A DNA stretch of 64,000 nt from Marinicauda algicola (GTDB taxonomy: Bacteria > Pseudomonadota > Alphaproteobacteria > Caulobacterales > Maricaulaceae): assembly GCF_017161425.1 (NCBI RefSeq), contig NZ_CP071057.1, positions 1,488,001 to 1,552,000 of the forward strand, read 5' to 3'. The notes beneath the pieces were generated by a model that was not told the origin of the DNA, did no database searches, and saw only the letters and a program-made list of their open reading frames with translations. A program made the translations under genes and the position numbers. Below, piece after piece: positions 1-64,000 of this stretch. Each line of letters starts with the position of its first letter. Position 1 is the first letter of the stretch.

Positions 1-231
1 CACGAGATCACGCGCACCGAGGCGGGCTATGAGGCCGCGGGCGAGCTGACGATCAAGGGGCATACGAGCGAGATCACCTTGCCCTTCACCCTGGAAATCT
101 CCGACGGGCGTGCGGTCGCCGACGGGCGTTTCACCATCGACCGCACGACCTTCGATGTCGGCTCCGGCTGGGGGGAGGTCGACGAGCAGGTCACGGTGAT
201 CGTGCACATCGAGGCCGACGCGGCCGGCTAG
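1..231 (+). CDS. YceI family protein, C-terminal part
   Basis: The gene runs in from outside the window, so only its last 76 codons are seen, ending in TAG at 229-231. The translated fragment contains GELTIKGHTSEITLPFTL followed by a second strand pair around RTTFDVGSGWG, the pattern of the C-terminal half of the YceI/lipocalin-like beta barrel. YceI proteins are periplasmic and bind isoprenoid-type lipids; the signal peptide expected for that location would lie upstream of the window. The next gene, tsaC, starts 42 bases downstream on the same strand. Confidence 0.85.
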   Translation, partial: HEITRTEAGYEAAGELTIKGHTSEITLPFTLEISDGRAVADGRFTIDRTTFDVGSGWGEVDEQVTVIVHIEADAAG

Positions 232-272
232 GACGCGTTGCCTCCCTCGCTCCTGCCGCGTAGAGAGCGGCC

Positions 273-1226
273 ATGACCGCAGATGTCCTCGACGCCGCCG
301 ATCCCGCCGCGCTCGACCGCGCCGCAGACCTGCTGCGCGCCGGAGATCTCGTCGCCGTGCCGACCGAGACGGTCTACGGCCTCGCCGCCGATGCTACCGA
401 CAGCGCGGCCGTCGCGCGCATCTACGAGGCCAAGGGCCGGCCGCGCTTCAACCCGCTCATCGCCCACGTGGACGGGCTGGAGCGCGCCGAGCGGCTCGTC
501 GAGCTCTCGCCGCTCGCCCGCCGCCTCGCGCAGGCGTTCTGGCCCGGCCCGCTGACGATCGTCGCGCCGGTGAAGCCCGACGCCGGCATCAGCGATCTCG
601 TCACCGCCGGGCTCGACACGCTCGCGGTGCGCTGGCCCGACGCTCCGGCCATGACGGGCCTCGTCGCGCGCCTCGACCGACCGCTCGCGGCGCCGAGCGC
701 GAATCGCTCCGGCGAGGTCAGCCCCACCACGGCCGCCCATGTCGCCGAGGGCCTCGGGCAGGCAGTGGCCCTGATCCTGGATGCCGGCCCGTGCCGGGTC
801 GGGCTGGAAAGCACGATCGTCGCGGTGGAGGGCGAGCGCGCGGCGCTGCTGCGTCCCGGCGGCATCGCCCGGGCCGATATCGAGGCGATCGCGGGCAGGC
901 TCGAGGCCCCGGCCTCGATCCCCGGCGCGCCGCGTTCGCCCGGCCAGCTCGCCAGCCATTACGCCCCGAAGGCGAAACTGCGCCTGAATGCGCTGCGTCC
1001 CGAGCCCGGCGAGGGCTATCTCGCGTTCGGCCCCGATGCGCCCGATCACGAAACCGTGATCAATCTCTCCCCGAGCGGCGATCTCGCGGAGGCGGCGGCG
1101 CGACTCTTCGCCGCCTTGCGCGCGCTCGATGCAAGGGTGGACCGCATCGCCGCAGCCCCGATCCCCGATACCGGCCTCGGAGAGGCAATAAATGACAGGT
1201 TGCGTCGCGCCGCAGCTGGCAAGTAA
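273..1226 (+). CDS. tsaC: L-threonylcarbamoyladenylate synthase (Sua5/YrdC type)
   Basis: Makes threonylcarbamoyl-AMP from threonine, bicarbonate and ATP, the first step of the t6A37 modification of ANN-decoding tRNAs, in the cytoplasm. At 317 residues it is the long Sua5 form: a YrdC domain (about residues 15-200) followed by a linker and a C-terminal Sua5 domain. Visible signatures are VPTETVYGLAADAT at 29-42, the basic KGRPRFNPL stretch at 54-62 and the nucleotide-binding APSANRSGEVSPT segment near 145. The stop lies about 70 bases before the next gene, with no obvious terminator. Confidence 0.95.
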   Translation: MTADVLDAADPAALDRAADLLRAGDLVAVPTETVYGLAADATDSAAVARIYEAKGRPRFNPLIAHVDGLERAERLVELSPLARRLAQAFWPGPLTIVAPVKPDAGISDLVTAGLDTLAVRWPDAPAMTGLVARLDRPLAAPSANRSGEVSPTTAAHVAEGLGQAVALILDAGPCRVGLESTIVAVEGERAALLRPGGIARADIEAIAGRLEAPASIPGAPRSPGQLASHYAPKAKLRLNALRPEPGEGYLAFGPDAPDHETVINLSPSGDLAEAAARLFAALRALDARVDRIAAAPIPDTGLGEAINDRLRRAAAGK

Positions 1227-1295
1227 TGGAAATATTACATTTCCGGCCTATATCTCGTTTCATGAGAGATTGATCACTACCTGAGGTAAAATCCC

Positions 1296-1619
1296 ATGAA
1301 GGACGGTCTCTACATCGCGCATTTCCGGACCCCGCTCGACGAGGGGGCCGGCGTGATCGTGATCTCGGCCGGGCGCGTGCTCGGCGGGGATAGCGGGATG
1401 TATTACTCCGGCCATGTCTCGGGCGAGGACGACCGCATCGCGGTGGAAATGACCGTGCGCAAGCACAACGAGACCGCCCAGTCGGTATTCGGCGATTTCG
1501 AGACGTTCAAGCTCACCCTCACGGGCCGGGAACGGGCGGGCATCTACGAGTTCCAGGGCCGGGCCGACGCCGCCCCGTCGATGAAGTTCACCGCGACGCT
1601 GGAGCCGGCCGAACTCTGA
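1296..1619 (+). CDS. GrlR-like small protein
   Basis: A 107-residue protein that opens MKDGLYIAHFRTPL and continues with GAGVIVISAGRVLGGDSGMYYSG, the layout of the small beta-barrel GrlR family. GrlR itself is the anti-activator of the enteropathogenic E. coli LEE type III secretion island, but relatives occur widely in alphaproteobacteria with no such island, and their role is not established. A TGAGGTAA ribosome-binding site at 1282-1289 supports this start. No type III secretion gene is visible in the window, so regulation of secretion cannot be inferred. Confidence 0.75.
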   Translation: MKDGLYIAHFRTPLDEGAGVIVISAGRVLGGDSGMYYSGHVSGEDDRIAVEMTVRKHNETAQSVFGDFETFKLTLTGRERAGIYEFQGRADAAPSMKFTATLEPAEL

Positions 1620-1658
1620 CCCCTGTTCATCGGCGCCGGGCGCGCTAAGACTGAGGCC

Positions 1659-3068
1659 ATGACCCAGGCCATCGATCTACTCGCCCCGCTCACCCATACG
1701 CTCGACGCGAAGGCCTTCTCGACCGATCCCGGCGAGATCGGCCCGCATGCCCGCGACTGGCGCGGCCAGATCGCCGGCTCGGCACCGGTGCTGTTCAAGC
1801 CCTCCACGCTGGAGGAGGTCAAGCGCATCGTCACCTATTGCAACGAGCGCTCCATCGCGCTGCTGCCTCAGGGCGGCAATACGGGGCTGGTGGGCGGTTC
1901 CACCCCGCAGGGCGAGGCCCTGATCTCGCTGAAGCGCATGAACCGGATCACGAAGCTCGACCCGGAGAACGATTCCATCACGGTGGAGGCGGGCACCATC
2001 CTGACGACCGTGCAGGAGGCGGCCGCCGAGGCCGGCCGGCTCTTTCCGCTCTCGCTCGGCTCGGAGGGCTCGGCGATGATCGGCGGACTGATCTCCACCA
2101 ATGCCGGCGGCGTCCACGTCCTGCGCTACGGCATGATGCGCGATCTCGTGCTCGGCCTCGAAGTCGTGCTGCCCGACGGTCGGGTGATCTGCGACCTGGC
2201 CGGGCTGAGGAAGAACAATACCGGTTACGATCTCAAGCAGCTCTTCATCGGCGCGGAAGGCACGCTCGGCGTGATCACGGCTGCGACGCTGAAGCTCTTT
2301 GCCCGACCGGCTTCGCGCGCGGTCGCGATCGCGGCGGTGGACAGCCCGAGCGCGGCGGTCTCGCTGCTCTCGCTCGTCAAGGAGAGGACGGGCGGATCGG
2401 TCGCCGCCTTCGAGCTGATGGCGAAGAGCGCCATCGACTTCGCACTCGAACACGTGCCGGACCTGCGCCAGCCGCTCGCCGACCCCACGCCCTGGAGCGT
2501 CCTCGTGGAGGTGACGTCCGGCGAGCGCGACCGCGCGGAGGTGCTGATGGAAAGCGCGCTGGAAGCCGCGTTCGAGGCCGGGCTCGTGCGCGATGGCGCG
2601 ATCGCGCAGTCGCAAGCCCAGGCCGAGGAGTTCTGGCGCCTGCGCGAGAGCATTCCCGAAGGCGAGAAGGCCCACGGCAAGGCGGCCAAGCACGACGTCT
2701 CGGTGCCGGTCTCCCAAATGGCCGCCTTCATGGAAGAGGCGACATCCAGGGCCGAGGCCCTGGTGGAAGGCTCGATGGTCGTCGCCTTCGGACATGTCGG
2801 GGACGGCAATGTCCACTTCAATCTCGCCCGGAGGCAGGCCGGCGCGGGCCAGGACTTCCTCGAGCGCGCGCGTCCGGCGACGAAGCTGATCTACGACCTC
2901 GTCGACAAGTATGGCGGCTCGATCTCGGCCGAGCACGGCATTGGCATCCTGAAACAGGCCGAGCTGGCCGCGCGCAAGCCGGTCGAGGTCGCCCTGATGC
3001 GCGAGATCAAGCGCGCGATCGACCCGAACGGGATCATGAACCCGCGCGTGCTGCTGCCCGCGGATTAG
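1659..3068 (+). CDS. FAD-linked 2-hydroxyacid oxidase/dehydrogenase
   Basis: A 469-residue flavoprotein of the GlcD / D-2-hydroxyglutarate dehydrogenase / D-lactate dehydrogenase group. The N-terminal half is a PCMH-type FAD-binding domain: LLPQGGNTGLVGGSTPQGEA near residue 70 and a long GSAMIGGLISTNAGG segment near 137. The C-terminal FAD-linked oxidase domain carries the HVGDGNVHFN metal-binding motif and the terminal SISAEHGIG motif. It oxidises a D-2-hydroxyacid to the 2-oxoacid and passes electrons to an acceptor. The exact substrate (hydroxyglutarate, lactate or glycolate) cannot be read from the sequence. Confidence 0.9.
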   Translation: MTQAIDLLAPLTHTLDAKAFSTDPGEIGPHARDWRGQIAGSAPVLFKPSTLEEVKRIVTYCNERSIALLPQGGNTGLVGGSTPQGEALISLKRMNRITKLDPENDSITVEAGTILTTVQEAAAEAGRLFPLSLGSEGSAMIGGLISTNAGGVHVLRYGMMRDLVLGLEVVLPDGRVICDLAGLRKNNTGYDLKQLFIGAEGTLGVITAATLKLFARPASRAVAIAAVDSPSAAVSLLSLVKERTGGSVAAFELMAKSAIDFALEHVPDLRQPLADPTPWSVLVEVTSGERDRAEVLMESALEAAFEAGLVRDGAIAQSQAQAEEFWRLRESIPEGEKAHGKAAKHDVSVPVSQMAAFMEEATSRAEALVEGSMVVAFGHVGDGNVHFNLARRQAGAGQDFLERARPATKLIYDLVDKYGGSISAEHGIGILKQAELAARKPVEVALMREIKRAIDPNGIMNPRVLLPAD

Positions 3069-3129
3069 GCCCCGCCCGGCCGGACCCAGCGCGGACCGGG
3101 TTGCCGGCCCGCGGCGGCCTCCCTCGCTC

Positions 3130-4347
3130 CTATCCCTCGTTCAGCCAGCGCTTCATTTCCAGCCGCGCGATGGTGCGCTCGTGCACCTCGTCGGGACCGT
3201 CCGCGAGGCGCAGCGTGCGGATGCCGGCATAGGTATAGGCAAGCGGGGTATCGGCACTCACCCCGGCCCCGCCATGGGCCTGGATGGCGTCGTCGATGAC
3301 CGAGAGGGCCATGTTCGGGGCGGCCACCTTGATCATGGCGATCTCGCCGCGTGCGGCCTTGTTGCCGACCGTGTCCATCATCCAGGCGGCCTTCAGGGTC
3401 AGCAGGCGCGACTGCTCGATATCGATGCGGGCGCGCGCGATGCGGTGCTCCCAGATGGAGTGCTTGATGACCGGCTTGCCGAAGGCCTCCCGGCTCATCA
3501 GGCGCTTGACCATGAGTTCGAGTGCGCGCTCGGCCGCACCGATCGTCCTCATGCAGTGATGGATGCGGCCCGGCCCGAGGCGGCCCTGGGCGATCTCGAA
3601 GCCGCGCCCCTCGCCGAGCAACATGTTGCTCGCCGGGACCCGCACGTTATCGAGCACGATCTCCATGTGCCCGTGCGGGGCGTCGTCATAGCCGAACACG
3701 GGAAGATGGCGCACGATCCTGATCCCGTCCGCATCGGCCGGGACGAGGATCATGGACTGCTGTCGATAGGTCTCCGCGTCCGGATCGGACTTGCCCATCA
3801 CGATATAGACCGCGCAGCGCGGGTCGCCGGCGCCCGAGCTCCACCACTTGCGCCCGTTGATGACGTACTCGTCGCCCTCGCGCTTGATCGAGCACTCGAT
3901 ATTGGTGGCGTCGGAGGATGCCACGGCCGGTTCGGTCATCAGGAAGGCGGAGCGAATCCTGCCGTCGAGCAGCGGGCGCAGCCACGTGTCCTGCTGCTCC
4001 TTGGTGCCGTAGCGGGCGAGCACTTCCATGTTGCCGGTGTCGGGCGCGGAGCAGTTGAAGACCTCGCTGGCCCAGCCGACCCGGCCCATCTCCTCGGCGA
4101 GCGGGGCGTAGTCGGCGTTCGACAGTCCGGCGCCCTCCTCGGAGTCCGGCAGGAAGAGGTTCCACAGCCCCTCGGCCTTCGCCTTCTCCTTCAGCTCCTC
4201 GATGACCGGCACGACCTGCCAGCGATTCCCGCCCATGGCGGCGAGCTGCTCGGCATAGGTCTTCTCGTTGGGATAGACATAGGCGTCCATGAAGGCGCGC
4301 ACGCGCTTCAGATACTCCTTGCACGTATCGGAATACTCGAAATTCAT
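3130..4347 (-). CDS. Acyl-CoA dehydrogenase family protein
   Basis: A 405-residue flavoenzyme expected to introduce a trans-2,3 double bond into an acyl-CoA and pass electrons to ETF. The N-terminal helical domain is followed by the middle beta domain with [15 protein letters not shown] and [14 protein letters not shown], and a C-terminal helical domain with the substrate/FAD signature [16 protein letters not shown] and [16 protein letters not shown]. The lone Asp/Glu cluster near GPDEVH resembles the ACAD10/11-like group of bacterial enzymes rather than short-chain MCAD, so the chain length handled is uncertain. It is convergent with the flavoprotein gene to its left and divergent from the exporter gene to its right. 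Confidence 0.92.
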
Positions 4348-4445
4348 GGATGTCCTCCCGCTTCATGGCTGAGCTCCGCGCCGGACGGGCGGAGTTTCGA
4401 TTTGCCGCTATCATGGCACGGGACACAGGTGATTCCACCCGCGAC

Positions 4446-5177
4446 ATGACCGCACTCATCATTCTTCTCGCCACGATCGCCACGGCCATGCTGTCGGCCG
4501 TGTTCGGCATGGCCGGCGGGCTCATCCTGATGGGCGTGCTCGCCGCCCTCCTCCCGGTCGCGAGCGCCATGGTCGTGCACGGCGCCGTGCAGAGCGTGTC
4601 CAATGGCTGGCGCGCGGTGCTGCTCTGGCGCTTCCTGCTGTGGCGGACGCTGGCCTGGTACGCGCTCGGCTCGATCCTCGCCGCCGCGGCGCTGGCCAGC
4701 GTCTCCCTCGTGCTGCCGCGCGCCTGGCTGTTCATCGTTCTGGGCCTGGTGCCGGCGATCGTGTGGGTCCCGAAGGCCTGGCTGCATCTCGATTTCACGC
4801 GGGCAAGCCATGCCGCGCTCAGCGGGCTGCTGGTCACCGGGCTCAACGTGGTCGCGGGCGTCGCCGGTCCGCTGCTCGACGTGTTCGCGCAGAACGTCGA
4901 AGCCGACCGGCGCGCGATCGTGGCGACCAAGGCCGCCACCCAGGTCGCCGCGCACGCGGTGAAGATCGCCTACTATCTGCCGCTCGTGCTCGCCGGGGAC
5001 GGGCTCGCGATCTCCTGGTGGGTGCTCGCCGCGGCGGTCCCGCTCTCGGTGATCGGCACCACGGCGGGCTCGCGCGTGCTCGACGCGATGAGCGATGTGA
5101 CCTTCCGCAACTGGACGAAACGCATCGTGACGGTGATCGGCGCGGTCTATGTGCTACGCGGTGTGCTGCTTCTCTAG
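4446..5177 (+). CDS. TauE/SafE-family membrane exporter
   Basis: A polytopic inner-membrane protein of about 243 residues with roughly seven to eight hydrophobic segments, beginning MTALIILLATIATAMLSAVFGMAGG. That first helix with its G-rich turn is typical of the TauE/SafE (DUF81) family, proposed to export sulfite, sulfoacetate or related small anions. An in-frame ATG at 4413 and another at 4350 are possible, but the upstream residues are charged and unlike the family, so I place the start at 4446. The substrate is unknown. The stop at 5177 is 10 bases ahead of the next start. Confidence 0.8.
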   Translation: MTALIILLATIATAMLSAVFGMAGGLILMGVLAALLPVASAMVVHGAVQSVSNGWRAVLLWRFLLWRTLAWYALGSILAAAALASVSLVLPRAWLFIVLGLVPAIVWVPKAWLHLDFTRASHAALSGLLVTGLNVVAGVAGPLLDVFAQNVEADRRAIVATKAATQVAAHAVKIAYYLPLVLAGDGLAISWWVLAAAVPLSVIGTTAGSRVLDAMSDVTFRNWTKRIVTVIGAVYVLRGVLLL

Positions 5178-5187
5178 GAGCCGCACC

Positions 5188-5784
5188 ATGAACCTCGCCC
5201 CCCGCCTCATCGAAAACGAATTCGTCCGCCTCGAACCCCTCGACGCGCGTCACCGCGAGGCGCTGCGCCCGCTCGCCGACGACAAGAGCCTGTGGACCCA
5301 GAGCGTGATGCGCGCCGACGGGCGGTATTTCGACGCCTGGTTCGAGGCGATGCTCGGCGCCCACGAGAGCGGCGCGCAGATCAGCCACGCGGTGTTCGAC
5401 AAGCTGTCGGGGGGCTTTGCCGGCCACACGGCCTATCTCGCGATCCAGCCCGCCCATGCGCGCGTCGAGATCGGCTGGACCTGGTACGCCGCGAAATTCC
5501 ACCGCACCCACGTCAACCCGGCCTGCAAGCACCTCCTGATGGAGAATGCCTTCGGCGCCGGCGCCGAGCGCGTCGAGCTGAAGACCGGCTCGCAAAACCT
5601 CAGGAGCCAGGGCGCGATGACCAAGATGGGCGCGACGCGCGAGGGCGTGCTGCGTTCCCACACCCTCACCTGGACGGGCGAGCGGCGCGACACGGTGTAT
5701 TTCTCCGTGCTGGAGCGCGAATGGCCCTATGTGAAGGCCGGGCTGGAAACGCGCCTGTCGCGCGTGGCGATGCCGTGCACATAG
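5188..5784 (+). CDS. GNAT family N-acetyltransferase (RimJ-like)
   Basis: A 198-residue acetyltransferase that would transfer acetyl from acetyl-CoA to an amine. It starts MNLAPRLIENEFVRLEPLDARH, the usual opening of the RimJ/RimL-like Acetyltransf_3 group, and carries VEIGWTWYAAKFHRTHVN and the acetyl-CoA-binding turn SQNLRSQGAMTKMGA. An AGGAG ribosome-binding site at 5176-5180 selects the ATG at 5188 over an in-frame ATG at 5149 that would overlap the exporter gene. Its end overlaps the next acetyltransferase by 10 bases, suggesting translational coupling. Confidence 0.88.
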   Translation: MNLAPRLIENEFVRLEPLDARHREALRPLADDKSLWTQSVMRADGRYFDAWFEAMLGAHESGAQISHAVFDKLSGGFAGHTAYLAIQPAHARVEIGWTWYAAKFHRTHVNPACKHLLMENAFGAGAERVELKTGSQNLRSQGAMTKMGATREGVLRSHTLTWTGERRDTVYFSVLEREWPYVKAGLETRLSRVAMPCT

Positions 5785-6233
5785 GTCTCGACGATCCGCT
5801 GAAGCCCGATGTGGCCGGCCTTCTGGAGGCCCATGGCCGGTTCACCGCCGAACACTCGCCGCCGGGCACGTGCCATCGCCTGGACGCGCACGGCCTCGCC
5901 CGGCCCGAAATCACCTTCTGGACCGCCCGCGACGAGACGGGCGCGGTGCTGGGCTGCATCGCGCTGAAGGCGCTCGGCGAGGGACGCGGCGAGATCAAGT
6001 CGATGCACGTGGCGGCCGATCGGCGCGGCAAGGGCGTGGCCCGCGCGCTCGTTCAGGCCGTCATCGAGGAGGCACGCGGTCGCGGCTATACATGGCTCGG
6101 CCTGGAGACCGGACGCTCGGACGGGTTCGCGCCCTCGCGCGCGCTCTATGCGCGGATGGGATTTGAACCCTGCCCGCCGTTCGGCGATTACCTTCCCGAG
6201 ACGTTCAGCTATTGCATGAGCCGGACGCTGTAA
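5775..6233 (+). CDS. GNAT family N-acetyltransferase
   Basis: A 152-residue single-domain GNAT enzyme, opening HIGLDDPLKPDVAGLLEAH after a GTG start at 5775 that lies inside the last codons of the preceding gene. The core acetyl-CoA motif is clear: IKSMHVAADRRGKGVARAL, followed by LGLETGRSDGFAPSRALYA and GFEPCPPFGDY, which is close to the putative acetyltransferases of the YsnE/PhnO type. An in-frame upstream extension is possible on paper but would be antisense-like in composition and fully overlap the previous gene, so I reject it. Substrate unknown. Confidence 0.85.
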   Translation: MHIGLDDPLKPDVAGLLEAHGRFTAEHSPPGTCHRLDAHGLARPEITFWTARDETGAVLGCIALKALGEGRGEIKSMHVAADRRGKGVARALVQAVIEEARGRGYTWLGLETGRSDGFAPSRALYARMGFEPCPPFGDYLPETFSYCMSRTL

Positions 6234-6273
6234 CGCTTCACCCGCCCCCCGGCCCGCTGCTAGCCTTCATCCC

Positions 6274-6471
6274 ATGATGCGTATCGAGATCAGACGCGAG
6301 GATACCGGCTGCCTCGGCGGCGGCTGTCTCGGCGTGGTCGCGCTCGCCGGCTGGATCACCGCCATCGTGCGCGACGCGATGATGCTGAAATGGCTCTGGC
6401 TGATCCTCGACCTCCTCCTGCCGCCGCTCGGGGCGCTGAGGGGAATCTTCATGTGGTTCGGGTGGGCGTGA
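6274..6471 (+). CDS. Small hydrophobic protein
   Basis: A 65-residue predicted protein with a charged start (RIEIRRED), a glycine/cysteine-rich stretch and two hydrophobic segments (about 18-32 and 38-58), so probably a small membrane protein. I do not recognise the family and see no strong ribosome-binding site. It fits between two genes without overlap. It could be spurious; the balance of a clear amphipathic-plus-hydrophobic pattern and clean spacing makes it somewhat more likely real. Confidence 0.45.
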   Translation: MMRIEIRREDTGCLGGGCLGVVALAGWITAIVRDAMMLKWLWLILDLLLPPLGALRGIFMWFGWA

Positions 6472-6504
6472 GCAGCGCCTCCTCCCGCGTCGGACAGGGA
6501 GAAT

Positions 6505-6972
6505 CTAGCGTTTCCGCCGCGCCCGGAAGAACTCCCGCAGCAGCGCCGCACTCTCCTGCGCCAGCACGCCGCCCGTGACCTGCGGGCGCCAGTGGCAGGT
6601 CTTCTGCTCGAAGAAGCGCGGGCCGTGCTCGACCGCGCCGCCCTTCTCGTCGCTCGCGCCATAGACCAGGCGGGCGATGCGGGCATGGCTGATCGCGCCG
6701 GCGCACATGGCGCAGGGCTCCAGCGTGACGAAGAGTTCGAGGCCGGTGAGGCGGTAGTTCTCCAGCCGGCGCGCGGCGTGGCGCAGGGCGAGGATTTCCG
6801 CATGCGCGCTCGGATCGTGACCGGCGATCGGCGCGTTGGCGCCTTCGGCGAGGATCGTGTCCGTGGCCGGATCGACGATCACCGCCCCGACCGGGGCCTC
6901 GCCGGCTTCGGCCGCGGCTTGCGCGAGGGCAAGCGCGCGGCGCATATAGCGCTCGTCGCGTTCGGTGTTCAT
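6505..6972 (-). CDS. tadA: tRNA adenosine(34) deaminase
   Basis: A 155-residue zinc deaminase that converts A34 to inosine in the anticodon of tRNA-Arg(ACG), essential for decoding CGN codons. The catalytic HAE motif is present in PSAHAEILALRHAA and the zinc-binding PCxxC in TLEPCAMCAGAISHARI. The ATG at 6972 gives the family's usual start (NTERDERYMRRALALA); the in-frame start 30 bases further upstream adds residues not seen in relatives. The gene is divergent from the pseudouridine synthase gene, with only about 39 bases between starts. Confidence 0.95.
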   Translation of the reverse strand: MNTERDERYMRRALALAQAAAEAGEAPVGAVIVDPATDTILAEGANAPIAGHDPSAHAEILALRHAARRLENYRLTGLELFVTLEPCAMCAGAISHARIARLVYGASDEKGGAVEHGPRFFEQKTCHWRPQVTGGVLAQESAALLREFFRARRKR

Positions 6973-7011
6973 GACCCGAGCGCTTAGCCGCGAACCGGAC
7001 AATCCTCAAGC

Positions 7012-8037
7012 ATGACCGAGAATTCCAACAGCGAGACCGAGGGCGAACGCATCGCCAAGTATCTCGCCCATGCCGGCATCGCCTCGCGCCGCGAGGCGGA
7101 AAAGCTGATCGAGGCCGGGCGCGTGGCGGTCAACGGCAAGACGCTGAAAACCCCCGCCTTCAAGGTGACGCCGGGCGACGAGATCACGCTCGACGGCGAA
7201 CCGGTGGCGGGCCGCCCCCCGACCCGGCTGTGGCGCCATCACAAGCCGGAAGGCCGGCTGACCACCCACAAGGACCCGGAAGGGCGCGAGACGGTGTTCG
7301 AGCACCTGCCCAGGGAGATCGGCCGGGTGATCTCGATCGGCCGGCTCGACCTCAATTCCGAAGGCCTGCTGCTGCTGACCAATGACGGCGAACTCGCGCG
7401 CATCCTGGAACTGCCCGCCACCGGCTGGACGCGGCGCTACCGCGTGCGCGCCTTCGGCGACGTCACCGAGGCCCAGCTGGAAAAGCTGAAACACGGCACC
7501 ACGGTGGAGGGCGTGCAGTACGGTCCGATCGAGGCCACGATCGACCGGCGCACGGGGGCCAATATCTGGCTCACGCTCAGCCTGAAGGAAGGCAAGAACC
7601 GCGAGGTGAGGAAGGTGCTCGCCTCGCTCGGGCTTCAGGTGAACCGGCTGATGCGCCTGGCCTACGGGCCGTTCCAGCTCGGCGCGCTGGAGAAGGGCGA
7701 GACCGAGGAGATCAAGCTCTCGGTCCTGCGCGACCAGCTCGGCAAGCTCTACCCGCTCGATCCCGACGGCTATCCGGTCGGGTCCGGCCATGTGGCGGGC
7801 CCTGAAAAGACCGGCACGGCGAAGGCCAGGCCCAGGCCGGTGCGTCCCGGCGGGACGCGGCACGCCGCGCCGGGCCGGCCGCACAAGGCGCAGGCGGCCG
7901 GAGCGGGACCGAAGCGCACGGCCAAGCCGGGCCCGAGCGCCTCGCCCGGAAAGTCGAAGCCCGAACCCGCCCATCCGGGAAAGGGCGGACCCAGGACAGG
8001 ACCGAAACCGAATGCGAATCGTCGCCGGCGCCCATAA
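7012..8037 (+). CDS. rluB: 23S rRNA pseudouridine synthase, RluB type
   Basis: A pseudouridine synthase of the RsuA/RluB/RluE/RluF family acting on 23S rRNA. An S4 RNA-binding domain (about residues 12-60, IAKYLAHAGIASRREAEKLI) is followed by the catalytic domain with Asp113 in GRLDLNSEGLLLLTNDG and the KEGKNREVRKV motif. The enzyme core ends near residue 250; the remaining 90 residues are a basic, Pro/Gly/Lys/Arg-rich tail without clear fold. RluB rather than RsuA is chosen on length and tail, so the exact target uridine is an inference. The 3' end overlaps rsmD by 26 bases. Confidence 0.88.
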   Translation: MTENSNSETEGERIAKYLAHAGIASRREAEKLIEAGRVAVNGKTLKTPAFKVTPGDEITLDGEPVAGRPPTRLWRHHKPEGRLTTHKDPEGRETVFEHLPREIGRVISIGRLDLNSEGLLLLTNDGELARILELPATGWTRRYRVRAFGDVTEAQLEKLKHGTTVEGVQYGPIEATIDRRTGANIWLTLSLKEGKNREVRKVLASLGLQVNRLMRLAYGPFQLGALEKGETEEIKLSVLRDQLGKLYPLDPDGYPVGSGHVAGPEKTGTAKARPRPVRPGGTRHAAPGRPHKAQAAGAGPKRTAKPGPSASPGKSKPEPAHPGKGGPRTGPKPNANRRRRP

Positions 8038-8575
8038 GGGCCGGCCTCTGAGCGCACCGGCGGGCCGGACGACGCGTCCGACCTCGGACCGGGCGCGCGA
8101 GGCCATCTTCAACAAGCTCGCCCACGCGCCCTGGGGAGAGGGGGTGGCGGACAAGCGCGTCATCGACCTGTTCGCGGGATCGGGCGCGCTGGGCCTGGAG
8201 GCGATGAGCCGGGGCGCGGCCTTCTGCCTGTTCGTGGAAACCGACGCGGCCGCGCGCGGCGCGATCCGGGAGAATGTCGAGGCGCTGGGGCTCTACGGCA
8301 ATACCCGCATCCACCGGCGCGACGCGACGGCCCTGGGCGTCAAGCCGGCCGGGGTCGGCGCGCCCTTCGATCTGGTCTTCCTCGATCCGCCCTACGGCAA
8401 GGGGCTGGGCGAGAAGGCGCTCGCCAACCTCCTTGCCGGTGGCTGGGTGGCGCCGGACGCCCTGGCCGTGTTCGAGGTCGGCGAGAAAGAGGATCCGCAG
8501 GTGGACGGCTGGGCGCGCCTCGACGAGGGGCAATACGGCGCGGCGCGCGTGGTGTTCCTGAAACCGGAAGGCTAG
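8012..8575 (+). CDS. rsmD: 16S rRNA (guanine(966)-N(2))-methyltransferase
   Basis: A 187-residue SAM-dependent methyltransferase that methylates G966 of 16S rRNA. It opens MRIVAGAHKGRPLSAPAG, the usual RsmD start, then shows the SAM-binding motif VIDLFAGSGALGLEAMSRGA and the catalytic DPPYGKG loop. The start lies inside the end of the rluB gene in another frame, so the two rRNA-modification enzymes are probably translated from one message. Longer in-frame starts lie within rluB and add only Arg/Pro-rich residues. Confidence 0.95.
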   Translation: MRIVAGAHKGRPLSAPAGRTTRPTSDRAREAIFNKLAHAPWGEGVADKRVIDLFAGSGALGLEAMSRGAAFCLFVETDAAARGAIRENVEALGLYGNTRIHRRDATALGVKPAGVGAPFDLVFLDPPYGKGLGEKALANLLAGGWVAPDALAVFEVGEKEDPQVDGWARLDEGQYGAARVVFLKPEG

Positions 8576-9036
8576 GCCTTTGCCGCCAGCGCCCTCAGCC
8601 TGTGCTGGCGCCAGGCGAAGAAGGCGCGCGTCATCAGGCCCGAGAGCGGGGTGAGCCAGCCCGCGCCGACCTCGACCCGGTCGACATAGCGCGTGCCGCC
8701 ATCCTCGTGCGCCGTGGCGAAGATCCAGTGATCCCAGCGGGTCATGAGATCGCCTCCGCCGGCATCGTGCAGGACGAAGGCGTGCGCACCGGCTTCCGCA
8801 TGCTGCTCGCCGAGACGGATGTCGATGCGCTGACGGCCTGCCGGGACCAGGCCCAGGATCTTCAGCCGCACCGTGTAGACCCGCTCCTGCCAGCGCGCGG
8901 GCCATTCGGGCGGATCGACCGGCTCCATGACCGCGAGCGGGCTGGCGACATGGCGCATGGTCTGCGGATCCATCACCAGGCGCGCCGCCGTCTCGGGCGG
9001 GCAATCGAGCCGGGTTTCGAGCCTGATGCACGTCAT
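8572..9036 (-). CDS. SRPBCC (START-like) family protein
   Basis: A 154-residue protein with the helix-grip pattern of the SRPBCC/polyketide-cyclase superfamily: an N-terminal strand CIRLETRLDCPPETAARLVMD, central strands with GRQRIDIRLGEQHAEAGA and a long C-terminal helix ending FFAWRQHRLRALAAKA. Such proteins bind hydrophobic ligands; no specific ligand can be named. An AGGAGAGG ribosome-binding site just above 9036 selects this start. It is convergent with rsmD and overlaps its end by 4 bases. Confidence 0.78.
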   Translation of the reverse strand: MTCIRLETRLDCPPETAARLVMDPQTMRHVASPLAVMEPVDPPEWPARWQERVYTVRLKILGLVPAGRQRIDIRLGEQHAEAGAHAFVLHDAGGGDLMTRWDHWIFATAHEDGGTRYVDRVEVGAGWLTPLSGLMTRAFFAWRQHRLRALAAKA

Positions 9037-9095
9037 GGAGCCTCTCCTTGGCACAACGCCGGGAAAGGCTAGCCCCCCTGGCGGCCCGGGCAAGC

Positions 9096-10142
9096 CTAGC
9101 CCGCCGGCGCGCGCGCCGACCCGAGCAGGCGCTGGCGCCGGGCGGTGAACATGAAGGCGAGCCGCACCGCGGCGAAGGCGAGACCGAGCGCGGCAAAGGC
9201 GGCGATGGCGCGCACGATGGCGTGGCGCAGGGGCTCGTGACTGGCCGCAGCGAGCGCCTCGAGGCGCTCGCGGGCAAAGCGGTTGCGTTCGAGCGCAAGG
9301 TCGGAGACGCGCGCCAGCATGATGTCCGACCAGACCGGGCGCAGACCCGGATCAGGCGCGGCACCCTGCTGCAGGTTGGCGCGCACCCGGGCGAGCTCCG
9401 GCCCGCCGGTCAGGGCGAGGACCGCATCCAGTTCGGCCAGCCGGGCCTCGCCGGCCACGCTCAGGAATGCCGCGCGTTCATCGCGCTGGCGCGCAATGGC
9501 GCCGTCGAACACCGCGTTGAGCGGATCGTCCATGCCCCGGAGCGCGAAGCCGGCATAGCCGATACCGCTTTCCAGGCTCACCCGGTCCTGCAGGCGCGCC
9601 AGCGCCGCGAACTCGGCCGAGAAGGCGGTCGGCTCGCCGTTGAGCGCATCGAACATGTCGCCCATCGAGGCGATCACGATGTCAGTCAGCTCGGTATACT
9701 CCTGAGCCGTCTCGATCGTGGCCGCCTCTCTCGAGAGGACCTGGGCCCGCAATGCATGCAGCTGCCCGGCCGCAGCGACGGCCCGGTCGGCGATCGCGCG
9801 CTGGCGGCCGGTCAGGGCCCCGGAGGCGAAGAGCGGGCTCGCTCCGAGCGAGGCCATCGTCGCGTCCGTGGCGGCCATGCGCTCGGTGAAGTCGGCAAGC
9901 CCGGCCGCGGGTGCGGCCGTGAGATAGATCGCCTCGCTGCGCTCGCGCGCGAGATCGTCGAGCAGGATATTGCTGAGCGCGATCGTCTCGACGGCCGCAT
10001 TGGCCCGATCCGCCCGCGCCATCTCGTTCAGGACGTTGAAGGCAAGGATGAAGGCGAGCACCGCGGCAAAGCCGCCTACGACCCAGATCGCCATGCCGCA
10101 GAAGCGCGGCGAGGCGGTCCCGTCCGTGCTCGATGTCGCCAT
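9096..10142 (-). CDS. Membrane protein with NIT-like sensor domain and no output domain
   Basis: A 348-residue protein with one hydrophobic segment near the N terminus (about residues 16-38) and one near the C terminus (about 308-334), so a 270-residue helical loop faces the periplasm. The loop opens with ALSNILLDDLARERSEAIYL, which resembles the LxxELQxERGxSaxyl helix of nitrate/nitrite-sensing NIT domains. Only about 15 residues follow the second membrane helix: no histidine kinase, GGDEF or methyl-accepting domain is present. A strong AGGAGGGG site supports the ATG at 10142. NIT assignment is from pattern memory and is moderate. Confidence 0.65.
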   Translation of the reverse strand: MATSSTDGTASPRFCGMAIWVVGGFAAVLAFILAFNVLNEMARADRANAAVETIALSNILLDDLARERSEAIYLTAAPAAGLADFTERMAATDATMASLGASPLFASGALTGRQRAIADRAVAAAGQLHALRAQVLSREAATIETAQEYTELTDIVIASMGDMFDALNGEPTAFSAEFAALARLQDRVSLESGIGYAGFALRGMDDPLNAVFDGAIARQRDERAAFLSVAGEARLAELDAVLALTGGPELARVRANLQQGAAPDPGLRPVWSDIMLARVSDLALERNRFARERLEALAAASHEPLRHAIVRAIAAFAALGLAFAAVRLAFMFTARRQRLLGSARAPAG

Positions 10143-10239
10143 TCCACCCCTCCTGCGGCCTACCCGGCCGATCGACAACCAGTCGAGCCGACAGGCATTA
10201 AGGAGCCGTGAATACGTTCATTCAGTCTGCAGTTGCCGC

Positions 10240-12099
10240 TCACCGCCGTCCGAACAGGCGCTCGATATCGGCGAGCTTTAGTTCGACGTAGGTCGGACGG
10301 CCGTGATTGCACTGGCCGGAATGGGGCGTCGCCTCCATCTCGCGCAGCAGGGCGTTCATCTCGTCCGCCGATAGGCGCCGGCCGGCGCGCACCGAGCCGT
10401 GGCAGGCCATGGTGCCGACGACCTCCTCGAGCTTCTCCTTCAGGCTCAGCGCCTCGTCGTATTCGGCGAGTTCGTCGGCGAGGTCGCGGACGAGGCCCTG
10501 CACGTCGAGGCGTTTCAGGAGCGCGGGCACTTCGCGCACCGCGATGGCGCCCGAGCCGAAGGGTTCGATGACGAGGCCGAGTTCGGCCAGTTCGCCCTCG
10601 CGCTCCAGCACGCGGCGCGCCTCGGCCTCGTCGAGTTCGACGATCTCCGGGACCAGGAGGGCCTGTCGCGCCACGCCGGCCTCGGCGAGCTGGGCCTTCA
10701 TGCGTTCATAGACCAGCCGCTCGTGGGCGGCGTGCTGGTCGACGATGACGATGCCGTCCGCGGTCTGGGCGATGACATAGGTGGAATGGACCTGCGCGCG
10801 CGCCACGCCGAGCGGCAGGTCGAGCCCGCCCTCTCCTGCCGGCGCCTCACCTGCGGGGGCGGGTTGCTCGCCCTCATAGTCCGGCTCGACGCGGGCCGAG
10901 ACCCCGCGGACCAGGGTTTCGGGATCGAAGGGCTCGGGGCGCAGGGATTGCTCGTAGGCCGGGGAGACCGAGGCGCCCGCCCAGGCCCGGTTGCCGCTCC
11001 ACAGCCCGGCGCTTGGCGCGGCCTGCGGCTGGGCGCGCCCCAGCGCATAGCCCGCGACCGTGGTCGAGGCCCGATGCCCCGCCCCCGCCAGTGCATGGCG
11101 CAGCGCCCCGACGATGAGGCCGCGCACGAGGCCCGCATCGCGGAAGCGCACCTCGGCCTTGGCCGGGTGGACGTTCACATCGACCTCGCCGGTCGGCAGA
11201 TCGACATACAGGGCCACGACCGGATGGCGGTCGCGCGCCAGGAAGTCCTGATAGGCACCGCGCACCGCGCCCACGATCAACTTGTCCCTGACCGGGCGGC
11301 CATTGACGAAGAGGAACTGGAACTGGTTCGAACCGCGATTATAGGTCGGAAGGCTCGCCCAGCCGGACACGCGGACGCCCTCCCTCTCCTGGTCGATGGC
11401 GAGTGCATTCTCCCCGAAATCCCTGCCGAGCAGGGCCGAGAGACGAGCACGGCGGGCCTCGGCCGGATCGTCATGTGTCTCGGCCGGCAGGGACAGGCGG
11501 GCGCGCCCGTCCGCGGAGAAGAAGAAGCCGACATCGGCGCGCGACAGCGCCAGGCGTTTCAGCTGGTCGCCGATCGCGGTCGCCTCGGCGCGCTCGGACT
11601 TGAGGAATTTCAGCCGCGCGGGCGTGGCATAGAAGATGTCGCGCACCTCGACCCGCGTCCCGCGCCGGCCGAGCGGGGGGGCGGGTCTGACCTCGCCGGT
11701 CCGCCCGCCTTCCACCGAGAGCGAGACCGCTTCGCCGAGTTCGCGGTCCTGGGTCGTGATCTCGAGGCGCGCGATCGAGCCGATCGAGGGCAGCGCCTCG
11801 CCGCGAAAGCCCATCGTGGCGATGTTGAGAAGATCGTCGCCGGCCTCGCCCACGGGCAGCTTGGACGTGGCATGGCGCTCCACCGCGAGCGCGAGCGTCT
11901 CCCCGTCCATGCCGCTGCCGTCGTCCTCGACGACGAGACGCGTCAGCCCGCCCTGCTCCACGCTGACATCGACCCGAGAGGCCCCGGCATCGAGTGCGTT
12001 CTCGACAAGCTCCTTGATGGCGGACGCCGGGCGCTCGACCACTTCGCCCGCGGCGATGCGGTTGATGGTTTCCGGGCTGAGGCGTCGGATCGGGGACAT
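10240..12099 (-). CDS. mutL: DNA mismatch repair protein MutL
   Basis: A 619-residue MutL. The N-terminal GHKL ATPase is intact: [20 protein letters not shown], the DDGSGMD motif and the [14 protein letters not shown] motif. A Pro/Ala/Glu-rich linker (about 330-430) leads to the C-terminal dimerisation domain, which contains [12 protein letters not shown], matching the DQHA(X)2E(X)4E endonuclease motif, plus [12 protein letters not shown] and [11 protein letters not shown]. It is therefore the nicking type of MutL expected where MutH is absent. The ATG at 12099 ([12 protein letters not shown]) is the family start; an in-frame ATG 105 bases upstream adds a non-family leader. Confidence 0.96.
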
Positions 12100-12170
12100 G
12101 GGTGAAGCGTCGCGGCAAGGGCTGAGTCGGTCAAGGACGGCCCGGCAGTGCTCCGGGCGTGCGCCGAACG

Positions 12171-12199
12171 AAAAACCCCGGCCGCGCGGGCCGGGGTTC
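12171..12199 (-). terminator. Rho-independent terminator after the DUF3035 gene
   Basis: Arms ACCCCGGCC (12175-12183) and GGCCGGGGT (12189-12197) form a 9-bp stem with a 5-base loop. Read on the minus strand the hairpin is followed by TTTTT, so it ends transcription of the lspA/DUF3035 unit. Confidence 0.75.
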
Positions 12200-12223
12200 A
12201 TCATTCGCGCTGGCAGGCGCGGG

Positions 12224-12772
12224 TCAGAGGCCGGGCAGCTTGGAGCGCACGGTGCGCGGCTGCGGGATGTCGACCGGCTGGCCGCCGGTCACCGCCTCGA
12301 TGCGCTGGCGCTCCAGTTCCGGATCGATCGGCTCGGCCTCCGCGGTCACCTGGACTTCCGTCCCGGCCGAATCCTCGCGCCAGAACAGGATGCGGTCGGC
12401 GAAGCTGCGGTCCTTGCGGACGACCTGCGCGGTCTCGCCGTCGATCAGCGCGCGCACGTTCGGGTTCGCATTGCCGGCGCCGGCGCGTGCGGCGAGCAGG
12501 ATCTCCGCGTCGGTCGCGGTGGTCGCTTCGAGATCGCCGAAGATGGCGCGACGGGCCTGCTGGTCGGGGAAGATGTCCTCCGGGCGCAGTCCGCCCGGCT
12601 CCGGCGGGACGAGATTGTATTCCGGCGGCACCGAGAGCGGAGCGATCGTCATCACCCGGAACTCGTCCGGCGTGGTCTTCTCGACACCGAGCGCCTGGCG
12701 CACGCCCGAGCTGCAGGCGCTGGTGGAGACGAGCACCGCGGCCGCGGTCAGGAGAAACAGAGGTGTGCGCAT
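12224..12772 (-). CDS. DUF3035 lipoprotein
   Basis: A 182-residue predicted outer-membrane or periplasmic lipoprotein: signal peptide [19 protein letters not shown] with a lipobox-like cysteine at about residue 20. The mature part matches the DUF3035 pattern ([20 protein letters not shown], then [18 protein letters not shown]), a family found in alphaproteobacteria next to lspA. Its role is not established; the linkage to the lipoprotein signal peptidase suggests an envelope task. A GTG three bases upstream is an alternative start. Confidence 0.85.
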
Positions 12773-12860
12773 CACAGGTCGGCTCGCTTTCGATCTATGT
12801 CCCGAAGTGAACGGTATCTAACAGACAGCCGGCAGGGATGGCCAGCCTTTGCGGCAGGCT

Positions 12861-13382
12861 TCAGAGCGGGCGGGTCCGGCTCCGGTCCCGGTCGAGCAGG
12901 AGGTCGAGCAGCAGCACGGCCACCCCGATGGAGATCGCCGCGTCCGCGACGTTGAAGACATAGGGGAAGTAGAGGCCGGAGAAGTCGAGGAAATCGGCCA
13001 CCGCGCCGTAGACGAGCCGGTCGACGACATTGCCGAGCGCGCCCCCGATGATGAGGCCGAAGGCAATCGCCTGGAGCGGGCGCTCCGCGCGCGTCAGCCA
13101 GACGGCGAGAAAGCCGGAGATCGCGAGCGAGAAGCCGACGAGCACGAGGCGCTGCCACAGGCTGTCGGCGGCGAACAGGCCGAAGCTCACCCCCCGGTTC
13201 CAGACCATGGAGAAATTGAACCAGGGATCGAGCACCTCGATCCGGCCGATGCGGTCGAGATCGACCACGCGCAGCATGACGTGCTTGGTGATCTGGTCGA
13301 GCGCAATCACCAGCGCGGCAAGCGCGAAACCGAACCAGGCAAGGCGCGCCTTGCCGCGCCGGCGGGTGAACAATCTCGCCAT
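12861..13382 (-). CDS. lspA: Lipoprotein signal peptidase (signal peptidase II)
   Basis: A 173-residue inner-membrane aspartyl peptidase that cleaves prolipoproteins before the lipidated cysteine. Four hydrophobic segments are visible. The two catalytic aspartates are in GGALGNVVDRLVYG and FNVADAAISIGV, and the family motif LDPWFNFSMVWNRGVSFG is present. ATG 13382 gives the usual MARLFTRRRGK start; an in-frame ATG at 13424 adds 14 non-family residues. Its substrates plausibly include the lipoproteins encoded in this window (DUF3035, TadD-like, CpaD, 54.6-kb lipoprotein). Confidence 0.96.
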   Translation of the reverse strand: MARLFTRRRGKARLAWFGFALAALVIALDQITKHVMLRVVDLDRIGRIEVLDPWFNFSMVWNRGVSFGLFAADSLWQRLVLVGFSLAISGFLAVWLTRAERPLQAIAFGLIIGGALGNVVDRLVYGAVADFLDFSGLYFPYVFNVADAAISIGVAVLLLDLLLDRDRSRTRPL

Positions 13383-13464
13383 CTCGTCTCCGTCTCCAGA
13401 AGCCTGCCTTCGGGGAAGGTCCATTCCACCATGCCGGCCCCGCGCCGGCCACGTGACATGTCGG

Positions 13465-14406
13465 TCAGGGTGCTGCCCGGGACAGCAGCGCTCGCGCCGT
13501 CTCGGCGTCGGCGGCGATCTGCGCCTTGAGTGCCTCGAGCCCGTCGAACTTCCGCTCCGGCCGGATGAAGCGCTCGAAGGTCACCTCCAGCGTGCGTCCG
13601 TAGAGATCGCCGGTGAAGTCGAAAAGATGGACTTCCAGGCGTTCCTCGGTACCGGCCACCGTCGGGCGCCTGCCGAGATTGGCGACGCCGTCGCGCCAGC
13701 CGCCGTCGCCCGGAACGCGCGCGCGCACCGCGTAGACGCCGAATTTCGGGCGCTGATAGTCGCCGAGCGAAAGGTTCGCGGTGGGAAAGCCGAGCACGCG
13801 CCCGCGCTGGTCGCCGCGCGTGACGACGCCTTCCATCGCCCAGGGCCGGCCGAGGAGATCCGCCGCACGCTGCGGGTCGCCGGCTTCCAGCGCCGCGCGG
13901 ATGGCGGTGGAGGATATCTTCTCCTGCCCTTCGGCGATCTCCGGCGCGGTGCGCGCCACGAAACCGAAGCGCTCCCCCAGCCGGCGCAGCACCTGCGCAT
14001 CACCGGCCCGGTCGCGGCCGAAACGGAAATCGGCGCCGGTGACGACCCCGTCGAGGCCGAGCCCCTCCTTCAGCACGTCACGCGCGAACGCCTCCGGGCT
14101 CATCGCGGCGAGCTCGGGGCCGAAGGGTATGTGGTGAACACGCACCGCGCCGGCCTCGCCGAGCGCGCGTATGCGCTGTCCGTCGCTCATCAGGCGGAAG
14201 GGGTGGGTGTCGGGCCGGAAATAGCGCCGCGGATGCGGCTTGAACACCGCGGCCACCGTGGCCACGCCGAGTTCGCCCGCCAGGGCGCGCGCAGTCTCGA
14301 GCACGGCGGCATGGCCGCGATGCACGCCGTCGAAATTGCCCAGCGCCGCGACCCCGCCCTTCAGGGCCGGATCGAGCGCGAGATAGCCTTCCACGATGTC
14401 GGTCAA
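13465..14406 (-). CDS. ribF: Bifunctional riboflavin kinase/FAD synthetase
   Basis: A 313-residue bifunctional enzyme: phosphorylates riboflavin to FMN and adenylylates FMN to FAD. The N-terminal FAD synthetase domain has the nucleotidyltransferase GNFDGVHRGHAAVLETA and the ISSTAIR motif near residue 155; the C-terminal riboflavin kinase domain has RGRVLGFPTANL and the terminal FIRPERKFDGLEALKAQI. The start codon at 14406 is TTG; a GTG at 14394 is an alternative. It lies in a minus-strand run maoC-ribF-lspA-DUF3035-mutL. Confidence 0.95.
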   Translation of the reverse strand: MTDIVEGYLALDPALKGGVAALGNFDGVHRGHAAVLETARALAGELGVATVAAVFKPHPRRYFRPDTHPFRLMSDGQRIRALGEAGAVRVHHIPFGPELAAMSPEAFARDVLKEGLGLDGVVTGADFRFGRDRAGDAQVLRRLGERFGFVARTAPEIAEGQEKISSTAIRAALEAGDPQRAADLLGRPWAMEGVVTRGDQRGRVLGFPTANLSLGDYQRPKFGVYAVRARVPGDGGWRDGVANLGRRPTVAGTEERLEVHLFDFTGDLYGRTLEVTFERFIRPERKFDGLEALKAQIAADAETARALLSRAAP

Positions 14407-14437
14407 GGGCGGGCGCTTTCCGGGATGCGGGCGGGGA

Positions 14438-14881
14438 TCAGTCGTTGTTCGCCTTGCGGCGCTTTCTCACCATGACCTCGGCATCGGCCTCCATGACGAC
14501 CTCGCCGTTGACCCGGCATTCGCAGACCATCTTCACCAGGCGCGAGCGGATGTCGATCTCGGCGACCGTGGCCTTGGTCATCACCGTGTCGCCGGGCCGC
14601 ACGGGACGCTGGAAGCGGATTTTCATCGACTGGAAGATCGCGCCGGGGCCGGGCAGCTCGTTGCCGAGCACGCACGACACGAACGAGGCGACGAGCGCGC
14701 CGTGGGCGATGCGGCCGCGGAACGGGGTCTTGGCAGCGAACTCCTCGTCCATGTGCAGGGGATTGAAATCGCCCGACACCTCGGCGAACTTCGCGATCAG
14801 GTCGTCGTCCACGCGGCGTTCGATCTCCGCCGACTGGCCCACTTCCAGCTCGTTGATTCCGAACCCCTGATTCTCGCTCAT
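14438..14881 (-). CDS. MaoC family (R)-hydratase
   Basis: A 147-residue hot-dog-fold enzyme. The hydratase-2 active-site motif is visible as KFAEVSGDFNPLHMDEEFA (Asp and His of the dyad) followed by RGRIAHGALVASF. These enzymes hydrate trans-2-enoyl-CoA to (R)-3-hydroxyacyl-CoA, feeding fatty-acid breakdown or PHA synthesis. AAGG in the region before 14881 supports this start over one 15 bases upstream. It is divergent from cheY. Confidence 0.9.
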   Translation of the reverse strand: MSENQGFGINELEVGQSAEIERRVDDDLIAKFAEVSGDFNPLHMDEEFAAKTPFRGRIAHGALVASFVSCVLGNELPGPGAIFQSMKIRFQRPVRPGDTVMTKATVAEIDIRSRLVKMVCECRVNGEVVMEADAEVMVRKRRKANND

Positions 14882-14910
14882 GCGCCTGCCTTTCATCGAG
14901 TGCGGCGTGT

Positions 14911-14925
14911 TTAACCGAATTTTGA
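14911..14925 (+). promoter_or_regulatory. Candidate CtrA-type site upstream of cheY
   Basis: TTAA-N7-TTGA in the maoC/cheY divergent intergenic region, 94 bases before the cheY start. It differs by one base from the Caulobacter CtrA full site TTAA-N7-TTAA. The same form occurs ahead of the TadD-like gene and of cpaB in this window. Confidence 0.45.
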
Positions 14926-15018
14926 CCGCACTTGTCTAGCCTTCCAGGCCATGAGACGGGCAAAGCCGGATGGGGCACCGCTCTTCGCGAACTGTAACGA
15001 CTGGATGGAGGTTGGGGT

Positions 15019-15405
15019 ATGGCCGTCGAAATGTCGATGCCGATCCTGGTTGTGGACGACTACAAGACGATGATCCGGATCATCCGGAATCTCTTGAAGC
15101 AGATCGGGTTCGAGAACGTGGACGAGGCCGCTGACGGCACCGAAGCGTTCGAGAAGATGAAGAAGCAGAAATACGGTCTCGTCATCTCCGACTGGAACAT
15201 GGAGCCGATGACGGGCTACGAGCTCCTGCAGCGCGTGCGCGGCGACGAGCAGACCAAGCACACCCCCTTCATCATGGTGACCGCGGAATCCAAGACGGAG
15301 AACGTGGTCGCGGCGAAGAAGGCGGGCGTCAACAACTACATCGTCAAGCCGTTCAATGCCGGAACGCTGAAAGCCAAGATGGCCGCGGTGCTGGGCGATT
15401 TCTGA
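15019..15405 (+). CDS. cheY: CheY-like single-domain response regulator
   Basis: A 128-residue receiver domain with no output domain. Acidic pocket D13-D14 (LVVDDYKTM), phospho-acceptor Asp58 in LVISDWNMEPMTG, Thr88 in IMVTAES and Lys110 in YIVKPFNA are all present. As in CheY, phosphorylation should change binding to the flagellar motor switch or another partner. A GGAGG site about 10 bases upstream supports the start. The cheZ gene follows 54 bases later, so phosphatase and target are encoded together, away from any chemotaxis operon in this window. Confidence 0.93.
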   Translation: MAVEMSMPILVVDDYKTMIRIIRNLLKQIGFENVDEAADGTEAFEKMKKQKYGLVISDWNMEPMTGYELLQRVRGDEQTKHTPFIMVTAESKTENVVAAKKAGVNNYIVKPFNAGTLKAKMAAVLGDF

Positions 15406-15459
15406 TCGCCGCCCCGGTCGTCTTCCGGACATTCTAGCGCTGAACAAGGAGGGGCGCCC

Positions 15460-16137
15460 ATGCCCGCCGCAGAAGTCGCCGCACGAGTGCGCGAATCCCT
15501 GGCCTCGCTGAAGGCAAGCGATTTCAAGGACGCCCAGGTCATGGAAGTCCTTAAGCTTGCCCAGCAGCTGACCGATACCATGCAGCTGTTCTTCGGGTCG
15601 CTCGACCGTTCGATCCACGAGGAATTCCGCTATATCGCCAACTATATCTCCCGCACCCGCGAGGAGATCTCCAAGCTGCGCCCCAACGACATCAAGGAGC
15701 AGCGGATCCCTGTCGCCGGCGCCGAACTCGAAGCGGTCGTCACCGACACCGAGAAGGCGACCGAGTCCATCATGAGCGAGGCCGAGGCCGTGCTGTGCAT
15801 GGACGCGGAAGACGATCCGGCCGCCTACAAGGCCGCCGTCGACGAGGCGATGATGAAGATCATCGAGAGCTGTTCCTTCCAGGACCTCGCCGGCCAGCGC
15901 GTGTCCAAGGTGGTCTCCTCGCTCAAGCACGTGGAGAAGCGGGTGACGCGCTTCGCCCAGACCATGGGCGTGGCCGACGCCGACGCGGACGAGGAGGAAT
16001 CCTCCGAGGCGGAGCGCCGCAGGACCCTGCACCTGAACGGCCCCGCCATCGGGGGACCGGAGAAGAAGCAGGACGAGGTCGACCAGATCCTGAAGGCCGA
16101 TCTCGACCAGAACGCCATCGACGCCCTGTTCGACTAG
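15460..16137 (+). CDS. cheZ: CheY-P phosphatase CheZ
   Basis: A 225-residue CheZ-family phosphatase, which dephosphorylates CheY-P in the cytoplasm. The long central helices form the CheZ four-helix bundle, and the catalytic motif SFQDLAGQRVSKV places Asp142 and Gln146 where E. coli CheZ has Asp143 and Gln147. The extreme C terminus LDQNAIDALFD resembles the amphipathic CheY-docking helix, linked by a charged flexible stretch (about 175-210). AGGAGGGG lies 9 bases upstream. A terminator follows the gene. Confidence 0.93.
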   Translation: MPAAEVAARVRESLASLKASDFKDAQVMEVLKLAQQLTDTMQLFFGSLDRSIHEEFRYIANYISRTREEISKLRPNDIKEQRIPVAGAELEAVVTDTEKATESIMSEAEAVLCMDAEDDPAAYKAAVDEAMMKIIESCSFQDLAGQRVSKVVSSLKHVEKRVTRFAQTMGVADADADEEESSEAERRRTLHLNGPAIGGPEKKQDEVDQILKADLDQNAIDALFD

Positions 16138-16167
16138 GCGCGGGGCGAAGCCGCCAGGCAGACGAAG

Positions 16168-16193
16168 ACCCCGCCCGCGACGGCGGGGTTTTT
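16168..16193 (+). terminator. Rho-independent terminator after cheZ
   Basis: CCCCGCC (16169-16175) pairs with GGCGGGG (16182-16188), followed by TTTTT, 30 bases after the cheZ stop. Confidence 0.85.
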
Positions 16194-16364
16194 CGTGGCC
16201 GGGCCGGGCGTGGGAATTTTTCCTGCGCGATCCCCTTTTCGGCCGGCGGCTTCGGGCGCATATCTATGCGCGGATACCCGCCTGACGGTGGCTCCGGCGT
16301 CCGTGGAACGCCGGCCCGTTGACGGGGCCCCCGGGGTCTTGTTTTCGGTTCGAAAGGGTGCGCC

Positions 16365-16652
16365 ATGGATGGCGATCTTTCCGCGATGTCCTCCCTGCCT
16401 GCGCCGGCGAAGGCCCGGCTGACGCTCAACGCCGTCGGCGGCGCGATCGCCGGGGCGCTGTTCGTGGGCCTGATGGCCGAGACGCTGGCCGCCGGCTCGA
16501 TCTGGGCGCTCGGCATGCTCGCCGGCCTGCCCGAGCTTTTCATCCTCGGCGGCGAGGGCGTCGCGCTCGTCGCCTGCGCGGTGCTGACGGTCGCGATCGC
16601 CCGGCGCGCGCTGCACCTGGAAACCCTGCGCGCGGCCGGCCTGCCGGTCTGA
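16365..16652 (+). CDS. Small two-helix membrane protein
   Basis: A 95-residue protein with two hydrophobic segments (about 24-46 and 57-80) and a basic C-terminal tail. It starts MDGDLSAMSSLPAPAKARLT behind an AAAGGG site at a sensible distance. I do not recognise the family; it is probably a small inner-membrane protein. It is convergent with the HAD hydrolase gene, with stops 3 bases apart. Confidence 0.65.
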   Translation: MDGDLSAMSSLPAPAKARLTLNAVGGAIAGALFVGLMAETLAAGSIWALGMLAGLPELFILGGEGVALVACAVLTVAIARRALHLETLRAAGLPV

Positions 16653-16655
16653 TCC

Positions 16656-17513
16656 TCACCACACGAGACGGTCCGCCGACCAGCGCGCCGCCACGCCGGA
16701 CCGGGCGAGCGCGCGGTCGACGCTGTCCGCGTCGAAGCCGGTCTCGAACGCCGCGCCGAGAATGCCGGACGCGACGAACAGGCAGTCGAGCCCTTCCTGC
16801 TGCGCGCCGAGCACGTCGGTTTCCGGACCGTCCCCGACCGCCAGGATGGCGTCCGCGTCCACGACCCGGCCGCTGATTTCCGTCAGCCGGTCATAGGCGA
16901 GCGTGTAGATGGGCGGATGGGGCTTGCCGGCATAGATCACCTGCCCGCCCATCTCCTCGTAGGCCTCGGCGAGCGCGCCCGCGCAGGGCAGCAGCCGGTC
17001 GCCGACCTGGACCAGCCGGTCGGGATTGACGCACACCATCGGCAGGCGGCGCAGCTGCGCCTCGCGCAGGAGGTCGGCATAGTCGGCGACCGTCTCGCTC
17101 TCGTAGTCGACGAGGCCGGTGGCCGAGATGAAGCGCGCATGCTCCAGCGGGGCGAAGTCGAGGCCGAGGCCCTCGTAGAGCGGATCGTCCCAGTCGGGCC
17201 CCAGCTTGCAGGCCGGGCCCGGCGCCAGGCTCGCCAGCACCGCGCGCGTCGCCTCCCCGGAGGTGACCGCCCCGTCCCAGGGCGCCTCGCCGGGCGCGAA
17301 CCCGCCCATCTGCGCGAGGAAGTTCAGCAGCGAGCCCGCCCGGCGCGGGGAGTTGGACAGCAGCAGCACCCTGCCGCCCCGGGCGCGGAATTTCGCCAGC
17401 GCGTCGAGCGCCTCGGGCACCAGGGCGCGCCCGTCGCGCACCACGCCCCACACGTCGCACAGGATGGCCTCGTAGCGCTCGGCGATGTCGGACAGGCGGG
17501 CGGGCTCGCTCAT
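16656..17513 (-). CDS. HAD-superfamily hydrolase (TIGR01459/NagD-like)
   Basis: A 285-residue HAD phosphatase of the NagD/4-nitrophenylphosphatase-like class. Motif I is ILCDVWGVVRDG, motif II is VLLLSNSPRR, and motif IV lies in AILAVGDGPETDVLGAQ; the C2 cap lies between. These enzymes dephosphorylate small cytosolic phosphoesters; the alphaproteobacterial TIGR01459 subgroup has no agreed substrate. A GAGGA site 7 bases upstream fits the ATG at 17513. Its 5' region carries a hairpin (see 17514-17861). Confidence 0.88.
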   Translation of the reverse strand: MSEPARLSDIAERYEAILCDVWGVVRDGRALVPEALDALAKFRARGGRVLLLSNSPRRAGSLLNFLAQMGGFAPGEAPWDGAVTSGEATRAVLASLAPGPACKLGPDWDDPLYEGLGLDFAPLEHARFISATGLVDYESETVADYADLLREAQLRRLPMVCVNPDRLVQVGDRLLPCAGALAEAYEEMGGQVIYAGKPHPPIYTLAYDRLTEISGRVVDADAILAVGDGPETDVLGAQQEGLDCLFVASGILGAAFETGFDADSVDRALARSGVAARWSADRLVW

Positions 17514-17861
17514 GGGGTGTCCTCGTGATCCGGGGCCGGCGGGAGTCCTCTCCCCCGAATCGGAGGGAAGCGGACTCCTACTACGACTACTACCACCCTC
17601 CCCCCCCCCGCGGCGCGGGCGCGCGATGCGGGACGAAGGGCGGAGCCGAGGAGATAGACGATCATGGCGGGCAGTCTAGCCCGGCGCCTGCCACCCGGGG
17701 ACAAGGTGCAGGACAATCACAGCCGGACCGGAACGCCCCCGGGCCCGGCCCGCGTTCCTCCCCGTGACAGGCCCGCCGGACGGGCAAGGCGCGCGGCGAA
17801 CGCCGCACCCCCCGCCTCGCCCCGCCCGCGGAGCCGGCCAGCCACCAGGGAGCCCCTCCCC
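17514..17861. other. Intergenic region with hairpin and poly-C tract
   Basis: No gene seen in these 348 bases between the divergent HAD and CBS genes. They hold an inverted repeat with arms GGAGTCC (17542-17548) and GGACTCC (17572-17578), a CTA-rich pyrimidine stretch, and a run of ten C at 17600-17609. The rest is Pro/Arg/Gly-coding-like GC-rich DNA that could be read as an N-terminal extension of the CBS protein but does not resemble one. Confidence 0.6.
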
Positions 17862-18287
17862 ATGTATGTCGAGGAACTCATGACCCCCGCCGCGCGCGTG
17901 CGCACGGTCACCCGGGACACCGGGCTGCGCGAGGCCGCCCGGTTCATGCGCGAGGACGATACCGGCGTCCTGCCGGTCAATGACGGCGACACGCTCGTCG
18001 GCATCCTCACCGACCGCGACATCGCGATCCGCGCCGTCGCCGAGGGCATGCCCGCCGACACCCCGGTCGGCGAGGTCATGACCGGCGAGGTGCTGTACTG
18101 CTATGCCGACGCCCCGACCGAGGACGTCATCGTCAACATGCGCGACAACGCGATCCGGCGCATGCCCGTGGTCGACCGCGACAGGAATCTCAGGGGCATG
18201 GTCTCCATCGTCGACCTGACGAAGGGCAATCCCAAGACCGCCGGCGAGGCGCTCGCCAGGATCCACGACCAGCCGCCCCAGACCTAG
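17862..18287 (+). CDS. CBS-domain pair protein
   Basis: A 141-residue protein made of two CBS motifs: MYVEELMTPAARVRTV through GILTDRDIAIRAVAEG (about 1-62), then VGEVMTGEVLYCYADAP through MPVVDRDRNLRGMVSIVDL (about 67-130). A CBS pair forms a Bateman module that usually binds adenine nucleotides and senses energy status. There is no attached enzyme domain, so it probably acts through a partner. The start is the ATG at 17862; an in-frame start at 17664 would add a low-complexity Pro/Arg stretch. Confidence 0.88.
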   Translation: MYVEELMTPAARVRTVTRDTGLREAARFMREDDTGVLPVNDGDTLVGILTDRDIAIRAVAEGMPADTPVGEVMTGEVLYCYADAPTEDVIVNMRDNAIRRMPVVDRDRNLRGMVSIVDLTKGNPKTAGEALARIHDQPPQT

Positions 18288-18551
18288 CCTGGCCTGGCCT
18301 GGCCTGGCCTCGGCCACCTCGCCTCGCCCTGCCGCGCCGCACCTGCCCCCGGCAGGCCCCGGCAGGCCCGGCCTCGGCCGGCGCCCGCGCCGTCCTCCTC
18401 CCCCGGCGGCGAGGGCCCGGCCCGGCGAGCGGCCCGGAGCCTGAACTCCCGTGTGCGCCGCGCCTGACCCGCCCCCCTCCAGGCGCCCCGCGCACACGGC
18501 CTCCCTCGGCCCCGCGCCCTCGCCCGAAGCCCCGCCCCGCGCCGGCGTTCC

Positions 18552-18582
18552 AACCACGCCGTCGCGAGCGGGGTGGTTTTTT
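18552..18582 (+). terminator. Possible terminator downstream of the CBS gene
   Basis: AACCAC (18552-18557) can pair with GTGGTT (18573-18578), followed by TTTTTT ending at 18582. The loop is 15 bases and the element is 265 bases past the stop, so the assignment is weak. Confidence 0.35.
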
Positions 18583-18612
18583 GGCGTTCAACTCTCCAAG
18601 CACTCTAGGCGC

Positions 18613-18745
18613 ACCCCTCCCCTCGATGGGGAGGGTGGCCTCGCCGAAGGCGAGGTCGGGTGGAGTGAGAGGCCGGCCACCCACGGCTGCCGGCATCCCC
18701 CCCCGCACCCCGCTACGCGGGGCACCTCCCCCCTCGAGGGGGAGG
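18613..18745. repeat. Interspersed inverted-repeat element
   Basis: Four short hairpins: CCCTCCCC/GGGGAGGG (18615-18635), CCTCGCC/GGCGAGG (18639-18655), CCCCGC/GCGGGG (18708-18722) and CTCCCCC/GGGGGAG (18727-18744). Elements of this style are dispersed in many alphaproteobacterial genomes. Confidence 0.6.
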
Positions 18746-18753
18746 AGGGGATC

Positions 18754-19758
18754 CTACGCCAGCCGTTCCGCCAGCCAGGGCAGGCTCTCGTCGAGGCGGT
18801 AGTCGATGCCGGAGTGGTCGTCGTCGAATTCCTCGTAGCGGTGGGGCACGCCGAGCGCGGTGAGCCTGCGGGTGAGGCGGCGGGCGCCGTAGACGAGGTC
18901 GTACTGGTCGAGCCGGCCGCAATCGATGAACAGCGCCTTCAGGCGCTTCAGGTTCTGCCCGTGGCTCTCCACCAGGGTGAGGGGATCGCAGGCGCGCCAC
19001 TGCGCCCAGCGCTCCTCGATCAGCTCGCAGGTGTGGGGATCGACCGGCAGGCGGATGCCGAAGAGCGATTTCGGGTCGGGATCGTAGGTCGCCGCCATGG
19101 CGAGGATCATCAGGGCGTGGATATCGTCCCCGGAGGGCTTCCTGGCCGCCTCGAAGGCTTCGACGAAGTCCTTGACCGAGCCCTTGCGCGCGACCCGGCG
19201 CAGCGTGGCGGGCATGTCCTTCAGATAGGCGAGCTCGAAGGCCATGTCGCCGGAATGGCAGGCCGCACCGGCCCAGAAACCGGCGTGTTTGAGCGCGTGC
19301 ACGATCGCGCCGTAGCCGCCCGAGCTCTTGCCGAACACGGCGCGCCGGCCCTCGCCGCCGCACCCGAGGTTTTCCTCCACCGCCGGGACGAACTCGGAGA
19401 TGAGGATGTCCTCCCACGGGCCCATCACGGCGGAGTTGACGTACTGGTTGCCGCCCAGGCGCGTGTAGCAGTCGGGAAAGGCGACGACGCAGGGCTCCAG
19501 CCGGCCCTCGCCGTACAGCCGGTCGAGGCGCTCGGGCACGTTCTCGCCGAAATTCTTCCAGCTGGTGTGCGACAGGCCGCTGCCGGTATAGCCGGCGAGA
19601 CTCACCAGGAGGGGCAGGCCCTGCCCCCCATGCCCGTGCGGGGTCCACACATCGATCGCCCGGCGCACCGGATCGCCGAGGAAATTGTCCTTCAGGAGCT
19701 GCGATTCCACGAACAGGCGATGGACGGTCCCGGCGGGATGGGCGTGGCGCGCGGTCAT
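18754..19758 (-). CDS. Alpha/beta-hydrolase fold esterase (esterase D/enterochelin esterase-like)
   Basis: A 334-residue serine hydrolase. The nucleophile elbow is GKSSGG near residue 144, in AVFGKSSGGYGAIVHAL; candidate acid residues lie near FIDCGRLDQYD and the catalytic histidine is probably in EFDDDHSGIDYRL near the C terminus. The overall pattern (VSLAGYTGSG, PWEDILISEFVPAVE) matches the putative esterase (esterase D / Fes-like) family. No signal peptide is seen, so it is probably cytoplasmic; the ester substrate is unknown. GGAG lies 5 bases before the ATG. Confidence 0.85.
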   Translation of the reverse strand: MTARHAHPAGTVHRLFVESQLLKDNFLGDPVRRAIDVWTPHGHGGQGLPLLVSLAGYTGSGLSHTSWKNFGENVPERLDRLYGEGRLEPCVVAFPDCYTRLGGNQYVNSAVMGPWEDILISEFVPAVEENLGCGGEGRRAVFGKSSGGYGAIVHALKHAGFWAGAACHSGDMAFELAYLKDMPATLRRVARKGSVKDFVEAFEAARKPSGDDIHALMILAMAATYDPDPKSLFGIRLPVDPHTCELIEERWAQWRACDPLTLVESHGQNLKRLKALFIDCGRLDQYDLVYGARRLTRRLTALGVPHRYEEFDDDHSGIDYRLDESLPWLAERLA

Positions 19759-19872
19759 GAGGGCTCCTTTCGCGGTGGGTCAGGGGGAGCGTAGGGGGTG
19801 GGCGCGCACGATCAAGGCAAGACTGCGTTGAGTTTCTCCGCTTGAGCTGTCATGGCCCGGCTTGAGAGCCTG

Positions 19873-19970
19873 TCCCCGCGAAAGCGGGGAGGCCACCCAT
19901 GCCTCTCCGGCGGCGAGCGGTGGAGCGTCGAAGTTACGGCATGGGTCCCCCGGTCGATGCTTCGCATCGC
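19873..19970. repeat. Interspersed palindromic element
   Basis: The 249-base gap between recR and the esterase gene holds TCCCCGC-gaaa-GCGGGGA (19873-19890) and, 64 bases on, a palindrome around CGATGC-TTC-GCATCG (19955-19969) preceded by CATGGGTCCCCCGG. Sequences of this form are a common dispersed repeat in alphaproteobacteria. Confidence 0.55.
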
Positions 19971-20007
19971 CGGAGGATGACAAGATGGGGATCGGGCGAC
20001 GTGCGAA

Positions 20008-20610
20008 CTAGGCCGGCCTGCGGCTCTTGAAGGCCGCGGCGAGCGTGCCGTCGTCGAGATAGTCGAGCTCGCCGCCGACAGGCACGCCTCGGGCGAGCGA
20101 GGTGACCTCGACGCCCGCGCCTTCCAGCTTGTCGGCGATGTAATGGGCGGTGGTCTGGCCGTCGACCGTGGCGTTGAGCGCCAGGATGATCTCTTGCGTC
20201 TCCTCGCGGTTCGCGCGCTCGATCAGCGTGGCGATATTGAGCTGCTCGGGACCGACGCCGTCGAGCGCGGACAGCACGCCGCCGAGCACGTGATAGCGGC
20301 CCTTGAAAGCCGACGAGCGCTCGAGCGCCCACAGATCGCCGACGGTCTCCACCACGCAGATCACCTTCGGATCGCGCGCGCCGCTGGCGCAGATCGCGCA
20401 CGGGTCGGTGACGTCCAGATTGCCGCATTCGGAACACGACCTGATCTTGGCCGCGGCCTCGCCCATCGCGGCGGCCAGGGGCTCCATCAGCTGCTCGCGC
20501 TTCTTGAGCAGATGCAGCGCCGCGCGGCGCGCCGAGCGCGGCCCGAGGCCGGGCAGCTTGGCCAGCAGCTGGATCAGCCGCTCGATTTCGGGACCGGAGG
20601 CCTGGTTCAT
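20008..20610 (-). CDS. recR: Recombination mediator RecR
   Basis: A 200-residue RecR, which with RecO and RecF loads RecA on gapped DNA. The N-terminal helix-hairpin-helix ([22 protein letters not shown]), the four-cysteine zinc motif [16 protein letters not shown] and the Toprim domain ([15 protein letters not shown], then [20 protein letters not shown]) are present in the usual order and length. It is the last gene of the ffs-dnaX-ebfC-recR block, 7 bases after ebfC. Confidence 0.96.
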
Positions 20611-20617
20611 GGGCGGG

Positions 20618-20962
20618 TCAGAACGGCCCGCCGCCCTTGCCGAAGGGCAGGTCGAGGCCGGGGGGGAGGCCGAGGCCCTGGGTGGCCTCGCTCATCACCT
20701 TCTGTTGCGCCTGTTCGGCCTTGCGGCGCGCATCGTTGAGGCCGGCGGCGAGCAGGTCCTCGAGCACCTCGATCTCGGAGGGATCGACCACGGAGGGGTC
20801 GAGATGCAGCTTCTTCACCTCGCCCTTGGCGGTCATCACGATCCTGACGAGGCCGCCGCCGGATTCGCCCGTCACCTCGACATCGGCGAGGCGTTCCTGG
20901 GCTTCCTGCATCTTCTTCTGCATGGCTTGGGCCTGCTTCATCAGGCCGGCGAGATCCTTCAT
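20618..20962 (-). CDS. ebfC: Nucleoid-associated protein YbaB/EbfC
   Basis: A 114-residue small DNA-binding protein, [20 protein letters not shown] at the start, then [22 protein letters not shown] and a long C-terminal helix, as in YbaB/EbfC. It forms dimers that bind and bridge DNA. Its start overlaps the stop of dnaX by 4 bases, so the genes are translationally coupled. Confidence 0.95.
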
Positions 20963-22782
20963 GAGCGGCGCTCCTGGGCGATCGGGTCTTCAGGCATGTC
21001 CTGGGAGGGTGAAACGTCCGGGCCGGCGATCGGCTCCGCGGCCGGCGGGGCCTCGAGCGAGACGATCTCGGCGCCCGGAAACAGCGTCATCACCCTGACC
21101 ATGGCCGGATCGCGCCGGGCGCGCTCCTCGCGCTCGCGCGCCTCGCGCTGGCGGCGTTCGTAGAGCGTCTCGCCGCCGCGCGCCGCCTTGCCGTCGACGA
21201 ACCAGCGCGAGCCGGTGTGCTCGGCAAGGAAGCTCGCCAGGCGTCCGCCGAGATCGTGCGGCGCGCCCTCGGCGGCCTCGAAGATGAATTTCGGCGCGGC
21301 GATCGTGACCGGGCGCACGAAGCGCTCGACGTCGCGTTTCAGCGCGATGTCGCGCTCGCGCTCGATCAGGACCATCAGCTCCTCGATCGAGGACGGGCCT
21401 TGCGCATCGGGCTCTGCGGGTTCGGCCTTTGCGGATTCGGGCGCGGCCTCGTGCCGGGCCTGCGGCGCGGAGGGGGGCTGGGCCTCGGGCGCGGCAGGGG
21501 CCGCGTTGGACTGCGGCGCGGCGCCGCCGGCGATCAGGCGTGCAGCATCCTCGGGCGAAGGCAGCTGGGCGGCGGCCATCAGGCGGATCACCGCCATCTC
21601 CGCGGCCGAGACCGGATCGGGCGCGCTGCGCACGTCTTCCAGGCCGGTCAGGGCCGTCTTCCACAGCCGGGTGAGACCGGCGAGCGAGACCGAGGCGGCG
21701 AGCTCGGAGAGCACCTGCACGGTCTCCTTCGCCTCGGCGAGATCGGCATCCCCGCCCACGGCCTTGATGCGGCTCATGGCGTGGAGATAGTCGAGGATGT
21801 CGCGCATCAGCACCTGGGGATCGGCGCCGGCATCGTACTGGGCGCGCAGCTCCTCCAGCGCATCCCTCGCCCGGTTCTGCAGCGCGGCGGCGAGCAGGTC
21901 GAGCACGCGCGAGCGGTCGGCCAGGCCGAGCATGTCGCGCACGTTCTCCGCGCTCACCGGCCCGTCGCCCTCGGCCTGCACGATCGCCTGGTCGAGCAGG
22001 GACAGCGCGTCGCGCACCGAGCCTTCGGCCGCGCGCGCGATGGCCAGGAGCCCCTCGCGCTCCACGTTCGCGCCTTCGGTGCGCGCGATGTTTTCCAGGT
22101 GGTCGGCCAGCACGGTGCGGTCGACGCGCTTCAGGTCGAAGCGCTGGCAGCGCGACAGCACCGTGACCGGCACCTTGCGGATCTCGGTCGTGGCGAAGAC
22201 GAACTTCACGTGGCCCGGCGGCTCTTCCAGCGTCTTCAGGAGCGCATTGAAGGCCGCCGTCGACAGCATGTGGATCTCGTCGATGATGTAGACCTTGTAG
22301 CGCGCGCTGACCGGGGAATAGCGCACGCCCTCCAGGATCTCGCGGATGTCGCCGATGCCGGTGCGGCTGGCCGCGTCCATCTCCATCACGTCGACATGGG
22401 AGGATTTCGCGATCGCGGCGCAGTGCCGGCCCGGCGGCTCGAGCCGGATCGAGGGGCCCTTGACCGTGTCGGTCTCGTAGTTGAGGGCGCGCGCGATGAG
22501 GCGGGCGGTCGTCGTCTTGCCGACCCCCCTCACCCCGGTGAGCATGTAGGCGTGTGCGATCCGCCCGGCCTGGAAGGCGTTGGTGAGGGTGCGCACCATC
22601 GCGTCCTGGCCGATCAGGTCCTCGAAGGTCTGCGGGCGGTACTTGCGCGCCAGCACCTGATAGCCCGCCTTCGGGGCGGTCTCGGCGGGGGTGTCGAATC
22701 CGGGCAGCGCCACGTCGTCGGGGCCGGGGCCCTCGGGGAGGCCGGCATCCGCCTCGTGAGGATCGCGATCGAATTCGTCCAT
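20959..22782 (-). CDS. dnaX: DNA polymerase III subunit gamma/tau
   Basis: The clamp-loader ATPase of about 607 residues. After a non-conserved leader of about 40 residues comes YQVLARKYRPQTFEDLIGQ, Walker A GVRGVGKTTTARL, the DEIHMLS Walker B and sensor 1 FATTEIRKVP with the SRC arginine finger. The zinc-binding four-cysteine module between Walker A and B is reduced to one cysteine (GRHCAAI). A Pro/Ala-rich linker (about 415-470) precedes the tau-like C-terminal domain. ATG 22782 is used; GTG at 22785 is an alternative. Confidence 0.95.
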   Translation of the reverse strand: MDEFDRDPHEADAGLPEGPGPDDVALPGFDTPAETAPKAGYQVLARKYRPQTFEDLIGQDAMVRTLTNAFQAGRIAHAYMLTGVRGVGKTTTARLIARALNYETDTVKGPSIRLEPPGRHCAAIAKSSHVDVMEMDAASRTGIGDIREILEGVRYSPVSARYKVYIIDEIHMLSTAAFNALLKTLEEPPGHVKFVFATTEIRKVPVTVLSRCQRFDLKRVDRTVLADHLENIARTEGANVEREGLLAIARAAEGSVRDALSLLDQAIVQAEGDGPVSAENVRDMLGLADRSRVLDLLAAALQNRARDALEELRAQYDAGADPQVLMRDILDYLHAMSRIKAVGGDADLAEAKETVQVLSELAASVSLAGLTRLWKTALTGLEDVRSAPDPVSAAEMAVIRLMAAAQLPSPEDAARLIAGGAAPQSNAAPAAPEAQPPSAPQARHEAAPESAKAEPAEPDAQGPSSIEELMVLIERERDIALKRDVERFVRPVTIAAPKFIFEAAEGAPHDLGGRLASFLAEHTGSRWFVDGKAARGGETLYERRQREAREREERARRDPAMVRVMTLFPGAEIVSLEAPPAAEPIAGPDVSPSQDMPEDPIAQERRS

Positions 22783-22837
22783 CACGTCAGGCCGGCGCCC
22801 TTTCCCGCATGTCAGGTGGCGTAGGGGAGTAAAGAGG

Positions 22838-22936
22838 CGGAAGACCGGACGGCGACCCGAGCCGAAACTCGTTACGGCTGCTCCCTTCCGGGCCTGACCG
22901 GGTTGGCGAGGGGCTCGTCCGCCGCCGGCCTTCCTG
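22838..22936 (-). ncRNA. ffs: 4.5S signal recognition particle RNA
   Basis: Read on the minus strand, the segment carries the universally conserved SRP RNA hairpin: GGTCAGGCCCGGAAGG then GAGCAGCC, with the GGAA tetraloop and the asymmetric loop that binds Ffh. The flanks pair over roughly 20 bases (GGAAGGCCGGCGGCG with CGCCGTCCGGTCTTCC), giving a single rod of about 97 bases. It lies immediately upstream of dnaX, a common arrangement. Exact ends are estimated from the pairing. Confidence 0.9.
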
Positions 22937-22994
22937 AGCCCAATATCGGGGCAAGGGCCGGCTTATGCAAGCGGGCCGGTTCAGTCCCACCGCC

Positions 22995-23198
22995 TCAGAG
23001 CTCGCCCGTCTCGCGCAGGAAGGCGGCGTGCTGCTGCAGCACCGCGATGGTGCGCGGATCGCCGCCCTCGCCCACGAGGCGCTCGATCCACAGCTCGACC
23101 ACGCGCGCCTGGGTCTCCAGCCAGCGTGTCAGGGCAGGCTGGCTGGCGGGGCGCCGGTCCGCACCGCCCTCGATCACCCGCAGGTCCATCATCGCCAT
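22995..23198 (-). CDS. Small conserved-looking hypothetical protein
   Basis: A 67-residue protein, MAMMDLRVIEGG followed by two amphipathic helices (LTRWLETQARVVELWIERLV and TIAVLQQHAAFLRETGEL). GGGAGGAAG lies about 5 bases before the ATG at 23198, a very good ribosome-binding site, and third-codon composition is GC-rich as expected. A different overlapping frame is open but Arg/Gly-rich and is rejected. Family not recognised. Confidence 0.65.
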   Translation of the reverse strand: MAMMDLRVIEGGADRRPASQPALTRWLETQARVVELWIERLVGEGGDPRTIAVLQQHAAFLRETGEL

Positions 23199-23287
23199 CG
23201 CTTCCTCCCACTCGGCTCGACGCGGACACGAGCTTAGATGAAGTTGCGAAGCATTTGCAAGATGGCGAGCCCGGCCGCAGCAGAACG

Positions 23288-23317
23288 CAAAACCCCCGCG
23301 CCGAGGGCGCGGGGGTT
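23288..23317 (-). terminator. Rho-independent terminator after the outer-membrane barrel gene
   Basis: CCCCCGCGCC (23293-23302) pairs with GGCGCGGGGG (23306-23315). On the minus strand it is followed by TTTTG, 36 bases beyond the stop of the barrel gene. Confidence 0.85.
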
Positions 23318-23352
23318 GCGGTCCGCTGGCCTGAGGGGATCAGGCGCGAGGC

Positions 23353-23871
23353 CTAGAAGCGGCGGATATAGGTCGCGCCGAACGAATCGGCTTCCGCGTC
23401 GTCCTCGAACTCGTAGCGGGTGTACTCGACGCGCACCGCGTTCGGGCCGGCGAAGGCCCACTCGGCACCGGCGCCATAGGCGAAGCCGTCGGTGTCGTCG
23501 GACAGGGTCACGCCGGAGGCGGAGGCTTCCGCTTCCATGTAGGCATAGCCGGCGCGGGCGAACAGGGAGACCTGCTCGGACACCGGATACTGGCCCTTCA
23601 CGAAGGCGCCGAGCGCGTAGTCGAGCGAGACGTCCGCCGTGGTGCCGCCGAGATCGACGTCCTCGTCACCGAGGCCGACGAGCACTTCGCCTTCCAGGGC
23701 GACGAACTCGTTGAAGTCGTAGCCGCCACGCAGGTTCAGCGTGTTGAACTCGACATCGTCGAAATCGACGTAGGTGTAGCCGGCGCCGGCATAGAACCGG
23801 CCGGCTTCCTGAGCCGAGGCGCCGGAAACCGCGACGAGGGCGGCGGCGGAGGCGAGGAGGAGGGTTTTCAT
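23353..23871 (-). CDS. Outer-membrane beta-barrel protein
   Basis: A 172-residue secreted protein: signal peptide MKTLLLASAAALVAVSGASA, then alternating strands (GRFYAGAGYTYVDFDDVEF, LNLRGGYDFNEFVALEGEV, QVSLFARAGYAYMEAEA) ending in the outer-membrane sorting signature SFGATYIRRF with terminal Phe. It fits the 8-stranded OmpA-like/OMP_b-brl family, small porin or adhesion barrel. AAGGA spaced 9 bases before 23871 selects this ATG; the ATG at 23880 abuts the same site and is unlikely. It has its own terminator. Specific role unknown. Confidence 0.87.
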   Translation of the reverse strand: MKTLLLASAAALVAVSGASAQEAGRFYAGAGYTYVDFDDVEFNTLNLRGGYDFNEFVALEGEVLVGLGDEDVDLGGTTADVSLDYALGAFVKGQYPVSEQVSLFARAGYAYMEAEASASGVTLSDDTDGFAYGAGAEWAFAGPNAVRVEYTRYEFEDDAEADSFGATYIRRF

Positions 23872-24092
23872 GATCGACATTCCTTCTTTTGCTTTTGCGG
23901 GCCGGCTCTTCGTCCGGCCATCGCGGTCGATGTGAGCGCCGGCCGCGCACCCCGCAAGCGGTTCAGCGCAGCTCGCACATGCCGCGAATTTTTTGTGTGT
24001 CCTTGCGGATACGCACTGTGGCGCAAGCGTGGCAAAGGCGGGGCAAGTCTGCCTCAAAGCCTTGGCTGAACACACTTTTTCGCCGCAGGTCT

Positions 24093-24650
24093 CTACGCGG
24101 CGGGCTTGCTCCACTCAAACGATTCGAACCTGTCGTCGACCGGGGTCCCGGCGATGTGGTTGGCGTAGTTGGAGAGGGTCTTGATCGCATTGCCGAGCAG
24201 GACGTCGAAGACGTGCTTCCTGAGATAGCCCGCCTCGAGGAAGGCATCGACATCCTCCCCGGACAGCTCGCCGCGCTGGCGCACGACCTTGCGCGCGAAC
24301 TCGGCGAGCGCGTTCTGCTTGGCGTCGGGCAGCGGGCCGCCCTCGCGCAGCGCCTCGAGGGTTTCCTCGTCGAGCCCGGCCTGCTTGCCGGTCGCCGTGT
24401 GGGCGGCCATGCAGTAATGGCAGGCGTTCTCGTAGCTGATCGCGAGCAGCACGATCTGGCGCTCCTCGTCGTCCAGCCCGGAGTCTTCGTAGATCCGGTT
24501 CAGCGTGGTGTAGGCCTCCACCGCGGCCGGGCTCTCGGCGAGCACGCCCAGCAGGTTGGGCACGAAGCCGAACGCCTCCCTGGCCTCTTCCAGCGTCTCG
24601 CGTGCGTCGGCGGGGGCATTGCTCTCGGTGTAGACTTCGAACTTGACCAT
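24093..24650 (-). CDS. Carboxymuconolactone decarboxylase/AhpD-like protein
   Basis: A 185-residue helical protein of the AhpD-like superfamily. The redox motif ENACHYCMAAHTATG contains the CxxC pair (CHYC) and downstream His used by AhpD for peroxiredoxin reduction. The flanking helices (ETLEEAREAFGFVPNLLGVL, LSNYANHIAGTPVDDRF) match uncharacterised peroxidase-related members. Likely role is thiol-based peroxide or alkylhydroperoxide defence; the partner is not in the window. ATG 24650 gives the family start MVKFEVY; upstream in-frame extension is rejected. Confidence 0.87.
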   Translation of the reverse strand: MVKFEVYTESNAPADARETLEEAREAFGFVPNLLGVLAESPAAVEAYTTLNRIYEDSGLDDEERQIVLLAISYENACHYCMAAHTATGKQAGLDEETLEALREGGPLPDAKQNALAEFARKVVRQRGELSGEDVDAFLEAGYLRKHVFDVLLGNAIKTLSNYANHIAGTPVDDRFESFEWSKPAA

Positions 24651-24795
24651 CTGCGGTCTCCTTCCATCAGCGGGCGTCGACCCGGTTACGCTGCGCGAGG
24701 TGGGCCCGTTCCGGCGCGGCTGAAACCCGGGCGCAGTCACATCGCCATCACGTCCCGATCACGCCCTCGCGCTTGGCGCCGCGATCGGCTAGGTC

Positions 24796-25680
24796 ATGGA
24801 CATGACCGATCCCAGACCCCTCACCTTCACCCGCTCGCCCCTGGACTTCTCCGGCCTGGAACGCGCCGATGCCGACTGGATCGCGGCCCGGCGCGAGCAT
24901 CCCGAGGCGAGGGTGCTGCTCCTGCACAAGGGCGATCTCGCCACCGATTCGGCGGGCGAACCCTTCGTCGTGCGGGCACGCGAGACCCGCGACCTGCCGC
25001 TCGACCGGCCCGGCCTCGTCTTCCTCGGTGTGTGGAACGGCGTGCCCTGGTTCTGCGCCGCCCTGAAGCCCGGCTCGGTACCCGACGGGGTGCCCTTCCG
25101 GCTTGCCGCGATGAAGGCCGAGGCCGACTTCGCCTGCCTGATGGGCCGGGCGCGCTCGCTGCTGTCCTGGCACGGGCGGCGCAAGTTCTGCTCCAATTGC
25201 GGGGCGGAGAACCGGCCCGATCCCGGCGGGCTGAAGCTCGACTGCCCGGCCTGCGGGATGGAGCATTTCCCGCGCGTCGATCCGAGCGTGATCATGCTGC
25301 CCCATGCCGGGGACCGATGCGTGATGGGCCGCCAGGCGAGCTGGCCGCCGGGCATGTACGCCACGCTCGCCGGCTTCATGGAGCCGGGCGAGACGATCGA
25401 GGAGGCCTGTGCGCGCGAGACGAAGGAGGAGATCGGGCGCACCGTGCTGAAGGCCGAATACATCGAGAGCCAGCCCTGGCCCTTCCCCTCCTCGCTGATG
25501 ATCGGGCTCATCGCCGAGATCGACGAGGGCGAACTCTTTCCCGACGACGACCTGGAAGATGCGCGCTGGTTCACGCGGGAAGAGGTGCGCGCGCTCTACG
25601 AGAGCGAGATGGCGAAATGGGCCCCGCCCAACTTCTCCATCTCCCGCCGGCTCATCGACACCTGGCTGAATCGGGGCTGA
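24796..25680 (+). CDS. nudC: NAD(+) diphosphatase / NADH pyrophosphatase
   Basis: A 294-residue Nudix hydrolase that cleaves NAD(H) to NMN(H) and AMP and removes NAD caps from RNA. The order is N-terminal domain, zinc ribbon (CSNCGAENRPDP through CPACG, about residues 133-156), and the Nudix box GFMEPGETIEEACARETKEE with its conserved Glu residues. The NADH-specific SQPWPFPSSLM motif near residue 232 distinguishes NudC from other Nudix enzymes. A second ATG lies at 24802. Confidence 0.95.
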   Translation: MDMTDPRPLTFTRSPLDFSGLERADADWIAARREHPEARVLLLHKGDLATDSAGEPFVVRARETRDLPLDRPGLVFLGVWNGVPWFCAALKPGSVPDGVPFRLAAMKAEADFACLMGRARSLLSWHGRRKFCSNCGAENRPDPGGLKLDCPACGMEHFPRVDPSVIMLPHAGDRCVMGRQASWPPGMYATLAGFMEPGETIEEACARETKEEIGRTVLKAEYIESQPWPFPSSLMIGLIAEIDEGELFPDDDLEDARWFTREEVRALYESEMAKWAPPNFSISRRLIDTWLNRG

Positions 25681-25815
25681 CGGGCGCGACGAGGTGACGC
25701 GTAGGCGCGGCCCTGCAAGGCGTTAAGTAGGAAAGCACACTGCAGACATTGCCTCGACGCGCGGGGCGTGCCAAACACGGCGCCGAATTTCTGGACAGGT
25801 AGAGAGAGGACGTCG

Positions 25816-26598
25816 ATGGGCGATCTTTTCTGGAATAAAGTGGCCGGCGCGCTCCTGGCGATCGTGCTGGTCGTGCTCGGACTTCGCACCTTCGGTGAAG
25901 CCCTCTTCCCGCATGAGGAGCTCGACCCCGAGGAGCTCGCCTACCCGATCGACCTCGCCGCGCTCGAAGGCACGACCGCCCCGGCCGAAGAGGAAGAGGA
26001 AGGCCCGGTCGATTACGGCGCCCTTCTGGCCGCCGCCGACGTGTCGGCCGGCGAGCGCGTCGCCAATCGCTGCACCTCCTGCCACACCTTCGAACAGGGC
26101 GGACGCAACGGCACGGGTCCGAATCTCTGGAACACCGTGATGAACCCGGTCGCCGCGGCCGAGGGCTTCAACTACTCCGCCGCGATGGAAGAGTTCGCCC
26201 AGGGCGGCACGGTGTGGAGCTACGAGCATCTGGATGGCTTCCTCGCCAATCCGCGCGGCTACGTGCCCGGCACGGCGATGAGCTTTGCGGGCCTGCGCAA
26301 CGAGGACGACCGGATGAACCTCATTGCCTGGATGCGCACGCTGTCGCCCGACCCGGCCCCGCTGCCCGAGCCCCTGCCCGAAGAGGCCCCGGCCGTGGAA
26401 GAGGCCGCCGCCGAGGGCGAGGCCGCTCCGGAACTCGGCCCGGAAATGGTCGACGCGGAAGTGGAAACCGACATCAACGCCCCGGCCGAAGCCGTGGCCG
26501 AGACCGCGGAAATCGACGAGGAGGACGTGCTGGTCGAAGGCGGGGAGGACGCCGCCGACGACGAGCAGGTCCAGACCGACGACGAACCGAACGACTAG
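25816..26598 (+). CDS. Membrane-anchored cytochrome c with acidic tail
   Basis: A 260-residue CycM/c552-like cytochrome. An uncleaved N-terminal anchor (NKVAGALLAIVLVVLGLRTF) is followed by an acidic linker, the heme site CTSCH at 86-90 and axial Met155 in PGTAMSFAGLRN, all of class I. From about residue 178 the protein carries an 80-residue Glu/Asp/Ala/Pro-rich tail absent from typical family members. It should carry electrons between the bc1 complex and an oxidase in the periplasm. The ATG at 25816 is preferred over one 48 bases upstream. A terminator follows. Confidence 0.9.
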   Translation: MGDLFWNKVAGALLAIVLVVLGLRTFGEALFPHEELDPEELAYPIDLAALEGTTAPAEEEEEGPVDYGALLAAADVSAGERVANRCTSCHTFEQGGRNGTGPNLWNTVMNPVAAAEGFNYSAAMEEFAQGGTVWSYEHLDGFLANPRGYVPGTAMSFAGLRNEDDRMNLIAWMRTLSPDPAPLPEPLPEEAPAVEEAAAEGEAAPELGPEMVDAEVETDINAPAEAVAETAEIDEEDVLVEGGEDAADDEQVQTDDEPND

Positions 26599-26624
26599 AT
26601 CACGGCCTCATTGCCGGAAGAATG

Positions 26625-26654
26625 AACCCCGCTCCGCCCCGGAGCGGGGTTTTT
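26625..26654 (+). terminator. Rho-independent terminator after the cytochrome c gene
   Basis: AACCCCGCTCC (26625-26635) pairs with GGAGCGGGGTT (26641-26651), followed by TTTTT. Confidence 0.88.
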
Positions 26655-26688
26655 CCTGTCGCCGGCATCGCCGCTGCGCCCGATGGGC

Positions 26689-27741
26689 TCAGTGCTCGTG
26701 GTCGCCGTGATCGTGTTCCTCCGCGGCCGGGACCTCCTGCGCTACCTCGTCCTCGCCGAGCGGGCTGTTCGACCAGTGCACATGCTCGATCACCCAGCCT
26801 TCGCCCCGGCGGCGCAGCACCAGCGTTTCCTGGGCCTTGACCGCGATTTCGCGCCCCTGATGGGTGCCGCGAAGCGCACTCTCGGTGGCGACCCAGGCGG
26901 CATCGCCATGAACCTTCGACGTGCGCGAGAGGCGTTCGCTCTCGACGTTCGAGAGAAAGGCCATGTCCGCCATCATGTGGTGGGAGGCATACTGTTCGAG
27001 CGAGCGTTCCGCGCCGCCCGATTCCAGGATCAGCACATCTCCGGACAGGAGAGCGCGCACCTGCGCCTCGTGCGAACCGGCAAGCGCGGCATGGAAGGCA
27101 TCGGCAGCCGCCTCGGGCGTGCCCGCAGACCCCGTCTCGGGGGCATGCACACCTTCCTGCGAATGGCCATCCCTGCCCTCGCCGGAGGGCGCCGCGTGCT
27201 CATGCCCGTCCTGCTGCGCGGCAGAAGCTTCGTCATGGGAATCGCCGTGACCGCCCTCTCCGTGGGCATGATCGTGTCCCTCGCCGCTCGCCGCGGGCAG
27301 GCTCTGCACCCCCACCCCGTGCTCGAAGACCACGACGCCGCCCCACCAGGCCGTGACGGCCAGAAGTGCCGCGGCCGCGAGGGCGGCGGCCGCGAAGAGC
27401 GGTCCGGGACCGTCGTGCCGGATCATCCATCTCCAGGCGCCGAGTGCGGCGAACACACTGGCGGTGACCAGAGCCCAGTTGCGATGCGTCGTCATTGCCG
27501 CGTGGGAGGCAGCATCGTGAGCGACCGTGTAGTAGGCCTGGAAGCCGGCGACGAGCGCGCCGACAGCTGCCAAGAGGCCGAGCGCCAGCATCCAGTCCCC
27601 GCCCGCCAGCATGGCGCTGCGCCAGCGCGCGGCGCCCGGAACGAAAGCGGCCACGGCAAGCACGAGGGCACCGCTGAAAAGCAAGCCCACGACGAAATGC
27701 ACGAAAACCGGATGGAGGTTCGGTTCGATCAGGTTGTCCAC
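26689..27741 (-). CDS. DUF2231 membrane domain fused to His-rich linker and NTF2-like domain
   Basis: A 350-residue three-part protein. Residues 1-140 contain four hydrophobic helices with the LHPVFVHFVVGLLFSGAL opening typical of DUF2231. Residues 153-200 are a His/Gly/Glu-rich segment (HDHAHGEGGHGDSHDE) likely to bind Cu, Zn or Co. Residues 208-330 match an NTF2/SnoaL-like fold (AADAFHAALAGSHEAQVRAL, then LRRRGEGWVIEHVHWS), and the C terminus EEHDHGDHEH is again His-rich. I infer a metal-handling envelope protein; function not established. The start codon is GTG. Confidence 0.8.
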   Translation of the reverse strand: MDNLIEPNLHPVFVHFVVGLLFSGALVLAVAAFVPGAARWRSAMLAGGDWMLALGLLAAVGALVAGFQAYYTVAHDAASHAAMTTHRNWALVTASVFAALGAWRWMIRHDGPGPLFAAAALAAAALLAVTAWWGGVVVFEHGVGVQSLPAASGEGHDHAHGEGGHGDSHDEASAAQQDGHEHAAPSGEGRDGHSQEGVHAPETGSAGTPEAAADAFHAALAGSHEAQVRALLSGDVLILESGGAERSLEQYASHHMMADMAFLSNVESERLSRTSKVHGDAAWVATESALRGTHQGREIAVKAQETLVLRRRGEGWVIEHVHWSNSPLGEDEVAQEVPAAEEHDHGDHEH

Positions 27742-27885
27742 TCGCGATGTCCTCGTCTTGCGGCGGGAGCGGACGTCGCGATGGATGCCGCCGCCCGCTC
27801 CCGTCCGGATCTGGCGGATGCGGTGAGCCTGTCACAAGCGCCAGGACTTACAAAGGGCCGGAATGCCCGCACCTGTCCCGAAAGG

Positions 27886-28062
27886 TCACCCGTGCGGCTT
27901 CAGCGGCTCGCCCGGCTCGACGCGGTACCGGCTCTTGTGCAGATGCCGCTCGATATCGCGCGCGGCCTGACGGCATTCGTGCAGGCTCGCCAGCGACTTG
28001 CGCCAGGGCGAGCGCCAGAGGGCGTAGGCGATCGCCTCGCGGAGATCCTTGTCGTCGGTCAT
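27886..28062 (-). CDS. Small basic hypothetical protein
   Basis: A 58-residue protein (MTDDKDLREAIAYALWR start, basic helix to KSRYRVEPGEPLKPHG). GGGAG lies 8 bases before the ATG. The composition, with several Arg and Trp, looks like a real small protein rather than a shadow. It sits alone between the DUF2231 and NlpC genes. Family not recognised. Confidence 0.55.
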   Translation of the reverse strand: MTDDKDLREAIAYALWRSPWRKSLASLHECRQAARDIERHLHKSRYRVEPGEPLKPHG

Positions 28063-28145
28063 GAGCGGGCTCCCGTTCCGTGTCATTCCGGAACAAAAGC
28101 AGAACTCATGACCGCGCGGCAAGTGCGAAAAGCGCTTGCGGGAGC

Positions 28146-28946
28146 CTACATCATCCCCGTCCAGCCGGTTTCGGCCGGCGGGCGGCAGATCGTGCGCACG
28201 GGAGCGTGGTGGAAGGCGATGCGCCGGGCTGCGGTGGCGAGGGGCTCGGCCACGGTCAGCATGTGGTGGGCATTGGCGTGCAGCAGGGTGCGGCTGTCGG
28301 TCATGATCCCGACATGGCCCGGCCAGAAGACGAGATCGCCGCGCTGCAGGCCGGAGAAGTCGTCGCTGACCGGGACATTGCCCCAGCGCCGGGCCGCCCA
28401 TTCCTCCTGGTCCTTGGTGTCGCGCGGAAAGCCGCGCACCCCGGCCGCTTCCAGCGCGCTCTGCACCAGGCCGGAGCAGTCGAGCCCGATGGAATCGCGC
28501 CCGCCCCACAGATAGGGGGTGTGCAGGAAGCGCTCGGCGACCGCGACATAGTCGGTCTCCGCCGCGCCGAGCACGGCCAGGTGCTGTTCGAACACCCAGC
28601 CCAGGCGCTGGGCCTCCACGAAGCGCCCTTCCCGGCGCGCCGAGGCGATCTTGGCGTTGATCGACACCAGGCCGACCGGGCGGCTCTTGATGTCCGGCTC
28701 GGCATAGGCATAGGTGCGCAGCGCCGAGACGCGGTGGGTCGAGATCAGGACCGGCTGGGCCATGTCGGCGCGCCTCACCCAGCCCTGGTAGCCGTCGCGG
28801 CGGGCCGTGCCGTAGGCCCAGTCCCCCTCGCGCTCCTCGACAAGGAAGACCTCGCCGTGCAGCAGCTGGGTGTCCATGGCGCCCTCGTCGTCGGGCGTCG
28901 CGCGCAGCGCCGTGACTGCGGCGGTGACCTGGTATTCCTCGCTCAT
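28146..28946 (-). CDS. NlpC/P60 family cell-wall hydrolase
   Basis: A 266-residue C40 peptidase that would cut peptidoglycan stem peptides. An N-terminal SH3b-like region (YQVTAAVTALRATPDDEGAMD, then GEVFLVEEREGDWAYGTA) precedes the catalytic domain with Cys in GGRDSIGLDCSGLVQSAL and His in WPGHVGIMTDSRTLLHAN. There is no clear signal peptide, so the action may be on recycling muropeptides in the cytoplasm. The gene starts 4 bases after the M17 aminopeptidase stop, so both are co-transcribed and may act together on muropeptides. Confidence 0.9.
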   Translation of the reverse strand: MSEEYQVTAAVTALRATPDDEGAMDTQLLHGEVFLVEEREGDWAYGTARRDGYQGWVRRADMAQPVLISTHRVSALRTYAYAEPDIKSRPVGLVSINAKIASARREGRFVEAQRLGWVFEQHLAVLGAAETDYVAVAERFLHTPYLWGGRDSIGLDCSGLVQSALEAAGVRGFPRDTKDQEEWAARRWGNVPVSDDFSGLQRGDLVFWPGHVGIMTDSRTLLHANAHHMLTVAEPLATAARRIAFHHAPVRTICRPPAETGWTGMM

Positions 28947-28950
28947 GAGA

Positions 28951-30303
28951 CTATCCGAAGCGTTGCTTGATGTGATGGTAGAGAGCGCGCGCGCCCATCA
29001 TCTCCCCGCCCGCCGGGCGGCCGGGGCGCGATTTGGGATTCCAGGCGAAGATGTCGAAATGGATCCAGCTCTTCGCCTCGCGCGCGAAGCGGCGCAGGAA
29101 GAGCGCCGCCGTGACCGACCCGGCAAAGCTGGAATCGGCCGCATTGTTGAGGTCGGAGATTTCCCCGTCCATCCAGCTGTCATAGCCGTCCCACAGCGGC
29201 ATGCGCCAGAGCGGGTCGTCGACCGCCTTCGAGGCTTCGAGGACGGCCGAGGCGAGGTCCTCGTCGCCGGTGTAGAAGGGCATGACTTCCGGCCCGAGCG
29301 CGACGCGCGCCGCGCCGGTGAGCGTGGCCATGTCGATCAGCAGCTCGGGATCGTCCTCGCAGGCCCGCGTGATCGCGTCGGCGAGCACGAGCCGGCCCTC
29401 CGCATCGGTATTGCCGATCTCCACGGTCAGGCCCTTCCTCGAGGTGAGGATGTCGCCGGGACGGAAGGCATTGCCGGAGATCGCGTTCTCCACCGCCGGG
29501 ATGAGCAGGTGCAGGCGCACGGGAAGCCTCGCGTCCATGATCATCTGGGCAAGGCCCAGGACGTTGGCCGCCCCGCCCATGTCCTTCTTCATCAGGCGCA
29601 TGCCGGAACTGGGCTTGATGTCGAGCCCGCCGGAATCGAAGCACACCCCCTTGCCCACCAGCGCGATGCGCGGATGGGAGGGCTCGCCCCATTCCAGCTC
29701 GATGAAGCGCGGCGCATCGGCCGAGGCGCGCCCGACGGCGTGGATCATGGGATAGTTCTGCTTGACGAGATCCTCGCCCGTGATCACGCGCACCGTGGCG
29801 TCGTGGGACCTGGCGAGCGTCCTGGCCGTGTCCTCCAGATGGCTCGGCAGCATGTCCCCGGCCGGGGTGTTGACGAGGTCGCGGGTGAGACAGGCGGCGC
29901 GCACGACGCGACTGGCCTCGTCCATGTCCGCGCCCTCCAGCGGGGCGAAGCGGGCGGGCTTGCGGGCCGGCTCGCGATAGCGGGTGAAAGCATAGCCGCC
30001 GAGCGCGAGGGCGATCTGCGTCTGGGTGGCGTCCCAGCCGCCGGGCAGCGCCTCGATGCGCCAGTCGCCTTCGGGCAGGCCGGTTGCGGCGCCCGCCGCG
30101 TCGAACGGGCTGCGCGCCTCTCCCGCGCCGATCAGCGCGCCGGTGGCGGACTCCCCGGGCAGGACCAGCACCTCGCCGGGCTCGGCGCGGAAGCCGGTGC
30201 GCGCGGCATGGGGGAACTCGGACTTCACCGCGTCGAGCGCGGCGCTCGTCACGATGCGGGCCGGACGCGCCTTCGCGTCCTTCGGGGCGAAATACTCGGT
30301 CAT
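28951..30303 (-). CDS. M17 (leucyl) aminopeptidase family protein
   Basis: A 450-residue metallo-aminopeptidase of the PepA family. The N-terminal domain is followed by the catalytic domain with VGKGVCFDSGGLDIK, KKDMGGAANVLGLAQ and the M17 signature NTDAEGRLVLADAI, which carries the two-zinc site. It removes N-terminal residues from peptides in the cytosol. PepA proper can also bind DNA at cer/psi sites; here the metabolic role is the safer assignment. It is the first gene of a pair with NlpC/P60. Confidence 0.92.
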   Translation of the reverse strand: MTEYFAPKDAKARPARIVTSAALDAVKSEFPHAARTGFRAEPGEVLVLPGESATGALIGAGEARSPFDAAGAATGLPEGDWRIEALPGGWDATQTQIALALGGYAFTRYREPARKPARFAPLEGADMDEASRVVRAACLTRDLVNTPAGDMLPSHLEDTARTLARSHDATVRVITGEDLVKQNYPMIHAVGRASADAPRFIELEWGEPSHPRIALVGKGVCFDSGGLDIKPSSGMRLMKKDMGGAANVLGLAQMIMDARLPVRLHLLIPAVENAISGNAFRPGDILTSRKGLTVEIGNTDAEGRLVLADAITRACEDDPELLIDMATLTGAARVALGPEVMPFYTGDEDLASAVLEASKAVDDPLWRMPLWDGYDSWMDGEISDLNNAADSSFAGSVTAALFLRRFAREAKSWIHFDIFAWNPKSRPGRPAGGEMMGARALYHHIKQRFG

Positions 30304-30369
30304 GGGCCTCTTGGCGCAGCCTCTTCGTTCGATCCGGCGTCGAGGTCCGCAAGGCTCCGGCTCAAACCG

Positions 30370-30384
30370 TTAACGGCTTCTTGA
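30370..30384 (+). promoter_or_regulatory. Candidate CtrA-type site upstream of the TadD-like gene
   Basis: TTAA-N7-TTGA, with the next bases CCG, 52 bases before the start at 30437. Same form as the sites upstream of cheY and cpaB. Confidence 0.45.
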
Positions 30385-30436
30385 CCGGGCCGGGCCAGAG
30401 TGGACCCTCAACGTCTGGCGCGAGAAGAGGTAGACC

Positions 30437-31261
30437 ATGGCCGCGCGTTTGTCCGCCCCTGTTCTCACCGCTGTCCTCACCGGCGCGCTCGCCCTGTCGG
30501 CCTGCGCGACCAATGCCGAGCTCGCCCCGACCCCGCAGGAGGAGGCGCTCGCCGAGGAGCTGCAGAACGCCTCCATCGTGCCGGCGACGGCCGAGGAGCG
30601 CGCGGCGATCAAGAGCCAGGACCTCCTGACCCAGGCCGCCTTCTGGGCCGAGGCGCTCGAACTCAATCCGGGCGATCACGAGGCCGCGGTCGAACTCTCG
30701 ATCGCGGTCAGGAAGCTCGGCAATGCCGCGCGCGCCGCCGAGATCGCCCGCCAGGCCCTCGCCCTGCGCCCGGATTCGGCCGAACTGCAGACCGCGCTCG
30801 GCCTCGCCCTCGCCGCCGCAGGCCAGGGCGAGCAGGCGATCGAGCCGCTTTCGCGCGCCGCCGCGGCCCGGCCCGATGACTGGCAGGTGATGAACGCGCT
30901 CGGCGTTGCGCTGGAACAGGCCGGGCGCACCGCGCAGGCGCGCGAGCGCTTCACCCAGGCGCTCCTGCTCGCCCCGGCCGAGCCGGCCGTGCTGTCGAAC
31001 CTGGGGCTCTCCTACGCCCTCGCCGGCGATCCCGAACGCGCCGAGGACTTCCTGCGCCGCGCCATCGCGAGCGAGACCGCCACGCCGCAGGTGCGCCAGA
31101 ACCTCGCCCTCGTCGTGGCCCTGCAGGGCCGCTTCGAGGAGGCCGAGCAGATCGCCCTGCAGGACGTCACGCCGGAGATGGCCGAGGCCAACATGGCCTA
31201 TGTGCGCGACATGATGACGAGCCCGCGCCGCTGGGACGCGATCCGGGGTGGCGAGGGTTAG
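30437..31261 (+). CDS. tadD: TPR lipoprotein, TadD-like
   Basis: A 274-residue lipoprotein: signal [23 protein letters not shown] with the lipidated Cys23, then about five tetratricopeptide repeats ([39 protein letters not shown] and similar). TPR lipoproteins of this form act as TadD, a pilot for the Tad secretin. It is 2.7 kb from the tad cluster rather than inside it, so the name is an inference from domain layout and proximity. AGAGG precedes the ATG. Confidence 0.75.
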
Positions 31262-31284
31262 CGCGAGGCGCTATCCCCTGCCCC

Positions 31285-31737
31285 ATGACCCTCTATATCG
31301 ACGCCGATGCCTGTCCGGTGAAGGACGAGGCGATTCGCGTGGCCGAGCGCCACGCGACCGAGGTGAAGCTCGTCTGCGACGGCGGCATCCGCCGGCCGAA
31401 CAGCGCGTGGGCCGAACTCGTCATCGTGCCCGGCGGCATGGATGCGGCCGATGACTGGATCGCCGAGCATGCCGGACCGGGCGATATCTGCGTGACCGCC
31501 GACATCCCGCTGGCCGACCGCTGCATCAAGGCAGGGGCGAAGGCGATCGACTTTCGCGGAACCGAGTTCACCGAGGCCGCCATCGGCTCCAAGCTCGCCA
31601 TGCGAGACCTGATGGCCGATCTCAGGAGCGCGGGACAGATGGAAGGCGGCGGCGGCAAGCCCTTCGGTCCGCGCGACCGCTCGGCCTTCCTCAACGGGCT
31701 GGAGCGCGTGTTCCAGGCGGTGAAGCGGAAGCGGTAG
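31285..31737 (+). CDS. YaiI/YqxD family protein (DUF188)
   Basis: A 150-residue protein that matches the DUF188/YaiI family throughout: [54 protein letters not shown] and the C-terminal [15 protein letters not shown]. The family has a PIN-like Asp-rich pattern and may be a nuclease, but no reaction is established. It follows the TPR gene by 24 bases on the same strand. Confidence 0.92.
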
Positions 31738-31749
31738 GCGCGCCGGGCC

Positions 31750-33180
31750 CTACCCCTCGCGCGGCGGCTCGAGCGCAGGGGTGTCCTCGTCCGAATCCTC
31801 ACCCACGCCGGCGGCGGCGAGATAGTCCTCGGGCAGCGACTTCTTGGTGGAGGCGCCCAGGCGCTTGAGCATCTGGGTCTGGCGCACCAGGTTGCCGGCG
31901 CCGGCGGTGAGCTTGCCCTTGGCCTTGTGCCAGGAATCCTGGGCCTGGGTGAGCCGGTTGCCGACATCGTCCAGGTCCTTCACGAAGCCCTCGAACTTGT
32001 CGTAGAGCTTGCCGGCCCGGTCGGCGATCTCCTTGGCGTTCTGGTTCTGGCGCTCGATGACCCAGAGATTCTGGACCGTGCGCATCGCCATCATCAGCGT
32101 GGTGGGCGTGGCGATCATCACGTCGCGATCCCAGGCATAGGCGGCGAGATCGGGATCGTTCTGCAGGGCAAGCGAGGCCGCACCCTCCAGGGGCACGAAC
32201 ATCAAGGTGAAGCTGACGCCGGGATATTTCGACGGATAGTCCTTCTCGCCCAGCGTCTTGATGTGCGACTTCACCGAGGCGAGATGCTGCTTCAGCGCCG
32301 CGTCACGGTCCTCCTCGGTCTCGGCGTTGACGCAGCGCTCGAAGGCGGTCAGCGAAACCTTCGCGTCGATGACGAGCTTCTGGCTGTTCGGCATGTCGAC
32401 GATCACGTCCGGGCGCTGGCGCGTGCCGTCCTCCGACGTCACGGAGTCCTGGGTGTGATACTCGTGGCCCTCCCTGAGGCCGGCGCGTTCCAGGATGCTC
32501 GCCAGCACGAACTCGCCCCAGTCGCCCTGCACCTTGGACTGCGAGCGCAGCGCGTTGGCGAGGTTCTTGGCGTCCTCGCTCATCCGGCGCGCATCGGCAT
32601 GCAGGGTGGAGACGAGCTGGTGCAGCGCCCCGGTCTGGGAGGAGCGCTTCTCGGCATCCTCGGCGACGCGCTTCTGGAAGCCGTCGAGCTGCTCGCGCAG
32701 CGGCTTGAGCATGGTCTGCAGGGTTTCCGAGCCCTTGCGGTTGAGCTCCTCCCCGCTCGCCTTCAGGATCTTGTTCGCGGTCGCCTCGAAGCTCTCGGCG
32801 AGCTTCTCGCGCGCCTTTTCGAGCTCGGCGAGCTTGTCGGCATGGTGGCGCTCGGCCGCGTCGTGCTTCTCCTTCAGCCCGGACAGCTCGGTGGCGAGCG
32901 CATTGCGCTCGCGCTGCAGCTCCTCGAGCCGGTCGCGCAGCCGGTCGCGCTCCTCGGCCGCCGCTTCCAGGCGCGCCAGGCGCTCGCGTGCCTCCTGGGC
33001 CTCGGCCGACTTCGCCTCGGCGGTGCGGCGCCAGCTGTCGCGCTCGGCTTCCATCTTCTCCAGGAGTTTCGGATCGAGCCCGCCCGCCGACTGCGGCCGG
33101 CGCAGGCCCACGGCCAGGAAGATCGCGGCGAGGATCACCAACCCGCCCAGATAGAGATAGGTCTCGAGACCGAGATTCAT
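31750..33180 (-). CDS. rmuC: DNA recombination protein RmuC
   Basis: A 476-residue RmuC. An N-terminal hydrophobic anchor (LGGLVILAAIFLAVGL) is followed by about 170 residues of coiled coil and then the RmuC catalytic-like core (QGDWGEFVLASILERAGL, DSVTSEDGTRQRPDVIVDMP, LVIDAKVSLTAFERC, SFTLMFVPLEGA). RmuC limits inversions at short repeats and has a nuclease-like fold. The gene is convergent with the DUF188 gene. Confidence 0.95.
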   Translation of the reverse strand: MNLGLETYLYLGGLVILAAIFLAVGLRRPQSAGGLDPKLLEKMEAERDSWRRTAEAKSAEAQEARERLARLEAAAEERDRLRDRLEELQRERNALATELSGLKEKHDAAERHHADKLAELEKAREKLAESFEATANKILKASGEELNRKGSETLQTMLKPLREQLDGFQKRVAEDAEKRSSQTGALHQLVSTLHADARRMSEDAKNLANALRSQSKVQGDWGEFVLASILERAGLREGHEYHTQDSVTSEDGTRQRPDVIVDMPNSQKLVIDAKVSLTAFERCVNAETEEDRDAALKQHLASVKSHIKTLGEKDYPSKYPGVSFTLMFVPLEGAASLALQNDPDLAAYAWDRDVMIATPTTLMMAMRTVQNLWVIERQNQNAKEIADRAGKLYDKFEGFVKDLDDVGNRLTQAQDSWHKAKGKLTAGAGNLVRQTQMLKRLGASTKKSLPEDYLAAAGVGEDSDEDTPALEPPREG

Positions 33181-33357
33181 GCCCGCAATGCCCGCCGGTT
33201 CGCCTTCTGTTCGCGAATCATATTGGACGAGTCGGCGCGGCGGCGCCAGAGTCGGGGTGCTGTGGGGTCAGCGACACCAAGCCCCGCCTCCCTGGAGCCC
33301 ACAGGGCAGCCGGCCTCCAGGGCGGAGAGGCGCCGTCATCTCGTGACGGCATTTCAT

Positions 33358-33388
33358 GATCCCTGGGCCCCGCCTTTCGGCGAGGGGA
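33358..33388 (+). repeat. Interspersed repeat, copy 1
   Basis: GATCCCTGGGCCCCGCCTTTCG at 33358-33379 lies in the 240-base gap between rmuC and the tad operon. It matches at 21 of 22 positions, in opposite orientation, a segment at 55938-55959. The gap also holds CCGTCA-tctcg-TGACGG (33333-33349). Confidence 0.65.
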
Positions 33389-33420
33389 GCGAAGCTATCG
33401 AGACGGAGGCAGAAACAGAC

Positions 33421-33960
33421 CTAGAACGCCCCCTTGCCGTCATCGCCCGCACCCGGGGGCACGGGAATCGGCGGCGGGGCGGGCTCGACCGGTTCGGTCT
33501 TCTTCAGGGGGAAGCGGTTCTTCAGCCGGCCCGAGACGAGGGTATGGTCGAAGCGGAAATCCTCCGCGTGCATCCTCAGCTCGGCCGGAGCCTTGCCGGA
33601 CTTGCTCGCCTCGATCGCGCGATAGAGGGCGAACAGGCGCATATAGCCCTTGTCGTCCCTGGACAGCGAGGTCTCGTCGAGCCGGGCGGTGATCTCGGTC
33701 AGGCGCTTGATCGCGGCCTTGCCCTTGCCCTGCTCGATCTCGATGAGGGCGGCGACGGTCTCCACCTTCCAGCCGATATCGGCGAAGTCGAGCTTCTTCG
33801 GGGCGGCGGACAGCTCGGTGCGCGCGCGATCGACATCACCCTCGGCCAGCGCCTTCAGCGCATGGTCGGCAGCCTCGTCCGCCATGCGGATCTCGTCGCG
33901 GCGGCGTTCCTCCGCCTTGCGGCCCCCGAACATCGATCGAACGTCTCCTGCCAGCTTCAT
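33421..33960 (-). CDS. Unknown helical protein at the end of the tad operon
   Basis: A 179-residue protein, mostly amphipathic helix (MADEAADHALKALAEGDVDR, WKVETVAALIEIEQGKGKAA), with TPR-like spacing, ending in a Pro-rich charged tail (EPAPPPIPVPPGAG). No signal peptide. It follows tadC by 34 bases on the same strand, so it is probably the last gene of cpaB-C-D-E-F-tadB-tadC. I do not recognise the family; a cytoplasmic role with the Tad machine is an inference from position. Confidence 0.72.
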   Translation of the reverse strand: MKLAGDVRSMFGGRKAEERRRDEIRMADEAADHALKALAEGDVDRARTELSAAPKKLDFADIGWKVETVAALIEIEQGKGKAAIKRLTEITARLDETSLSRDDKGYMRLFALYRAIEASKSGKAPAELRMHAEDFRFDHTLVSGRLKNRFPLKKTEPVEPAPPPIPVPPGAGDDGKGAF

Positions 33961-33994
33961 GCGGGCGTCAGGCTAACCCGACTGCGACCGCGCG

Positions 33995-34969
33995 TCACAG
34001 GCTTTGATAGTTGATGATGGCCGGTCCGAGAATGACGACGAACAGTACCGGAAGGAAGAACACGATCATCGGCACGGTCAGCTTGGCGGGAAGGGCGGCG
34101 GCCTTCTTCTCCGCGGCCGCCACACGCATGTCCCTGTTTTCCTTCGCCATGACGCGCAGCGCCTGGCCGAGCGGGGTGCCGTAGCGCTCCGCCTGGACGA
34201 GGGCCGTGGCGACCGACTTGACGCCGGGATGATTGGTCCGGTTGGCGAGGTTCTCATAGGCCTGCCGGCGGTCCTGCAGGTAGGCGAGCTCGGCGGTGGT
34301 GAGCGAGAACTCCTCGGCGAGCTCGATCGAGCTCGAGCTGACCTCGGCAGCGACCTTCTGGAAGGCGGCCTCGATCGACATGCCCGATTCCACGCAGATC
34401 AGCAAAAGGTCGAGCGCGTCGGGAAAGGCCTGCATGATCGAATCGCGCCGCTTGGTGGCGAGGTTCGTCAGATAGATGCCCGGCGCGTAATAGCCGAGCA
34501 CGGCAAGGCCCATGGCGATGGTCAGACGCTGCAGCGCGGCGAGGTCGAAATCGTTGATGACGAAGAGGTAGAAGGCCCCGGCCCCGAACAGGGCGATCGG
34601 CGCGACCAGGCGCGCGAAATAGAAGGCGAAGACCGGGCCCTGGCCGCGAAGCCCGGCCTGGACCAGCTTCTTCTTCAGGTTCGGGTCCTCGAGCAGCTTC
34701 TGGAGATTCAGCTCCTCCACGATCTTCTTGTAGAGGCTGCGCGTGTCCTTGCCGCGCAGCGAGCCCGACTGCTTGGCCTCCAGCGCCTCGCGGCTCTTGC
34801 GGCGCAGCTCCTCGCGCCGGTTGGCGACCTGTTTCAGGCGCTTGGAGGTCTGATCCTGGTTGATGACGGGCGCGGACAGGGTGAAGATCGTCGCGAAGAC
34901 CAGCAGCGCGGTGATGATCGCGAACAGGTTGGAGGGCGCGGTGACGAATTCGGCGATGTCGTTGATCAT
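33995..34969 (-). CDS. tadC: Tad pilus platform protein TadC (type II secretion F-like)
   Basis: A 324-residue inner-membrane protein of the GspF family. After an N-terminal membrane segment and a basic linker it shows the T2SSF pattern (ALDLLLICVESGMSIEAAFQ, AYLQDRRQAYENLANRTNHP, VATALVQAERYGTPLGQALR) and a C-terminal membrane helix LTVPMIVFFLPVLFVVILGP. With TadB it forms the assembly platform that drives Flp pilin polymerisation. GGAGGGG lies before the ATG; tadB ends 9 bases upstream. Confidence 0.95.
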   Translation of the reverse strand: MINDIAEFVTAPSNLFAIITALLVFATIFTLSAPVINQDQTSKRLKQVANRREELRRKSREALEAKQSGSLRGKDTRSLYKKIVEELNLQKLLEDPNLKKKLVQAGLRGQGPVFAFYFARLVAPIALFGAGAFYLFVINDFDLAALQRLTIAMGLAVLGYYAPGIYLTNLATKRRDSIMQAFPDALDLLLICVESGMSIEAAFQKVAAEVSSSSIELAEEFSLTTAELAYLQDRRQAYENLANRTNHPGVKSVATALVQAERYGTPLGQALRVMAKENRDMRVAAAEKKAAALPAKLTVPMIVFFLPVLFVVILGPAIINYQSL

Positions 34970-34978
34970 CGTCCCCTC

Positions 34979-35980
34979 CTAGTGCTTGAAGTTGATCATG
35001 CCGCGCATCATCAGGACGCCGAAGCCCATCCACACCAGGCTGCCCATCAGCATCATCTGACCGAGCGGGGTGGTGAACATCAGCCCCATGTATTCGGGCG
35101 CCATCACCGAGACGATGGCGCACACGAGCGGGGGCAGCGCGCCGATGATCATGGCCGAGGCCTTCGCCTCGGAGGACAGCGCGCCGATCTTCTCCTTCAG
35201 CATCTTGCGCCCGCGCAGCACGGTGGAGAGGTTCTGCAGCGCCTCGGCGAGATTGCCGCCCGACTTCGACTGGATCACCAGCACGATGGAGAAGAAGTTC
35301 AGCTCCGGGGCCGGCATGCGGCGGGTCATGCGGCGCATGCCCTCGTCGAGATCGACGCCCACCGCGATGCCCTCCACCAGCTTCTCGAACTCGCCCCGGA
35401 CCGGATCGGGCGTCTCGCGCGCGATGATCTTCAGGCACTCGTTGAGCGGCAGGCCGGACTTCACACCGCGCACGATGATGTCGAGCGCATCGGCGAAGTG
35501 GGCGGAGAACTGCTTCAGCCGGCGCGCCCGCAGGAATCCGATGATCCAGCGCGGCAGGCCGAGCCCGGCCGCGACCGAGAGGCCGAGCACCAGCAGGATG
35601 TGCTGCCCGGTCAGGAAGAGCGGAATGAAGGCCGCGGCGGCAAGGGCGCCGGAGAGAATCCAGAAGCCGCGTACCGTCCAGTCGAGGCCGGCCTGCTCGA
35701 GCCGGGCCTTGAGCGTGACGGTCTTCTTGCGGGCGAGCTTCTGGCGCTCCTCGATCTCCTTCAGGCTTTCCTGGACCTGCTTGCGCTTCTGGGCGCTGGC
35801 ATCGAGCGCGCTCATCTGGCGCCTGGTGCGCTTGACGGGCGTGCCCACCGTGGCGGCCACGCGGCGCGTCTGGGTCTTGGAGGGCCCGCCCGAGGTGACG
35901 GCGAGGCCGACCCCGGCGACCGCGATGAAGGCGCAGACCGCGGCGATGATGAAGGCGATATCCCCGCCCGGCATGATCAC
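34979..35980 (-). CDS. tadB: Tad pilus platform protein TadB
   Basis: A 333-residue GspF-family membrane protein: N-terminal helix, basic region with RRQMSALDASAQKRKQVQES, two membrane segments near 105-140, the T2SSF core (ALDIIVRGVKSGLPLNECLK, PAPELNFFSIVLVIQSKSGG) and a C-terminal membrane region. Partner of TadC. The start at 35980 is GTG inside a GTGA overlap with the cpaF stop; ATG 35974 is an alternative. This overlap indicates translational coupling to the ATPase. Confidence 0.95.
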   Translation of the reverse strand: MIMPGGDIAFIIAAVCAFIAVAGVGLAVTSGGPSKTQTRRVAATVGTPVKRTRRQMSALDASAQKRKQVQESLKEIEERQKLARKKTVTLKARLEQAGLDWTVRGFWILSGALAAAAFIPLFLTGQHILLVLGLSVAAGLGLPRWIIGFLRARRLKQFSAHFADALDIIVRGVKSGLPLNECLKIIARETPDPVRGEFEKLVEGIAVGVDLDEGMRRMTRRMPAPELNFFSIVLVIQSKSGGNLAEALQNLSTVLRGRKMLKEKIGALSSEAKASAMIIGALPPLVCAIVSVMAPEYMGLMFTTPLGQMMLMGSLVWMGFGVLMMRGMINFKH

Positions 35981-37509
35981 GCCTCCGAGGCGTCGAGCGC
36001 CTCGGCCAGGGCCCGGTCGAGGCCGTAATAGCGCGCGCGGTCCCAGAATTTCGGACGCGCGATGCCGGTCGAGACGTGGCGGCCCTGGATATTGCCGTGC
36101 TCGTCCTCGCCGGTGATCTCGTAGAGGAAGAGGTCCTGGGTGACGATGACATCGCCTTCCATGCCCAGCACCTCGGTGATGTGGGTGATCTTGCGCGTGC
36201 CGTCACGCATGCGCGCGGCCTGGATGACGACGTCGATCGAGCCGGAGACCATTTCCCGGATCGTCTTGGAGGGCAGGTTGTAGCCGCCCATCGTGATCAT
36301 CGACTCGATACGCGAGAGCGCCTCGCGCGGGGAGTTGGCGTGCAGCGTGCCCATCGAGCCGTCATGGCCGGTGTTCATGGCCTGCAGGAGGTCGAACGCC
36401 TCCGGGCCGCGCACCTCGCCGACGATGATGCGTTCGGGCCGCATGCGCAGGCAGTTTTTGACGAGGTCGCGCATGGTGACCTGGCCCTGGCCCTCCAGGT
36501 TGGGCGGGCGGGTCTCCAGGCGCACCACGTGGGGCTGCTGCAGCTGCAGTTCGGCCGCGTCCTCGCAGGTGATGATGCGCTCGTCCTCGGCGATGAAGCC
36601 GGTCATGCAGTTCAGCAGCGTCGTCTTGCCCGAGCCGGTACCGCCGGAGATCAGCACGTTGCAGCGCGAGGCGCCGATGATCTCCAGGACCCGCGCGCCC
36701 TCGGGCGTGATGGACCCGAAGCCCACCAGGTCCTTCATGCGCAGCTTGTCCTTCTTGAACTTCCGGATCGTCAGGGTCGGCCCGTCCAGCGAGAGCGGCG
36801 GGGCGATGACGTTGACCCGGCTGCCGTCGGCCAGGCGCGCGTCGCAGATCGGGCTGCTCTCGTCCACGCGCCGGCCCACCTGGGAGACGATGCGCTGGCA
36901 GATGTTCATCAGCTGCGCGTTGTCGCGGAACTTGATGTTGGTCTTCTTCACCCGGCCGGCGACCTCGATGAAGACGTCGCCCGCGCCGTTGACCATGATG
37001 TCGGCGATGTCGTCGCGCGCCAGCAGGGGTTCCAGCGGGCCGTAGCCGAGCACGTCGTTGCAGATGTCCTGCAGGAGCTGTTCCTGCTCGGCGATCGACA
37101 TCGCGACGTTCTTGATCGAGATGATCTCGGTGACGATGTCGCGGATCTCGTCGGCCGCGGTCTGGTTGTCCAGGCGGGAAAGCTGGGACAGGTCGATCGT
37201 GTCGATCAGCGCGTTGAAGATCGTCGTCTTGATCTCGTAGTACTCGCGCGAGCGTTCCGCCCCGACGGTCTCCACCGCCGGTTTCGGCTTCGGCTTGACC
37301 GGTTCGGGCGTCTTCTTCGGCGCCGTGGCCGTCGCCGCGGCGGGACCGGCGGACGGGGCCGGCGCGGGCTTCGGCGCGGGACGCGCTGCGGGCGAGGCCT
37401 GGGGGCGCGGCTTGGTCGCGACGTCGCCGGCCGGAGCGCGGCCCGCCGGCGCCGGGCCGGAAGCCTGGCCGAAACCTGTGCCGGAACCTGTTGGTCGCTT
37501 GCCGAACAT
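35977..37509 (-). CDS. cpaF: Tad/Cpa pilus ATPase CpaF (TadA)
   Basis: A 510-residue secretion ATPase. Residues 1-80 are a Pro/Ala/Lys-rich extension; the conserved part begins near 88. Walker A GGTGSGKTT is at 289-297, with the Asp box in RIITCEDAAELQLQQPHVV, Walker B in RPERIIVGEVRGPEAFDLL and the His box in NTGHDGSMGTLHANSP. It powers assembly and possibly retraction of the Flp pilus at the inner-membrane platform. Confidence 0.97.
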   Translation of the reverse strand: MFGKRPTGSGTGFGQASGPAPAGRAPAGDVATKPRPQASPAARPAPKPAPAPSAGPAAATATAPKKTPEPVKPKPKPAVETVGAERSREYYEIKTTIFNALIDTIDLSQLSRLDNQTAADEIRDIVTEIISIKNVAMSIAEQEQLLQDICNDVLGYGPLEPLLARDDIADIMVNGAGDVFIEVAGRVKKTNIKFRDNAQLMNICQRIVSQVGRRVDESSPICDARLADGSRVNVIAPPLSLDGPTLTIRKFKKDKLRMKDLVGFGSITPEGARVLEIIGASRCNVLISGGTGSGKTTLLNCMTGFIAEDERIITCEDAAELQLQQPHVVRLETRPPNLEGQGQVTMRDLVKNCLRMRPERIIVGEVRGPEAFDLLQAMNTGHDGSMGTLHANSPREALSRIESMITMGGYNLPSKTIREMVSGSIDVVIQAARMRDGTRKITHITEVLGMEGDVIVTQDLFLYEITGEDEHGNIQGRHVSTGIARPKFWDRARYYGLDRALAEALDASEA

Positions 37510-37526
37510 GAGTGTGACCGCCCGCC

Positions 37527-39095
37527 CTATTTCCTGCGCTTGAACAGACCGAACAGACCGCGCGATCTCGACGCTGCGGCATTGGAACGCCCGGTGACCA
37601 GCGAGGCGAGATGGACGAAGCCGTCGGCGGCGCGCGACTTGTGATCGACCTCGCCGATCATCTGGCCGTTATTGGCCGCCTTGCCGAACAGCTCCGGCTC
37701 GAAGGGCAGCACCAGGACCGGCGCGGTGCCGAGCGCGTCGGAGAAGTCCTTCAGCGGGATATCCGGACGCTTCGGGCAGCCGGCCATGTTGACCACGACC
37801 TTCGGCGGCTCGTCGTTCGGACGCTGCTGACGCACCAGGTCGAACAGGTTCTTCGCATTGCGCAGGCAGGCGAGATCGGGCGTGACGGTGAGCACGACCT
37901 GATCGGCGGCAAGCACGGTCTGTCGCACCCAGGGGTTCCAGCTGTGCGGCAGGTCGAGCACCACGAAGGGCGCCTGACGGCGCACCTTGTCGATCACGCT
38001 GTCATAGGCCTCGGGAGAGAACTCCCAGTCCCGCTCCAGCGTCGCCGGTGCGGAGAACAGCGACAGGCGCTCGGTGCAGCGCACGAGCAGCCGGTCGAGC
38101 AGGGCCTCGTCGAGCCGGTCGGGGTCCTGCAGCGCCTCGGAGATCGTCTGCGCCGGATCCTGGTTGAAATCGAGTCCGGCGGTTCCGTAGGACAGGTCGA
38201 GATCGACCAGCACCGCGTCGGTGCGCTGGTGCTCGCTCATGCACCAGGAGACATTGTGCGCGACGGTGGAGGAACCCACCCCGCCCTTCGCGCCGATGAA
38301 GGCGATCGTCTTGCCCGCGAACGGCGCCGCGGGATCGGCGAACAGGCCGGACACCGTCCTGATGAGATGCAGCGGCGTCATCGGCGGGACGAGATATTCG
38401 CTCACCCCGCGCCGCATCAGCTCGCGATAGAGCGCGATGTCGTTGGTCGCGCCGATGATGACGACGCGCGTCTCCGCGCTGCACACCGCGGCGAGGTCCT
38501 CGAGCTGTTCAAACAGGGCGCGGCCCTGCATGCCGGTCTCGACGATCAGCAGGTTGGGCGTGGACTCGTCGTGATAGCGCTCGATCGCCGCGGACAGCCC
38601 GCCGAGCTCGACCGTCACGTGCGCCTTGGCCAGGCGCCGGTCATTGCCGGCATTGTGCACCAGCGCGCCGGTCTCCGGGCGCTCGCAGAAGGCGTGGATG
38701 GTGATGCGCGGCACCGGCGCGACGAGTTCGTCGTCGTCGGCGCCGATCTCCCCCTGTACACCGCGCGGCGCGGCCGGAGCGGGCGCATGGCTCTCGCCCC
38801 GGACCGGCTCGGGCTCGTAGGCCTCCTCGCCGTCGCCGAAGGCATCGCCATCGCCGAAATCGTCGCCGTCGCCGAGATCTCCCTCGACGGCATTCGCCTC
38901 GGCCAGGCGGGCTCCGAACGGCCGGCGCGCATCCTCCTGCGCCGCACGGTTCATCCGGGGCGCATCATCCTCGTCGAGGATGCGCCTCTCGATGTCGGCG
39001 GCATCGCCGAGCGGGTCCGCGCCGAAATCGGCTCCGCTGTCCAGGAACTCGTCTTCCGGCGCGAAGGCGTCGTCGTCTCTGAAGGCATCGGCCAT
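37527..39095 (-). CDS. cpaE: Pilus localisation ATPase CpaE (TadZ)
   Basis: A 522-residue MinD/ParA-like protein that positions the Tad machine. Residues 1-125 are an unusual acidic extension including the repeated GDGDxFGDG stretch (74-90). Residues 130-250 resemble a receiver-like domain without an obvious phospho-Asp set, and the P-loop FIGAKGGVGSSTVAHNV has the deviant Walker A at 270-277. TAGLDFNQDPAQ and VLDLPHSWNPWVRQTVLAAD follow. In the Caulobacter model CpaE recruits CpaF and other parts to the pole. Confidence 0.94.
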   Translation of the reverse strand: MADAFRDDDAFAPEDEFLDSGADFGADPLGDAADIERRILDEDDAPRMNRAAQEDARRPFGARLAEANAVEGDLGDGDDFGDGDAFGDGEEAYEPEPVRGESHAPAPAAPRGVQGEIGADDDELVAPVPRITIHAFCERPETGALVHNAGNDRRLAKAHVTVELGGLSAAIERYHDESTPNLLIVETGMQGRALFEQLEDLAAVCSAETRVVIIGATNDIALYRELMRRGVSEYLVPPMTPLHLIRTVSGLFADPAAPFAGKTIAFIGAKGGVGSSTVAHNVSWCMSEHQRTDAVLVDLDLSYGTAGLDFNQDPAQTISEALQDPDRLDEALLDRLLVRCTERLSLFSAPATLERDWEFSPEAYDSVIDKVRRQAPFVVLDLPHSWNPWVRQTVLAADQVVLTVTPDLACLRNAKNLFDLVRQQRPNDEPPKVVVNMAGCPKRPDIPLKDFSDALGTAPVLVLPFEPELFGKAANNGQMIGEVDHKSRAADGFVHLASLVTGRSNAAASRSRGLFGLFKRRK

Positions 39096-39114
39096 TGTCG
39101 GTCTCTACCCTTTC

Positions 39115-39762
39115 CTATTCCACGACTTCGCTGACCGCACCGCTCTCCTCGGCGGAGCGGCGCGTGGCCGTCGGATCGCCACGGCGCCAGGCGTCGATGA
39201 CCGCCTGGCGGCGGCCGGCATCCGGATCGCCCAGGCCGCGCGGCGCCAGGAGGTCGCGCGGATCGGCCACCATGGCCGCGAGATTGTTCGCGGTGGCGCA
39301 GCCGAACTGGGGATAGCCCCTGCCGGGCGCCGCCTCGGTGAGATCGGGCCAGGCCTGCGGGCAGTCCGGCGCGACCGCGACATAGCGCTCGAAGGAGAAG
39401 ATCACCGGCGCGCTGGCGCGCCCTCGCGCGTCGTAGGCGCCGCCGCCGATCTGGCGCCAGTCGAGCCCGTGATCGTAGAGCCGGGTGCGCACCTCGGCGA
39501 TCGCGGCGATGGCGGCTTCGGAGTTTCCGGCCTGGTGCGGGAAGGAGATGACGAACGGACCGTGGCCCACCGCCTTGTATTCCTCGGCGAGCGCGGCGAC
39601 GAGATCGGTCTGCGCCCAGGTCAGCCCGTTGTCGCGCGGATCGACCGGCATCTCCACGCGCACCGTCTCGGCGACGGCCGTGGCCTGCGGCAGGGCGCGC
39701 GGCGCGGGCGTCTGGCATGCCGCCAGTGCGAGGGCGCCGAGGAGGATCGTGAAACGCATCAT
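39115..39762 (-). CDS. cpaD: CpaD family pilus assembly lipoprotein
   Basis: A 215-residue lipoprotein: MMRFTILLGALALAAC with lipobox LAAC, then the CpaD pattern (DPRDNGLTWAQTDLVAALAE, FVISFPHQAGNSEAAIAA, FGCATANNLAAMVADPRDLL). It is an outer-membrane accessory of the Tad secretin. GGAG about 9 bases upstream favours ATG 39762 over the GTG at 39771 that overlaps the cpaC stop. It is placed between the secretin and CpaE as in other Tad loci. Confidence 0.93.
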   Translation of the reverse strand: MMRFTILLGALALAACQTPAPRALPQATAVAETVRVEMPVDPRDNGLTWAQTDLVAALAEEYKAVGHGPFVISFPHQAGNSEAAIAAIAEVRTRLYDHGLDWRQIGGGAYDARGRASAPVIFSFERYVAVAPDCPQAWPDLTEAAPGRGYPQFGCATANNLAAMVADPRDLLAPRGLGDPDAGRRQAVIDAWRRGDPTATRRSAEESGAVSEVVE

Positions 39763-39767
39763 GGCAC

Positions 39768-41333
39768 TCACTCCACGCTGAAGCCGATGGGACCGAGCCA
39801 GCCGCGCCCTTCCACATCGGCGCCGGGCGCCGCGTAGACGCGGTTCAGACGGCCGAGGAAGATGTGCGACAGGGTCGAGGCGGCGGCGAAGCCCTCGCCG
39901 GGATTGCGCAGATTGTCCGGATCGGTCGGCTCGACGAGATAGGGCGTCACGACGATGACGAGTTCGGTCTCGTTGTTGGCGAAGTCGCGCGAGCGGAAGA
40001 GCTGGCCGAGGACCGGCAGGCTCTCGATGCCCGGCACGGAATCGAGCGCCTGGCGGGTGTCCTCCTTGATGAGGCCGGCGATGACCAGGCTGCCGCCCGA
40101 GGGCATCTCCACCGTGGTCTCGGCGCGGTTCACCGTCAGGGCCGGAATGGTCAGGCCCGCGACGGTGCCGACGACATTGCCCTCCTCGTCGACCACCTGG
40201 CTGGCGCCGAGCGAGATCGCGCCCTCGTTGGACAACTCGGAGACCTCGGTGGACAGGCGGAGCGAGATGCGCCCTTCCGACAGCACCACCGGGGTGAAGC
40301 CGAGCCCGACGCCGAAGGGCTTGAACTCGATCGTGATATTGCCGTCGCGGTCGCGTCCGACCGGGACCGGAAACTCGCCGCCGGCCAGGAAGGAGCCGGA
40401 CTCCCCGGAAATCGCCGTGATGGTGGGCTCGGCCAGCGTGCGCACCAGGCCGACGCGCTCCAGCGCGTTCAGCGTCACCTCGAGCGAACTCTGGATCACC
40501 CCGTCGACGAGGTTCTGCGTCCCCAGGCCCGCGGCCAGACCGCCGAGCGCCTGGCCGGCGATGCCGAACCCGTTCTCGGTGCCGAAACCGTAATTGGACT
40601 GGTAGCGTCCGGGCTGGAACACCTCGAAGACCGGATTGCCGAACTCGTCGTCCAGCGGATTTCCCAGATCGTCGCGCGCACGGGTACGGATCGGGGAGTC
40701 GAAATCGCCGAAATTGTGCTGGCCGCCGAGATTGACGCCGAGCTGGCGCACGATGGAGCGTTCCATCTCCACGATGCGAACCTTCAGCATCACCTGCTCG
40801 CGGCCCTCGATGTTGAGCAGGCTGACCACCTGTTCGGGATCGTCGGCCCAGCGCCGCGCGACCTGCAGCGCGGTGTCCGCGGCCGACGCCGAGGGCACGC
40901 TGCCGGACAGCACGATGTTGGAGTTCATCGATTCCACCGCGATCCGCCCGTCCGGCACGAAGCGCGAGAGCGCGTCCTCGAGCGCGGTGAGATCGCGCTC
41001 GACGCGCACGTCGAGATCGAGGATGAGCTGGCCGTCATGGCCGAAGAAGAAGATGTTGGTGCGTCCCACGGCCTGACCGAGCACGACCGCGCGGGTCGCG
41101 GTGCGCACGACCGCGTCGGCGACGCCCTCATTGGCGACCATGACGTCGCCGGCCTCGACGGGCAGGTGAATGACCGCCGCCTGGCCGAGCGGCAGGGAGA
41201 GGCTTTCCGACACCGGGCCGCCGCGCGGCTCGCGGATCGTCACCTGCATCGTGTTGGTCCGCTCCACCCCCTGCGCGAGCGCGGGGGCGGCCGAGACCAG
41301 AGCTGCGGCGAGGGCGAGAGCGATGCGCTTCAT
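39768..41333 (-). CDS. cpaC: Tad pilus secretin CpaC (RcpA)
   Basis: A 521-residue outer-membrane channel: signal peptide MKRIALALAAALVSAAPALA, an N-terminal pilus-assembly domain (QAAVIHLPVEAGDVMVANEG, GRTNIFFFGHDGQLILDLDV), a BON-like segment, and the secretin core with ETTVEMPSGGSLVIAGLIKE and the terminal VTPYLVEPTDP. The ATGA overlap with the cpaB stop fixes the start at 41333; the much longer in-frame opening upstream lies inside cpaB. It forms the exit pore for the pilus. Confidence 0.96.
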   Translation of the reverse strand: MKRIALALAAALVSAAPALAQGVERTNTMQVTIREPRGGPVSESLSLPLGQAAVIHLPVEAGDVMVANEGVADAVVRTATRAVVLGQAVGRTNIFFFGHDGQLILDLDVRVERDLTALEDALSRFVPDGRIAVESMNSNIVLSGSVPSASAADTALQVARRWADDPEQVVSLLNIEGREQVMLKVRIVEMERSIVRQLGVNLGGQHNFGDFDSPIRTRARDDLGNPLDDEFGNPVFEVFQPGRYQSNYGFGTENGFGIAGQALGGLAAGLGTQNLVDGVIQSSLEVTLNALERVGLVRTLAEPTITAISGESGSFLAGGEFPVPVGRDRDGNITIEFKPFGVGLGFTPVVLSEGRISLRLSTEVSELSNEGAISLGASQVVDEEGNVVGTVAGLTIPALTVNRAETTVEMPSGGSLVIAGLIKEDTRQALDSVPGIESLPVLGQLFRSRDFANNETELVIVVTPYLVEPTDPDNLRNPGEGFAAASTLSHIFLGRLNRVYAAPGADVEGRGWLGPIGFSVE

Positions 41334-42136
41334 TGCCCGCCTCCCAGCGCAACGCGGTGTTCCTGGCCATAGCGCACGACCCGCACGCTGCGCGGCGCGG
41401 CCTCGCCGACCGGCTCGGCCGGTGCGATCGCGCCCGATTGCGGGCCGCCTGCGGTGTCCGCCACGCTCCTCAGCGCCAATGCGATGTCGCCGGCGGCGAC
41501 GGCGAGCGCCACCTGCTCGGCCTGGCCCGGGGTGAGCTCGAGCGTCGCGGTCGACCCGACGACGGCGCCCTCCTCTTCCTCCGAATAGGTCTGGTCGATG
41601 GCGAGGACGCGCACGTTCTCCACCAGCATGCGCGAGGTCATCCGGTCCTCGACGTCCATGGTGACGATCACGTCGACCCGGTCGTTGGGCAGGATGAAGC
41701 CGCCCGCGCCGGCCTGGGCCGAGGTGGGCACGGCGACCGCGCGCATGCCGGGCGCGATCACGGCAGCCATGAAGCCGGCCTCGCCGGGCTGGACGAGCTT
41801 GCGCTCGCTGACCGGCTCGCCCTGCGCCATCGGCGATCGCACGACCGCGCCGGCGAAATCGGTGATCGCCTCGGGCCGGCCGGCCTCGGTGACATAGGCC
41901 GGCGAGAGCGCCTCTTCCGGCCAGGCCTGCCAGTAGAGGTCGGCGGGCTGGATGCGGTGACCGGCGGCGAACTCTCCCCGGGCTGCCAGGACGCGCACGC
42001 TCGGCGCGGCCTCGCGAACCTCGGCGACCGGCTCGGAGGGCGCCGCCGAGGGCTGCATCGCGCCGCGCACGAAAATTGCAGCGACGACCGCGGCGACGGC
42101 CGCGAGTGCCAGAATGAGAATGCGGGCGATGTTCAT
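41330..42136 (-). CDS. cpaB: Flp pilus assembly protein CpaB (RcpC)
   Basis: A 268-residue inner-membrane/periplasmic protein: N-terminal anchor MNIARILILALAAVAAVVAA, a Pro-rich linker, an SAF domain (VRVLAARGEFAAGHRIQPAD) and the RcpC/CpaB domain (GMRAVAVPTSAQAGAGGFIL, NDRVDVIVTMDVED). It is thought to link the secretin to the inner platform or bind pilus glycans. It is the first gene of the eight-gene minus-strand operon and has a CtrA-like site upstream. Confidence 0.95.
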   Translation of the reverse strand: MNIARILILALAAVAAVVAAIFVRGAMQPSAAPSEPVAEVREAAPSVRVLAARGEFAAGHRIQPADLYWQAWPEEALSPAYVTEAGRPEAITDFAGAVVRSPMAQGEPVSERKLVQPGEAGFMAAVIAPGMRAVAVPTSAQAGAGGFILPNDRVDVIVTMDVEDRMTSRMLVENVRVLAIDQTYSEEEEGAVVGSTATLELTPGQAEQVALAVAAGDIALALRSVADTAGGPQSGAIAPAEPVGEAAPRSVRVVRYGQEHRVALGGGQ

Positions 42137-42197
42137 GGACGCACAGCGTTCCTTCGGCGCGCAATGACACAGTCTGGCCAGTGTCGCCGGGAAAACC

Positions 42198-42212
42198 TCA
42201 AAGGCGCGTTAA
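42198..42212 (-). promoter_or_regulatory. Candidate CtrA-type site upstream of cpaB
   Basis: On the minus strand, TTAA-N7-TTGA, 62 bases before the cpaB start. Third instance in this window of the same one-mismatch CtrA pattern, each ahead of a motility or pilus gene. Confidence 0.45.
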
Positions 42213-42248
42213 TCTGACGGCCTTCGGGGTGTCTTGGTATGTCTTTGA

Positions 42249-42752
42249 TTAAACGGCGAGCATCCTGACGAGCGCGCTGCCCGGCAGAACGATCAGCGCG
42301 CCGGCCGCGATCGCCACGGCATAAGGCGCGGGCGCGCCCTCGGCGAGCGGCCCCTTCGCGACCCAGTCCGGGTCGAGCGGCAGAGCGGGAACCGCCTTCC
42401 TCAGCGCCATCAGCGCAAGCGCGAGGACGCCGCCCGCCAGCGCAAACCACAGCATGAAGCCGGCCGTGTCCGGCCAGCCGAACCACAGCGCGGCCGCCGC
42501 GATGAGCTTGGCGTCACCGCCCCCGATCCAGCCCGGCGCCCACAGCGCCATGCCGGCCGCCAGCACGACGACGAAGGTCGCGAGCGACAGGCCGACATGG
42601 GTCCAGCCCGGGGCGAGCGCGATCATGGCGAGCGGCCACAGCGCGAGGATGGAGAGCGGGATCCAGTTGGGGATGCGGTAGCCGGCGAGATCGGTCCAGG
42701 CCGAGATCAGCATCAGCACGGCGAAGGCCAGGATGGCAGTCTGCGCGATCAT
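42249..42752 (-). CDS. cpaA: Prepilin peptidase CpaA (TadV)
   Basis: A 167-residue A24 prepilin peptidase with about five to six membrane helices. The two catalytic aspartates are in LISAWTDLAGYRIPNW and WIGGGDAKLIAAAAL (the GxGD motif). It cuts the short leader of the Flp pilin and the TadE pseudopilins. It lacks the N-methyltransferase part of PilD, as usual for TadV. GGAG is 6 bases upstream; the pilin gene and its terminator lie 142 bases upstream. Confidence 0.94.
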   Translation of the reverse strand: MIAQTAILAFAVLMLISAWTDLAGYRIPNWIPLSILALWPLAMIALAPGWTHVGLSLATFVVVLAAGMALWAPGWIGGGDAKLIAAAALWFGWPDTAGFMLWFALAGGVLALALMALRKAVPALPLDPDWVAKGPLAEGAPAPYAVAIAAGALIVLPGSALVRMLAV

Positions 42753-42837
42753 GAAAGGCTCCGGCTGGCGGTCGGGAGACAGAGGAAATCACGCACAGGC
42801 TCAATAACGGGTAAATGCGCATCCCGTCGCCACAACG

Positions 42838-42867
42838 AAACGGGGCCGCTCGTTGGAGCGGCCCCGC
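42838..42867 (-). terminator. Rho-independent terminator after the flp pilin gene
   Basis: CGGGGCCGCTC (42841-42851) pairs with GAGCGGCCCCG (42856-42866) and is followed on the minus strand by TTTCGTT. It lies between the pilin gene and cpaA, so it would make pilin mRNA far more abundant than cpaA mRNA. Confidence 0.75.
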
Positions 42868-42894
42868 TTGAATTCCCGTGTCCTTGGCGGACGA

Positions 42895-43062
42895 CTAGCC
42901 GCCAAGCGAATTGGCGACCGAGGTGAAGGTCGTCACGAGGTTGCCGCCCAGCGTGCCGAGCACGGTGATGAGGCCGACGGCGATGAGCGCGGCAATCAGG
43001 CCGTACTCGATGGCCGTGGCGCCGGACTCGTCCTTGAAGAAACGCGAAACCAGGGTTTTCAT
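42895..43062 (-). CDS. flp: Flp/Fap type IVb pilin
   Basis: A 55-residue pilin precursor: short basic leader MKTLVSRFFKDESG, the cleavage-type GATAIEYGLIAALIAVG motif with Glu at +5 after the Gly, and a hydrophobic helix to the C terminus. This is the Flp major pilin, processed by CpaA and polymerised by TadB/TadC/CpaF. AGGAG 8 bases before 43062 sets this start; the longer in-frame opening is upstream leader DNA. The terminator follows within 30 bases of the stop. Confidence 0.96.
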   Translation of the reverse strand: MKTLVSRFFKDESGATAIEYGLIAALIAVGLITVLGTLGGNLVTTFTSVANSLGG

Positions 43063-43317
43063 CCCACTCACTCCTATTTGCTTTGCCACGCCCAGGAGCC
43101 AAGTCCGTCCCGACCCGTCCTGAACATGCGAGGAGTAAAACCCAAGACGATTGAGGCCAGGTAAAAAGCCATGCTTTATTTTTGGTAAATTCACTTGAGC
43201 TGTTATTATGGTAAATATTTGGATAATGGAGGAACCCTCGCCGCGGCGCGTTTAGACTTCCTTTATGCGTGCGCGCGTACACGTGAGCGCATGCGTCAGA
43301 CTCAAAGGAGTGCCGCC
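43063..43317. promoter_or_regulatory. Divergent promoter region between flp and the pilus N-domain gene
   Basis: 255 bases with a markedly AT-rich core (43150-43230). It holds TGGTAAAT twice in direct orientation (43183-43190 and 43209-43216), 26 bases apart. No TTAA-N7-TTAA site is seen. The long leader on the flp side suggests the promoters lie in the AT-rich core. Confidence 0.5.
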
Positions 43318-43794
43318 ATGGCCGTCCGCGCGCTGATCACCGCCTCTCTCGCCGCCCTCGCCTGCGCGGGCACCGCGCTCGCGCGTCCCTTCGACGTGCC
43401 GGTCGATCATGCCGCGCTGATCCGCCTGCCGGAAAACGCGAGCGCGATCGTGGTGGGCAATCCCTCGATCGCGGATGCCACGCTCTATGACGGGCGCACG
43501 CTGTTCGTGACCGGCAAGCTTTACGGGCGCACGAATCTCATCGCGCTCGACGCCCAGGGCCGGGTGATCTACGCCAACGATCTGGTCGTCACCCAGAGCG
43601 ACCGCGACACGGTGGAGGTCTTCCGCAACGTGAACCGGGAGACCTATGTCTGCGCGCCCGAGTGCGAGGCGGTCCCGTCGGTCGGCGACGATCCGGCCTC
43701 CTTCGATCCGCGCGCCACGCAGCAGCAGACGCGCGCCGCGATCTCCCAGAACGGCACGGGCGGCCAGGCCGCCGGCGCCGACGAAGGCAACTAA
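43318..43794 (+). CDS. Pilus assembly N-terminal domain protein (secretin N-domain-like)
   Basis: A 158-residue secreted protein: signal peptide VRALITASLAALACAGTALA, then a single pilus-assembly N domain (VDHAALIRLPENASAIVVGN, ATLYDGRTLFVTGKLYGRTN) like the one at the start of CpaC, and a Gln/Ala-rich tail with two cysteines (YVCAPECEA). It lacks the channel-forming part, so it probably binds CpaC or other Tad parts in the periplasm. AAAGGAG 8 bases before the ATG. Divergent from flp. Confidence 0.88.
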   Translation: MAVRALITASLAALACAGTALARPFDVPVDHAALIRLPENASAIVVGNPSIADATLYDGRTLFVTGKLYGRTNLIALDAQGRVIYANDLVVTQSDRDTVEVFRNVNRETYVCAPECEAVPSVGDDPASFDPRATQQQTRAAISQNGTGGQAAGADEGN

Positions 43795-43903
43795 CTCCAT
43801 TTCGCTTCATTTACGCTGTTCTTTCACGCGGAATTAAGCGCATCGCGCCATCATGCCGATCAAGAGCCGGACCCACGGGCCGGCGCAAGGCAGGGACGCG
43901 ACG

Positions 43904-44437
43904 ATGAAGCGCAATCGCTTCGCCATCCTCCGGCGCTTCGGGCGCGAGACGCGGGGCGCGACCGCGGTGGAGTTCGCCTTCGTCGCGGGCCCCTTCCTCC
44001 TGCTCGTGCTGGCGACGCTGGAGATCGCCCTCCTGTTCTTCGCCGGGTCGGTGATCGAGAACGCCGTCGCCGAGACCGCACGCGACATCCGTACCGGGCG
44101 ACTGCAGACCGCAGGCGGGACTGAAGCGACCTTCCGCGCAGCGGTCTGCGAGCGGATCGACGTCATCGCCGACTGCGGCAAGCTCGCGATCGATGTGCGC
44201 ACCTTCGAGGACTTCTCCTCGGCCGACTTCCAGGATCCGCGCGACGGCAACGGGGAGATCGACGACAGCGGCTTCACCTTCGCACCGGGGGGACCGGGCG
44301 ATGTCGTGGTGGTGCGCGCCTTCTACCCCTGGCGGATCATCACGCCGAGCCTGGGGCTCGGGCTTTCGAACATGAGCGGCAACCGGCGCATGATCGCGGC
44401 GGCGACGGCCTTCCGCAACGAACCGTTCGAGGAGTAG
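43904..44437 (+). CDS. TadE/TadG-like pseudopilin
   Basis: A 177-residue protein: basic leader ending FGRETRGATAVEFAFVAGPFL, the TadE cleavage-like motif with Glu, one membrane helix, then a soluble periplasmic domain containing two cysteines. TadE-type pseudopilins are processed by the CpaA/TadV peptidase and are needed for Flp pilus assembly. AGGGA precedes the ATG at 43904; an upstream in-frame ATG at 43853 adds a non-family leader. The next TadE gene starts 6 bases after the stop. Confidence 0.9.
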   Translation: MKRNRFAILRRFGRETRGATAVEFAFVAGPFLLLVLATLEIALLFFAGSVIENAVAETARDIRTGRLQTAGGTEATFRAAVCERIDVIADCGKLAIDVRTFEDFSSADFQDPRDGNGEIDDSGFTFAPGGPGDVVVVRAFYPWRIITPSLGLGLSNMSGNRRMIAAATAFRNEPFEE

Positions 44438-44442
44438 CCGGG

Positions 44443-44982
44443 ATGATCCGCACCTTCGCCCGCGCGCTACACCGCTTCGGCCGCGACGAGACCGGCGTCT
44501 CGGCCATCGAGTTCGGCCTGATCGCCCCGTTCCTGATCGCGCTCTATCTCGGCTCGGTCCAGCTCACCCTCGCCCTGACCGCCGACCGCAAGGTCACCGC
44601 GGCGGCCAGCGCGATCGGCGATCTCGTCGCGCAGGACGACTTCGTCACCAATGGCGAGCTCACCGACATCTTCGCGGCCGGCGACGCCATCCTGCAGCCC
44701 TTCCCGGCGGCCGGCTTCGACGTGCGCGTCACGTCGGTGCGGATGAACTCCGACTCGGAGATCTATGTCGACTGGTCGGAGGGACGCGGCCTCTCGCCCC
44801 ATGCCCAGGACGCCCGGATCGACATCCCCGACGGAATCCTCGCACCGAACGATTCGGTGATCTTCGTCGAGGTGGAATATCTCTACGAGACCCCCTTCAA
44901 GGAGCTCGAGTTCGGCACGCTCGTGCTGACCGACAGCGTCTATCTGCGCCCGCGCCGCTCGCTCTGGGTCCGCCGCGGCTAG
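44443..44982 (+). CDS. TadE/TadG-like pseudopilin
   Basis: A 179-residue second pseudopilin: leader RFGRDETGVSAIEFGLIAPF, one membrane helix, and a soluble domain with repeated acidic stretches (DSEIYVDWSEGRGLSPHAQD). GGAG sits before the ATG and the gene is coupled to the preceding one. Either of the two genes may correspond to TadE or TadF of other species; short length argues against TadG, which carries a vWA domain. Its stop overlaps the convergent pabC stop by 4 bases. Confidence 0.88.
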   Translation: MIRTFARALHRFGRDETGVSAIEFGLIAPFLIALYLGSVQLTLALTADRKVTAAASAIGDLVAQDDFVTNGELTDIFAAGDAILQPFPAAGFDVRVTSVRMNSDSEIYVDWSEGRGLSPHAQDARIDIPDGILAPNDSVIFVEVEYLYETPFKELEFGTLVLTDSVYLRPRRSLWVRRG

Positions 44983-45788
44983 AGGGCTTCCTCTTCCGCC
45001 CGCTTCAGCCGGGCAACCGTCCCGTCTTCTGCGTTCAGCCTGCGGCCGTCGATCTCGCTGACCGCGACCACGCCCATCACAGCATTGCACACGAAGGCGG
45101 CCTCGGCATGCTCGAGCGCGAGATCGCCGTCCTGCAGGAGGCTCTGCTCGCGGATCGGCCCGAGAAGCGCGGCGCGCGTCGTTCCGGCAAGGGCGCCCGC
45201 TTCCGGTCCGGGAGCGTTGAAGCGCCGGCCCGCGATCCAGACGATATTGGCGCAATCGGCGCAGGACGGCCGGCCGTCGCCGGCGCGCATCAGCGCCATG
45301 TCCGCGCCCTGCGCCCTGGCGAGGCGGCGCGCGTGCAGCGCATCGCCGTATCCGATCGGCTTGAAGCGGGTGGCAAGGCTGGTCGGCTCGCGCCGGGGTG
45401 CGTCGACGCTGGCGAGGCGTACGGTCGCCGGGGGTTCGGGGCGCTCGCTGGCGGTGATCAGCACCGTGCCCGGCCGGTCCTGCGGCGCGTCGAAGCCGCG
45501 GCCATGGGCCCCGCGCGACACGGTCAGGCGCACGACCGCGTCGGTCAGCGCGTTCTCTGCGGGAAGCGCGTGGCAGGCCTCGCGCAGCGCGCGCCAGTCC
45601 GGGGCGGCGATCCCCAGCGTGTCGAGCGCGGCGGCCAGGCGCGAGGCATGGGCCTTCCAGCGCCTCACCCGCCCGTTCGCGAAGCGCATCGTCTCGAACG
45701 CGCCGTCGCCCAGGAGAAAGCCGCGGTCGGCCGGATCGATCCGGGCCTCGTCCGCATCAAGCGTCTCGCCATCGAGCCAGACCCGCAC
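44979..45788 (-). CDS. pabC: Aminodeoxychorismate lyase (class IV aminotransferase)
   Basis: A 269-residue PLP fold-type IV enzyme that turns aminodeoxychorismate into 4-aminobenzoate and pyruvate for folate synthesis. ADRGFLLGDGAFETMRF at the start, a PLP-Lys candidate in ATRFKPIGYGDALHARR and the C-terminal AAFVCNAVMGVVAVSEIDG fit PabC/D-amino-acid transaminase-like enzymes. The start is GTG at 45788, directly behind the pabB stop with GGAGG bridging the junction, so translation is coupled. Role is assigned largely from the pabB neighbour. Confidence 0.88.
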   Translation of the reverse strand: MRVWLDGETLDADEARIDPADRGFLLGDGAFETMRFANGRVRRWKAHASRLAAALDTLGIAAPDWRALREACHALPAENALTDAVVRLTVSRGAHGRGFDAPQDRPGTVLITASERPEPPATVRLASVDAPRREPTSLATRFKPIGYGDALHARRLARAQGADMALMRAGDGRPSCADCANIVWIAGRRFNAPGPEAGALAGTTRAALLGPIREQSLLQDGDLALEHAEAAFVCNAVMGVVAVSEIDGRRLNAEDGTVARLKRAEEEAL

Positions 45789-45790
45789 GA

Positions 45791-47107
45791 TCAGCCCTCC
45801 ACCGCGCGCCTGAGCGCGGCAACCTTGGCATGGGTCTCGGCGAGTTCGCCGTGCGGATCGGACTCGATGGTGATCGCCCCGCCCGACCGCGCCTCGACCT
45901 GCCAGCGCCCGCCCTCGCGCACGAAGCCCATCGTGCGGATCATCACATTGAGATCGGTCCGGCCGGAGGCGTCGATCCAGCCGAGCGCGCCGCAATAGGG
46001 CCCCCTCGCCTCACCTTCGAGCTCGGCGATGATCTCCATGGCCCGCGGCTTCGGCGCGCCGGTGATGGAACCGGGCGGGAAGCTCGCGGCGAGAAGATCG
46101 AACGCGCCGCGCCCGGCTTCCAGGCGCCCCTCCACGGTGGAGACGAGGTGATGCACGTTGGAATATCCCTCCACGGTGAACAGCTCGGGCACGCGCACGG
46201 AGCCGGGTACGCACACGCGGGAGAGATCGTTGCGCATCAGGTCGACGATCATCAGGTTCTCCGCCCGGTCCTTGTCCGAGGCGAGCAGCTCGGCGGCGAG
46301 CGCGGCGTCCTCCTCCAGGCTCGCGCCGCGCGCGCGCGTGCCCTTGATCGGCCGCGTCTGGACCTGCCCGCCCGGGCCGATCTGCACGAAGCGCTCCGGG
46401 CTGTTGGTGAGGATCACCCGGTCCGTGTCGAGGCGGAAGAAGGCGGAAAAGGCCGCCGGGCTCTTCTCCACCAGGCGCCGGAACACGGCGAAGGGCGCCG
46501 CCTGCCCCGCGACCGCCCCGCGAAAGGGGTGGGAGAGATTGACCTGGAAGACATCGCCGGCGCGCACGTACTCGATCGCGCGGCGCGCCGCGTCGAGATA
46601 GCGCGCCTCGCGCCAGACCGGCGCGAGCGTGCCCGCCGGGCCCTGCGGCGCGCGGCGCTCCGGCCGGCTCAGCACCTCGCGCAGGCGCGAGGCCGGCTCG
46701 CCCTCGCCGCGGATCTCGATCCTGCGCGCATCGTGATCGAACACGGCGGCGGCCGCGTACCAGCCGAGCGCGACGTGCGGCCAGGCCGTCAGCGTGTCGG
46801 GCGTTTCCGGCACGGCCTCGAAGGCGCAGGCGAGGTCATAGGCGAAGAGCCCGGCATAGCCGGCCGCGAAGCCCGATCCGTCGAGCCGGGCGGGACGGTA
46901 GCGGGCGCGCGCCGCCTCGAACGCCTCGCGCCCGCGTCCCTCGATCGTGAACTCGGGAAAGGCCAGGAGATAGGAGTAGCGTCCGCGCGCACCCGCCCCG
47001 CCGCCATGCAGCAGCAGGGTGTAGGGCTCGGCCTGAAGGGCTCCGAGCGCGTCCTCGGGCGCGATCCAGTCGAGCCTTGCGGGGCTGTCCACAGCCAGCT
47101 CGGCCAC
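45791..47107 (-). CDS. pabB: Aminodeoxychorismate synthase component I
   Basis: A 438-residue chorismate-using enzyme that aminates chorismate to 4-amino-4-deoxychorismate with ammonia from a PabA glutaminase. The C-terminal half shows the chorismate-binding core: GDVFQVNLSHPFRGA, NSPERFVQIGPGGQVQTRPI, KGTRARGASLEEDAAL, DLMRNDLSRVC, and SFPPGSITGAPKPRAMEII. PIKGTRAR with Lys marks PabB rather than TrpE. The start codon is GTG behind AAAGGA. It is followed at once by pabC. Confidence 0.93.
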   Translation of the reverse strand: MAELAVDSPARLDWIAPEDALGALQAEPYTLLLHGGGAGARGRYSYLLAFPEFTIEGRGREAFEAARARYRPARLDGSGFAAGYAGLFAYDLACAFEAVPETPDTLTAWPHVALGWYAAAAVFDHDARRIEIRGEGEPASRLREVLSRPERRAPQGPAGTLAPVWREARYLDAARRAIEYVRAGDVFQVNLSHPFRGAVAGQAAPFAVFRRLVEKSPAAFSAFFRLDTDRVILTNSPERFVQIGPGGQVQTRPIKGTRARGASLEEDAALAAELLASDKDRAENLMIVDLMRNDLSRVCVPGSVRVPELFTVEGYSNVHHLVSTVEGRLEAGRGAFDLLAASFPPGSITGAPKPRAMEIIAELEGEARGPYCGALGWIDASGRTDLNVMIRTMGFVREGGRWQVEARSGGAITIESDPHGELAETHAKVAALRRAVEG

Positions 47108-47134
47108 GGGGCGGGTCCTTTCTGCCGGGCGGTT

Positions 47135-47905
47135 TCAGGCGAGCAGGCGCTCTTTCAACGCATCGAGCACGGACTCTTCAAGGCCCAGCTCGCCGCGCAG
47201 ATACTCGCGCGGCTCGCCGATGGCGTCCATGGCCGCGTCCAGATAGGCCGCGTCGACGCCGAGGAAGGCGCGCAGCTCGTCCGTTCCGATGGAGCGGCCC
47301 ATCTCGGTCTCGATGCGCCGCGTCATGGCCGGCACGATGCGGTCGAAATCCACCGCCTCGTTGGTGAAGAGGTAGTCGGCGCGCACCGTCTCCTGCTCGA
47401 CGCCGAGCTCGGTCAGCAGGAGCGCGCAGAACAGGCCGGTTCGGTCCTTGCCGGCCGCGCAGTGCACGACGAAGCCGTCTTCCGGCCCGGCCTCGGCGAG
47501 ATGGCGCAAGCCCTGCTCGAACACCCACTTGTTGCCCGCGTCGAAGGGCAGGCGCCTGTAGGTCTCGATCATGAACTCGCGGATGGAGTCGAGCGACAGG
47601 TCGCTCTCGCGCAGGAAGACGAGGTGGGGCGCCTCGTCATGGCCGGCATGGTCGCTCTCGAGCACGCGCACACCGGTGTGCTCGCCCCAGAAGCTCGGCT
47701 CGGCCTGGCGCTCGCGCGGACGGCGCAGGTCGGCGACAAGGCGCACGCCGAGCCCGGCCAGGGTCTCGCGGTCCTTCCCGGTCGCGCGCGAGAACTGGCC
47801 CGACCGGTAGAGCCGGTCGGACACCTTCGCCTTGCCCGCGGTGTCGAAACCGCCGAAGCGCCGGAAATTGTGGACCCCTTCGAGGGGGAAGACGCGGTCT
47901 TTCAT
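47135..47905 (-). CDS. Tyrosine-protein phosphatase (Y_phosphatase3 type)
   Basis: A 256-residue phosphatase with the N-terminal GVHNFRRFGGFDT pattern, LYRSGQFSRATGKD, an Arg-rich VADLRRPRERQAEPSF stretch and the catalytic CX5R site HCAAGKDRTGLFCALL (Cys and Arg). This is the tyrosine/serine or phosphoinositide phosphatase group found in many bacteria. No signal peptide, so cytosolic. The target is unknown. ATG 47905 (MKDRVFPL) is preferred over the in-frame start 36 bases upstream. Confidence 0.9.
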   Translation of the reverse strand: MKDRVFPLEGVHNFRRFGGFDTAGKAKVSDRLYRSGQFSRATGKDRETLAGLGVRLVADLRRPRERQAEPSFWGEHTGVRVLESDHAGHDEAPHLVFLRESDLSLDSIREFMIETYRRLPFDAGNKWVFEQGLRHLAEAGPEDGFVVHCAAGKDRTGLFCALLLTELGVEQETVRADYLFTNEAVDFDRIVPAMTRRIETEMGRSIGTDELRAFLGVDAAYLDAAMDAIGEPREYLRGELGLEESVLDALKERLLA

Positions 47906-47956
47906 GGGGCAGGAGGTATGGCGTCGCGCACGCGAGGGCAAGCGGGAAAGCTATCC

Positions 47957-49456
47957 TCACCTGAACGGCGGTTCGTCGAAGCTCCTGAGCTTTCTCGAAT
48001 GCAGCGCCGCCGAGCCCTCGCGCTTCAATATCTCCACCGTCTCGATGCCGGCCCGCAGGTGTTCGCTGACCGAGCGCTGGTAGAAGACGTTCGCGGCGCC
48101 GGGCAGTTTCAGCTCGCCGTGCAGCGGCTTGTCGGAAACGCACAGCAAGGTGCCGTAGGGCACCCTCAGCCGGAAGCCGTTGGCCGCGATGGTGGCGCTT
48201 TCCATGTCCACCGCGATGGAGCGTGACTGGTTGATGCGGCGGGCTTCCTGGGCGTAGCGCAGTTCCCAGTTGCGGTCGTCATAGGTCACCACCGTGCCGG
48301 TCCTGAGGCGCCGCTTGAGCGCCTGGCCCTTGTCCCCGGAGACGTTCGCCACGGCCTCCGCGAGCGCGATCTGGATCTCGGCGATCGGCGGAATGGGGAT
48401 CTCGCGCGGCAGCACGCGGTCGAGCACGCTGTCATAGCGCAGGTATGCGTGGGCGAGGACGTAATCGCCCAGGCGCTGGGAGTGCCTCAGTCCGCCGCAA
48501 TGGCCGATCATCAGCCAGCACTCCGGACGCAGCACGGCGAGATGGTCGGTCGCGGTCTTCGCGTTGGACGGACCCACCCCGATATTGACGAGGCTGATCC
48601 CGCGCCCGTTCGGCGCGACGAGATGGTAGCTCGGCATCTGGAAGCGCCGCCAGGGCGCCTCCTCGATCACCTTGTGGGGATTTTGCGTGGTCGCGTCGAT
48701 GCGCACGAAGCCGGCCGCCGACAGCGCCTCGTACTCGGAGTCCGGCGACTGGACCTGTCCGATCGCCCACTCCACGAAGGCGTCCATATAGCGGTGATAG
48801 TTGGTGAACAGGATGAATTGCTGCACGTCCTCGTAGGGCGTGCCGGTATAGTGGCGCACGCGCTGCAGCGAGTAGTCGGTGCGCAGCGCGTCGAACAGGG
48901 AGAGCGGGCGCGGCCCGCCGGCGTCCAGCACGCGTTCGCCATTGGGCAGCGCATCGTCGATGCGCGACAGGTCGGCATAGGGGAAGTGGCGCACCAGCTC
49001 GGCGGGCCTGACCTCGTCGAGGCTGAATTCCCCGCCCGCGTCGAGCACGTAGGGGAAGGGAATCTCCTGCGTCGACAGTCCGGTCTCGATCGTGATCTCG
49101 TACTCCCCGGCGAGGAGCTCGATCTGGTCGGTGAGATAGGCGCGGAACAGCTCCGGATTGGTGATCGACTGGGCGTAGACCCCTGACTCGGAGAACTTGC
49201 CGAAGGCCCGGCTCACCGGCGGCACGGGCCCCTCGGGAAGATAGGTGATCCTCAGCTCGGGATAGGCGAACGCCCCGGATCGCCGCTCGGCTTGCGAGGG
49301 CGGCGGGCCGCCCTCGAGATAGGTCTTCAGCGCCTCGCGCAGCGAACCGATCGATGCTGCGTAGAGCGTGCACAGCCGGTCGACGGCCGCTTTCGCGTCC
49401 GGTGCCGTCTCGAACGTGCCGGCAACCTCTCCGGCCGCGACCAGGCTCGGCTGCAT
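47957..49456 (-). CDS. amn: AMP nucleosidase
   Basis: A 499-residue AMP nucleosidase, which hydrolyses AMP to adenine and ribose 5-phosphate and so controls adenylate levels. The N-terminal regulatory domain is followed by the nucleoside-phosphorylase-like catalytic domain: LVNIGVGPSNAKTATDHLAV, ECWLMIGHCGGLRHSQRLGD and the terminal DMESATIAANGFRLRVPYGT with its purine-binding residues. It starts 2 bases after the stop of the 71-residue gene upstream. Confidence 0.95.
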   Translation of the reverse strand: MQPSLVAAGEVAGTFETAPDAKAAVDRLCTLYAASIGSLREALKTYLEGGPPPSQAERRSGAFAYPELRITYLPEGPVPPVSRAFGKFSESGVYAQSITNPELFRAYLTDQIELLAGEYEITIETGLSTQEIPFPYVLDAGGEFSLDEVRPAELVRHFPYADLSRIDDALPNGERVLDAGGPRPLSLFDALRTDYSLQRVRHYTGTPYEDVQQFILFTNYHRYMDAFVEWAIGQVQSPDSEYEALSAAGFVRIDATTQNPHKVIEEAPWRRFQMPSYHLVAPNGRGISLVNIGVGPSNAKTATDHLAVLRPECWLMIGHCGGLRHSQRLGDYVLAHAYLRYDSVLDRVLPREIPIPPIAEIQIALAEAVANVSGDKGQALKRRLRTGTVVTYDDRNWELRYAQEARRINQSRSIAVDMESATIAANGFRLRVPYGTLLCVSDKPLHGELKLPGAANVFYQRSVSEHLRAGIETVEILKREGSAALHSRKLRSFDEPPFR

Positions 49457-49458
49457 GG

Positions 49459-49674
49459 TCAGTCTTCGCGCTTGACGAAGGTGACGGCGAACAGGGGCTC
49501 GCCCTCGAAGGCGGGATCGGTCCTGCCCTCGGCATCGATCATGTGGAAGACGGTGGATTCGATGCGGCCTTCCATCCGGTAGCCCTTCTCGGCCATGCGG
49601 CCGCGATGGAATTCCAGCGCCGCGGCGGAGAAGGTTTTCGCCAGGAAGGTGATGCGGTGGGGTTGGTCGGCCAT
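49459..49674 (-). CDS. Small conserved-looking protein linked to amn
   Basis: A 71-residue protein, MADQPHRITFLAKTFSAAAL, then EGRIESTVFHMIDAEGR and a C-terminal AVTFVKRED. Predicted mixed alpha/beta. It sits directly upstream of amn with 2 bases between them, so the two are co-transcribed and probably translationally coupled. Family not recognised; a link to adenylate control is only positional. Confidence 0.7.
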   Translation of the reverse strand: MADQPHRITFLAKTFSAAALEFHRGRMAEKGYRMEGRIESTVFHMIDAEGRTDPAFEGEPLFAVTFVKRED

Positions 49675-49861
49675 GGCTCGTGTCTCCGTCGCTTCGCTCG
49701 TCTCCTATCCACTAGCCGTTCGCGCGCCCAAAACCAAGAAATCCCGCCCCGGCGGACCGCAGTTTTGGCAGGCCGAACCCTGCCCGGCGCAGCAATCCCT
49801 TGCCTCGCCGCGTCGGCCGACTAAACCAAGCCTCTGAACAGCTGACAGCGGAGACACGCGC

Positions 49862-52426
49862 ATGACGCGGCCCTGGATCGTGATGAAGTTCGGCGGCACA
49901 TCGGTCGCCGAGCCGGCCAACTGGGACATCATCGCCCGGCTGGCGCGAAAGCACCGCGAGGCCGGAAAGCGCGTGCTCATCGTGCATTCCGCCATCGCGG
50001 GCGTATCGAATGCCCTCGAGGCCCTGCCCCGCGCCGCACTCCAGGGCGAGGGCGAGGCGGCCGCGGAAGCGATCAAGGACCGCCATCGCAGCTTCGCCGC
50101 GGAGGCGGGCCTTGCCGTCGGCCCGGCCCTGCAGGCCCTGTTCGACCGGCTCGACGCGCTGACCGCCGGCATCGCGCTCATCGGCGAGGCGAGCGCGCGC
50201 GTGCGCGCCGAGCTGATGGCGATGGGCGAGCTGATGGCCTCCGCGCTCGGCCTGCAGGCGCTGGAGAAGGCCGGTCTCGCCGTCACCGGTCTCGACGCGC
50301 GCGAAGTCTTCCAGGCGGTCAATGACGGGGCCGATGCGCGTGCCTATCTCGACAACACGGTCTGCGAGGACCCCGATCCGGCTTTGCAGGACAAGCTGAA
50401 GGGGCTCGACCTCGTTCTCACGCAGGGCTTCATCGCGCGCAATTCGCGCGGCGAAACCGTGGTGCTCGGCCGCGGCGGCTCGGACACCTCGGCGGCCTAT
50501 TTCGCCGCCAAGCTCGAGGCGGAAAAGCTCGAGATCTGGACCGACGTGCCGGGGCTCTTCTCGGCCGATCCGCGCCTGACCTCGGGCGCGCGACTCCTGA
50601 AGGCGCTGTCCTACGAGGAGGCCCAGGAAATCGCCACCATGGGCGGAAAGGTCATCCATCCGCGCTGCGTCGGGCCGGCCCGGCGCGCGGGCATCGCAAT
50701 GGAGGTGAAGGACACCTTCCGGCCCGACCTTCCCGGCACGCGCATCTCCGCCGCGCCCGGCGACGACGCGCCGCGCCTGAAGGCGGTGTCGGTGAAGCCC
50801 GGCATCCGCCTCGTGGTGATGGAGGGCGCCGGCATGTGGCGTCAGGCGGGCTTCCTGGCCGACGTGTTTGCGGTGTTCAAGAATTGCGGCGTCTCGGTTG
50901 ACCTCGTCTCGACCTCGGAGACCAACGTCACGGTGAGCCTCGATCCGGATCCGGGGCTCGATGCCGCCCGGCTCGACCGGCTCAAGCGCGAGCTCGAGCC
51001 GCTGTGCCGCGTGCGCATCCTGGAGGATGCCGCGGCGGTCTCCATGGTCGGCTACGGCATCCGGCGCATCCTGCACCAGCTCGCCCCGGCGCTCGAAGCC
51101 TTCCAGGACAAGCCGATCCGCCTGGTCAGCCAGGCCGCGAACGATCTCAACTTCACCGTCGTCGTGGATGCGCCCGAAGGCCGCGCACTCGCCGTGCGCC
51201 TGCACGAGAGCCTGATCGGGCCCTCGCCCGAAACCAGCGTGTTCGGGCCGAGCTGGGCGGAGATCGCCGCGCCGTCCGGTGCGCGCACCGAGCGCGCCCG
51301 GCCCTGGTGGCAGGAGCGGCGAAAGGAGCTCCTCGATCTCGCGCCGAAGACCGGCGGGCTCTATGTCTACGACCTGCCCACGGTCACCGCCCGGGCCAAG
51401 GCGGTGAACTCGCTCGCCTCCATCGACCGGGCGTTCTACGCGATGAAGGCGAACGCCAACCCGCACGTGCTGAAGGCGATCCAGGCGGCCGGCGTCGGCA
51501 TGGAATGCGTGTCGATGGGCGAGGTCGAGCACGCGCGCGAGGTGCTGGACCTTGCGCCGGGCGACATCCTCTTCACCCCCAATTTCGCGCCGCGCGAGGA
51601 GTACGAGGCCGCGCTCAGGCTCGGCGTCCACCTGACGATCGACGGCCTGCACCCCCTGACCGAGTGGCCGGAGCTGTTCGACGGCGCCGAGATCATCCTG
51701 CGCGTCAATCCCGACCGTCCGCGCGGCCACCACGCCCACGTGAAGACGGCCGGCCCGAAGGCCAAGTTCGGCATTGCGCTCGACGCCCTTCCCGCCGCGA
51801 AGGCCGCGGCCGAGGCAGCCGGGGCGCGGGTGGTCGGGCTGCACGCCCATGCCGGCTCCGGCGTCACCGAGCCCGAGCACTGGCGCGAGATCGGGGCGAT
51901 CCTGGCCGAAGCCGCCGCGCGCTTCGAGCACGTGCGCCTCCTCAATCTCGGCGGCGGGCTCGGCGTGCCCGAGGCGCCCGACGCGAAGGCGCTCGATCTC
52001 GCCGGCGTCGAGCAGAACCTGAAGGCCCTGAAGAAGGGCGCGCCCGGCTTCGAGCTGTGGATGGAGCCGGGGCGCTATCTGGTGGCCGAAGCCGGCGTGC
52101 TGCTCACCCGCGTCACGCAGATCAAGCACAGCTTCGGCACGCGCTTCGTGGGGGTCGCCACGGGCATGAACTCGCTGATCCGCCCGGCCCTCTACGGCGC
52201 GCGCCACGAGATCGTGAACCTCTCGAGGCTCGGCGAGGCCCCGGCCGGGCTCGCCTCCATCGTCGGGCCCATCTGCGAGAGCGCGGACCTCCTGGGCGCC
52301 GAGCGGCTGCTCCCTGAGACGGAGGAGGGCGACGTCATGCTGATCGCGACGGCGGGCGCCTACGGGCGGGTCATGAGCAGCTTCTACAACCGGCGCGAAC
52401 CGGCGGGGGAGACCGCATTGGCGTAG
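49862..52426 (+). CDS. lysC-lysA: Bifunctional aspartate kinase / diaminopimelate decarboxylase
   Basis: An 854-residue fusion joining the first and last steps of lysine synthesis. Residues 1-465 are aspartate kinase: KFGGTSV at 9-15, LGRGGSDTSA at 202-211, and two ACT domains (about 315-385 and 390-460) that allow lysine feedback. Residues 485-854 are the PLP decarboxylase: Lys529 in FYAMKANANPHVL, GLHAHAGSGVTEPEH, NLGGGLG and EPGRYLVAEAGVLL. The product also supplies diaminopimelate for peptidoglycan. GGAG is 8 bases before the ATG. Fusion genes of this order are known in Xanthomonadaceae. Confidence 0.96.
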   Translation: MTRPWIVMKFGGTSVAEPANWDIIARLARKHREAGKRVLIVHSAIAGVSNALEALPRAALQGEGEAAAEAIKDRHRSFAAEAGLAVGPALQALFDRLDALTAGIALIGEASARVRAELMAMGELMASALGLQALEKAGLAVTGLDAREVFQAVNDGADARAYLDNTVCEDPDPALQDKLKGLDLVLTQGFIARNSRGETVVLGRGGSDTSAAYFAAKLEAEKLEIWTDVPGLFSADPRLTSGARLLKALSYEEAQEIATMGGKVIHPRCVGPARRAGIAMEVKDTFRPDLPGTRISAAPGDDAPRLKAVSVKPGIRLVVMEGAGMWRQAGFLADVFAVFKNCGVSVDLVSTSETNVTVSLDPDPGLDAARLDRLKRELEPLCRVRILEDAAAVSMVGYGIRRILHQLAPALEAFQDKPIRLVSQAANDLNFTVVVDAPEGRALAVRLHESLIGPSPETSVFGPSWAEIAAPSGARTERARPWWQERRKELLDLAPKTGGLYVYDLPTVTARAKAVNSLASIDRAFYAMKANANPHVLKAIQAAGVGMECVSMGEVEHAREVLDLAPGDILFTPNFAPREEYEAALRLGVHLTIDGLHPLTEWPELFDGAEIILRVNPDRPRGHHAHVKTAGPKAKFGIALDALPAAKAAAEAAGARVVGLHAHAGSGVTEPEHWREIGAILAEAAARFEHVRLLNLGGGLGVPEAPDAKALDLAGVEQNLKALKKGAPGFELWMEPGRYLVAEAGVLLTRVTQIKHSFGTRFVGVATGMNSLIRPALYGARHEIVNLSRLGEAPAGLASIVGPICESADLLGAERLLPETEEGDVMLIATAGAYGRVMSSFYNRREPAGETALA

Positions 52427-52608
52427 AGTGCCGCATCTGCGACCATCGATTTTTTTCGACTTCGAGTGAAACAACCGCCTGCCTGGCTCGTTAACCATAA
52501 CTAGCCCGTTAGGTCACTCTTTGAACGCTGGGGGCCTTTCCGGGCAGCACCGGACGGCTCCGGTTCGTCACCTCCGTCCGGATCGCTGAATCGGCTAAGG
52601 AGGAAATG

Positions 52609-54537
52609 ATGACGCATCGAGACGACGCACGAGGCGTTTCGCAATTGAGCGGTGTGGGGATAGCGACCGCCCTTGTCCTGGGCGTGTCGGCGCCGGCAAT
52701 CGGGCAGAGCATGCCTGTATTCGAACTCGGCGATGCCTCGGCAGATCCGCAACAGGCACGTCAATTCTACGAGGCGGCCTTCGGAAGGCAGAACGCACAG
52801 CGGTCTCTCCGCCAGATCGACCCGACGCAGCTGCCACGCCGGCCCGAATTCCAGCCGCAGGATCTTCAGGGGCCCGACAGGCCGAACCTCGACAAGCAGC
52901 AGGTGGAAAGACCCCGACCCCAACAAATCGATCCGGGCACGTTGCAGCGCCAGCCGATCGATCCCGAGGTGCTGCAGCGCCCCCAAATCGACCCCGATCT
53001 CAGGCAGCCCGAAGTCCGGGAGACCGACACCGCCGTGGTCCTTCGCTCCGGCGAACGCCTCGTCGAGATCGACCGGCGCAGCGGCCACGTTTTCCTGGGC
53101 GACATGTCCCAGCTCTGGGACCCTTCCGGGCTTGCGGACGGGCAAATTCCCGATGAGGATCAGGCTCGGGAACTCGCGCAAAGATTCGCCGAACAGAGCG
53201 AATTCCTGCCGCGTCCGGACGAATACCTGGAGGTGCGGTTCTCGCACATGACCGAGACGGCAACATCCGAGGATACCGGCCGGCCCAACAAGCGTGTGCT
53301 GAACCGGCAGGCCAACTACGTCGCCCGCGTTCGTGTCGACGGGCAATCCTTCCCGGTCGTCGGCGGTGGCGGAGACTTCCAGATATCGGTCGGGCCCAAC
53401 GGCCAGATCGTCGGCGCCCAGGGCGGCTGGCGGGAGATCGAAGGTGTCGCCACCCGGGCCGAGATCCTTCCGCGCGAAGCCGCCCTGGAAGCGGTGGCGC
53501 GCCGCGGCAACGGGGTGGAATATTCCGGTCTCGACGCCGAGCTCGCCTACTACGCGGCGCCCGCTTTCAAGGAGCAGGCTTACCTCACTCCGGTCTGGGT
53601 GGTGACCGGGATGGTCAACGTGCATGGCCAGGAAAGCCCGCTGCGCCCCCAGATCGTCGCGGCGACCGAGCAGTTCGGCCCGGTCTGGGAGCAGTTCCCC
53701 GCCCCCGAACGCGACCCCGATCGGCTCGCGCCGCCGGCCGAGGGCGACGAGATGGAAGAGCGTGAGGGGGGACCCCAGCGTCAGGGCTTCCTGGAATGGC
53801 TCATTCCCACCGCGCACGCCCAGTCGAGCTGGAAGGAATGCGGCACCGACTGGATCGGCGAAAGCCAGGGCCTCGGCGGCAGCTCCGCCAACCGGCAGGG
53901 CTTCATCGACGGCTGTCGAGACGAAAACTGGTCGGTGAATTTCGACTGGGGCGATGAATGGGCATGGGAAAGCGATTTCCACGCCCACGACGACAGCTAT
54001 ATCGACAGCGCGGACCTCGTATTCTTCACCGGCCATGCCAGCCCGAACGGCTGGACGATGAACCCGCCGGACGATGGCGGGATCAATTTCCGCGAGGTGC
54101 GAGGCGGCCGCGACCTGTACGGAAACCAGGACCTCGAATGGCTCATCATTGCCGCGTGCGGGCCGCTTCAGAGCGATCACTTCCAGTCGAACGTGAACAA
54201 CGCCTTCGATCGCTGGCGCGACATTTTCGACGGGATGCACACCTTCCTGGGCTATGGTGCCGTCACGTTCGACAATACCGAGGAAGGCGGGCGCTTCATG
54301 GAACTGACGCGCAATGGCTGGGACGTGATCGATGCCTGGTTCCGCACGGCCCAGGAAATACAGCCCTCCACCAACAGCTGGTCGCCGCCCAATGGGCCGA
54401 CGATCCGCGTCGTGGCGATGTACGCGCATGACGGCGATGACTGCCCGCTCAACGAGAATATTCACGGGCAAGGCACTGTCTGCGCCGACGTGACCAAGCC
54501 CGGCCAGCGGCGCACCATGGTGTGGTCCGGGACCTGA
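52609..54537 (+). CDS. Secreted protein with DUF6345-like, possibly caspase-fold domain
   Basis: A 642-residue exported protein. A signal peptide (ATALVLGVSAPAIGQS) is followed by about 70 residues with four IDPxxLQRxP-like repeats, a beta-rich middle domain (ARVRVDGQSFPVVGGGGDFQ), a PTAHAQ stretch, and a C-terminal domain resembling DUF6345. There a strand ends in FFTGHASPNGW (His476) and 41 residues on WLIIAACGPL (Cys517), the order and spacing of the His/Cys dyad in clan CD peptidases. The usual HG is HA. AAGGAGG is 5 bases before ATG 52609. Function unproven. Confidence 0.7.
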   Translation: MTHRDDARGVSQLSGVGIATALVLGVSAPAIGQSMPVFELGDASADPQQARQFYEAAFGRQNAQRSLRQIDPTQLPRRPEFQPQDLQGPDRPNLDKQQVERPRPQQIDPGTLQRQPIDPEVLQRPQIDPDLRQPEVRETDTAVVLRSGERLVEIDRRSGHVFLGDMSQLWDPSGLADGQIPDEDQARELAQRFAEQSEFLPRPDEYLEVRFSHMTETATSEDTGRPNKRVLNRQANYVARVRVDGQSFPVVGGGGDFQISVGPNGQIVGAQGGWREIEGVATRAEILPREAALEAVARRGNGVEYSGLDAELAYYAAPAFKEQAYLTPVWVVTGMVNVHGQESPLRPQIVAATEQFGPVWEQFPAPERDPDRLAPPAEGDEMEEREGGPQRQGFLEWLIPTAHAQSSWKECGTDWIGESQGLGGSSANRQGFIDGCRDENWSVNFDWGDEWAWESDFHAHDDSYIDSADLVFFTGHASPNGWTMNPPDDGGINFREVRGGRDLYGNQDLEWLIIAACGPLQSDHFQSNVNNAFDRWRDIFDGMHTFLGYGAVTFDNTEEGGRFMELTRNGWDVIDAWFRTAQEIQPSTNSWSPPNGPTIRVVAMYAHDGDDCPLNENIHGQGTVCADVTKPGQRRTMVWSGT

Positions 54538-54560
54538 ACCCGGCCAGGGGGAGACATGGA

Positions 54561-54587
54561 AAGGGCCGCTCGCAGGCGGCCCTTTCT
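54561..54587 (+). terminator. Rho-independent terminator after the DUF6345-like gene
   Basis: AAGGGCCGC (54561-54569) pairs with GCGGCCCTT (54576-54584), followed by TTCTCTT. It separates this gene from the lipoprotein gene downstream. Confidence 0.8.
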
Positions 54588-54618
54588 CTTCGATATGAGC
54601 CGGCCCAGGATATCACCC

Positions 54619-55059
54619 ATGAAGTCCGATCGACCCGCGCGCGCTTGGATGGCACTGCTGGCAGCCGCTCTGACAGCCGCCTGCGCCGACGAGCGCGCAG
54701 GTTCGCCCGGGGATGTCCAGTCGGCAGCCTCGCAACCTTCACAGGCCAGCCCGGCGACGATCGCCAACGGCCTGGCCGGTCAGATCGGCGAGCGCGTCCA
54801 TGTGCAGGGCGTCTATCAGGGATTCATGGTCAGACCCTGCCGGTTTCCCGAAGAGGTGAGACCCACCAGCCTGACCCGGAGCGACTGGCTGCTGCGTCAG
54901 GAGGATGTATGCGTTTATGTGACAGGGGGGCGGCCATCCGGGATCGCGCCTCTGGACACCAGCCGCGTGGGCGAGACTGTGAATGTGATCGCCGAGATAC
55001 GCCAGGATGAGCAGGGCAGGATCTACCTGCTGTTCCTGCAGGGCGAAGTCAGCCCCTGA
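54619..55059 (+). CDS. Small lipoprotein of unknown function
   Basis: A 146-residue lipoprotein: signal MKSDRPARAWMALLAAALTAAC with a lipobox cysteine (LTAAC) at residue 22, a Ser/Gln-rich linker, then an OB-like or barrel-like domain (GERVHVQGVYQGFMVRPCRF, GETVNVIAEIRQDEQGRIYL). Two cysteines in the mature part could pair. Family not recognised. A terminator separates it from the caspase-like gene, so it is probably a separate transcript although the genes may be related in function. Confidence 0.72.
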   Translation: MKSDRPARAWMALLAAALTAACADERAGSPGDVQSAASQPSQASPATIANGLAGQIGERVHVQGVYQGFMVRPCRFPEEVRPTSLTRSDWLLRQEDVCVYVTGGRPSGIAPLDTSRVGETVNVIAEIRQDEQGRIYLLFLQGEVSP

Positions 55060-55150
55060 CCCGGCTTCGTCCGGCGGCAGGCATGTCCGGCGCCCCTCGT
55101 TGGCGGCAAGCGGTGTTGTCGGGAAGACGAGTGAGGGGACCGGGAGAGGG

Positions 55151-55798
55151 CTACAATCCCCCCACCCCGGCCCCGATCAGGCCGGACCCCCTCAGGCCCA
55201 CGATCACGAACTCGACCGCCAGGGCCGCCAGGATGATGCCCATGATGCGGATGGAGACCGTGCGGGCGGTCTGGCTGACCACGCGGTCGAGCAGCGGGGC
55301 GATGATCAGCGCGGCGAACAGCAGCGCGACGACGATGAGGATCACCGCGGCGAACAGGCCTGCGCGCATCGGGGAATCGACCTGCTCGGAGAAGATGATC
55401 AGCGTGGCGATCGTGCCGGGGCCCACCGTCATCGGGATCGTGAACGGGTAGATGCCCGGATTGTCGATGCGCTCCATCTGGCCGCGCTCGCGCTCGGTGC
55501 CCGCGCTCGAGGTGTGACGCGCGCCGGAAATCATCGTCAGCGCGATCTGGAACAGGAGGATGCCGCCCGCGATGCGGAAGCTGTCGATCGCGATGCCGAA
55601 CAGGGCGAGGACCTGCCGGCCGATCAGGGCGATGGCGAAACACGCGACGATCGTGGCGACGACCGCGGTGATCGCGGTCCGGCGCCGGCTCGCCTCGCTC
55701 TCGCCCTCCGTGAGGGAGAGGAAGACGGGCATCGCCGCGAGCGGGTTCAGCATCGCGAAGAAGGCCGCCAGGAAGCGGGTGAAGAATTCGATGTCCAT
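55151..55798 (-). CDS. MarC family membrane protein
   Basis: A 215-residue inner-membrane protein with six hydrophobic helices. FFAMLNPLAAMPVFLSLTEG at the start, GGILLFQIALTMISG and YPFTIPMTVGPGTIATLIIF match the MarC/UPF0056 family. The family was once linked to multiple antibiotic resistance but that role was withdrawn; its transport function is unclear. Genes on both sides are on other units; the 311 bases upstream hold a dispersed repeat and the nrdB terminator. Confidence 0.92.
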   Translation of the reverse strand: MDIEFFTRFLAAFFAMLNPLAAMPVFLSLTEGESEASRRRTAITAVVATIVACFAIALIGRQVLALFGIAIDSFRIAGGILLFQIALTMISGARHTSSAGTERERGQMERIDNPGIYPFTIPMTVGPGTIATLIIFSEQVDSPMRAGLFAAVILIVVALLFAALIIAPLLDRVVSQTARTVSIRIMGIILAALAVEFVIVGLRGSGLIGAGVGGL

Positions 55799-55937
55799 CG
55801 CGCCGCCCCCGGCCCGTTTCGCACCGCGAGATGCCGCGGCGGGCCCGGCGTACGCACTTCTCCGGCGCGGTTCAAGTTTCCCGGTGCGCGCATTGGCGCA
55901 AGGGCGGGGTGCGGAATTGCGCGCTCTCGTTTCCCGG

Positions 55938-55959
55938 CGAAAGGCGGGACCCAGGGATC
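55938..55959 (-). repeat. Interspersed repeat, copy 2
   Basis: Read on the minus strand, GATCCCTGGGTCCCGCCTTT and the next two bases match the segment at 33358-33379 with one difference. Confidence 0.65.
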
Positions 55960-56052
55960 GAAGGGCGCAACGCGCGATGCCGCGCGCGGCTTCTCCCGGG
56001 CCGCGGCTTTCGCCGGGGAGCGATCGGCGTGCGTGCCAAGCCCATCACTCGA

Positions 56053-56081
56053 CAAAAACCCCGGCGTCTGGCGCCGGGGTT
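56053..56081 (-). terminator. Rho-independent terminator after nrdB
   Basis: ACCCCGGCG (56058-56066) pairs with CGCCGGGGT (56072-56080); on the minus strand the hairpin is followed by TTTTT, about 30 bases beyond the nrdB stop. Confidence 0.85.
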
Positions 56082-56109
56082 CTGCAGAGCCGGAGATGGC
56101 TGAGCCGTC

Positions 56110-57150
56110 CTACTCCGCCGGCAGCTCGTTCGCGGTCTTCTTCGTCTTCCAGACGTCGAACTGCGACCAGACGCCGTCATCGCCGTGCCAGTCGCCCTTG
56201 GTCGCGCCCTTGGAGTATTCGGTGGCGCGCGCCTCGAAGAAATTGGCGTGCTCGACGCCGTTGAGGATCTCGGTCAGCCAGGGCAGCGGGTGCTCCTTGA
56301 TGCCGTAGATCGGGTCGAGCTTGAGCTGGCCCATGCGCCAGTCGGCGATGTAGCGGATATAGGCCTTGATGTCGGCCGGGGTCATGCCTTCCACCGGGCC
56401 CATCTCGAAGGCGAGATCGATGAACTTGTCTTCCAGCGCCACCACCGTCTCGCAGCATTCGCGGATGCGGTCCTTGACCCGCTGGGTCAGCGCGCCGCTC
56501 TCCTCGGCGAAGGTGTGGAAGGTCTTGATCATGCCCTCGCAGTGCAGGGACTCGTCGCGGATCGACCAGGTCACGATCTGGCCCATGCCCTTCATCTTGT
56601 TGAAGCGCGGGAAGTTCATCAGCATCGCGAAGCTGGCGAAGAGCTGCAGGCCCTCGGTGAACGCGCCGAACACGGCCATCGAGGTCAGGAGGTCCTCGTC
56701 GGTATCGACGCCGAAGCGGCCGAGATAGTCGTGCTTGGCCGCCATCTCCTCGTACTCCATGAAGGCGGAGAACTCGGAATCGGGCATGCCGATGGTTTCC
56801 AGAAGCAGGGCGTAGGCCGCGATGTGGATCGTCTCCATGTTGGAGAAGGCGGCCATCATCATGCGCACTTCAACCGGCTTGAAGAGCGGCATGTAGTTTT
56901 CCATGTAGTTCGCGCCGACCTCGACGTCGGACTGCGTGAAGAAGCGGAAGATCTGCGTGAGCAGATTGCGCTCCTCCTCGGTCAGCTTCGTCGCCCAGTC
57001 CTTGCAGTCCTCGCCCAGCGGCACCTCCTCGGGCATCCAGTGGACCTGCTGCTGCTTCTTCCAGAACTCGTAGGCCCAAGGATAGCGGAAGGGCTTGTAG
57101 CTCAGCGAGGGGGTGAGCAGGCCGGGGCGGTCGGAAACGGGCGTGGTCAT
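56110..57150 (-). CDS. nrdB: Class Ia ribonucleotide reductase beta subunit
   Basis: A 346-residue di-iron/tyrosyl-radical subunit for deoxynucleotide synthesis. Iron ligands are visible in FFTQSDVEVGANYMENYMPL, NMETIHIAAYALLLETIG and SIRDESLHCEGMIKTFH, and the C-terminal tail ends with the acidic/aromatic NELPAE region expected to dock to NrdA. nrdA is not adjacent. Control by NrdR is likely from the box at 57204-57219, and a DnaA-like box lies further upstream. Confidence 0.96.
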   Translation of the reverse strand: MTTPVSDRPGLLTPSLSYKPFRYPWAYEFWKKQQQVHWMPEEVPLGEDCKDWATKLTEEERNLLTQIFRFFTQSDVEVGANYMENYMPLFKPVEVRMMMAAFSNMETIHIAAYALLLETIGMPDSEFSAFMEYEEMAAKHDYLGRFGVDTDEDLLTSMAVFGAFTEGLQLFASFAMLMNFPRFNKMKGMGQIVTWSIRDESLHCEGMIKTFHTFAEESGALTQRVKDRIRECCETVVALEDKFIDLAFEMGPVEGMTPADIKAYIRYIADWRMGQLKLDPIYGIKEHPLPWLTEILNGVEHANFFEARATEYSKGATKGDWHGDDGVWSQFDVWKTKKTANELPAE

Positions 57151-57203
57151 GGCTCAGGTCTCGTTCGAGGCTGGAATCGGTGGCACGGGATCGGCCCGGG
57201 CAG

Positions 57204-57219
57204 TGTCTATATATAGTGG
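57204..57219 (-). promoter_or_regulatory. NrdR box upstream of nrdB
   Basis: The core CTATATATAG with flanking TG matches the NrdR consensus acaCwATATAwwGtgt at about 13 of 16 positions, 54 bases before the nrdB start. NrdR represses ribonucleotide reductase genes when dATP is high. A second helically phased box is not obvious. Confidence 0.65.
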
Positions 57220-57254
57220 TTAAGAGCGCGCAAACGTCCACCCCTTGTGACAAT

Positions 57255-57263
57255 TTATCCACG
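57255..57263 (+). promoter_or_regulatory. DnaA-box-like sequence upstream of nrdB
   Basis: TTATCCACG differs by one base from the consensus TTATCCACA, 105 bases before nrdB. DnaA regulates nrdAB in E. coli, so a role here is plausible, but a single 8-of-9 match in 64 kb can be chance. Confidence 0.4.
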
Positions 57264-57435
57264 GAATGGTGCAGGCGGACCGTCCGGTCTTCCAGGCGGC
57301 AGAACCGTCTAGACGGTCAGACTGCGCGCCCGGCCGCGCCTTAGCAAGCGCGCGGGGGCATCATCGGCACTGGAAACTTCGCGCCCCGGCGCGTATCTCC
57401 CTTCGCGAACGCCAGACAGACGCGGAGCCCAGCCC

Positions 57436-58215
57436 ATGCTCGTCCTCCTCTCCCCGGCCAAGCAGCTCGACTTCAAGGAAGAACGCCCGGAGCTGTTCGC
57501 CACGCGCCCGGCGCTCATGTCCCGCACGGCGGAGCTGGCGCAGACCACGGCGAAGCTCTCGGCCGGCCAGCTCAAGGCGCTGATGGACATTTCCGACGAT
57601 CTCGCCGAGCTCAACCGGGAGCGCTTCCGCGCCTTCGATCCGCACAGCGAAGAGGGAAAGCCCGCCGCGCTCGCCTTCAACGGAGAGGTCTATCGCGGGC
57701 TCGACGCGGCCACGCTCTCCAAGGAGGACCTGGTCTGGGCGCAGGACCATGTCCGCATCCTGTCCGGGCTCTACGGCGCGCTGCGCCCGCTCGACGCGAT
57801 CCAGCCCTACCGCCTGGAAATGGGTACCCGGCTGAAGACCGGGAAGGGCGCGAGCCTCTACGATTTCTGGGGCACCGACATCCGCGAAGAGCTCGAGCGC
57901 GTGATGGACGCCTCCGGCCAGAGGGTCGTCGTCAATCTCGCCTCCAACGAATACGCCAGGGCGGCCCGGCTGAAGGAGATCGACGCGCGCGTCATCGATG
58001 TCGACTTCAAGGAGGAGAAGGACGGACAGCTGCGCGCGCTCATGGTCTACGCCAAGAAGGCGCGCGGCCTTATGGCCCGCTGGATCATCGAGAACCGCGT
58101 GACCGACCCGGACCGGCTCGAGGCGTTCGACCTGGACGGCTATCGCCACGACCCGCAGGGTTCGGGCCGGGACAAGCTGCTCTTCACCCGGCCGCAGCCG
58201 GAGAAGAAGCGCTAG
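57436..58215 (+). CDS. yaaA: Peroxide stress protein YaaA
   Basis: A 259-residue protein matching the YaaA/DUF328 family throughout: MLVLLSPAKQLDFKE, RFRAFDPHSEEGKPAALAFN, RILSGLYGALRPLDAIQPYR, VVNLASNEYARAARL and VIDVDFKEEKDGQLRALMVY. YaaA lowers free iron and limits oxidative DNA damage in E. coli. The gene is divergent from nrdB across the 285-base region with the NrdR box. Confidence 0.95.
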   Translation: MLVLLSPAKQLDFKEERPELFATRPALMSRTAELAQTTAKLSAGQLKALMDISDDLAELNRERFRAFDPHSEEGKPAALAFNGEVYRGLDAATLSKEDLVWAQDHVRILSGLYGALRPLDAIQPYRLEMGTRLKTGKGASLYDFWGTDIREELERVMDASGQRVVVNLASNEYARAARLKEIDARVIDVDFKEEKDGQLRALMVYAKKARGLMARWIIENRVTDPDRLEAFDLDGYRHDPQGSGRDKLLFTRPQPEKKR

Positions 58216-58304
58216 CGCCGCACCGTCGCGCTTGACGAACGCCGGCTTCCGGCCTCTTTTTGCAGTGCAGCAGCAGTTTTCAACGCTTGTGGAGTTTCTC
58301 GCCG

Positions 58305-59105
58305 ATGAGCGCGCTCAAGCTCGACCTGTCCGGCCAGGTGGCCGTGATCACCGGATCGACCTCCGGGATCGGCGCCGCGCTCGCCGAGGGGCTCGCGAAG
58401 AGCGGGGCGGACATCGTCCTGAACGGGCTCGGCGATGAAGGCGAGATCGAGGCCCTGCGCAAGCGCCTCGAGACCGATCATGGCGTGACCGCGGTCTACC
58501 ACCCGGCCAACATGCTCGAGCCGGCAGAGATCGAGGATCTCGTCACCTCCACGGCGCAGCGGTTCGGCCGGCTCGACATCCTCGTCAACAATGCCGGCAT
58601 CCAGCATGTCGCGAGGATCGAGGACCTGCCGGCGGCGAGCTGGGACCGCATCATCGCAGTCAACCTGACCTCCTGCTTCCACACCATCCGCCACGCCGTC
58701 CCCGTGATGCGCAGGGCCGGGCGCGGGCGCATCGTCAACATCGCCTCTGCCCACGGCCATGCCGCCTCGCCCTTCAAGTCGGCCTATGTCGCGGCCAAGC
58801 ATGGCGTCATCGGGCTCACCAAGACCGTGGCCCTCGAACTCGCCGAGGCCGGCATCACGTGCAACGCCATCTGTCCGGGCTATGTGAAGACTCCGCTTGT
58901 GGAGAACCAGATCGGCGATACCGCCCGCGCACGGGGGATCAGCGAGGAGGAGGTGGTCCGCACCGTCATGCTCGCCGCCCAGCCGACGAAGAAATTCGTC
59001 ACCTATGACGAGCTGATGGGCGCCCTGCTCTATCTCGTCTCCGACCAGGGCGCGTCCACCAACGGCTCCTCGATCCTGGTCGAGGGCGGCTGGATGGCGC
59101 AGTAG
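58305..59105 (+). CDS. Short-chain dehydrogenase, 3-hydroxybutyrate dehydrogenase-like
   Basis: A 266-residue SDR. The cofactor motif AVITGSTSGIGAALAEGLAK is at about residue 12, NNAG in DILVNNAGIQHVARIED, catalytic Ser in IVNIASAHGHAAS and the Tyr-Lys pair in SAYVAAKHGVIGL. The C-terminal GYVKTPLVENQI is typical of 3-hydroxybutyrate dehydrogenases, which convert 3-hydroxybutyrate to acetoacetate with NAD. The ATG at 58305 is used; a longer in-frame start has no family support. The substrate is inferred from the pattern alone. Confidence 0.88.
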   Translation: MSALKLDLSGQVAVITGSTSGIGAALAEGLAKSGADIVLNGLGDEGEIEALRKRLETDHGVTAVYHPANMLEPAEIEDLVTSTAQRFGRLDILVNNAGIQHVARIEDLPAASWDRIIAVNLTSCFHTIRHAVPVMRRAGRGRIVNIASAHGHAASPFKSAYVAAKHGVIGLTKTVALELAEAGITCNAICPGYVKTPLVENQIGDTARARGISEEEVVRTVMLAAQPTKKFVTYDELMGALLYLVSDQGASTNGSSILVEGGWMAQ

Positions 59106-59180
59106 CGAACTCGGGCTGGACAGACGCGCTGCGCCCGGGGTCTTCTGGCTCCTTGCCCCCGTGTGGATGCCGATCGCGCC

Positions 59181-59531
59181 ATGCCCCTGTCCCTGCCCCA
59201 TATCCTGCCCGTCCTGATGCTGATCGCCTCGAACGTCTTCATGACGATCGCCTGGTACGGGCATCTCAAGTACAAGAGCGCGCCGCTGTTCGCGGTGATC
59301 TTCGCGAGCTGGACCATCGCGCTGGTGGAATACTGCCTGGCCGTGCCGGCCAATCGCTGGGGCCATGCGGTGTATTCCGCGGCGCAGCTGAAGACGATGC
59401 AGGAAGTGATCACGCTGGCGGTGTTCGTCGGCTTTTCGGCTCTTTATCTGAAGGAGCCGGTGACGGTGCGCCATCTCCTGGGATTCGCCCTCATCGCGGC
59501 AGGCGCCGCGGTCATCTTCATCAAGCGGTAG
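59181..59531 (+). CDS. DUF486 small multidrug-transporter-like membrane protein
   Basis: A 116-residue membrane protein with four hydrophobic helices. LMLIASNVFMTIAWYGHLKY, ASWTIALVEYCLAVPANRWG and AAQLKTMQEVITLAVFVGFS match DUF486, a small family in the drug/metabolite transporter superfamily. Function not established. ATG 59181 is preferred over an in-frame GTG at 59163. The RHH gene starts 2 bases after the stop. Confidence 0.88.
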   Translation: MPLSLPHILPVLMLIASNVFMTIAWYGHLKYKSAPLFAVIFASWTIALVEYCLAVPANRWGHAVYSAAQLKTMQEVITLAVFVGFSALYLKEPVTVRHLLGFALIAAGAAVIFIKR

Positions 59532-59533
59532 AG

Positions 59534-59812
59534 ATGCTGGAAAAACGCTCCCTCACCCTCTCCGGCCATGCCACGAGCCTGGCGCTCGAGCCGGAATTCT
59601 GGGCCGTGCTCGACGCCGCGGCGGCCGGGGACCGGCGCTCGCTCGCCAGCCTCGTGCGCCGCATCGACGAGCAGCGCCTGAAGGCAGATCCCGCCCCGCC
59701 CCTGTCGAGCGCGTGCCGGGTGTGGGCGCTGAAACGGGTACAGGCTAGCGCGGACGCGCCTGCCAGCCGGCCAGAACGGTCTCCAGGTCCGGCGAGCCGG
59801 CATCGAACCTGA
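59534..59812 (+). CDS. Ribbon-helix-helix domain protein
   Basis: A 92-residue protein; residues 3-75 match the ribbon-helix-helix family (PF13467 type): KRSLTLSGHATSLALEPEFW, then a helix DRRSLASLVRRIDEQR and RVWALKRVQAS. Such proteins are DNA-binding or act as adaptors in small regulatory roles. The last 17 residues (Pro/Arg-rich) are poorly conserved-looking. The 3' end overlaps the convergent gene at 59745-60353 by 68 bases. Co-transcribed with the DUF486 gene. Confidence 0.85.
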   Translation: MLEKRSLTLSGHATSLALEPEFWAVLDAAAAGDRRSLASLVRRIDEQRLKADPAPPLSSACRVWALKRVQASADAPASRPERSPGPASRHRT

Positions 59813-60353
59813 CGGGAAGATCCTCACCGCAGGAAAATCGCGGCGCGATCCTGTCGGCGACCTCCCGGGCGAGTGCATTGGCCTCGGCCAGGGAAAGGGC
59901 GTCGACATAGGCGACCTGACAGGCGGTCACTTCGCCTTCGGGCCTCAAAGCCGTGACCACGAGCCAATTGCCGACAGTCTCGTTCTCGTAATCGCTGGCC
60001 AACCAGCGAAGGATCGTGGCGTAGGCCGCGCCGTCCGCGACGCGCCATTCGATCACCTCGCCGGGCCCGAGCAGCGGCCCGGTACGCGGCGGCGCCTCGG
60101 CGAACTGAGCCTCGTGCCCGCGGGTCCCGAAGGCGACGGCCGAGCCGTGATCGCCCCCGGCGAGCAGCACCGCCGTACCGTCATGTCCCGGACAGGCCGA
60201 GATCGCGACGGGAATATCCAGCGGCTCCTCGATCAGCAGGCAATCGTGGATGCGCGTATAGACGCTTTCGGCCGCTGCGCCCGGCTCCTGCAGGGCCCCT
60301 GAAAGGCTCGCAGCCGCAAGTGCGGCCGCGGCGCAGCCCGAATGTATCGTCAT
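59745..60353 (-). CDS. Secreted hypothetical protein
   Basis: A 202-residue protein with a likely cleavable signal peptide (CAAAALAAASLSGALQEPGAA). The mature part has four cysteines (HDCLLIEEPLDIPVAISACP, EVTACQVAYVDALSLAEANA, RFSCGEDLP), so two disulfides are possible, consistent with the periplasm. I do not recognise a family. It is convergent with the ribbon-helix-helix gene and their 3' ends overlap. Confidence 0.75.
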   Translation of the reverse strand: MTIHSGCAAAALAAASLSGALQEPGAAAESVYTRIHDCLLIEEPLDIPVAISACPGHDGTAVLLAGGDHGSAVAFGTRGHEAQFAEAPPRTGPLLGPGEVIEWRVADGAAYATILRWLASDYENETVGNWLVVTALRPEGEVTACQVAYVDALSLAEANALAREVADRIAPRFSCGEDLPVRFDAGSPDLETVLAGWQARPR

Positions 60354-60420
60354 TGTCGCCCCCGCCTTCCCGGCCCTGCCCGAGCCAGTCTAGCAGGCTC
60401 GCCTGGGCTGTCACGCGCTC

Positions 60421-60897
60421 TCAGGCCGGTTCGAGATAGCCGCCATAGCACTGCCCGAACACGTAGTCCCAGCCGGTCACGTAGTCGGGGCGCGCCTCGC
60501 GTCCGCCGGGACGTCCCTCCCATCCGTCATGGACCAGGGTGACGCGGCAACCCTGCCCCTCGGCCTCGAAACGGACGCCGACGCGCGTCGCCTTTTCCGG
60601 AGGAAGGCCCGGATACCAAGAGAATTCGAGCCGCCGGCCGGGCTCGAAGACGGCGATCACGCCCCAGTCGAATTCCTCCCCGTCCGGCGCGGTCTCGTAG
60701 ATCCGCCCGCCGGCGAACGGCTCGACCGTCACCGCACGCGGCGGCGCGCCCTTCGCCCCGGGCGAGACCGCCATGCGATGGACCGGCCACCAGTCGCCCA
60801 TCTGCCGGGCGAACACGTCGAAGGCGCGCTCGGGGTTCGCCTTCACGCTCAGCGTCTTCACGATCGGCGCCAGCGCCGGATCAGTTCTCGTCGTCAT
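60421..60897 (-). CDS. SRPBCC (AHSA1-like) domain protein
   Basis: A 158-residue AHSA1/START-like protein: PIVKTLSVKANPERAFDVFA, GGRIYETAPDGEEFDWGVIA, RLEFSWYPGLPPEKATRVGV and a terminal GWDYVFGQCYGGYL helix. These proteins bind small hydrophobic ligands. Its start lies 17 bases inside the ArsR gene end, so the two are translated from one mRNA. The ArsR-SRPBCC pair is a common two-gene unit, where the SRPBCC protein is the regulated partner. Confidence 0.88.
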   Translation of the reverse strand: MTTRTDPALAPIVKTLSVKANPERAFDVFARQMGDWWPVHRMAVSPGAKGAPPRAVTVEPFAGGRIYETAPDGEEFDWGVIAVFEPGRRLEFSWYPGLPPEKATRVGVRFEAEGQGCRVTLVHDGWEGRPGGREARPDYVTGWDYVFGQCYGGYLEPA

Positions 60898-61189
60898 CCT
60901 CAACGGCCTCCTTGTAGGCGGCGAGCGCCGCATCCCACATCGCGTCGAAATACTCGCGCAGCGCCGCCATGCCGGAGGGCTCGATCGCGTAGATGCGCGC
61001 CCGGCCCCGCCGCTCCACGCGCACCAGCCCGGCCTCGCGCAGCACCTTGAGGTGCTGGGAGACCGCCGGCCGGCTGACGGGAAGTCCCGCACCCAGGTCG
61101 CCGGCACGCCTCGGTCCCGCCCGCAGGCGCTCGAACACGGCGCGCCGGGTCGGATCGGCGAGGGCGATGAAGGCGGCGTCATGGCTCAT
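60881..61189 (-). CDS. ArsR-family transcriptional regulator
   Basis: A 102-residue winged-helix repressor: FIALADPTRRAVFERLRAGP, the recognition helix PVSRPAVSQHLKVLREAGLV and the wing VERRGRARIYAIEP. No Cys is present in the usual metal-sensing positions, so it probably does not sense arsenic or metals. The promoter places the start of transcription at or next to the ATG at 61189 (see regulatory entry). It is divergent from clcA. Confidence 0.93.
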   Translation of the reverse strand: MSHDAAFIALADPTRRAVFERLRAGPRRAGDLGAGLPVSRPAVSQHLKVLREAGLVRVERRGRARIYAIEPSGMAALREYFDAMWDAALAAYKEAVEDDDEN

Positions 61190-61195
61190 GCCATC

Positions 61196-61225
61196 ATTTA
61201 AGCTATGACTTACATATTTTGTCAA
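61196..61225 (-). promoter_or_regulatory. Promoter and candidate operator of the ArsR/SRPBCC unit
   Basis: On the minus strand, TTGACA (61225-61220), a 17-base spacer and CTTAAA/TTAAAT (about 61202-61196) form a sigma-70-type promoter. The spacer holds TATGtaagtCATA (61216-61204), a dyad with 4-bp arms that suits ArsR autorepression. Predicted transcription start is about 61190. Confidence 0.6.
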
Positions 61226-61271
61226 GCCGGCGGCCTTGACCCTCCCCTCGCGGCGTCGTTCAAGGGGAAAG

Positions 61272-62948
61272 ATGAGCGAAACCAGCCCCTCCACCCCCAA
61301 CGAAGTCAGCGGCGAGCCTGCGCCGGACGCATTGCGGCGCGCGGGCCGCTTCATCGCCAACAGCTTCCATGACGGGCGCACGCCGGCGCTGTGGCTGCTC
61401 GGAATCCTCGTCGGGATCGTCGCCGGCTACGGCGCGATCGGCCTGCGCCTGGCGATCCAGGGGGTGGAGTTCATCGCGCTCGCCGATCTCGCCCCGCACA
61501 TCTCCACCGCGGCGGTCGAACTCGATCCGATGGCGATCATCCTCGCCCCCCTGGCCGGCGGCTGCATCGTCGGACTGCTGCTCTATGTCGGCGAGAAGGC
61601 GAAATGGCTGACCGAGACGCGCGCGCTCGGCATCGCCGACGTGATGGAGGCGCGCGCCGTGCGCGCCGGGAAGATGCAAGCCATGCCGGGCCTTCTGTCC
61701 AGCGTCATCTCCGCGGTTTCGCTCGGCTCGGGCGTGTCGGCGGGCCGCGAGGGCCCTGCCGTCCATCTCGGCGCCACGCTCGCCACCCTCCTTTGCCGCC
61801 CGCTCGGCCTGCCCGCGCGTGCGGCGCGCATCATGCTGGGATGCGGCGCGGCGGCGGCGGTGGCGGCGAGCTTCAACGCCCCGGTCGCCGGCGCGCTGTT
61901 CGCCTTCGAGGTCATTCTCGGCCACTACGCCCTGCGCTCGATCGCGCCGATCGCGGCTGCGAGCGTGACCGGCGCGGTGATCTCGCGCATCCACTTCGGC
62001 GCGACGCCCGCCTTCGCCATCCCCGAGATCGCCCCGGCCTCGATCCCCGACATGATCGCCGTGGTCCCGCTCGGCGTGCTCGCCGCCGGCGTGGCGATCC
62101 CCTTCGTGATCGGCACGGTGCGCGGCACGCGCCTCGTCGCGGACCAGGCCGGGCGGCTGAGCTGGCCGCTCTGGGCCCTGCCTCCGATCGGCGGGCTGGT
62201 GGTCGGGCTGATCGGCGCCTTCGTGCCGGAAATCCTCGGCGTCGGCTACGAGGCGACGGCCAAGGCGCTCGCCGGGGGCTATGGCGTCGGCCTCCTCGTC
62301 GGGCTGATCCTGGTGAAGATCGCGGCCACCGTGATCACCCTCTCCTTCCGCTTCGGGGGCGGCGTGTTCTCACCCTCGCTCTATCTCGGCGCCATGCTCG
62401 GCGCGGCCTATGGCGCTCTGGTGGTGGGCCTGCTCGGCGAGGACAGTTCCGGTGTCGCCTTCTTCGCCGTGGTGGGCATGGGCGCGGTCTCCGGCGCGGT
62501 GCTCGGCGCGCCGTTGTCCACCACGCTGATCGTGTTCGAGCTGACGGCGAGCTACGAGGCCTCGATCGCGCTCCTCGTCGCGGTCTCGCTCGCCACCGTG
62601 ATCACCACGACGGTGACCAAGGGCAGCTTCTTCCACAAGCAGGTGGAGCGCCACGGCTATGACCTCACCAAGGGCAATGCCCGGGTCATCCTCCAGACCA
62701 TCCGAGCGCGCGACATCATGACCCCGGTGGGCAAAAACGAGCGCCTCGGCGAGATGGACGAGCCCCATGTCTACGAGGACGACTATCTCGGCCGCGTCAT
62801 GGGCTTCTTCTCGGCGGAAAAACTGGACGGCGCCCCGGTGCGCACCCGCTCGGGCGAGCAGCCGATCGTGGGCTATATCTCGAAGGCGGACGCACATGCC
62901 GCCTATGCGCGCGCGCTGCAGACCGCGCACGAGGAGGAGCATCGCTAG
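61272..62948 (+). CDS. CLC-type chloride channel/transporter
   Basis: A 558-residue CLC protein. Selectivity-filter segments are GSGVSAGREGPAVHLGATLA, with the gating Glu in GREGP, and RFGGGVFSPSLYLGAMLGAA; about twelve to eighteen hydrophobic segments fit the family. It should move chloride, in exchange for protons or as a channel. The C-terminal 80 residues after DIMTPVGKNERLGEMDEP look like a partial or diverged CBS region. AAGGGG precedes the ATG at 61272. Confidence 0.92.
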   Translation: MSETSPSTPNEVSGEPAPDALRRAGRFIANSFHDGRTPALWLLGILVGIVAGYGAIGLRLAIQGVEFIALADLAPHISTAAVELDPMAIILAPLAGGCIVGLLLYVGEKAKWLTETRALGIADVMEARAVRAGKMQAMPGLLSSVISAVSLGSGVSAGREGPAVHLGATLATLLCRPLGLPARAARIMLGCGAAAAVAASFNAPVAGALFAFEVILGHYALRSIAPIAAASVTGAVISRIHFGATPAFAIPEIAPASIPDMIAVVPLGVLAAGVAIPFVIGTVRGTRLVADQAGRLSWPLWALPPIGGLVVGLIGAFVPEILGVGYEATAKALAGGYGVGLLVGLILVKIAATVITLSFRFGGGVFSPSLYLGAMLGAAYGALVVGLLGEDSSGVAFFAVVGMGAVSGAVLGAPLSTTLIVFELTASYEASIALLVAVSLATVITTTVTKGSFFHKQVERHGYDLTKGNARVILQTIRARDIMTPVGKNERLGEMDEPHVYEDDYLGRVMGFFSAEKLDGAPVRTRSGEQPIVGYISKADAHAAYARALQTAHEEEHR

Positions 62949-62960
62949 GAGCGCGCAGGA

Positions 62961-64000
62961 TCACTGCCCGTCCATCTCCCGGACGAAGCCGTAAACAGCG
63001 TTCGATCGCTCCGGCCCGGCCTCGACATAGGCGGCCTTCGCCTGCGCCAGGCCGTCGCCCGCGAAACCCGCCACCGTCCGCTGCGAATCCGGCAGACGGT
63101 AGAGGGCCGCGCTGTTCTCACCGAATATCCTGGTCTTTAGCGCCCCCTGGCCCGAGCCCAGTGCCGGCAGGCTGAAGCGCTCCTGCAGGTCCTCGGCGAC
63201 CTCGATTCGCCGGAACGCCTCGATCTGCCACTGCGGCGAGCCCCACCAGACCGAGTCGCTGCCCCAGAGCACCCTGTCCTCCCCGAGCCCCTTGACCAGG
63301 ATCGCCATCAGCGCGGCGGCGAGGCGCGGCTCGGTAATCGCGCCCTGACCGAAGGACGTGCCCACGTCGGCATAGACGTTCGATACGCCGAAGCGGGCCG
63401 GGATGTCGGCGAGATCGGACACCCAGTTCATCCGGCCCGTCTCCTCGAAGCGCTGCTTGAAGGCGGGATCAAACAACACGACCGGCTGGAGCGCGGCGTG
63501 ATAGATCACGAAGTTCAGCTGCTGCCAGTCGCGGGCGGCCTTGCCGACGTCGTCTACGATGGCGTGGCGCCAGAGATCGGGGATCACGTCGGCGTAATTG
63601 CCCGGAACCAGGCCCTTGTGGATGCACACCGTCGTGATGCCGGCCTGCGCGAACCGCTCAAAAGCGGGATAGACGAGGTCCTCGTCATCGAGCCGCCAGG
63701 GGTGCCTGGAGTGCGGCGTGAGCGGATCGCCGATCGTGTAGCCCTTCCACGACAGCGGCCGGTGAATCGCGATCGCCTCCTCGATCTGGTCCCGCCATCC
63801 CGGGGCTCCGGGATGGAAGGCACACTGCTTGAACAACCGCTGGCTCCCGGTCGCCGCATTGAAGCGGTCGACATCGGTGGAAATCTGGGCGTTGGAGAGA
63901 AATACCTTGGAGGGATCGTCCGAGGTCGCAGTGGTCACGATCCCCGCCGTGGTGTCGGAGTCAAAGAAGACCTCCTTGATGAAGTTCCCGAACTTGACGT
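62961..64000 (-). CDS. Amidohydrolase family protein, 5' part missing
   Basis: The gene runs off the right edge; about 346 residues are seen and the reading frame stays open to base 64000 (FIKEVFFDSDTTAGIVTTAT). Visible features are RHPWRLDDEDLVYPAFERFA, TVCIHKGLVPGNY with a metal-ligand-type His, FVIYHAALQPVVLF, and the ADVGTSFGQGAI / WGSDSVWWGSPQWQIEAF pair with Asp, which is typical of the amidohydrolase_2 (ACMSD-like) family. The N-terminal HxH metal site lies outside the window. Reaction cannot be named. Confidence 0.85.
   Translation of the reverse strand, partial: VKFGNFIKEVFFDSDTTAGIVTTATSDDPSKVFLSNAQISTDVDRFNAATGSQRLFKQCAFHPGAPGWRDQIEEAIAIHRPLSWKGYTIGDPLTPHSRHPWRLDDEDLVYPAFERFAQAGITTVCIHKGLVPGNYADVIPDLWRHAIVDDVGKAARDWQQLNFVIYHAALQPVVLFDPAFKQRFEETGRMNWVSDLADIPARFGVSNVYADVGTSFGQGAITEPRLAAALMAILVKGLGEDRVLWGSDSVWWGSPQWQIEAFRRIEVAEDLQERFSLPALGSGQGALKTRIFGENSAALYRLPDSQRTVAGFAGDGLAQAKAAYVEAGPERSNAVYGFVREMDGQ

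Follow-up and report, generated by a model that had tools for sequence, protein, structure and literature searches.

The locus

The window, by which we mean the whole analysed stretch of 64,000 nucleotides from Marinicauda algicola, contains the following features around the gene of interest.

49862-52426, + strand: fused aspartate kinase and diaminopimelate decarboxylase (lysC-lysA), with AA_kinase, ACT and Orn_DAP_Arg_deC domains
52411-55177, no strand: extra segment between lysC-lysA and marC, relative to G001, a genome of the same genus
52597-52603, + strand: likely ribosome-binding site AAGGAGG, read directly, just 5′ of the ATG
52609-54537, + strand: reading frame of the DUF6345 protein (642 aa); a second possible ATG lies at 52606, one codon earlier
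52609-52710, + strand: probable signal peptide, residues 1-34; N-terminus and boundary judged by eye
52804-53010, + strand: proline-rich stretch with repeated IDP units, about residues 66-134 (repeat families D2 and D3)
53134-53667, + strand: core of the putative FTP/PepSY-like region, residues 176-353, with borders of our choice; homologous to the product of a separate gene in Desulfobulbus (L005)
53806-53823, + strand: PTAHAQ (residues 400-405) of the interdomain linker
53848-54528, + strand: DUF6345 domain, residues 414-640, PF19872 match
54034-54036, + strand: His476, candidate catalytic histidine
54157-54159, + strand: Cys517, candidate catalytic cysteine
54238-54240, + strand: His544, second invariant histidine
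54559-54586, + strand: 12-bp GC-rich hairpin 3′ of the DUF6345 gene, fold z-score -3.1
54619-55059, + strand: small ORF, 146 aa, with a lipoprotein-like start (LTAAC), in the same extra segment

The reading frame that a first-pass annotation had placed here is real: it is open throughout, from the ATG to the stop codon ending at 54537. The N-terminus reads by eye as the signal peptide that the annotation had proposed, and the N-terminal region extends to about residue 400. Residue 476 is indeed a histidine, followed by AS, and residue 517 is a cysteine after IIAA, 41 positions later, both as claimed. We noticed no counterpart of the short IDP-containing repeats among the relatives of the protein. 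The hairpin behind the gene, which 2 of 200 shuffled sequences matched in folding, is a possible transcription terminator; the scan for promoter and terminator consensus sequences at the gene listed nothing.

In G001, marC comes directly after lysC-lysA, and the matching stretches are 75 bp apart versus 2,767 bp in the window. The additional 2,767 bp hold the DUF6345 gene and the small lipoprotein-like ORF; this comparison is based on one genome, as the marC neighbour was not found in G005. The segment is missing from G001 and the G+C content of the DUF6345 gene (65.6%) lies below that of lysC-lysA (71.3%) and of the window (69.1%), which together suggests that the segment was gained in the lineage of the window, loss in the relative being the alternative. 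No convincing direct repeats were seen at its borders. The small ORF gave no Pfam match at E ≤ 0.1 and no plasmid match, and it was not found in the stretches of G001 and G005 that were compared. The lysC-lysA fusion itself has near full-length matches in G001, G005 and G007.

The protein is rare. Among the 149 genomes of the kin draw it is present in just one, the window's own. PF19872, the Pfam family DUF6345, was detected in one genome among 385 of the class, in two among 299 of the phylum, in five among the 247 from the phylum to which the Desulfobulbus genome belongs and, for the classes that three further carriers belong to, in 1 of 229, 2 of 12 and 3 of 148; these draws share genomes with one another and contain the seed genomes. 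Our own 8-row DUF6345 profile found matches in 7 of 163 genomes of the Desulfobulbus class. One of the 14 control genomes, that of Methanosarcina acetivorans, also carries a match, and the family is thus found in bacteria and in an archaeon. The scan of genome contigs for relatives of the protein returned one, from Desulfobulbus; the plasmid search had Deinococcus peraridilitoris as its sole source, and there were none in the viral contigs scanned and none in phages. PADLOC recognised none of the 14 family members discussed below, and the window protein found no match in NCBIfam.

The DUF6345 domain and its conserved residues

The assignment to DUF6345, already made in the first-pass annotation, is firmly borne out: PF19872 matches residues 414-640 with 146.9 bits against a curated cut-off of 26.9 (E 7.7e-43; profile positions 2-220 of 221). 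Pfam describes this family as one of unknown function, and we found no mention of DUF6345 in the open-licence PMC literature. For the analysis of conservation we aligned 14 DUF6345 domains, namely the window protein, L003 (from the Deinococcus plasmid), L004, L005, L008 to L013, L015, L016, L018 and L020. With 92% identity, L008 and L009 are almost copies of each other, and both are inside the alignment; L017, whose frame is broken by one TAG, and the fragment L019 were left out of the conservation and linkage counts. At E ≤ 10, 13 of the 14 aligned members match PF19872. L015, L016, L018 and L020 were recruited by our own DUF6345 profile, and L015 and L020 also match PF19872.

The column of His476 holds histidine in all 14 domains, and that of Cys517 holds cysteine in 13, with a serine in L004. 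The conservation on which the first-pass annotation had made its proposal depend is therefore present. Histidine occurs in at least 7 of the 14 rows in only three columns, 476 (14), 544 (14) and one other (7), while cysteine does so in column 517 (13) and then in four others (8, 7, 7 and 7). Because of these column counts, the His476/Cys517 dyad exceeds chance. Further conserved positions are His544 and Asp627 (each 14/14) and Asp466, Asp469, Asp508, Glu510 and Trp577 (each 13/14). The spacing from the histidine to the cysteine varies from 38 to 55 among the members. In this very divergent family, both residues are kept where hydrophobic stretches end. Eleven members have Gly directly after His476 and three have Ala (the window protein, L008 and L009), so that HA in place of HG, which had been called unusual, is indeed the minority state. 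The other two HA members are distant from the window protein, with 34-35% identity.

The serine of L004 (1432-2274) replaces the candidate catalytic cysteine in this DUF6345 member, which is possibly an inactive version of the protein. Tyr/Ser pseudo-orthocaspases, as they appear in the excerpt of PMC6426788, would offer a parallel.

Comparison with clan CD peptidases

In clan CD, according to PMC4357240, strands 3 and 4 of a six-stranded sheet carry the catalytic dyad at their C-terminal ends. In DUF6345 we see a conserved His followed by a conserved Cys (14/14 and 13/14), the order expected of clan CD. As in the caspase (C14) and gingipain (C25) families, the His ends one hydrophobic stretch and the Cys a later one, and the local motifs hhhxGHG and hhhxxC closely match those of clan CD. 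The spacing of 41 in the window protein falls into the range of the C25 sequences that align in register (31-43) and is shorter than that of the C14 sequences that do so (48-66). DUF6345 differs from both families in its companion domain, in its second invariant histidine and in that the sequence similarity is not significant.

This last point is based on profile comparisons with C14 and C25 alignments that we built from 28 and 14 sequences, respectively, a part of all matches. With hhalign, DUF6345 gave single-pair E-values of 0.0038 against C14 and 0.11 against C25, which became 0.029 and 0.10 with the realigned DUF6345 set. The controls gave 0.27 (reversed C14), 0.17 (reversed C25) and 0.57 (decarboxylase), and as a yardstick C25 against C14, both accepted members of clan CD, yielded 1.1e-4. 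The default alignment to C14 covers 62 columns and ends at the His; the relaxed one spans most of the DUF6345 domain and places His on His and Cys on Cys. After removal of gap columns the profile scores were 21.1 for C14 and 20.1 for C25. When columns were shuffled in blocks of 1, 5 or 12, the former was reached in 1, 5 and 34 of 150 cases and the latter in 0, 1 and 9 of 150, and we therefore rejected significance for this similarity. Since shuffled columns reach it, the score reflects local motifs, and with non-significant profile scores the sequences leave homology between DUF6345 and clan CD undemonstrated.

In alignments with single sequences, His476 and Cys517 fell on a catalytic-looking His and Cys in 23 of 28 C14 and about 7 of 14 C25 cases, where catalytic-looking is our own reading of the contexts and one C25 case is ambiguous. 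When any His and any Cys were counted, the numbers were 25 of 28 and 7 of 14, versus 12 of 151 ORF decoys from the window, 1 of 12 decarboxylases, 7 of 28 reversed C14 and 2 of 14 reversed C25 sequences; the sequences within one family are not independent, which makes these counts descriptive. With HMMER filters on, none of the 14 members matched a Pfam peptidase family at E ≤ 10, and for this reason we do not assign DUF6345 to C14 (PF00656) or C25 (PF01364) on the Pfam evidence.

A search of PDB sequences with the window protein alone gave 0 matches. The 8-row DUF6345 profile retrieved only two designed "pizza" repeat proteins and the 14-row profile 22 sequences, of which 21 were pizza designs and one an antibody chain. 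We rejected the matches as artefacts, the pizza matches because they are summed repeats of one motif. The model of the DUF6345 domain, computed from a two-row alignment of the window protein and L005, reached a pLDDT of 30.4 and was too poor to use.

A companion domain that changes its position

In Desulfobulbus (L005), a separate companion gene lies 3′ of the DUF6345 gene and encodes 328 aa from the start that we chose (360 aa as listed). Residues 35-400 of the window protein are homologous to its product (phmmer E 2.2e-9, Z set to 10,000). Throughout the family we find this companion in different arrangements. It is fused N-terminally in the window protein, L003, L008 and L009 and C-terminally in L020; it is encoded by the next gene in L005, L010, L011, L012, L015, L016 and L018, and by the preceding gene in L013. 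L020 (460-2445, - strand) has the DUF6345 domain first, which is the order of most two-gene versions. In L011 (2-934; genome G811) the DUF6345 gene has another companion-like frame upstream of it, and this pair may be partly duplicated.

The companions fall into two groups; L009, as a near copy of L008, was not included in the homology tests. In the first group, phmmer connects the window protein with L005 (2e-9), L003 with L008 (4e-48), and L005 with L015 (1e-8) and L018 (2e-6), while profiles link window plus L005 to L003 plus L008 (6.5e-7) and a five-member profile to L018 (3.1e-9). In the second, L010 to L013 match mutually (1e-64 to 8e-9), and their profile matches L016 (1.1e-5). The link between the groups is weak (E 9e-4; reversed controls 0.62 and 0.74), as is that of the L020 companion to the first group (E 9e-4; reversed control 0.59). 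The neighbour of L004 has the right size and place and shows no recognisable relationship (0.23 and 0.27; reversed 0.29). On these sequence comparisons, with support that ranges from strong to weak, the companion appears linked to DUF6345 in 13 of the 14 intact members, and the fourteenth has an unproven candidate. Beside the broken and partial copies L017 and L019 we recognised no companion gene by eye.

What kind of domain the companion is can be approached by several individually weak lines. Different members gave sub-threshold Pfam matches to DUF4901 (YcdB/YcdC; E 1e-4), FTP (0.11 and 0.12) and PepSY (0.19), three families that we take to be related. None of them exceeded its cut-off (22.9 versus 27 bits for DUF4901, 12.8 versus 21 for FTP and 12.5 versus 24 for PepSY), and the unrelated families SAPC2_N (0.089) and FAM91_C (0.13) were as strong as FTP and PepSY, so that DUF4901 is the sole match standing out by its E-value. 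With trimmed companions, DUF4901 was seen in 2 of 13, FTP in 2 of 13 and PepSY in 0 of 13, beside unrelated families. The window's own N-terminal region gave chance matches only. In NCBIfam, one companion member matched thymidylate synthase (best 4.4e-4) and two or three matched SprB (best 7.4e-4).

Structural comparison used a model of the L005 companion from a two-row alignment (pLDDT 50.7, pTM 0.40), for which Foldseek found no match at E ≤ 0.001. VIA-align 2 was run over Foldseek's list, and we considered the best 30 chains. All companion fold matches have Z ≤ 5.5, where VIA-align 2 gives 7-8 as the typical best Z of models that lack a clear match. The matches include 4k61 (DUF2874, which we take to be PepSY-like) and 4hbr at 5.5, the C-terminal domain of YpeB (5boi; YpeB presumably carries PepSY domains) at 5.3, the "BLIP-like" 4fr9 at 5.2, the fungalysin entry 4k90_B at 4.3 and the vibriolysin entries 3nqz_A and 3nqy_A at 4.0 and 3.9; 4k90_B and 3nqz_A are, we assume, propeptide chains. 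Interspersed among them are unrelated chains, for example copper amine oxidases, OspA and a designed protein. The search of the PDB with the companion alignment found no propeptide; its profiles returned two designed proteins (a binder and a repeat protein), an antibody and a BAG-domain protein, which we discarded as chance matches. Because the weak Pfam and fold lines agree, they converge in part on a companion of the FTP/PepSY type, a weak assignment that rests on sequence matches and a model.

FTP/PepSY domains serve as propeptides of M4/M36 metalloproteases. The companion resembles such propeptides of thermolysin, fungalysin and vibriolysin through the weak Pfam and fold matches and, in the window protein, through its position N-terminal to the presumed peptidase. 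It differs from them by its attachment to a presumed cysteine peptidase and by its occurrence at the C-terminus or as a separate gene. With this, the suggestion of the first-pass annotation that the protein is a secreted zymogen gains support from an N-terminal domain that is a separate gene in relatives and looks FTP/PepSY-like. The part of the suggestion that regarded PTAHAQ as the activation site is to be dropped, as nothing similar is present at 400-405 in the other aligned members, and we rejected this motif as a conserved activation site of the family.

Proposed function

The clan CD-like dyad, the export and the near-constant companion of propeptide type lead us to propose a cysteine peptidase that is exported and has a PepSY-type partner as its inhibitor or foldase. 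We regard it as slightly better than an even bet that the protein is an exported clan CD-like cysteine peptidase with His476 and Cys517 that is held inactive by an FTP/PepSY-type module in cis or in trans; here we infer the fold, the catalysis, the inhibition and the activation step. The DUF6345 domain would be a peptidase of the caspase/gingipain type using this dyad. The N-terminal FTP/PepSY-like domain would fold with it and keep it inactive until it has left the cytoplasm, a form of inhibition modelled on thermolysin and fungalysin propeptides and their metalloproteases. Activity could then be released through cleavage of the linker near residues 354-413 or through dissociation, and in relatives with an adjacent companion gene the companion would act in trans. 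As a default guess, the role would be extracellular or periplasmic proteolysis. Since its position is free (N-terminal fusion, C-terminal fusion or separate gene), the companion is better seen as a lasting partner than as a simple N-terminal propeptide. Against the proposal stand the conservation of His544, which equals that of His476, and the one member with Ser for Cys.

Clan CD also includes transamidases and ligases, and this fact, the companion's occurrence at either end or as a separate protein, which is easier to reconcile with a stable partner than with a propeptide that is discarded, and a lipobox-like start seen by eye in five members (L003, L005, L008, L015 and L020) would all suit a transpeptidase, ligase or narrow processing enzyme. 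Such an enzyme would have the same fold and dyad, and its PepSY-like partner would be a folding or targeting module. We consider this unlikely; in the short flanks that we read, with no dedicated search, no family of recognition substrates or sorting signals was noticed beside the genes. A shade less probable is that His476, Cys517, His544 and acidic residues near them form a metal site or structural core in an enzyme that is not a peptidase, or in a binding domain. Here the full conservation of His544 and Asp627, the near-full conservation of Asp508 and Glu510, and the poor quality of the fold model speak in favour, while the exchange of Cys for Ser in the otherwise intact L004 and the close match of the two motifs to clan CD speak against.

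The caspase-like fold might instead be inactive in the window protein, with its HA in place of HG, and be retained as a binding domain. The three HA members are all fused proteins, and none of the other 148 genomes in the kin draw has a relative of the window gene from which local constraint could be measured. Nevertheless, the dyad and the other near-invariant positions are intact in the window protein, and the other two HA proteins, nearly identical to each other, are far from it in sequence; we rate the inactive fold as quite improbable. The lowest probability of these alternatives, around the level of an outside chance, goes to a coincidental His/Cys pattern in an unrelated alpha/beta family. 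The non-significant profile scores and the block-shuffle controls would agree with a coincidence, but exactly these two residue types are kept at the expected places in 13 to 14 of the 14 domains.

For the exported peptidase with a PepSY-type partner, the known system of YpeB offers a further likeness: YpeB may hold the Bacillus spore lytic enzyme SleB inactive, as stated in the excerpt of PMC13393411. In both cases an exported hydrolase has a possibly inhibitory partner, and YpeB 5boi is among the companion fold matches; SleB, on the other hand, is a cortex-lytic enzyme and not a cysteine peptidase. A pairing of clan CD or caspase-like proteins with PepSY was not found in the open-licence PMC literature, which does not in itself prove novelty, and no pairing of PepSY with a cysteine protease or caspase-like protein was among the matches listed from this literature, as far as their excerpts go.

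Significance for the family

Extended to the whole family, our reading is more tentative and falls somewhat short of an even chance: DUF6345 proteins may be undescribed exported clan CD cysteine peptidases with a thermolysin-type FTP/PepSY domain as inhibitor or foldase, a domain free to occur fused at the N-terminus, fused at the C-terminus or encoded by a neighbouring gene. If this is true, clan CD would gain a family, and PepSY-type regulators would not be tied to metalloproteases or lytic enzymes. Moreover, nature would provide cis and trans versions of one enzyme-inhibitor pair, making its regulation directly testable, and a Pfam family of unknown function, present in bacteria and in Methanosarcina acetivorans, would receive a function.
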